In this document: in pieces, positions 1 through 23,408 of the stretch
Layout: every line of letters starts with the position of its first letter
How positions within the stretch are numbered: position 1 is the first letter of the stretch
Source: Cytophagales bacterium
GTDB lineage: Bacteria > Bacteroidota > Bacteroidia > Cytophagales > Cyclobacteriaceae
NCBI GenBank assembly: GCA_003500135.1
Contig: DNTA01000242.1
Location: forward strand, 1-23,408
Length of the DNA: 23,408 bases
Direction of reading: 5' to 3'
Notes under the pieces: generated by a model
What the model was told of the DNA's origin: nothing
Databases searched by the model: none
The model's input: the letters and a program-made list of their open reading frames with translations, nothing else
Made by a program: the position numbers and the translations under genes

Positions 1-173
1 ATGTTTTCGATTATTACGAGGGCGATAAAATTGATGAAAGCAAAAAGGCATATGCTTTGGGTTTTATTTTACAGGATGACCGCAAGACACTAACTGATAA
101 GGTAATTGACAAGGTGATGGACCGGTTAATTCAGGTATATGAAAAAGAATTAGGTGCAGTAATACGCAAATAA
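1..173 (+). CDS. pheT: Phenylalanine--tRNA ligase beta subunit, C-terminal end (partial)
   Basis: The window opens inside a gene whose last 56 or so codons read from base 3 to a TAA at 171-173. The fragment contains FDYYEGDKIDESKKAYALG followed by LTDKVIDKVMDRLI. This is the usual end of the bacterial PheT FDX-ACB (anticodon-binding-fold) domain, in which a GxxI/LPxGKKSxAxx-type strand precedes a final LTDxEV-like helix. PheT pairs with PheS to charge tRNA-Phe in the cytoplasm. The next gene starts only 2 bases after the stop, so the two are probably co-transcribed. The 5' part lies outside the window. The identification rests on a short fragment, but the pattern is characteristic and the order pheT - coiled coil - zapA fits Bacteroidota genomes. 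Confidence 0.8.
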   Translation, partial: VFDYYEGDKIDESKKAYALGFILQDDRKTLTDKVIDKVMDRLIQVYEKELGAVIRK

Positions 174-175
174 AT

Positions 176-472
176 ATGGACAGAGACAGGTTAAGCACAG
201 AGCTTTTGACACTCGAAAGGAAACTTCGGATGCTTTTGAAGGAATATAAAATACTGAAAAGTGACCATGAAAAACTGAAAGCTGAAAATCTTGACTTGAA
301 ACTGCTCGTTGGCGAAAAAGATAAGCGCCTAAATGACTTTCATAATAAAATTAAAATTAGTACAATTGTAGATAGTATTTCGACGGGAGATCAAGAGGCT
401 TCGGAAGTTAAAAAGAAGATAGATAATTACATTAGGGAAATTGATAAGTGCATGGAATACCTGCACAAATAG
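176..472 (+). CDS. Small coiled-coil protein, possible ZapB-like division factor
   Basis: This 98-residue protein is highly charged and largely helical, with no signal peptide or membrane segment. Residues 1-60 show heptad-like spacing of Leu/Ile among Lys/Glu (RLSTELLTLERKLRMLLKEY), followed by a short break near residues 65-75 and a second helix. It starts 2 bases after pheT and ends 21 bases before zapA, so it belongs to the same transcription unit. ZapA works with small coiled-coil partners such as ZapB at the FtsZ ring, and a gene of this shape directly upstream of zapA in Bacteroidota is a reasonable ZapB analogue. That role is inferred from position and shape, not from a recognised signature. 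It could be an unrelated coiled-coil protein. Confidence 0.75.
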   Translation: MDRDRLSTELLTLERKLRMLLKEYKILKSDHEKLKAENLDLKLLVGEKDKRLNDFHNKIKISTIVDSISTGDQEASEVKKKIDNYIREIDKCMEYLHK

Positions 473-493
473 TCAGGTAAATATAATTTCCTT

Positions 494-781
494 ATGAAGG
501 AACTTTCAATTAAAATTAAAATAGCAGATAGGGAATATCCCATGAAAGTTGATGCCAACGACGAAGGATTAATTCGTGTGGCAGGTAAAAAGATCAATGA
601 AAAGCTAAAATTATACCGGGATCAATTTGGAATTGACGATAAACAGGATTTGCTCGCCATGGTAGCATTTGACAATTTATTTGAGAAACTACGTTTAGAT
701 ACCAGTGAAGAAACTACCGGTGATACTGCTTTAGAGAAAATAACCTATCTAAACCGATTAATATCTGAGGAGTTAGGATAA
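494..781 (+). CDS. zapA: Cell division protein ZapA
   Basis: The 95-residue product begins [23 protein letters not shown] and continues [15 protein letters not shown]. This is the beta-hairpin plus helix of the ZapA family, which usually opens with I-I-G-x-Y and an E-E-x-L-R-x-A segment. A helical second half with [14 protein letters not shown] matches the family's dimerisation coiled coil, and the length is normal (about 90-110). ZapA binds FtsZ in the cytoplasm and bundles filaments at midcell. The gene sits between the coiled-coil gene and rny on the same strand. The ATG at 494 gives the expected N terminus. The basis is family pattern plus synteny. Confidence 0.88.
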
Positions 782-854
782 TCGGTTTACCTTCATACAT
801 CTTCCTATAATTCCGTCCTTTCGATCGCCAGTCACCTTAAAATATACCAAAAGT

Positions 855-2420
855 ATGATTGACATTATAGTTATGGTTATCGTTGCCATAGTGGCGCTGA
901 TAGCCGGAATAGTGATTGGCAGGGTGCTTTTAAAAAAAGCATATAAGCAGGAAGAAGATAAAGCGCGCGAACAGGCGGAAATGATCGTAAAAGAAGCTGA
1001 ACTTAAAGGTGAGGCCATCAAAAAAGACAAGATACTGGAAGCCAAGGAGAAGTTTCTTAAGTTAAAAAGTGAATTCGAGGAAGAAGCCAACAAAAAGAAA
1101 AACCAGATCATTTCAAATGAAAACAAGCTCAAGCAGCGGGAGCAGGTCATCAGCAAACAAATTGAAGATAACAAAAGAAGGGAAGCAGAGCTGGACAGTT
1201 TGAAGGAAAATCTCACTGCACAAATGGAAATCGTCAATAAAAGGCGAAATGAGCTTGAAAAAATTAAACTGGAACAGGTGACTGCTCTGGAAAAGGTAGC
1301 TAATCTTTCCGCTGAGGAAGCCCGCAACAGGTTGGTAGAAACATTGCAAGAGGAAGCGCAAACAAAGGCTTCGTCATTCATCAAGGAAATTATGGAAGAA
1401 GCCAAGCTTTCCGCTAATAAGCAAGCCAAAAAAGTTGTGATTGAAGCCATTCAAAGAACGGCCACCGAAAACACGATTGAGAATTGTGTTTCGGTTTTCA
1501 ACATTGAGAGCGATGATATTAAAGGAAAGATCATTGGAAGGGAAGGCCGGAATATCAGGGCCTTGGAATCGGCGACCGGAGTAGAAATCATTGTTGATGA
1601 CACGCCAGAGGCCATTATTATTTCCGGTTTTGATCCTGTCCGACGTGAAATTGCACGACTATCACTACATCGACTAGTTACAGATGGAAGGATACACCCA
1701 GCAAGAATTGAGGAAGTGGTGGGTAAAACCACTAAGAACATAGAAGAAGAAATTGTCGAAATTGGTGAAAGGACGGTAATTGACCTTGGAATCCATGGAG
1801 TACATCCCGAATTGATCAAGATGGTCGGCAGAATGCGATTTCGTTCATCATATGGACAGAACCTTCTTCAACACTCAAGAGAAGTGGCCAAGCTTTGTGC
1901 AATCATGGCGTCAGAACTTGGCTTAAATGCAAAACATGCCAAACGTGCCGGTTTATTGCACGATATTGGAAAAGTATGGCCGGAGGAACCTGAAATGCCA
2001 CACGCATTATTAGGGATGGAGCTTGCAAAAAAATATAAGGAGCACCCAGATGTATGCAACGCAATAGGCGCTCACCACGACGAAATTGAAATGACAGCCA
2101 TGATTTCCCCGATTATTCAGACATGCGATGCAATTTCAGGATCGAGACCTGGAGCAAGAAGAGAAATCATGGAGTCGTACCTGAAGCGACTTAAAGAGCT
2201 GGAAGAAATAGCATTGAATTTTGACGGAGTAAATAAATGCTACGCTATCCAGGCAGGACGAGAACTCAGGGTCATTGTTGATGCTGAATCTGTATCCGAC
2301 AGTATTGCAGGTCAAATGTCATTTGATATCTCACAAAAAATTGAGAAAGAAATGCAGTATCCCGGACAGATAAAAGTCACTGTGATCAGGGAAATGCGTT
2401 CGATAGCCTATGCAAAGTAA
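855..2420 (+). CDS. rny: Ribonuclease Y (membrane-anchored endoribonuclease)
   Basis: The 521-residue protein has the full RNase Y layout. An N-terminal membrane helix lies at about 1-25 ([19 protein letters not shown]). A long Lys/Glu-rich coiled coil spans about 30-200. The KH domain at about 215-275 carries the [11 protein letters not shown] loop. The HD domain at about 335-430 has its HD pair at H369-D370 in LLHDIGK. The length matches the usual 510-520. RNase Y starts mRNA decay at the inner face of the membrane. It is preceded by zapA with a 73-base gap in which nothing else is visible, and followed by a two-way terminator. All catalytic motifs appear intact. Confidence 0.97.
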
Positions 2421-2434
2421 ACCATTGTTATAAA

Positions 2435-2468
2435 CAAAAAAGGCAACCTCAATGAGGTTGCCTTTTTT
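2435..2468. terminator. Bidirectional terminator between rny and sucD
   Basis: An 11-base perfect stem (AGGCAACCTCA at 2441-2451 with TGAGGTTGCCT at 2453-2463) is flanked by an A run on the left and a T run on the right, so it can end transcription from both sides. It lies 20 bases after the rny stop and about 20 bases beyond the sucD stop on the opposite strand. Confidence 0.85.
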
Positions 2469-2487
2469 TATATTCGATTATTTTGAT

Positions 2488-3360
2488 CTAAGCTGTTACA
2501 CCGGCCAATGTCACTCCTATTTCGGCAGGAGATTCAACAACTCTTAAACCGCAAGATCTCATGATCTCCATTTTAGCTTCGGCAGTATCATCAGCGCCAC
2601 CAATGATGGCGCCTGCATGCCCCATCCTTCTGCCCGGAGGAGCGGTTTGCCCTGCAATAAAACCCACAACTGGTTTCGGATTGCCCTGCTCCTTGATCCA
2701 TCTTGCAGCTTCAGCTTCATAGTTACCCCCAATTTCCCCGATCATTACAATCGCATCAGTATCAGGATCGTTCATCAGAAATTCAACCGCTTCTTTTGTT
2801 GAAGTACCAATCACCGGGTCACCACCAATACCGATTGCCGTAGAAATACCAAGTCCGGCTTTTACGATTTGATCTGCTGCCTCATAAGTCAAGGTACCCG
2901 ATTTAGAAACGATGCCAATTTTTCCGGGCTTAAATACAAAACCTGGCATAATTCCTACTTTGGCTTCACCTGGTGATATTACCCCTGGACAATTCGGGCC
3001 AATTAAGATCGAACCATGCTCTTTTAAATAAGCTTTGGCCTTGATCATGTCAGCTGTAGGTATGCCCTCGGTTATGGTAATAATTACACCGATCCCCGCT
3101 TCTGCTGCTTCCATTATTGCATCAGCGGCAAAAGCAGGTGGCACGAAAATGATCGATACATCAGCGCCAGCCAGCTCTACGGCTTCTTTTACTGTATTAA
3201 AAACAGGCCGTTCAAGATGTTTTTGTCCTCCTTTCCCAGGTGTAACCCCTCCTACTACATTCGTTCCATACTCAATCATTTGCTGAGCGTGGAATGAACC
3301 TTCGGAACCTGTGAAACCCTGAACTATGACTTTTGAATCTTTATTTACTAAAACACTCAT
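2488..3360 (-). CDS. sucD: Succinate--CoA ligase (ADP-forming) subunit alpha
   Basis: This is the 290-residue alpha subunit of succinyl-CoA synthetase, which makes ATP or GTP from succinyl-CoA in the TCA cycle. The N-terminal CoA-binding Rossmann segment reads [20 protein letters not shown]. The central part has [20 protein letters not shown], and the phosphohistidine site is in [11 protein letters not shown] near residue 245. The frame is open 19 codons further upstream, to 3417. However, the ATG at 3358-3360 gives the family's standard start ([16 protein letters not shown]), and a good promoter overlaps the extra codons, so this start is chosen. The beta subunit gene is not in the window, and separate sucC and sucD loci are not unusual in this phylum. 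Confidence 0.96.
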
Positions 3361-3378
3361 TATGTTATACTTTTTTGA

Positions 3379-3409
3379 CAAAAATAGAACTTTCCCTTTC
3401 TTGCACAAA
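3379..3409 (-). promoter_or_regulatory. Bacteroidota-type promoter for sucD
   Basis: On the minus strand a -33 TTTG (complement of 3406-3409) is followed after 19 bases by TATTTTTG (complement of 3379-3386). This matches the Bacteroidota sigma pattern TTTG-N19-21-TAnnTTTG exactly. Transcription would begin about 10-15 bases before the sucD ATG at 3360, giving a very short leader. This also argues against the longer upstream start. Confidence 0.6.
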
Positions 3410-3512
3410 GCAACCATTTACAAATCACTTTGCCCATGGTTTCTTTTAATTTTACATAGACACATTGTTTGCTTAACCAATTTTTTCATATTTTGATTTA
3501 CAAATTTTAAAA

Positions 3513-4340
3513 ATGAAGAAAAGAGCACCCTGGCGCAATCATTGGTATCGAATAATATTTGAAGCCGAATCCCCAGGCGGTAGGTTATTTGATATACTAT
3601 TGTTGATTTTTATCATTCTCAGTGTGATCATTGTAGCTTTAGAGAGCGTTGATTCCATTGAAAACAAATATGGTCTCTGGCTTCGAAGAACGGAGTGGTT
3701 CCTGACCATTATATTTACCCTGGAATATTTTGCCCGTATAGCCACTTCCTTTAAACCTAAACAATATATTTTCAGTTTTTTTGGCATTATTGACCTGCTG
3801 GCAATATTGCCCACCTATCTAAGTCTTATTTTTGCAGGCACACATGCGTTGATCGTCATACGAATTCTAAGGTTACTTAGAATGTTTAGGATACTTAAGT
3901 TGGTCCAGTTTCTTGGCGAGGCCAACACACTCCTTTCCGCCATTAAAAATAGCATGCCTAAAATTATAGTATTCATTTTTGCGGTTTCCTGCTTATCAGT
4001 CATTATTGGCACCACCATGTATATTATTGAAGGACCGGAAAATGGATTTACTTCAATACCTCGTAGTATTTATTGGACCATCGTAACGCTCACTACAGTT
4101 GGTTATGGTGATATAGCTCCTCGAACAATTCCCGGGCAAATGCTGGCAACTTTTATAATGATCATAGGATATGGGATAATTGCTGTTCCTACGGGAATAG
4201 TTTCAGCTAGCTTTGTTAAAGAACAAAAATCATTAGTTGATCAAAAAGATTTAGTTTGCCCCGATTGCGGAAAAATTCAAAAAAACAAACAACCAAACTT
4301 CTGCTGGAACTGCGGACACCAATTTAAGTATCCGCAATAA
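3513..4340 (+). CDS. Voltage-gated-type potassium channel with C-terminal zinc ribbon
   Basis: This 275-residue membrane protein has six predicted membrane helices. S1 is at about 27-45 and S2-S3 at about 60-105. An S4-like helix with regularly spaced arginines (R117, R120, R123, R126 in VIRILRLLRMFRILKL) follows, and S5 is at about 150-172. A pore loop carries the K+ selectivity filter TVGYGD at 195-200, and S6 is at about 207-230. Such channels form tetramers that pass K+ across the inner membrane. After S6 there is no RCK or cyclic-nucleotide domain. Instead residues 249-267 form a CPxC...CWNC zinc ribbon (C249, C252, C264, C267). The gene stands alone: sucD diverges from it, and no gene follows closely. 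The function is clear at family level; gating and physiological role are not. Confidence 0.92.
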   Translation: MKKRAPWRNHWYRIIFEAESPGGRLFDILLLIFIILSVIIVALESVDSIENKYGLWLRRTEWFLTIIFTLEYFARIATSFKPKQYIFSFFGIIDLLAILPTYLSLIFAGTHALIVIRILRLLRMFRILKLVQFLGEANTLLSAIKNSMPKIIVFIFAVSCLSVIIGTTMYIIEGPENGFTSIPRSIYWTIVTLTTVGYGDIAPRTIPGQMLATFIMIIGYGIIAVPTGIVSASFVKEQKSLVDQKDLVCPDCGKIQKNKQPNFCWNCGHQFKYPQ

Positions 4341-4661
4341 ATCGGGTCAATATTATAATTGTTTAAGCGAATAAAAAATAAAGTTGTAATTATCACTATA
4401 TAGAACATCGACTTAATTTCAGTATATTATTTGGCCTTAATGACAAATGCATCACTTATATTTTGATTATTATTATACCGGAAATACAGAATACACAATC
4501 TGCCCCTAAGTAACAACAATACACTTATTAACAATGTCGTAATTGGAACGATTTAAACCTCCTTCAATTAACAATTACATAATTTTCATGTAGCCTAATT
4601 ACATTTTATGTATATTTTTCATATTTAGTTTATAATATTTTTAGTTTTTACGTATAAATAC
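4341..4661. other. AT-rich intergenic region, no gene seen
   Basis: These 321 bases between the channel gene and the tRNA-like array are very A/T rich and hold no open frame with recognisable protein character. No clear terminator follows the channel gene. The far right end approaches the promoter-like box at 4662-4669. Nothing else can be supported here. Confidence 0.6.
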
Positions 4662-4669
4662 TAAGTTTG
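4662..4669 (+). promoter_or_regulatory. Possible -7 element for the tRNA-like array
   Basis: TAAGTTTG is a full match to the Bacteroidota -7 consensus TAnnTTTG and lies 33 bases before the first tRNA-like gene. At the usual 19-21 base spacing the -33 position is only TTTT rather than TTTG, so this is a half-supported promoter. Orientation and distance fit a short leader before 4702. Confidence 0.45.
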
Positions 4670-4701
4670 TATCAAACAAAAGGCTAGTTTTTTGAAATAA
4701 T

Positions 4702-4825
4702 TGTAAGGTGATGAAACTGGCAGACATGCCCTCCTGTCCCGGGGGTGGAGGTTCGGGAAAAACTGCGTGTGTTGATCAGACATGTGGCTAACTACTCCGT
4801 GAAGGTTCGAATCCTTCCCTTACAG
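4702..4825 (+). ncRNA. tRNA-like RNA, copy 1 (anticodon-position GUC, giant variable arm)
   Basis: The sequence folds as a cloverleaf. The acceptor stem is TGTAAGG (4702-4708) with CCTTACA (4818-4824), seven Watson-Crick pairs, followed by discriminator G4825. T8-G9 are followed by a 3-pair D stem, ATG/CAT, around a GAAACTGGCAGA-type loop like that of Leu tRNAs. The anticodon stem CCCTC (4729-4733) pairs with GGGGG (4741-4745) around the 7-base loop CTGTCCC, with U33 in place and GUC at 4736-4738. The T arm GAAGG-TTCGAAT-CCTTC is canonical. The variable region (4746-4800) is 55 bases: a closing stem TGGAG/CTCCG and an inner hairpin at 4763-4787. CCA is not encoded; CTA follows the discriminator. 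It may be a chargeable tRNA, a non-translating tRNA mimic or a tRNA-derived regulatory RNA. The fold is read by eye. Confidence 0.75.
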
Positions 4826-4828
4826 CTA

Positions 4829-4855
4829 CAAGCAAAGGCATAAGGCCTAAGCTTG
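4829..4855 (+). other. Linker hairpin between copies 1 and 2
   Basis: CAAGC (4829-4833) pairs with GCTTG (4851-4855), and inside it AGGC (4836-4839) pairs with GCCT (4845-4848) across an AA/AA internal loop. No T run follows, so it is not a standard terminator. It may instead separate and help process the units. The same hairpin recurs after copy 2. Confidence 0.5.
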
Positions 4856-4874
4856 CATTAACATTTTAACATAT

Positions 4875-4998
4875 TGTAAGGTGATGAAACTGGCAGACAT
4901 GCCCTCCTGTCCCGGGGGTGGAGGTTCGGGAAAAACTGCGTGTGTTGATCAGACATGTGGCTAACTACTCCGTGGAGGTTCGAATCCTTCCCTTACAG
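4875..4998 (+). ncRNA. tRNA-like RNA, copy 2 (anticodon-position GUC, giant variable arm)
   Basis: This copy is almost identical to the unit at 4702-4825 and has the same length of 124 bases. Acceptor TGTAAGG (4875-4881) pairs with CCTTACA (4991-4997), with G4998 as discriminator. GUC is at 4909-4911 in the loop CTGTCCC. The visible change within the unit is in the T stem, where GAAGG becomes GGAGG; opposite CCTTC this turns an A-U pair into a G-U pair, so pairing is kept. The 55-base variable region is unchanged. Retained pairing suggests the copy is functional rather than decaying. What charges or uses it is unknown. Confidence 0.73.
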
Positions 4999-5001
4999 CT
5001 A

Positions 5002-5028
5002 CGAGCAAAGGCATAAGGCCTAAGCTTG
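5002..5028 (+). other. Linker hairpin between copies 2 and 3
   Basis: This is the same hairpin as at 4829-4855, with one A-to-G change in the left arm (CGAGC in place of CAAGC). Opposite GCTTG the change makes a G-U pair instead of A-U, so the stem is preserved. Confidence 0.5.
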
Positions 5029-5047
5029 CATTAACAATTTAACATAT

Positions 5048-5186
5048 TGTAAGGTGATGAAACTGGCAGACATGCCCTCCTGTCCCGGGGGTGGAGGTAC
5101 GATAATTATCGAAAGGGATAAAGCTAATGCGATGATCAGGCATTATGCCTAACTGCTCCGTGGAGGTTCGAATCCTTCCCTTACAG
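5048..5186 (+). ncRNA. tRNA-like RNA, copy 3 (longer, diverged variable arm)
   Basis: The core is the same as in the other copies: acceptor TGTAAGG (5048-5054) with CCTTACA (5179-5185), discriminator G5186, GUC at 5082-5084, and T arm GGAGG-TTCGAAT-CCTTC. The variable region (5092-5161) is 70 bases and largely different in sequence. The closing stem TGGAG (5092-5096)/CTCCG (5156-5160) is kept. A palindrome CGATAATTATCG at 5100-5111 replaces the short GTTCGGGAAAA-type segment. The inner hairpin is TAATGC (5125-5130)/GCATTA (5140-5145) around GATGATCAG. The loop has the same 9-base length as in copy 1 and nearly the same sequence, while the stem bases differ in compensating pairs. This pattern supports a conserved structure under selection. 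Confidence 0.72.
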
Positions 5187-5196
5187 CTATCATCTT

Positions 5197-5234
5197 AAAG
5201 GCTGCCATAAATCAATGGCAGCCTTTATTGTTTC
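5197..5234 (+). terminator. Terminator of the tRNA-like array
   Basis: A 12-base perfect stem, AAAGGCTGCCAT (5197-5208) with ATGGCAGCCTTT (5215-5226), has a 6-base loop and is followed by the T-rich ATTGTTT. It begins 11 bases after the third unit and so closes the array's transcript on the + strand. Confidence 0.8.
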
Positions 5235-5537
5235 CCCAATAAATTATCCTTTCTTTTTACTATATCATTGCTCTGAAACCAGATAATTGAGCATTTCCAA
5301 AAACCACTTAATCCAAAATTTACTGTTCAGTGGTGTCTGATATTCATGTTAAAAGCTTCCATCGATCAAATTAAACCTCCGTAATCAATACCCGGTAAAC
5401 TGAAACCTTAAAAAGTGAATTTAATCCCCTTTTATTTTGTTATAAATACAGACACCAAGGCGATTAAATTACGGGTATTTTACCTTCATACGAAAACGTT
5501 TAGTATATAGCTTTTTTTATAGTTTAACCAGACCGTC
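5235..5537. other. Leader region of the hydrogenase operon, no gene seen
   Basis: About 300 A/T-rich bases separate the array terminator from hoxF. No convincing TTTG / TAnnTTTG pair, riboswitch-like fold or operator repeat could be picked out by eye. The operon promoter must lie here or read in from further upstream, but its position is not supported. Confidence 0.5.
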
Positions 5538-7343
5538 ATGAATAATACAAAAATAGAGTCTATTGTCGGACGATATAATGGTGATGCAACGCGTTTGATG
5601 GATATATTGATCGACATTCAGGATGAGATGGGATGCATACCTGATGATTCCATACAGCAACTTTCCAGGATACTGGACATTTCTAAAGTTGATATTGAAC
5701 AAACATTGACCTTTTATCATTTCCTTTCAAAAACTCCCCGTGGCAAATTTACCATCTATCTGAATAATAGTGCCGTGGCCAATATGTTTGGCCGCAAAGA
5801 GGTTGCCCAGGCTTTTGAAGATGCAGCCGGTTGTAAATTTGGTGAGGTAACATCTGATGGACTGATTGGTCTATTTAACACCTCGTGCATTGGCATGAAT
5901 GATCAGGAACCAGCTGCAATTATCAACAACGCGGTTTTCACCCGCCTCACCCCTTTCCGCGCCAAAGAAATCATTCGTGATTTAAGGAAAGGCAAATCCA
6001 TACCGGAACTTTTTGTAGCCGGTTATGGTGATGGAAATAATAGTTCCGATTTGATCCACGCGGTAGTCAACAACCACATAATGAAAAAGGGGGCCGTGCT
6101 GGCCGAAAACTATGAACTTGGCATTTCAACGCATAGAGCGATGGAAATGAGCCCTGAAGCTGTGATTGAAGAAGTAAAGAAATCGAACATTCGTGGTCGT
6201 GGTGGCGCGGGCTTCCCTACCGGATTGAAATGGGAATTTTGCCGCAAATCGCCCGGTGAAAAGCACTTCGTGTTTTGTAATGCTGACGAAGGTGAACCAG
6301 GAACCTTTAAAGACCGGGTGATCCTTACTGAAAAGCCCGATATGATATTTGAGGGCATGACAATAGGTGCATATGCGATAGGAGCTGAAGAAGGCATACT
6401 TTATTTGAGATATGAATACAAATACCTTCAGGACTTTTTGGAAAAACACCTGGAAGATTTGCGTCAAAAAAACCTATTGGGAAAAAATATACTTGGAAAT
6501 CCGGATTTTAATTTTGACATACGGATTCAATTTGGCGCAGGCGCATATGTCTGCGGTGAAGAATCGGCACTGTTGGAATCTGCTGAGGGTAAGCGAGGTG
6601 AACCTCGTGACAGGCCTCCTTTTCCAGTAGAAAAAGGATACCTTCAGCAGCCTACCATTGTCAACAACGTTGAAACATTTTGCAGCGTTGTCAAAGTAAT
6701 CCAAAACGGAGGCGACTGGTATCGAACTTTGGGCACAAAGGAATCGAGTGGCACCAAATTACTTTCTGTTTCCGGCGATTGCAGGTTCCCCGGAGTGTAT
6801 GAAGTGGAATGGGGTTTTAGTGTAAATGACATACTGGATATGGTAGGCACCGATAAAGACCAGGTTCAAGCCGTTCAGGTAGGCGGGCCATCAGGATCAT
6901 GCATTGCTCCAAATGAATTCAGTCGCATATTGTGCTTTACCGATTTAGCCACCGGTGGTTCCCTCATAATTATCGGCAAACACCGCAATCTGCTAAGAGA
7001 TATAGCGCTCAATTTTACTGATTTCTTTATTGAAGAGTCATGTGGTTCTTGTACCCCATGCCGGGCGCTTACCCCAATCCTCCGAAATAAACTTGTGAAA
7101 ATTATTGAAGGGAAAGGGGTGATGAGTGATTTACGTGATTTGGAGAACTGGTCGAAAATCATGAAAACCAATCGCTGCGGACTGGGACAGACAGCCGTAA
7201 ATCCCATACTCTCCTCTCTGAAAAATTTCAGGGACCTCTACACTTCCAAAATTCAACAGGATGTGGCCTATGATCAGGGATTCAGAATGGATGAAGCCGT
7301 GGCAGAAGCTTGTCAGGCTACCTATAGAGGATTTAACTATTAA
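5538..7343 (+). CDS. hoxF: NAD-reducing hydrogenase diaphorase subunit HoxF (NuoE-NuoF fusion)
   Basis: The 601-residue protein joins a NuoE-like N-terminal domain (about 1-150) to a NuoF-like FMN/NAD(H) module (about 180-601), the same layout and length as HoxF of Ralstonia-type soluble hydrogenases. The FMN loop is GRGGAGFPTG at 220-229. The NADH-binding part includes GAGAYVCGEESALLES at 333-348. The [4Fe-4S] ligands are C502, C505, C508 (SCGSCTPC) and C547 (RCGLGQ). In the N-terminal domain three of the four usual [2Fe-2S] cysteines are missing: the first pair is replaced by a stretch without cysteine, and CxxxC becomes C117-IGMN. That domain is therefore probably structural. HoxF passes electrons between NAD(H) and HoxU in the cytoplasm. 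It is the first gene of the operon, 10 bases before hoxU. Confidence 0.95.
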   Translation: MNNTKIESIVGRYNGDATRLMDILIDIQDEMGCIPDDSIQQLSRILDISKVDIEQTLTFYHFLSKTPRGKFTIYLNNSAVANMFGRKEVAQAFEDAAGCKFGEVTSDGLIGLFNTSCIGMNDQEPAAIINNAVFTRLTPFRAKEIIRDLRKGKSIPELFVAGYGDGNNSSDLIHAVVNNHIMKKGAVLAENYELGISTHRAMEMSPEAVIEEVKKSNIRGRGGAGFPTGLKWEFCRKSPGEKHFVFCNADEGEPGTFKDRVILTEKPDMIFEGMTIGAYAIGAEEGILYLRYEYKYLQDFLEKHLEDLRQKNLLGKNILGNPDFNFDIRIQFGAGAYVCGEESALLESAEGKRGEPRDRPPFPVEKGYLQQPTIVNNVETFCSVVKVIQNGGDWYRTLGTKESSGTKLLSVSGDCRFPGVYEVEWGFSVNDILDMVGTDKDQVQAVQVGGPSGSCIAPNEFSRILCFTDLATGGSLIIIGKHRNLLRDIALNFTDFFIEESCGSCTPCRALTPILRNKLVKIIEGKGVMSDLRDLENWSKIMKTNRCGLGQTAVNPILSSLKNFRDLYTSKIQQDVAYDQGFRMDEAVAEACQATYRGFNY

Positions 7344-7353
7344 AGACAATGCC

Positions 7354-8070
7354 ATGAATCAAATAATTAAAATAGAAATAGATGGTCAGGTTTGTATGGG
7401 ACAAAAAGGTCAATACCTGGTTGATGTAGCCCGTGAAAATGGTATTTATATACCTACTTTATGCAACATAATTGGCATGAAACCCAGGGGCGCTTGTAGG
7501 TTGTGTACGGTTCGCGTTAATGGAAAATTGATGACCTCTTGCACCACCCCTATCTCAAACGGTATGCAGGTGGAAACTAAATCCGAAGAATTGGATAACC
7601 TGAGGAACGGAATAATTGAATTGATGTTTGCAGAAGGCAATCACTTCTGCCCTGCCTGCGAAAAAAGCGGTAATTGTGAATTGCAGGCGCTGGCATATCG
7701 TTTCAGAATTTCAGTACCGCGGTTTCCGTTCCAGTTTCCACAGCGCGATATCGAGGCGGGCCACCCTTTGCTGATAAAAGATCATAACAGATGTATTTTA
7801 TGTAAGCGATGCATCAGGGCTATCAAAGACGAATCGGGAAAAAGCATATTTGCCTTTACAAAAAGAGGACCTAAAGTAGGTATATCCATTGACACCACTT
7901 TGTCGGCTAAAATGGATAAAACACTTGCACAAAAAGCTGTGGAAATTTGTCCTGTAGGGGCCATTCTACCACGTGCCCAGGCATTTCGATCACCTATTGG
8001 CACTCGTAAATACGATAAGACTCCAATTGGCGAAGAAGAATCATCCAAAAAAGACCCCGTAGCGTTATGA
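7354..8070 (+). CDS. hoxU: NAD-reducing hydrogenase diaphorase subunit HoxU (NuoG-like, FeS)
   Basis: This 238-residue iron-sulfur subunit links the HoxF flavin module to the hydrogenase module. Its N-terminal ferredoxin-like [2Fe-2S] site uses C37, C48, C51 and C63. A second cluster site follows in GNHFCPACEKSGNC (H97, C99, C102, C108). A [4Fe-4S] site has C147, C150, C153 and C199 (CILCKRC ... CPVGAI). The length matches other HoxU proteins (about 235). The ATG at 7354 is chosen because it begins the conserved MNQIIKIEIDG strand; the longer open frame from 7261 overlaps hoxF and adds unrelated residues. The stop overlaps the hoxY start by 4 bases (ATGA), suggesting coupled translation. Confidence 0.95.
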   Translation: MNQIIKIEIDGQVCMGQKGQYLVDVARENGIYIPTLCNIIGMKPRGACRLCTVRVNGKLMTSCTTPISNGMQVETKSEELDNLRNGIIELMFAEGNHFCPACEKSGNCELQALAYRFRISVPRFPFQFPQRDIEAGHPLLIKDHNRCILCKRCIRAIKDESGKSIFAFTKRGPKVGISIDTTLSAKMDKTLAQKAVEICPVGAILPRAQAFRSPIGTRKYDKTPIGEEESSKKDPVAL

Positions 8071-8618
8071 AAAAAGCTGTAATTGCAACCACATCACTGG
8101 CCGGATGCTTTGGCTGTCACATGTCATTACTTGATATCGACGCCAAAATACTGGACCTGATAGAATTGGTGGAATTCGATAAATCACCTATTAACGACCT
8201 GAAAACCTTTACAAGAGAATGTGATATAGGCTTGATCGAGGGAGGCTGTTGTAACAGTGAAAATGTGGAAGTACTCAAAGACTTCCGCAAACATTGCAAA
8301 ATATTGATCTCTGTTGGGGAATGTGCAATAATGGGTGGCTTACCCGCGCTTCGCAACAATATCCCTGTGAAGGAATGCCTGGAAGAGGCCTATTTGAATG
8401 GACCAAGTGTGGCCGGTAATAACGAAGCCGGTATTATTCCCAATGACGATGAACTTCCAATACTTTTAAATAAGGTTTATCCCTGCCACGACATCGTAAA
8501 GATCGACTACCACCTTCCTGGCTGCCCACCAAGAGCAGGACTGATTTGGGAGGCGCTTTACGCATTACTTACAAATCAGAAAATTGATTTGCCTTATGAA
8601 TTGGTAAAATACGATTAA
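8067..8618 (+). CDS. hoxY: NAD-reducing [NiFe] hydrogenase small subunit HoxY
   Basis: The 183-residue protein is the short, cytoplasmic type of [NiFe] hydrogenase small subunit, with no Tat signal. Ligands of the proximal [4Fe-4S] cluster are C14 and C17 (LAGCFGCHMS), C86 (VGECAIMGG) and C153 (LPGCPPRA). No medial or distal cluster ligands follow, as expected for group 3d enzymes. It docks to HoxH and passes electrons to HoxU. The start overlaps the hoxU stop, and hoxH follows after 11 bases. An extra CC pair at 61-62 (EGGCCNSEN) is also seen in related proteins and need not bind a cluster. Confidence 0.95.
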   Translation: MKKAVIATTSLAGCFGCHMSLLDIDAKILDLIELVEFDKSPINDLKTFTRECDIGLIEGGCCNSENVEVLKDFRKHCKILISVGECAIMGGLPALRNNIPVKECLEEAYLNGPSVAGNNEAGIIPNDDELPILLNKVYPCHDIVKIDYHLPGCPPRAGLIWEALYALLTNQKIDLPYELVKYD

Positions 8619-8629
8619 AGGAAAAAAGG

Positions 8630-10081
8630 ATGACAAAGAAAATAACGATAGAACCCGTCACCCGGGTAGAAGGACATGGAAAAGTGACAGTACACCTGGA
8701 TGAGAAAGGAAACGTAACACAAAGCAGGTTACATATAGTAGAATTCCGGGGATTCGAACGATTTATCCAGGGACGGCCATTTTGGGAAGCCCCGGTACTG
8801 GTACAAAGGCTATGCGGTATATGTCCTGTAAGCCACCACCTGGCAGCAAGCAAAGCTATGGATGCTATTGTTGGTGTCACGCCGGAAACGATTTCGCCAA
8901 CCGCTGAAAAAATGAGAAGGTTAATGCACTATGGGCAAATTTTCCAGTCGCACGCCTTACACTTTTTCCATCTTGCCAGCCCCGATTTACTTTTCGGCAT
9001 AGACGCCGAACCAGCCAGGAGAAATGTCATTGCCCTGGCCATGGAGAACAAAGAACTTGCCTCTCAGGGCATATTGATGCGACAGTTCGGCCAGGAGGTC
9101 ATAGAGGCTACCGCCGGAAAAAAAATCCATGGCACAGGCGCCATTCCTGGTGGAATAAATAAGGCGCTTGATCCACAAGACAAAGACCGGTTCTTAAATG
9201 GTGCCGATCCGTTGAATGCTGCTAAAATGGTTGACTGGGCTGAAGATGCGTTAAACTTTTTCCTTGATTATCATAAAAAAAACAAGGAATTCATTGACAA
9301 TTTTGCCGCATTTCCATCCAACCACCTAAGCATTGTCAGAAAAGATGGTGCACTTGACCTGTACCACGGAGTATTGAGGGCTGTAGATACGGCAGGCAAC
9401 AAAATACTGCATGACATCGACTACAACACCTACCTCGATTTTATCGGTGAAGAAGTGAAATCGTGGAGTTATATGAAATTCCCGTTTTTAAAAAACAAAG
9501 GTAAAAAAGAAGGCTGGTACAGGGTTGGACCATTGGCAAGGCTTAACACAGCTGATTTTATACCCTCACCTCGTGCCCAAAAAGCATTTGAGGCCTACAA
9601 AGCATACACCAACGGCAAACCAAACAATATGTCGATGCATATGCATTGGGCAAGATTAATTGAAACACTTCATGCCGCTGAAATGATCGAAACATTACTT
9701 CAGGACCCTGAAATATTGGAGGGGGAACTTATACGGGAAGGCAAGCGGCAATCCGAAGGCATAGGTCTGTTGGAAGCCCCAAGAGGCACCTTGTTCCATC
9801 ACTATCAGGTCGATGATAACGACCTGATTTCAATGGCCAATCTGATTGTTTCTACTACCAATAATAATGAACCCATGAATCAGGCGGTCCACCTGGTTGC
9901 CAAGGAATATCTGGAAGGTCAAAAAGAAATAACTGAGGCCATGCTAAATGCTGTTGAAGTTGCGATCCGCGCGTATGACCCATGTTTAAGCTGTGCCACT
10001 CATGCCATGGGTAAAATGCCACTGAAGGTTACATTATTAGACGCATCAGATAAGATGTTGGATGAAAAACTAAAGAATTGA
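8630..10081 (+). CDS. hoxH: NAD-reducing [NiFe] hydrogenase large subunit HoxH (precursor)
   Basis: This 483-residue catalytic subunit carries the Ni-Fe site. The nickel ligands are C62 and C65 in RLCGICPVSHH and C452 and C455 in DPCLSCATH. The N-terminal TRVEGHGK (RxEGH) is also present. After H458 come 25 more residues, a C-terminal extension of the kind removed by a specific protease after nickel insertion; the protease gene follows after 4 bases. Length and extension match HoxH of bidirectional NAD-linked hydrogenases. A purine-rich AAAGGAAAAAAGG stretch just before the ATG is one of the better ribosome-binding sites in the window. No sign of damage is seen, so an active enzyme is likely if Hyp proteins are supplied from elsewhere. 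Confidence 0.97.
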   Translation: MTKKITIEPVTRVEGHGKVTVHLDEKGNVTQSRLHIVEFRGFERFIQGRPFWEAPVLVQRLCGICPVSHHLAASKAMDAIVGVTPETISPTAEKMRRLMHYGQIFQSHALHFFHLASPDLLFGIDAEPARRNVIALAMENKELASQGILMRQFGQEVIEATAGKKIHGTGAIPGGINKALDPQDKDRFLNGADPLNAAKMVDWAEDALNFFLDYHKKNKEFIDNFAAFPSNHLSIVRKDGALDLYHGVLRAVDTAGNKILHDIDYNTYLDFIGEEVKSWSYMKFPFLKNKGKKEGWYRVGPLARLNTADFIPSPRAQKAFEAYKAYTNGKPNNMSMHMHWARLIETLHAAEMIETLLQDPEILEGELIREGKRQSEGIGLLEAPRGTLFHHYQVDDNDLISMANLIVSTTNNNEPMNQAVHLVAKEYLEGQKEITEAMLNAVEVAIRAYDPCLSCATHAMGKMPLKVTLLDASDKMLDEKLKN

Positions 10082-10085
10082 TCTG

Positions 10086-10571
10086 ATGAAAATACTTGTG
10101 TATGGATTTGGAAACCCAGCCCGTCAGGACGATGCCCTGGGAATAGAATTTGTTCACCGGATGCAGCAAATGCTAGAAAGGGAATTTGACACTCTATCCA
10201 ATATTGAGTTTGATATCGGCTATCAATTAAATATTGAGGATGCTTTGAAGATTTCACGATATGATGAGGTCTATTTTGTCGATGCCAGCTATGACGAAAA
10301 AGAAAATTTCAATATCGTCAAACTCTATCCAAAACCCTTGCAGCATTACTCAATGCATAGTGTTGAACCGGCATTTATACTGGACATTTGCAGGGAATTG
10401 TATGGTGTATTGCCCGAAACTTATATGGTAAAGGTTAGAGGTTATGAGTGGCAAATGAAGGAAGGGTTAAGTCCTGCTGCAGAACAGAATTTATCTCTTG
10501 CGTTAGACGCCTTTCAGTATTATATTGAAAGTGATATTCAAATCAGTGAAAAACAACCAATGATCACATAA
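10086..10571 (+). CDS. hoxW: Hydrogenase maturation protease HoxW
   Basis: This 161-residue protein belongs to the HybD/HycI/HoxW family of nickel-dependent endopeptidases, which cut off the C-terminal extension of the hydrogenase large subunit. The N terminus MKILVYGFGNPARQDDALG is the typical family start (GxGNxxxxDDGxG), with acidic D15-D16. A second acidic residue lies in YFVDASYDE and a histidine in MHSVEPAFI, matching the three nickel-contact positions of the family. It is placed directly after hoxH, whose extension it would remove. The last 15 or so residues look variable. The order hoxF-U-Y-H-W is that of classic NAD-reducing hydrogenase operons. Confidence 0.92.
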   Translation: MKILVYGFGNPARQDDALGIEFVHRMQQMLEREFDTLSNIEFDIGYQLNIEDALKISRYDEVYFVDASYDEKENFNIVKLYPKPLQHYSMHSVEPAFILDICRELYGVLPETYMVKVRGYEWQMKEGLSPAAEQNLSLALDAFQYYIESDIQISEKQPMIT

Positions 10572-10607
10572 AATATTACTGACAACCATAAATTAACTTA
10601 TTACATT

Positions 10608-11618
10608 ATGAAACTCAATACCACATTTATGGGGCTACCATTACGCAACCCCTTGATCGTCGGAAGCTCCACCTTAACAGGAACGGTAAAAAACGTTAAA
10701 AAATGTGAAAAGAAAGGCGCCGGGGCCGTGGTATTGAAGTCGCTTTACGAAGAACAAATAACAGCAGACCCCGATCATCTGATCCAACAAGAAGAAATGT
10801 ACCAATGGTACCCTGAAGCTATTCAACACATAAACGACATTAGCAAAACTGGTGGTAAAGAGGATTACCTTCAATTTATTCGTAATTGTAAAAAAGAGGT
10901 TGGTATCCCAGTGATTGCCAGTATAAATTGCATTACCCATGAAGACTGGCCAAAATACGCTTATGACATTGAAAATGCAGGCGCTGACGCACTGGAGCTC
11001 AATATTAGTATTTTTCCAAAAGATGATGCCATCGATAGCGAAACCATAGAATCACAATATCTTAAAATTGTGCAGGCGGTAATAAAAAACTGCAAACTGC
11101 CTATCAGCATTAAGCTTAGCCCCTATTTTACCAATATTAGACGCATGTCCAGTCTTTTGTGCCACGAAGGTGTTCAGGGACTAATACTTTTCAATCGCTT
11201 TTATCGGCCAGATATTGACATATTCAAACTGAAAATGATAGCTTCCGATGCCCTGAGCGGCGCTGAAGAAATGACGCAATCGTTAAGGTGGGTTGGCCTG
11301 TTATCCAGAAACCTCAACTGTGACCTGGTAGCTTCTACCGGAGTACACGACTATAAAGGAGCTATTAAAATGATCCTCGCCGGAGCTTCAGCGGTACAGC
11401 TATGCTCAGTGCTCTATAAACAGGGAATGGGCTATATGAAAGAAATTACTGATGGTTTAATGTCATACATGCATTACATGAACTACAATAGCCTTTTGGA
11501 TTTTAAAGGCGAAATTAATCGCGATCCATACAATACGGCTACCTGGGAAAGAATTCATTTTATGAAGAAGACTAGCGGTCAAATGGTTTCGCCCATACAG
11601 ACCGACGACGCAGATTAA
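10608..11618 (+). CDS. Dihydroorotate dehydrogenase-like FMN protein
   Basis: The 336-residue protein has the TIM-barrel of the dihydroorotate dehydrogenase family. It starts MKLNTTFMGLPLRNPLIVGSS, followed by GAGAVVLKSLYEEQI. ALELNIS and SIKLSPYF are the conserved barrel strands. GAIKMILAGASAVQLCSVLYKQG near the C terminus is the FMN-phosphate region. It resembles the 'DHOD-like' paralogues rather than a biosynthetic PyrD, so the substrate is not certain. The gene lies 36 bases after hoxW and 20 bases before ppdK on the same strand with no terminator between them. That suggests co-expression with the hydrogenase and a redox role using its flavin. A plain pyrimidine-pathway role cannot be excluded. 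Confidence 0.85.
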   Translation: MKLNTTFMGLPLRNPLIVGSSTLTGTVKNVKKCEKKGAGAVVLKSLYEEQITADPDHLIQQEEMYQWYPEAIQHINDISKTGGKEDYLQFIRNCKKEVGIPVIASINCITHEDWPKYAYDIENAGADALELNISIFPKDDAIDSETIESQYLKIVQAVIKNCKLPISIKLSPYFTNIRRMSSLLCHEGVQGLILFNRFYRPDIDIFKLKMIASDALSGAEEMTQSLRWVGLLSRNLNCDLVASTGVHDYKGAIKMILAGASAVQLCSVLYKQGMGYMKEITDGLMSYMHYMNYNSLLDFKGEINRDPYNTATWERIHFMKKTSGQMVSPIQTDDAD

Positions 11619-11638
11619 TAAATTAACTTAATTAAATT

Positions 11639-14410
11639 ATGGCAACAGACACAATAGAAAAGAAGCCTAAAAACCTCGATGGCAAATTGAAGAACACCAA
11701 GATGGTGTACACTTTTAAAGCAAAGGGCGCAGAAGGAAAAGCTGACATGAAAAACCTGCTTGGTGGAAAAGGCGCCAACCTCGCAGAGATGTGTAATTTA
11801 GGCATTCCGGTACCTCCGGGTTTTACAATTAGTACTGATGTATGTTCATACTACTACGAGAATAACAATAAGCTACCTGAAGAGCTAAAAGAACAGGTAC
11901 TTGACGCGTTAAAAAACATAGAAAAAGAAATGGGTCGTAAATTTGGCGATCCTAAAAATCCACTTCTATTATCGGTAAGATCAGGTGCAAGAAGATCAAT
12001 GCCGGGTATGATGGATACCGTGCTCAACCTGGGCATTAATGATGAAATTGCTGAGAGTATGGCCAAGCTCAATAAGAATAATCGCCTGGCATGGGACAGC
12101 TATCGCCGCTTTGTGCAAATGTATGGAGACGTTGTGCTGGGCCTTCGACCAGTTGCCCGTACGGATAGTGATCCATTTGAGGAAATAATTGAGCATAAGA
12201 AGTATCAAAGAGGCATACAATCTGACATTGAACTAAATACCTCTGATTTAAAAGATTTGGTAACTGATTTTAAAAAGGCAATTCAGTTAAGAACCGGAAA
12301 TGTATTTCCCCAAGACCCAATGGAACAACTTTGGGGAGCCATAAGAGCTGTTTTTGAAAGCTGGAATAACGACCGTGCCAAAAAATACCGTGCATTGAAT
12401 GGCATTCCCGATGAGTGGGGTACAGCCGTAAATGTACAAACCATGGTTTATGGAAATATGGGCAACGATTCCGCAACTGGTGTGGCTTTCACACGAAACC
12501 CGTCAACCGGAGAAAATCATTTTTATGGCGAATACCTGCTAAATGCACAGGGCGAAGACGTTGTTGCCGGCGTACGTACACCACAATCTATCAATCGATT
12601 CGGCAAGAAGAATGAGCAGGACGTAACACTTGAGGTCCGCATGCCCGAGGCTTACGATCAGTTGATGCAAATACGTGAAAAACTGGAGCAACACTACAAA
12701 GACATGCAAGACATTGAGTTTACCATTGAAAAGGGTAAGCTTTGGATGCTGCAAACCAGAAATGGTAAACGTACAGCTGCTGCAGCCCTGCGCATTGCAG
12801 TAGAAATGGTCGATGATGGCATGATTGACGAAAAAGAAGCATTGAAGCGTATTCAACCGGAACAACTGGACCAGTTACTTCACCCTTCTTTTGATCCTAA
12901 AGCACAAAAGGAACAAATAGCAACCGGACTACCTGCTTCTCCAGGCGCCGCAACCGGTAGAGTGGTTTTCCATGCCGATGATGCTGAGGAATGGACAGAA
13001 AAAGGTGAAAAGGTGATTTTGGTTCGCATTGAAACCTCTCCCGAGGATATCGGTGGAATGAATGCTGCACAAGGGATTTTAACTGCCCGCGGTGGTATGA
13101 CCAGCCACGCTGCTGTAGTAGCGCGAGGTATGGGCAAGTGTTGTGTGGCAGGTTGCAGTGCAATACATATCAGCTATCATGATAAACTATTCAAAGTTGG
13201 TGACCATTTAATTAAAGAAGGTGACTACATATCACTCGATGGTACCACAGGTGAAGTTTATTTAGGAAGTATTGCCACCATAGCGCCTCAAATTTCCGGT
13301 AACTTTAAAAAACTGATGAGTTGGGCGGATAAAATCCGTAAAATGAGTGTAAGAACCAATGCGGATAGCGGTAAAGATGCAAGGTTGGCACGGGAATTCG
13401 GGGCGGAAGGTATTGGCCTTTGCCGCACAGAACATATGTTCTTCGAAGAAGATCGCATAGATGCCGTACGTGAGATGATCATGGCAGAAGATAAAGCGGG
13501 TCGACAAGAGGCTTTGGATAAAATATTGCCAATGCAAATAAAAGATTTCATGGAGATATTCGAAGCCATGGATGGATATCCGGTCACAATTCGTTCGCTG
13601 GATCCACCTCTTCACGAGTTTTTACCCAACCGACATGAACTCTTTGAAGAATTGGTTTCATTAAAAATGAAACTCAAAAATCTCAATGACCTCAAAGAAA
13701 TTGACAAGGTACTGTCACGTATTCGGAAACTCGAAAAAATACGTGAGAAAGTCGAAAATATGACTGAATTCAATCCAATGCTCGGTCTACGTGGATGTCG
13801 ATTGGGAATTATGTACCCTGAACTCACCGCCATGCAGGCCAGGGCCATTTTTGAAGCAGCCTGTCAATGTAAGCGACATGGCATTGACGCTAAACCAGAA
13901 ATAATGGTGCCATTAATTACTAGCGTAGCGGAGCTTGACAATCAAAAAGACGTGATTCGCAAAACTGCTCAGGAAGTAATGGATAAGCATGTGATGGATG
14001 TACCTTATTTGATCGGTACCATGATTGAATTACCAAGCGCTGCTATTAGGGCACGAGAAATTGCCAAATCTGCTGAATTCTTTAGTTTCGGAACGAATGA
14101 CTTGACCCAGACTACGCTCGGTTTATCGCGGGATGATTCAGGTAAATTCCTTCCCGAGTATGTGAAAAAAGGCATATTTGAAGCCGATCCTTTCCAGGTT
14201 TTAGACCAGAAAGGTGTTGGTGAACTCGTGAAAACTGCTGTTGAAGCGGGTAGAAAAACCAATAAGAAGATTAAGTTAGGAATTTGTGGTGAACATGGTG
14301 GAGATCCGAAATCAGTAACCTTCTTTGGAGAAGTGGGACTCGATTACGTTAGTTGTTCTCCATACAGGGTGCCAATTGCACGGTTAGCCGCTGCTCAAGC
14401 ACAACTGTAA
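11639..14410 (+). CDS. ppdK: Pyruvate, phosphate dikinase
   Basis: The 923-residue enzyme interconverts pyruvate + ATP + Pi with PEP + AMP + PPi. The N-terminal ATP-grasp part has [23 protein letters not shown] and [21 protein letters not shown]. The central swivelling domain carries the phosphohistidine H490 in [21 protein letters not shown]. The C-terminal PEP/pyruvate barrel contains [16 protein letters not shown] and the catalytic-region C883 in [11 protein letters not shown]. The length is near the upper end of the usual 870-930 because of a short N-terminal lead (about 20 residues) before the MVYTF strand. It is the last gene of the hox transcript and is followed by a strong terminator. 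In this setting it could run towards PEP for gluconeogenesis or towards pyruvate with ATP gain; the sequence does not tell. Confidence 0.97.
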
Positions 14411-14442
14411 ACATTTCTTATTTCTTAAACCTTTAAAAATTC

Positions 14443-14474
14443 AAAGAGGCCGTCGATCGACGGCCTCTTTTTGG
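14443..14474. terminator. Terminator of the hox-ppdK operon
   Basis: A 12-base perfect stem, AAAGAGGCCGTC (14443-14454) with GACGGCCTCTTT (14459-14470), has a GATC loop followed by TT. It lies 33 bases after the ppdK stop and faces the convergent small gene at 14522. The A/T flanks allow it to work on both strands. Confidence 0.85.
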
Positions 14475-14521
14475 TTAACACAATCATAAAATATCCTGCA
14501 ACCAAATAAAACCGGATGTCT

Positions 14522-14803
14522 TTAATATCTGAAATAGCGTATCATCAGGCCAATCGTTAAAGCTATTAGGATCAATAGAACTGCCCACATAACAACCTCC
14601 CTGCGGTTCATGATCCTTTCGGATCTTTCTTTAATTTTCTGAAGTTCAGCAGGATTTGATCTACGCAATAAAGATTTTTTAAAGGAACCCTTAAATGTAT
14701 TTTTTACTTTTTTAAAGTGGCCTGAAGAAACATTTTGAAGCAACTCTCGATTGTTGCGGTAAAGCTGTTGCATCATTCTGGAAAAACCTATCCCACCGGA
14801 CAT
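14522..14803 (-). CDS. Small single-span membrane protein, unknown function
   Basis: The 93-residue protein starts at the ATG ending at 14803 (MSGGIGFSRMMQQLYRNN); an upstream TTG would add only three residues. Residues 1-65 are polar and rich in Arg, Lys and Asn, with a likely helix around QKIKERSERIMNRRE. The C-terminal 20 or so residues form one hydrophobic membrane segment (VVMWAVLLILIALTIGLMI) ending in RYFRY. The basic stretch before the helix suggests the N-terminal part stays in the cytoplasm. It is not recognised as a named family. It converges on ppdK and diverges from the DUF6807 gene with a 58-base gap. The coding call rests on a clean frame and sensible membrane topology. Confidence 0.65.
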   Translation of the reverse strand: MSGGIGFSRMMQQLYRNNRELLQNVSSGHFKKVKNTFKGSFKKSLLRRSNPAELQKIKERSERIMNRREVVMWAVLLILIALTIGLMIRYFRY

Positions 14804-14861
14804 AATAAACAATAGATTATTTATATTAAAACTATGAATCAGATCAATATTTTTCTACGAA

Positions 14862-15812
14862 ATGGATAAAAAAACTTTTCTTTCAACAATTAATCTGTTC
14901 TTCATTTTGAATGTACTGGCAGCCCAGGACTTTAAATTCGAACTAAGCCCGGATGGTATATTGCTAATGGAAAGTGGAGATAGAGTATTGTTCTATCAAA
15001 GAAATTTAAAATCAGAAGAAGGAAAGTATGGAAGGGCACACTATTTCCATCCGCTATATGGTTTAAAGGGAGACATTTTAACTAAGGATGTCCCGCCGGA
15101 TCACCCTCACCATAGAGGAGTGTTCTGGGCCTGGCACGAATTATTACTTGGAGGTAAAAAAGTGGCAGATGGTTGGGATATTAAAAATATTGAATGGATT
15201 GTAAATAATACAACTTCCAATACCAATGAAAAGTACGCTATTTTGAATACCAATGTCGTATGGAGAATTTTAAAAGATAATGGAAAAGCCTTAGATATTG
15301 TCGAGGAAACTTGTCTGGTAAGGGTTTCCCAACCTCATCAACGACTTCGAAGGATGGATTTCGAAATTCAATTAAAAGCCCTGACTGATTCTGTAAACAT
15401 CGCAGGCTCTCAGGATGAAAAAGGATATGGAGGGTTTTCGATACGCTTAATCTTGCCTGAAAATGTGCAATTTTACGATCAGCAAAAACTACTAATCCCT
15501 AAAAATGAGGCTGTTAGTGGAGGAGATTGGCTCAAAGTCAAAGGAGAGCTTGGAAGGGTAAGCGCCATTCCCACGCAATTGATATTAATAACACACCCGG
15601 AATACCCAAATAAAAAACAAAAATGGATCCTGAGGAGTAAGGGAAGTATGCAAAATGTGGTTTTCCCGGGTAAAAATGCAGTCCGGATTTATGAACACGA
15701 ACCTTTGATATTGAAATACGGCCTGATATTGTTCAATAAAAACACCCCCTATAAATTAGTGCAAAACCAAATTGAAAAATTTCAGGATTTAGACACAATA
15801 CGTAAAGAATGA
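14862..15812 (+). CDS. Secreted DUF6807 (PmoA-like) family protein
   Basis: The 316-residue protein begins with an N-terminal signal peptide (about 1-21, hydrophobic LSTINLFFILNVLAAQ). The mature part has the DUF6807 hallmark: YFHPLYGLKGDILTKDVPPDHPHHRGVFWAW near 62-93, with a His-rich DHPHHRG core and a Trp cluster. Many members are labelled 'methane oxygenase PmoA', but that name comes from a mis-propagated annotation and implies no methane chemistry. In Bacteroidota these proteins are frequent in polysaccharide or glycoside use regions, with unknown activity. Here it stands at the head of a + strand group with a DJ-1-type gene and a ruined sulfatase. The ATG at 14862 is chosen because the signal peptide starts there. 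Confidence 0.82.
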   Translation: MDKKTFLSTINLFFILNVLAAQDFKFELSPDGILLMESGDRVLFYQRNLKSEEGKYGRAHYFHPLYGLKGDILTKDVPPDHPHHRGVFWAWHELLLGGKKVADGWDIKNIEWIVNNTTSNTNEKYAILNTNVVWRILKDNGKALDIVEETCLVRVSQPHQRLRRMDFEIQLKALTDSVNIAGSQDEKGYGGFSIRLILPENVQFYDQQKLLIPKNEAVSGGDWLKVKGELGRVSAIPTQLILITHPEYPNKKQKWILRSKGSMQNVVFPGKNAVRIYEHEPLILKYGLILFNKNTPYKLVQNQIEKFQDLDTIRKE

Positions 15813-15815
15813 TGA

Positions 15816-15845
15816 ATGCTTTTTTCAAAGCATAAATAATTTTTA
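15816..15845 (+). terminator. Weak terminator-like hairpin after the DUF6807 gene
   Basis: A 7-base stem, ATGCTTT (15816-15822) with AAAGCAT (15827-15833), is followed by AAATAATTTTT. It begins just after the stop at 15812. The stem is A/T rich, so termination may be partial or the hairpin may have another role. Confidence 0.35.
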
Positions 15846-15856
15846 AATTGATCAAC

Positions 15857-16435
15857 ATGAAAAAAAATGTCGGTATACTTCTGTTTGATCAGGTTGAGGC
15901 CCTGGACTTTGCGGGTCCTTTCGAGGTGTTTTCAGTCGCATCGGAGCTTCATCAGTATGAACTTTTCAATGTATTTACGGTAGCCAAAACACCCAAGGCG
16001 ATTTCAGCCATCAATGGGTTAAGTATTAATCCTACCTACGGAATCCAGACGGTACCATTTATTAATATACTGGTGATTCCCGGTGGAGAAGGTACCAAAT
16101 CGTTAATGAATGATCAAAGGGTAATGGATTGGCTTCGACGAATTCAGTCGACTGTTGAAATCACCATGTCCGTTTGCAGTGGCGCCAGAATACTCGGTAA
16201 ATTAGGTTGGCTTGATGGAAAAACCTATTGCACCCACCACGAAGTATACAATGACATGAAAGAAATAGTTCCTACGGGCAAACCTGTGAAAGATAAGCGA
16301 TTTACAGGAGATGGCCACATATATTCCTCAGCCGGGATAGCAGCAGGTATAGATCTTGCCCTTCACCTGGTAAAAGAAATAAATGGAGAAGTGGTGGCAC
16401 AAAAAACCATGAAATACATGGAATATAGAGCATAA
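15857..16435 (+). CDS. DJ-1/PfpI superfamily protein (isonitrile-hydratase-like)
   Basis: The 192-residue cytoplasmic protein has the DJ-1/PfpI fold of the class I glutamine-amidotransferase type. The N terminus NVGILLFDQVEALDFAGPFEVFSV has the E15/D17 positions typical of the AraC-N / isonitrile hydratase branch. ILVIPGGEG leads to the nucleophile elbow C107 in MSVCSGARILGKLGWLDGKTYCTHH. The elbow reads CSGA, whereas isonitrile hydratases usually have CTGA. No DNA-binding domain follows, so it is not an AraC-type regulator. The ATG at 15857 is used; an in-frame TTG three codons upstream is less likely. Substrate unknown; possible roles include a hydratase, a glyoxalase-like enzyme or a chaperone. 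It is 44 bases downstream of the DUF6807 gene. Confidence 0.82.
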   Translation: MKKNVGILLFDQVEALDFAGPFEVFSVASELHQYELFNVFTVAKTPKAISAINGLSINPTYGIQTVPFINILVIPGGEGTKSLMNDQRVMDWLRRIQSTVEITMSVCSGARILGKLGWLDGKTYCTHHEVYNDMKEIVPTGKPVKDKRFTGDGHIYSSAGIAAGIDLALHLVKEINGEVVAQKTMKYMEYRA

Positions 16436-16554
16436 ATTAAAAAGCTGAACAGGTTTAATGTTCCTAAAAAGAACGATTTTACACTTTTTCATGATCTGAA
16501 AGCCCTATTTTCAAGTTGAAAAGAATTGATTTTATAAATAACCCCGTAGCCTTT

Positions 16555-18173
16555 ATGAAAAATATTCATTTTCTAATATTTCTATATCTGCTAATAGGTT
16601 GTTCGACAAAAGAACAAAGATATAAAAAGCCCAATATCTTACTCTTTATTGCAGATGATATGAGTTTTAGTCATATGAGCCACGATGGCTTTCCTGAAGT
16701 TCAAACTCTGAACATCGATAAGCTGATCAATACAGGTGTATATTTTACGAATGCTTATTGTGCTGCACCTTCCTGCTCTCCGTCAAGGGCCGCCATACTT
16801 ACCGGAAGAAATGGTTATGAACTCAAAGAAGGCGCCGTATTATGTGGTTTTTACCATCGGGATTTCAAACCTATCCCGATATTTTGGATGAAGAAGGCTA
16901 TTTTACTGGTTTTACCGGTAAGGGATGGGGCCCAGGAAATATTGAAGATGCCGGTCGCAGCCATAATCCTGCCGGGTACAGTTACAATGAAATCAAGCAT
17001 ATTCCTTTTGAGGAATATGGAATTGATGGGCAAATTTATAATGTCAATTATGTTGCAAATTTCAAATCTTTCATAGATAGCCTTCCCAATGACCAGCCTT
17101 TTTTGCTTTTGGATGGGAACCATCGAACCACATCGTCCTTATGTAGAAGGTATTGGTAAAAAAGTGGCAAAAATCCAAATAATATTGACGTACCTAAGTT
17201 TTTAATAGACAATGAGCTAACCCGATCTGACATAGCCGATTTCCTTTTTGAAATCGAATGGTTCGACAAAAATATAGGGCTTGTTTTAAATCATCTCGGT
17301 TCACTGGGCAAGCCTGGCAATACCTTCGTAATCGTAACATCCGACAATGGCATGCCTTTTCCACGTGCAAAGTCAAACTTGTACGGATAAGGCGCTCATA
17401 TGCCTTTGATCGCTTGGTGGGGCGATAAGATAAAAGAGGCTGTTGAAATAAACGAATATATTAGCCTAGCAGATATTGCCCCCACTTTCCTGGATGCTGC
17501 CGGAGTTTTTATACCCTATGAAACGTCTCGAAAAAGCTTTTTACCGCTTATTGTGCCGGAAAAATCTTCTGAACAAAAGGCAAATAGAGATTTTGTAGTT
17601 ACTCATAATGAGCGACATGCCTGGGTACATCCCGGTGGTCAAATGGCGGCCTCGAGAGCCATTCATATGGATGACCATCCCCTCATTCACAATTTATTTC
17701 CCGATATGTGGCCGGCCGGGCATATTGATGCCTTTTATCATTGGGACCTTTATCCTTTCGGGGACGCTGACGGTGGCCGTGCAAAAACGGAGCTTCTAAA
17801 AGCCAGATTCACCCGGGATAGTGCACTTTTCAAACTTGTTTTCGGCAAGCGACCCGAATTTGAACTTTACAATGTAAAAGCTGACCCTTTTAACTTATCA
17901 AATCTGGCCGATAAGGAGGAATTCAGGTGTGTAAAAGAAAAATTGCAAACCACATTATATGAATATCTTTTGGCCACAAACGACCCATGGCTGACTGGGT
18001 ACACGACAATTTACTATCAAGCGCCGTGTTACGCCATGAAAGGCTTGCCTACCTACGATTTGTTTTTAGAGGACTGGAACAGCCTCGATAGTTTGTAAAA
18101 AGCTGAGGAAAGGCAAAAACAGCTCGAAATTTTGAAAGACCACAACGCTGAACTGGAGAAGTATGGTTGGTAA
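16555..18173 (+). pseudogene. Sulfatase lipoprotein pseudogene (three frameshifts, two stops)
   Basis: Read across its lesions this is a sulfatase of about 540 residues. It begins with a lipoprotein signal (LIGC lipobox, C16), then PNILLFIADD with metal ligands D34/D35, and the formylglycine site C74-S-P-S-R in AAPSCSPSRAAILTGR. Around 16848-16852 a T is lost from a T run and the frame moves. At 17099-17104 a T is gained, restoring QPFCFWMGTIEPHRPY. At 17158-17163 an A is lost, after which GKNPNNIDVPKFL is read. An in-frame TAA stands at 17388-17390, between LYG and GAHMPLIAWWG, and another at 18096-18098. The original C terminus, ending in HNAELEKYGW, stops at 18171-18173. Homopolymer errors could explain the shifts but not easily both stops, and no other gene here shows such damage. 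The enzyme would have removed sulfate from carbohydrates at the cell surface. Confidence 0.9.
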
Positions 18174-18329
18174 GTTTCTAAAGGCTCGATATAAATTCAG
18201 TGCGGAATTCTAATCCTTTTAATTAATAGAACGAATTAGAATGCCAGCATCTTAATCGTCTGATATTATGGAAAGCACGGAATAATTAGGTATCAACACA
18301 AAGATTGATTTCTATTTGAAGTTCCAGGT

Positions 18330-19154
18330 TTAATGATTTTCAATAATACGTTTTATAAAATTCAATAATAATGGATACGCAGGAGATGCCATGCCGTGAT
18401 CATAGCCATCAAGCTCAAGTAAATCAATATCTTGATGGCCGACAACTTTCATCATTCGATAGAAGTAGGCATTTTCTTCATAACGCCCCAATATTTCGAG
18501 CTCCCGGTCACCGGTGATCAGGAGAAAGGGTGGTGCATCCTTCCGTACATGATAAAGTGGTGCAAGTTCATCAATCAAAGGCTTTGTGCCTGCTATACCC
18601 CGTTCTTTTCTTATAGTAAAATGCGTAATGGCATGACCACTAAAAGGTATGCATCCCGCCAGTTCATCCGGTGTTTGGCCAAACTCTTTTAGCCAACTTT
18701 TGTCTAATACCACCATGCTCGACAAATACCCGCCTGCGGAACGGCCTGAGATAAAAATGAGATTTCTATCACCTCCGTATTTATCAATATTTTGCATCAC
18801 CCAAGCTACTGCTGCGGCAGCATCTTTAATCCACTCTGGTGGTTTTACATTTGGCGACAAGCGATAATTCACCCCTGCAACGGCAATGCCTTTTTCCTTT
18901 AGCGCTTTTGGTATTTCTTTTTCACCACCGGTTAACCCTCCTCCATGAAACCAGACAACCGTGGCAAAACCAACTGAATCTTTGGGAAGGTATAAATCCA
19001 GCACACACCTATCGCGAAAATAATAATCTTCTCTTAAATTGATTGAATCGGGATAATAATTAATATTCAACAGGGTTGTATCAGATGTTGATTGTGATTG
19101 GGCAAGCGCTGGTAACATTATCATGGTGAGTAGTAATGCACGGATCATGATCAT
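18330..19154 (-). CDS. Secreted alpha/beta hydrolase (BD-FAE/carboxylesterase-like)
   Basis: The 274-residue protein begins with a signal peptide (about 1-20, IRALLLTMIMLPALAQS). The alpha/beta-hydrolase body contains the oxyanion motif HGGG at 70-73, the nucleophile S139 in GRSAGG, an acid candidate D216 in ITGDRELE and H253 in DGYDHGM. This is the lipase/esterase branch often found with carbohydrate esterases. The likely activity is removal of acyl groups from an exported substrate, possibly a glycan. It is transcribed towards the sulfatase pseudogene. Two ATG codons (19154 and 19148) begin equally good signal peptides, and the longer is given. The gene looks intact and stands alone on its strand. 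Confidence 0.85.
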   Translation of the reverse strand: MIMIRALLLTMIMLPALAQSQSTSDTTLLNINYYPDSINLREDYYFRDRCVLDLYLPKDSVGFATVVWFHGGGLTGGEKEIPKALKEKGIAVAGVNYRLSPNVKPPEWIKDAAAAVAWVMQNIDKYGGDRNLIFISGRSAGGYLSSMVVLDKSWLKEFGQTPDELAGCIPFSGHAITHFTIRKERGIAGTKPLIDELAPLYHVRKDAPPFLLITGDRELEILGRYEENAYFYRMMKVVGHQDIDLLELDGYDHGMASPAYPLLLNFIKRIIENH

Positions 19155-19218
19155 ATTTTTTGATTGGGGTCAAGTTAGATAAGTGGTCCTTAAAAAACAA
19201 TCGATATAGTTTTGACCA

Positions 19219-19248
19219 TAAAAAAAGGGGCGCCAAGGCCCCTTTTGG
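19219..19248 (-). terminator. Terminator of the yfiR / TonB-receptor operon (copy A)
   Basis: On the minus strand AAAAGGGGC (complement of 19238-19246) pairs with GCCCCTTTT (complement of 19223-19231) around a 6-base loop and runs into a longer T tract. It lies just after the receptor stop. The same hairpin is repeated at 22525-22552. Confidence 0.85.
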
Positions 19249-19269
19249 TTGTAGTTTAATGTTTCTGCA

Positions 19270-21462
19270 TTAGAAATTAAAATTGAGTCCTGCTAAATAT
19301 AAGCCGCCTATTTGGTCAGTGAATCCAAATTCATCTTGCTCAGAGTTAAAGATATTGCGTCCGTTTACAAAAAGGTTCACACCGTTGATTACCTCATATC
19401 CTATCTTCAGGTTGAATATGGTTCGAGGATCAATGGTGGTAGAACCAATTTCTTCATTATATGAAGCCGCTTCATGTCGGTAAGTCTGCTCTCCCATATA
19501 GTATACATGAGCAAATACACTTAATCTATCAAGCGGTCTCCAGTTTGCTGTTGCGCCCCCATAAAAAGAAGGAGTACGTGTATGATCTGTATTTTGTCTT
19601 TCATATGTTGTCAATTTAAATGTCCCCGTAGAAGGATCGATTCCAGGGGGTGATATTTTCATATCGTAATCCTCTAGTTCGGTATGCTGTACAGTCCCAA
19701 AGAAGCGGAATTTTAAAGCTCTGACCGGCGCCCAATTCACATTGAAAGAGGCCCCTGTTTGCCTTACCTTCAAATCATTGTTGAGATATGCAAAATTCAA
19801 TACCGCAGTCCCCTGAGGGTCAGTTTCAAAACTTACTGGCTCAAATGTCGAAATATCGCTCATATTCGTCCTGAAGAATTCGAAATCTACTAATACTTTT
19901 TCGGAAATGTTGGCCCGATACCCTAACTCGATCATATTCATAGTCGGGAGGTTCAAGGATTCATTCCCCAGGAATTTTACACCATAGCCTAGTGACTCAA
20001 CATAGAAATTAGTATATGAGTCGATCATAAACGGGCCGCGATTGGACTTGGAGTATACCAACCTTATCAAATTATTTTCATTTATCTTATACGACCCTAT
20101 AAACTGATAGGTGAAATAAGAATCATCGGGCACATTGTAGTTGTCAGACCGCAATGCAGCTATCAATCGTAATTTTTCATCCAGTACTTTGTAATCAAAT
20201 TTGATGAAATACGCCAAATTTGTCAGTTCCCTTTCGGCATTGAAATATCCCCCGGGCCTGCCTGCTTCCAAATAGGGCAAATCATTATAAACACTTCTCT
20301 GGTAATTTATACCCGGACGTATGGATAGGTTGTTAATTACCCAATCATAATCCAAATTGAAATCGGTTTTGTTAAAATCAAACTCTGATACTTGAGGGCT
20401 GCCCTTGAAAATATCCTGCGTGCCATTTTCATATGAGTACTGGGCATTAAACCCATATACATCGGCCATCATATTGACGTACGAAGAATTGGATGTCCGC
20501 GTACCCATCTGGGTGTCAAGGATTTCAAAATAAGCAGTCTGCGCCTCAGAATCCTGGAAACCAGCGGCTACATCAATGTCAATCTTTTCACCAGGCGAAT
20601 AATTTACATAAGCATTAAGTCCAGCGCGTTCTTTGGACAGAGCGGGGTTACTGAATTTTTTCTCCGGTTCAAACGCCGGGATATTATTCGGGTAATAAAT
20701 AAGCTCCTCCCTTGGCGTATAGGCGCCCGTTCCCCAATTGTAATAAGTTTCCTGGTCCCTGTCACGTTTTTCAAAATTACCGCTTACCCCTATGTGCAAT
20801 TTATTATCGGCAAAGCCTTTTGCAACATGTAAATCGGCAATTAATGTGTTTTTTGTCCCTGCCTGTACATTGCCGGCCACAGTCAACGATTCTGTATTGT
20901 TTTTACGGGTAATGATGTTGATCACCCCGCTTACCGCATTTGGCCCGTATAGTGGGGATGACGGACCGCGCACCACTTCTATTTGCTCAATATCGACCAG
21001 GCTAATGGGCAGGGTTTCCCAAAACGTACCGCCATTCGCATAATTATACACCCTTCTACCGTCAACCATCACAAGGGTAATATTATTCTCGGAGAAAAAA
21101 GTAAAGCTGCCCGGGGGCAAGTTATCATTCCCCCTTATATGTACATCAAAATTGCCATTGGATTCTTCCCTAACAATCAAGCCAGGTACCAAGCGCATTG
21201 CTTCTTCAATAGTGGTCGCGCCCGAAGAAATGATTTCTTCACGCGTAATTACCGTAGATGATAGCGGTGCATCAAAACTACTTTCGGCTTTTTTCGAGGC
21301 AGAATAAATCTCTACCTGCATTAGCTCTTCCAATGACATTTCAAACATGTCATCTTCGTCTGCGTTCTGTGCGAGTGCCATTATACCGGGAAGCATATAC
21401 ATGCAAACCGCTGTTAAAAGTCTTATTTGTCTGTTCATTTTAAAAAAATTTCGATGTTTCAT
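19270..21462 (-). CDS. TonB-dependent outer membrane receptor
   Basis: The 730-residue protein starts with a signal peptide (about 9-32, LLTAVCMYMLPGIMALAQ). A linker DMFEMSLEELMQVEIYSASKKAES is typical of receptors in YfiR-type operons. The plug domain covers about 60-175 and includes SSTVITREEIISSGATTIEEAMRLVPG, VDGRRVYN and VVRGPSSPLYGPNAVSGVINIITR. The rest is a beta-barrel with many aromatic-polar strands, ending in GLYLAGLNFNF with the C-terminal Phe favoured for outer membrane insertion. It imports a ligand with TonB energy; the ligand is not evident and there is no SusD partner. It begins 6 bases after the yfiR stop, so the two form an operon. Its last 270 codons are repeated at 22574-23391. 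Confidence 0.95.
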   Translation of the reverse strand: MKHRNFFKMNRQIRLLTAVCMYMLPGIMALAQNADEDDMFEMSLEELMQVEIYSASKKAESSFDAPLSSTVITREEIISSGATTIEEAMRLVPGLIVREESNGNFDVHIRGNDNLPPGSFTFFSENNITLVMVDGRRVYNYANGGTFWETLPISLVDIEQIEVVRGPSSPLYGPNAVSGVINIITRKNNTESLTVAGNVQAGTKNTLIADLHVAKGFADNKLHIGVSGNFEKRDRDQETYYNWGTGAYTPREELIYYPNNIPAFEPEKKFSNPALSKERAGLNAYVNYSPGEKIDIDVAAGFQDSEAQTAYFEILDTQMGTRTSNSSYVNMMADVYGFNAQYSYENGTQDIFKGSPQVSEFDFNKTDFNLDYDWVINNLSIRPGINYQRSVYNDLPYLEAGRPGGYFNAERELTNLAYFIKFDYKVLDEKLRLIAALRSDNYNVPDDSYFTYQFIGSYKINENNLIRLVYSKSNRGPFMIDSYTNFYVESLGYGVKFLGNESLNLPTMNMIELGYRANISEKVLVDFEFFRTNMSDISTFEPVSFETDPQGTAVLNFAYLNNDLKVRQTGASFNVNWAPVRALKFRFFGTVQHTELEDYDMKISPPGIDPSTGTFKLTTYERQNTDHTRTPSFYGGATANWRPLDRLSVFAHVYYMGEQTYRHEAASYNEEIGSTTIDPRTIFNLKIGYEVINGVNLFVNGRNIFNSEQDEFGFTDQIGGLYLAGLNFNF

Positions 21463-21468
21463 GATCCC

Positions 21469-21984
21469 TTAAATTAGAATTGCCAAAGTTTTTAATTGAG
21501 AGGCTACTTTTAGTTTTCTTCGATCTGTTTCCCTTTCATTGAGCTCGAATTTTATCTTACCCCCCTGTTCAACAAAATTTATTGCCGCCCCCTTTTCTGC
21601 CAATCCCGGCGCTTCGGTAATAATCAACACCGGCTGCGAGGTGAATTTTGATAAAATCGATTGGAAATCGGAAATTTTGGACGGCGATACATATATAATA
21701 TGGCTCATTTCTATTTCATTCACAGCGTTGCACCTTTTTATTTGAATGGGCTTCCCATTCAATTGCTGTTTCATTTTTGCCATTTGTTGAAGTGCGCTAT
21801 TCAATTTGTCTTCACCATAAGTAGTGATTATAAATGCCTCTTGCAGATAATCGTCCGGCCAGCGGATATATTTGCTAAAGTTGTAAATGAACATACTCTG
21901 GTATTTTGCTTTTTGTGCAAAAGCACAATGGGCCATTAATGTGAAGCCAAACGCGATAAAGATATACAGGACTGATTTTTTCAT
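21469..21984 (-). CDS. YfiR family (DUF4154) periplasmic protein
   Basis: The 171-residue protein has a clear signal peptide (about 1-23, SVLYIFIAFGFTLMAHCAFAQ). Mature residues begin KAKYQSMFIYNFSKYIRWP, which is the YfiR start (K-A-x-F-x-x-x-F-x-x-x-x-x-W-P). Later parts FIITTYGEDKL, IIYVSP, PVLIITEAPGLAEKGAAINFV and GGKIKFELN match the family to its end. In Pseudomonas YfiR restrains a membrane diguanylate cyclase; in Bacteroidota it often sits in operons with a TonB-dependent receptor and a sensor kinase. Here only the receptor follows (6-base gap), and no kinase or cyclase gene is in the window. It may sense or bind a periplasmic signal linked to that receptor. No clear promoter was found upstream. 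Confidence 0.9.
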   Translation of the reverse strand: MKKSVLYIFIAFGFTLMAHCAFAQKAKYQSMFIYNFSKYIRWPDDYLQEAFIITTYGEDKLNSALQQMAKMKQQLNGKPIQIKRCNAVNEIEMSHIIYVSPSKISDFQSILSKFTSQPVLIITEAPGLAEKGAAINFVEQGGKIKFELNERETDRRKLKVASQLKTLAILI

Positions 21985-22342
21985 AGTTGTTTATCAATTT
22001 CATGTTTAATGTTTCCCGGACAATTCTTCTATCCTCTTTGGTCGTAAATATATCAAGTATATGAATATTTTAATTTTTTCTTAGATTAAACAATCCCTGA
22101 ATTCGATAAATAAGACTAAATAGAATATAAATATATAATTTTTATATAAAATATATGAAAAATGCAAAAAAAATAAAAATCCACATCATTCGGTCTAAAG
22201 TTAAGTCAACTCATTTTTTAGTCTTTATTGATATTTACATATTTTCCTCGTGTAAATACGTTAAGACACCGCTAATATGAACGTTTCATTTTAAATAGGC
22301 GCTATCATTTCTTTTCAGCGCAGACGTAGGATTTATATATAA
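21985..22342. other. Very AT-rich intergenic region, no gene seen
   Basis: These 358 bases upstream of yfiR are dominated by A and T runs, especially 22060-22200. No coding frame, RNA fold or clear promoter could be supported. The yfiR promoter should lie in the left part. Confidence 0.5.
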
Positions 22343-22522
22343 TTAAAATTTCTCGAAAAGGACTTCTATTTTCCGTAGCCCACACCAAATGTTTTTGTAA
22401 TGCCTTACCCAATTGTTTTCTTTTAGCAGATCATGCAAACCCTCGGACGAATAAGGATAATTAGTAAAACTTTCCGCAAGGTCTTTCTTACCAGATACGG
22501 GAGTGGCGTTTATACAAACCAT
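22343..22522 (-). CDS. Short orphan ORF, possible C-terminal gene remnant
   Basis: An open frame of 59 residues runs from the ATG at 22520-22522 to a TAA at 22343. It reads MVCINATPVSGKKDLAESF, then YPYSSEGLHDLLKENNW, and ends in VLFEKF. The amino-acid mix looks protein-like, and the middle vaguely recalls the last strands and helix of class I SAM methyltransferases, but this is not a real identification. Its upstream end meets the duplicated receptor block exactly where homology to 19221 begins. It may therefore be the 3' stump of a gene cut by that duplication. It could also be a chance frame. Confidence 0.3.
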   Translation of the reverse strand: MVCINATPVSGKKDLAESFTNYPYSSEGLHDLLKENNWVRHYKNIWCGLRKIEVLFEKF

Positions 22523-22524
22523 AT

Positions 22525-22552
22525 AAAAAAGGGGCGCCAAGGCCCCTTTTGG
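22525..22552 (-). terminator. Duplicated terminator after the truncated receptor copy
   Basis: This is the same hairpin as at 19219-19248: GGGGC and GCCCC arms with A/T extensions around a 6-base loop and a T tract on the minus strand. It marks the left edge of the duplicated block. Confidence 0.8.
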
Positions 22553-23391
22553 TTGTAGTTTAATGTTTCTGCATTAGAAATTAAAATTGAGTCCTGCTAA
22601 ATATAAGCCGCCTATTTGGTCAGTGAATCCAAATTCATCTTGCTCAGAGTTAAAGATATTGCGTCCGTTTACAAAAAGGTTCACACCGTTGATTACCTCA
22701 TATCCTATCTTCAGGTTGAATATGGTTCGAGGATCAATGGTGGTAGAACCAATTTCTTCATTATATGAAGCCACTTCATGTCGGTAAGTCTGCTCTCCCA
22801 TATAGTATACATGAGCAAATACACTTAATCTATCAAGCGGTCTCCAGTTTGCTGTTGCGCCCCCATAAAAAGAAGGAGTACGTGTATGATCTGTATTTTG
22901 TCTTTCATATGTTGGCAATTTAAATGTCCCCGTAAAAGGATCAATTATCTCAGGGATTATTTTCTTATCGTAATCCTCTAGTTCGGTATGCTGTACAGTC
23001 CCAAAGAAGCGGAATTTTAAAGCTCTGACCGGCGCCCAATTCACCATGAAAGAGGCCCCTGTTTGCCTTACCTTCAAATCATTGTTGAGATATGCAAAAT
23101 TCAATATCGTAGTCCCCGGAGGATCAGTTTCAAAATTTACTGGCTCAAATGCCGAAATATCGCTCATATTCGTCCTGAAGAATTCGAAATCTACTAATAC
23201 TTTTTCGGAAATGTTGGCCCGATACCCTAAATCGATCATATTCATAGTCGGGAGGTTCAAGGATTCATTCCCCAAGAATCTTACACCTGTATTGCCTAGT
23301 GCCACAACATTGAAATTAGTATATGAGTCGATCATAAACGGGCCGCGATTGGACTTGGAGTATACCAACCTTATCAAATTATTTTCATTTA
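22525..23391. repeat. Direct repeat of the receptor 3' end (second copy of 19221-20084)
   Basis: About 865 bases are repeated in the same orientation, 3.3 kb apart, with the offset changing from 3304 to 3307 because of one 3-base insertion. The block includes the terminator and the last third of the receptor gene. Direct repeats of this length allow recombination that would delete or exchange the 3.3 kb between them, which contains the rest of the receptor and yfiR. Confidence 0.9.
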
Positions 23392-23408
23392 CTCAAGTTT
23401 CGCAGTAG
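22574..23408 (-). pseudogene. TonB-dependent receptor fragment, 5'-truncated copy (copy B)
   Basis: This is the C-terminal 267 or so residues of a TonB-dependent receptor barrel, nearly identical to the end of the gene at 19270-21462 and including the same last residues, GLYLAGLNFNF. Homology covers 22525-23391 here and 19221-20084 there, then stops abruptly. Beyond 23391 the sequence is unrelated, and an in-frame TGA stands at 23393-23395. No signal peptide, plug domain or proper start is present, so it cannot make a receptor by itself. Differences from copy A are clustered rather than even: near 22916-22966, 23107-23152 and 23276-23313. One of these patches carries a 3-base insertion. It may be a dead duplicate or a silent store for recombination. 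If the window ends at a contig edge, the last 17 bases could also be an assembly artefact. Confidence 0.85.

Follow-up and report, generated by a model that had tools for sequence, protein, structure and literature searches.

A widespread tRNA-like RNA family in Bacteroidota with aspartate identity nucleotides and a GatCAB signal: a candidate carrier for RNA-dependent asparagine synthesis

The window, by which we mean the whole 23,408-nucleotide stretch of Cytophagales DNA that was analysed (contig DNTA01000242.1), carries three tRNA-like units arranged head-to-tail on the + strand, at 4702–4826 (unit 1, from U1 to C74), 4875–4999 (unit 2) and 5048–5187 (unit 3). Covariance model (CM) R1, which was built from 46 units, scored them at 127.6 (positions 4701–4826), 127.6 and 117.3 bits, respectively. 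In all three units the acceptor strands TGTAAGG and CCTTACA are paired at 7/7 positions, the D arm reads ATG-AAACTGGCAGA-CAT, and the anticodon-like loop reads CTGTCCC. In unit 1, the 5′ acceptor strand, which includes U1 and G2, lies at 4702–4708 and pairs with 4818–4824; the tRNA-Leu-like D arm lies at 4711–4727, and the anticodon-like arm, CCCTC-CTGTCCC-GGGGG, occupies 4729–4745, with G34, U35 and C36 at 4736–4738, C37 at 4739 and C38 at 4740. The T arm of this unit, GAAGG-TTCGAAT-CCTTC, is at 4801–4817. The tRNA tertiary nucleotides U8, A14, G18 and G19, together with the T loop, can be read from the sequence. Each unit ends with the discriminator G73, an aspartate identity nucleotide, and C74 (4825–4826 in unit 1); CCA is not encoded.

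The variable regions are 55, 55 and 70 bases long. That of unit 1 (4746–4800) contains a stem, GGAG/CTCC (4747–4750 with 4795–4798), the motif GGGAAAAA (4755–4762), a hairpin with the 9-nt loop GTTGATCAG (4771–4779) and the motif CTAAC (4788–4792). Units 1 and 2 differ by a single base within the unit, and unit 3 has an arm unlike the other two, bearing a second hairpin, CGATAATTATCG. Upstream of the array on the + strand there is a promoter-like −7 box, TAAGTTTG (TAnnTTTG), at 4662–4669, of a form that we take to be the Bacteroidota promoter type. A terminator hairpin followed by a T-rich stretch lies downstream of unit 3, at 5196–5227 on the same strand (fold −21.4 kcal/mol, z −6.5). Re-reading of the sequence thereby bore out the coordinates and anatomy given in the first-pass annotation, which had described three tandem tRNA-like units with oversized variable regions, perfect seven-pair acceptors, a TTCGAAT T loop, a five-pair anticodon-like stem, a promoter-like box and a terminator of their own. 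Its remark that no integrase lies nearby also stands, on a reading of the open reading frames (ORFs) alone.

The array was compared with known RNA families. The canonical tRNA cloverleaf (RF00005), with its acceptor, D, anticodon and T stems, is present; ARAGORN called no gene in the window, and Rfam at gathering score gave no match there. A search of Rfam over 4600–5300 with E up to 10 returned nine weak matches, the best with an E of 0.041, and none was to the tRNA model; the region thus has no high-scoring match in Rfam. The near-matches, which included sn3060 and a plastid psbl-rps4 3′UTR (the latter matching the T arm in reverse orientation), were rejected as weak. A tmRNA, in which a tRNA-like domain is joined to a tag reading frame (RF00023), was likewise rejected, neither Rfam nor ARAGORN having given a tmRNA match. 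When 60 named loci were submitted to ARAGORN in search of tRNA-Asp or tRNA-Asn, no gene was called. A literature search whose reach ended short of most subscription papers and bioRxiv preprints found no description of a tRNA-like RNA of this type, and the accessible part of PMC2864571, which lists Bacteroidetes motifs, gives none as tRNA-like; the nearest paper was PMC4206432, in which tRNA-Asn is the proposed carrier. Within this Rfam release and this literature, the family is apparently undescribed, as the first-pass annotation had supposed.

The RNA is a widespread family and not a strain oddity. Unit 1 used as a blastn query matched 75 of 98 genomes, the window's own being counted. Among 296 genomes drawn from the phylum, R1 scored at least 73 bits in 31; the lower matches listed reached at most 62.7 bits and had the length of ordinary tRNA-Leu, except for one genome (G071, 68.9 bits) with what looks like an almost armless form of the RNA. 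Matches of tRNA-Leu length (83–90 bases) reach about 63 bits, and two that were inspected, at 63.1 and 56.4 bits, were tRNA-Leu-like. Of a second set of 80 closer relatives, 56 were positive by the model. A partial match in G187 (73.4 bits) proved on inspection to be a full unit, and G073, negative by the model, carries the RNA split across two contig ends; since G073 is without GlnRS, its reclassing would leave the GlnRS-based counts below unaffected. G036 showed a weak blastn match. A pattern scan of named genomes retrieved at least 120 stretches, and the 80 listed include Pedobacter, Mucilaginibacter, Chitinophaga, Hymenobacter, Pontibacter, Algoriphagus, Cyclobacterium and Saprospiraceae, with one record titled Ignavibacteriales. 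Homologues beyond the one strain, on whose existence the first-pass annotation had made its claim depend, are therefore abundant by all three methods.

Genomes carry several copies, up to six in tandem, and the RNA also occurs on 20 viral contigs. The window unit gave no blast match against named phages and plasmids; a phage-type query matched one uncultured 636-kb phage, in which the RNA lies within a tRNA cluster and the unit is the same as that of viral contig L227. At another viral locus (L214), an ORF judged by eye to be tyrosine-integrase-like adjoins the RNA. Linkage to integrases or mobile elements was rejected as a general reading of the family.

Conservation of the structure was assessed in 46 distinct relatives. 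The named helices were paired in 97.7% of cells, and 86 cells had changed on both sides, compared with 29.9 in shuffles (0/500 as high) and 2–22 in slid controls. The anticodon-like stem and the T arm were paired in 46/46, and the outer pair of the D arm had changed from A-U to U-A in 8/46 and was unpaired in 4/46. Single-sequence folds of the units showed no extra stability over shuffles (z −0.2 to −0.3), so that the evidence for the structure is its conservation and not its energy.

The nucleotides that stay constant were counted in 191 distinct units, obtained by a scan that admitted only units with full standard stem pairing, a T-loop seed (G, TTC, G/A, A), a D-loop GG and 35 or more bases in the variable region; any unit with an unpaired stem position is thus left out of this set. 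U1-A72, G2-C71, G73, U35, C36 and C38 were found in 191/191 units, although in loci L089–L228 the search pattern (which contained ACAGC) imposes part of the invariance of positions 70–74. We therefore counted apart 73 units found by blastn or the covariance model, in which nothing was forced: the same nucleotides were present in 73/73. G34 was present in 178/191 units of the full set (missing in 13) and in 71/73 of the unforced set. In one further case, the unit of G032, pair 3:70 has changed while 1:72, 2:71 and G73 are kept. According to the accessible text of PMC9976931, bacterial aspartate identity consists mainly of G73, G34, U35, C36 and C38, with G10 tabulated as a further determinant, and G1-C72 and G2-C71 are conserved in bacterial tRNA-Asp and called crucial. 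The RNA family has the five main determinants (G34 with the exceptions given); G10 is mostly lacking, position 10 being A in 146, T in 33 and G in 12 units, and G1-C72 is replaced by U1-A72. The genuine tRNA-Asp genes that we read had G1-C72 in 23/23 rows and the loop CTGTCAC. U1-A72 is the pair that bacterial GatCAB recognises (PMC4206432, in the part available).

As judged from its nucleotides, then, the RNA joins the five strong determinants for aspartate to the GatCAB signal, in a molecule whose anticodon loop appears unfit for decoding. The family does not share the decoding loop of a canonical tRNA, with U33 and a purine at 37. Position 33 is U in 149, G in 22, C in 14 and A in 6 of the 191 units, and position 37 is U in 184 and C in 7, i.e. 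always a pyrimidine; a variable 33 and a pyrimidine 37 together make decoding unlikely. The U33 pointed out in the first-pass annotation is present in the three units of the window and is no rule of the family. A decoding tRNA-Asp, or a suppressor, with a large arm would explain the anticodon GUC of most units and the position of huge-phage copies within tRNA gene clusters, and it is contradicted by the loop and by the normal tRNA-Asp that was read in genomes with the RNA, the window's own included; we consider it hardly credible. tRNA-Leu identity was rejected as well, because the A73 discriminator is absent, G73 standing in its place throughout; the likeness to tRNA-Leu that had been noted earlier holds for the D arm and is mainly confined to it. 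Since G10 is mostly absent and 1:72 is U-A, charging by AspRS could be poor, and the loss of these two features may weaken it.

The variable arm follows a common plan, in which GGAG/CTCC or a variant closes the base, an internal loop is conserved, and a hairpin differs greatly between units in its length and its tip. In units not fetched by pattern, the internal loop has RANAAA on its 5′ side in 70/73 and CTAA on its 3′ side in 73/73. The variable region ranges from 39 to 124 bases across the scanned units, and hairpin tips are hypervariable between genomes, several presenting a six-base palindrome in a nine-base loop. Such palindromic loops, which would allow a kissing-loop dimer, occur in a subset only. 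A second tip, of the UUGACCAC type, is conserved in 13/73, 47/103 and 15/15 units of three sets. Both kinds of tip would suit a regulatory RNA that senses charging with aspartate or asparagine and acts through its variable arm, the tRNA shape serving for processing and sensing only. We think this very unlikely, given that the tips differ widely and that G071 has almost no arm, whereas the charging determinants do not vary.

The combination of aspartate identity with U1-A72 led us to predict, before any search was made, a link between the RNA and GatCAB, and this was then tested by scoring gatB. Set 1 consisted of 74 of the 296 genomes, namely all 31 with the RNA and 43 others picked for family coverage; set 2 consisted of 80 of 93 relatives outside set 1, the 13 omitted being all blastn-positive. 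gatB was present in 31/31 RNA-bearing genomes of set 1 and 56/56 of set 2. Among the Bacteroidia of set 1, it was found in 29/29 genomes with the RNA versus 1/24 without (the exception, G138, is without GlnRS), and GlnRS was found in 26/29 and 23/24, respectively. When only Bacteroidia having GlnRS were considered, gatB was present in 26/26 genomes with the RNA versus 0/23 without (Fisher 1.7e-14, relatedness ignored). The corresponding figures in set 2 were 29/29 versus 1/10 (Fisher 4.7e-8, relatedness again ignored), the exception being G050, which is 82% complete. The two sets together give 55/55 versus 1/33 for Bacteroidia with GlnRS; because the genomes are related, these counts are not independent. 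All 11 genomes of set 2 without gatB also lack the RNA, and of the 13 that have gatB and no RNA, 12 are without GlnRS and the other is G050. The contrast extends within families, where members without the RNA (G114 and G211 in family f24, G099 and G218 in family f23) are also without gatB. GlnRS is absent from 27/56 RNA-bearing genomes of set 2, from 3/29 RNA-bearing Bacteroidia of set 1 and from both RNA-bearing genomes outside the class; the GatCAB of these genomes needs no other explanation.

Outside the class, both RNA-bearing genomes of set 1 have gatB and are without GlnRS, and 17/19 genomes without the RNA have gatB over the cut-off. Six of the eight that have GlnRS and no RNA possess AsnRS as well as a gatB match above the cut-off, indicating that GatCAB can persist without this RNA. 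The rule linking the RNA to gatB holds for the class Bacteroidia and not for the phylum sample. Eight gatB neighbourhoods inspected by eye contained no obvious hydrolase; alaS or a lipoprotein-like ORF was seen in several of them.

We also surveyed the enzymes of asparagine synthesis in set 1. AsnRS was found in 74/74 genomes (72 over the cut-off), and asnA in 7/74: G000 (the window's own genome), G365, G088 and G257, which have the RNA, and G099, G331 and G323, which do not. The first three are without GlnRS. Thus asnA occurs in 4/29 RNA-bearing Bacteroidia, the window's own genome among these. AsnB of the E. coli type, recognised by hit shape and length among the matches listed (to about 1e-22), was present in 19/24 Bacteroidia without the RNA and 0/29 with it. 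With model NF006949 (cut-off 499), two such proteins from genomes lacking the RNA scored 920 and 959 bits, and six long AsnB paralogues from five RNA-bearing genomes scored 185–336; blastp with one AsnB found the type in nine genomes without the RNA, among them the genome of the query and one from outside the class. Most RNA-bearing genomes encode long AsnB-like proteins that pass the TIGR01536 cut-off, and these paralogues might make asparagine. In four genomes with the RNA (G245, G361, G087 and G069), asnA is missing and no asnB passes the cut-off. One genome, G114, gave no match for the RNA, gatB, asnA or asnB, which counts against a simple story.

The gene that recurs beside the RNA also points to asparagine. 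An AsnC/Lrp-type gene stands divergently upstream of the RNA, at a distance of 108–252 bases, in 89 of 152 testable cellular loci (37/70 and 52/82, some loci overlapping), and in 0/16 viral loci. Its product has AsnC-type DNA-binding and ligand domains, and its best PDB match is a chain named regulatory protein AsnC (125.7 bits; next 85.9). TAnnTTTG boxes were found upstream in 55/89 of the AsnC–RNA intergenic regions of relatives, whereas single-base shuffles gave 11.6 on average. In E. coli, AsnC responds to asparagine and asnC is divergent from asnA; the arrangement described here likewise sets an AsnC-type regulator divergently from a proposed asparagine-supply gene, and differs in that the RNA gene stands in place of asnA. 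No AsnC gene was seen beside asnA or asnB in 16 stretches (in one of which, L322, the asnA ORF itself was unrecovered). A recurrent partner enzyme beside the RNA was sought and rejected, only AsnC recurring across families and the other neighbours varying between families. At part of the loci, sufB and an acyl-CoA ligase (named by eye) recur. These neighbourhoods bear on another reading, in which the RNA would be charged with aspartate or asparagine for a non-ribosomal aminoacyl transferase acting in cell wall, lipid or peptide modification, GatCAB making the asparagine form. Staphylococcal tRNA-Gly, a non-decoding tRNA, is a precedent, and the several copies per genome, up to six in tandem, and the phage copies would be in keeping with such a role. 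We nevertheless regard it as improbable: the recurrent neighbour is AsnC and not a transferase gene, and a distribution opposite to that of E. coli-type AsnB fits asparagine supply better.

A more serious contender is that ordinary tRNA-Asn carries the synthesis of asparagine, with a non-discriminating AspRS and GatCAB as the enzymes, as in Bdellovibrio, and that the RNA is a regulator or decoy of this pathway that, for example, tethers or titrates both enzymes. In its accessible text, PMC4206432 places Bacteroidetes among the groups with AsnRS, GlnRS and GatCAB and no asparagine synthetase, and suggests this route; the six of eight GlnRS-containing genomes outside the class that keep gatB without the RNA would agree with it. 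tRNA-Asn has U1-A72 in 21/25 readable rows (some genomes give two rows; those of G000 and G146, cut by contig ends, were left out). Among the 14 RNA-bearing genomes in which it was read, the pair is U1-A72 in 10, where the known route stays possible, and G1-C72 in 4 (G134, G253, G272 and G088). In the latter, tRNA-Asn should not suit GatCAB, leaving the RNA as candidate substrate. G134, G253 and G272 have GlnRS, AsnRS and gatB, lack asnA and each carry a long AsnB paralogue; neither tRNA-Gln nor tRNA-Asn should need or suit GatCAB there. The tRNA-Asn route should thus fail in these four genomes, which nonetheless keep gatB and the RNA, and a decoy would have no need to combine the charging determinants with the U1-A72 switch. 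We hold this explanation to be unlikely, if less so than those discussed above.

What was observed is an RNA family with constant nucleotides, which is linked to AsnC and, within Bacteroidia, co-occurs with gatB. On this basis we propose that the array probably encodes a non-decoding mimic of tRNA-Asp that serves as a carrier for RNA-dependent asparagine synthesis. Host AspRS would read G34, U35, C36, C38 and G73 and load the RNA with aspartate. GatCAB would then read U1-A72, a pair absent from real tRNA-Asp, and amidate the aspartate, using glutamine as the donor, to give asparagine, after which the asparagine would be released or handed on. With position 33 free to vary and 37 a pyrimidine, the RNA should stay out of translation, so that asparagine at aspartate codons is avoided, and the AsnC-type regulator, divergent at many loci, would tune the supply of the RNA to the level of asparagine. 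Among the three options offered in the first-pass annotation (a tRNA with an added domain, a tRNA mimic used outside translation, or a stable regulatory RNA borrowing tRNA processing), the second is the one that the evidence favours; most of the aspartate identity set and U1-A72 had both been overlooked there. In the window's own genome (G000, 94% complete), the three units stand at a site without AsnC, gatB and AsnRS are present, and asnA is diverged (300 bits, cut-off 292.8). A search of this genome for GlnRS gave no match, so that GatCAB should also be required there to form Gln-tRNA, and two routes to asparagine may exist, the RNA being one of them.

The proposed chemistry, the enzymes and the U1-A72 signal for GatCAB are shared with the tRNA-dependent asparagine synthesis of Thermus, Deinococcus and Bdellovibrio, which co-occurs with AsnRS and GlnRS (PMC4206432, in the part available). 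The carrier there is tRNA-Asn, whereas here it would be an RNA with an Asp-type loop that is probably non-decoding, a Leu-like D arm, a variable region of 39–124 bases in the units scanned and, often, an AsnC-linked locus. With bacterial tRNA-Asp the RNA shares G73, G2-C71, GUC (subject to the count for G34) and C38, and it differs by U1-A72, a position 10 that is mostly A, a pyrimidine at 37 where tRNA-Asp has A, a variable 33 and the long arm. With bacterial tRNA-Leu (class II) it shares the D arm and the presence of a variable arm, and it differs by G73, the Asp-type loop, the lack of a Leu anticodon and an arm up to about five times longer. The staphylococcal non-proteinogenic tRNA-Gly, allo-tRNA and selC* are likewise tRNA-shaped RNAs, unusual in kind, that are charged. 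The amino acid, structure, host phylum and enzymes of those RNAs are different.

We give slightly less than even credence to the broader proposal that much of Bacteroidota makes free asparagine on a dedicated RNA cofactor, AsnC-regulated and never ribosomal, and that the copies in large phages raise or redirect this supply. The retention of GatCAB beside GlnRS and AsnRS has been discussed as possibly vestigial in the accessible text of PMC4206432; if the proposal is true, it would explain why many Bacteroidia keep the enzyme, and also how members with the RNA manage when they lack E. coli-type AsnB and, in most cases, AsnA. Asparagine auxotrophy as called automatically would have to be revised, and the phage copies would gain a metabolic meaning. 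In genera such as Pedobacter, Chitinophaga, Hymenobacter and Algoriphagus, the RNA would be a metabolic carrier and not a decoder, and many bacteria would use a dedicated RNA to produce an amino acid.

Copies of the tRNA-like RNA with the long variable arm were present in 20 viral contigs (L209-L228), and a further phage copy lies at 133312-133455 of LR756504.1 (L334). In huge phages, the RNA is enclosed by tRNA clusters that include tRNA-Asn and tRNA-Thr, and in several of the 20 viral contigs it adjoins an operon with a 609-aa ORF, which, judged by eye, looks like a large terminase.

In complete RNA-negative genome G114, no match was found to asnA, asnB or gatB (a gene of the proposed amidotransferase, GatCAB), and this organism is possibly an asparagine auxotroph. 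Separately, inspection by eye of a single RNA-positive genome, G134 (L242), showed another, different Lrp/AsnC-like ORF at 1446-2003, approximately 900 bases upstream of gatB.

Within the window, Pfam matches at 5538-10081 identified a run of genes for a NuoE/NuoF-type fusion, a NuoG-type iron-sulfur protein, a small subunit and a nickel hydrogenase large subunit, together resembling an NAD-linked [NiFe] hydrogenase. A broken sulfatase gene (16516-18098) is split over several frames, with the Sulfatase N-terminal part apart from the SGSH C-terminal part, and a TonB-dependent receptor-like gene (19270-21462) is accompanied by a partial copy of one end (22574-23377; 96% identity across 821 bases).

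A second conserved tip, of the UUGACCAC type, was observed in long arms from distant families (L017, L026, L035 and L057) and in all 15 viral units scanned. In the genome of a relative, G071 (L310), the variable arm is almost absent (about 8 bases), whereas the acceptor pairs and G73 are kept and the loop reads CTATCTC; this version looks like a natural deletion of the arm.
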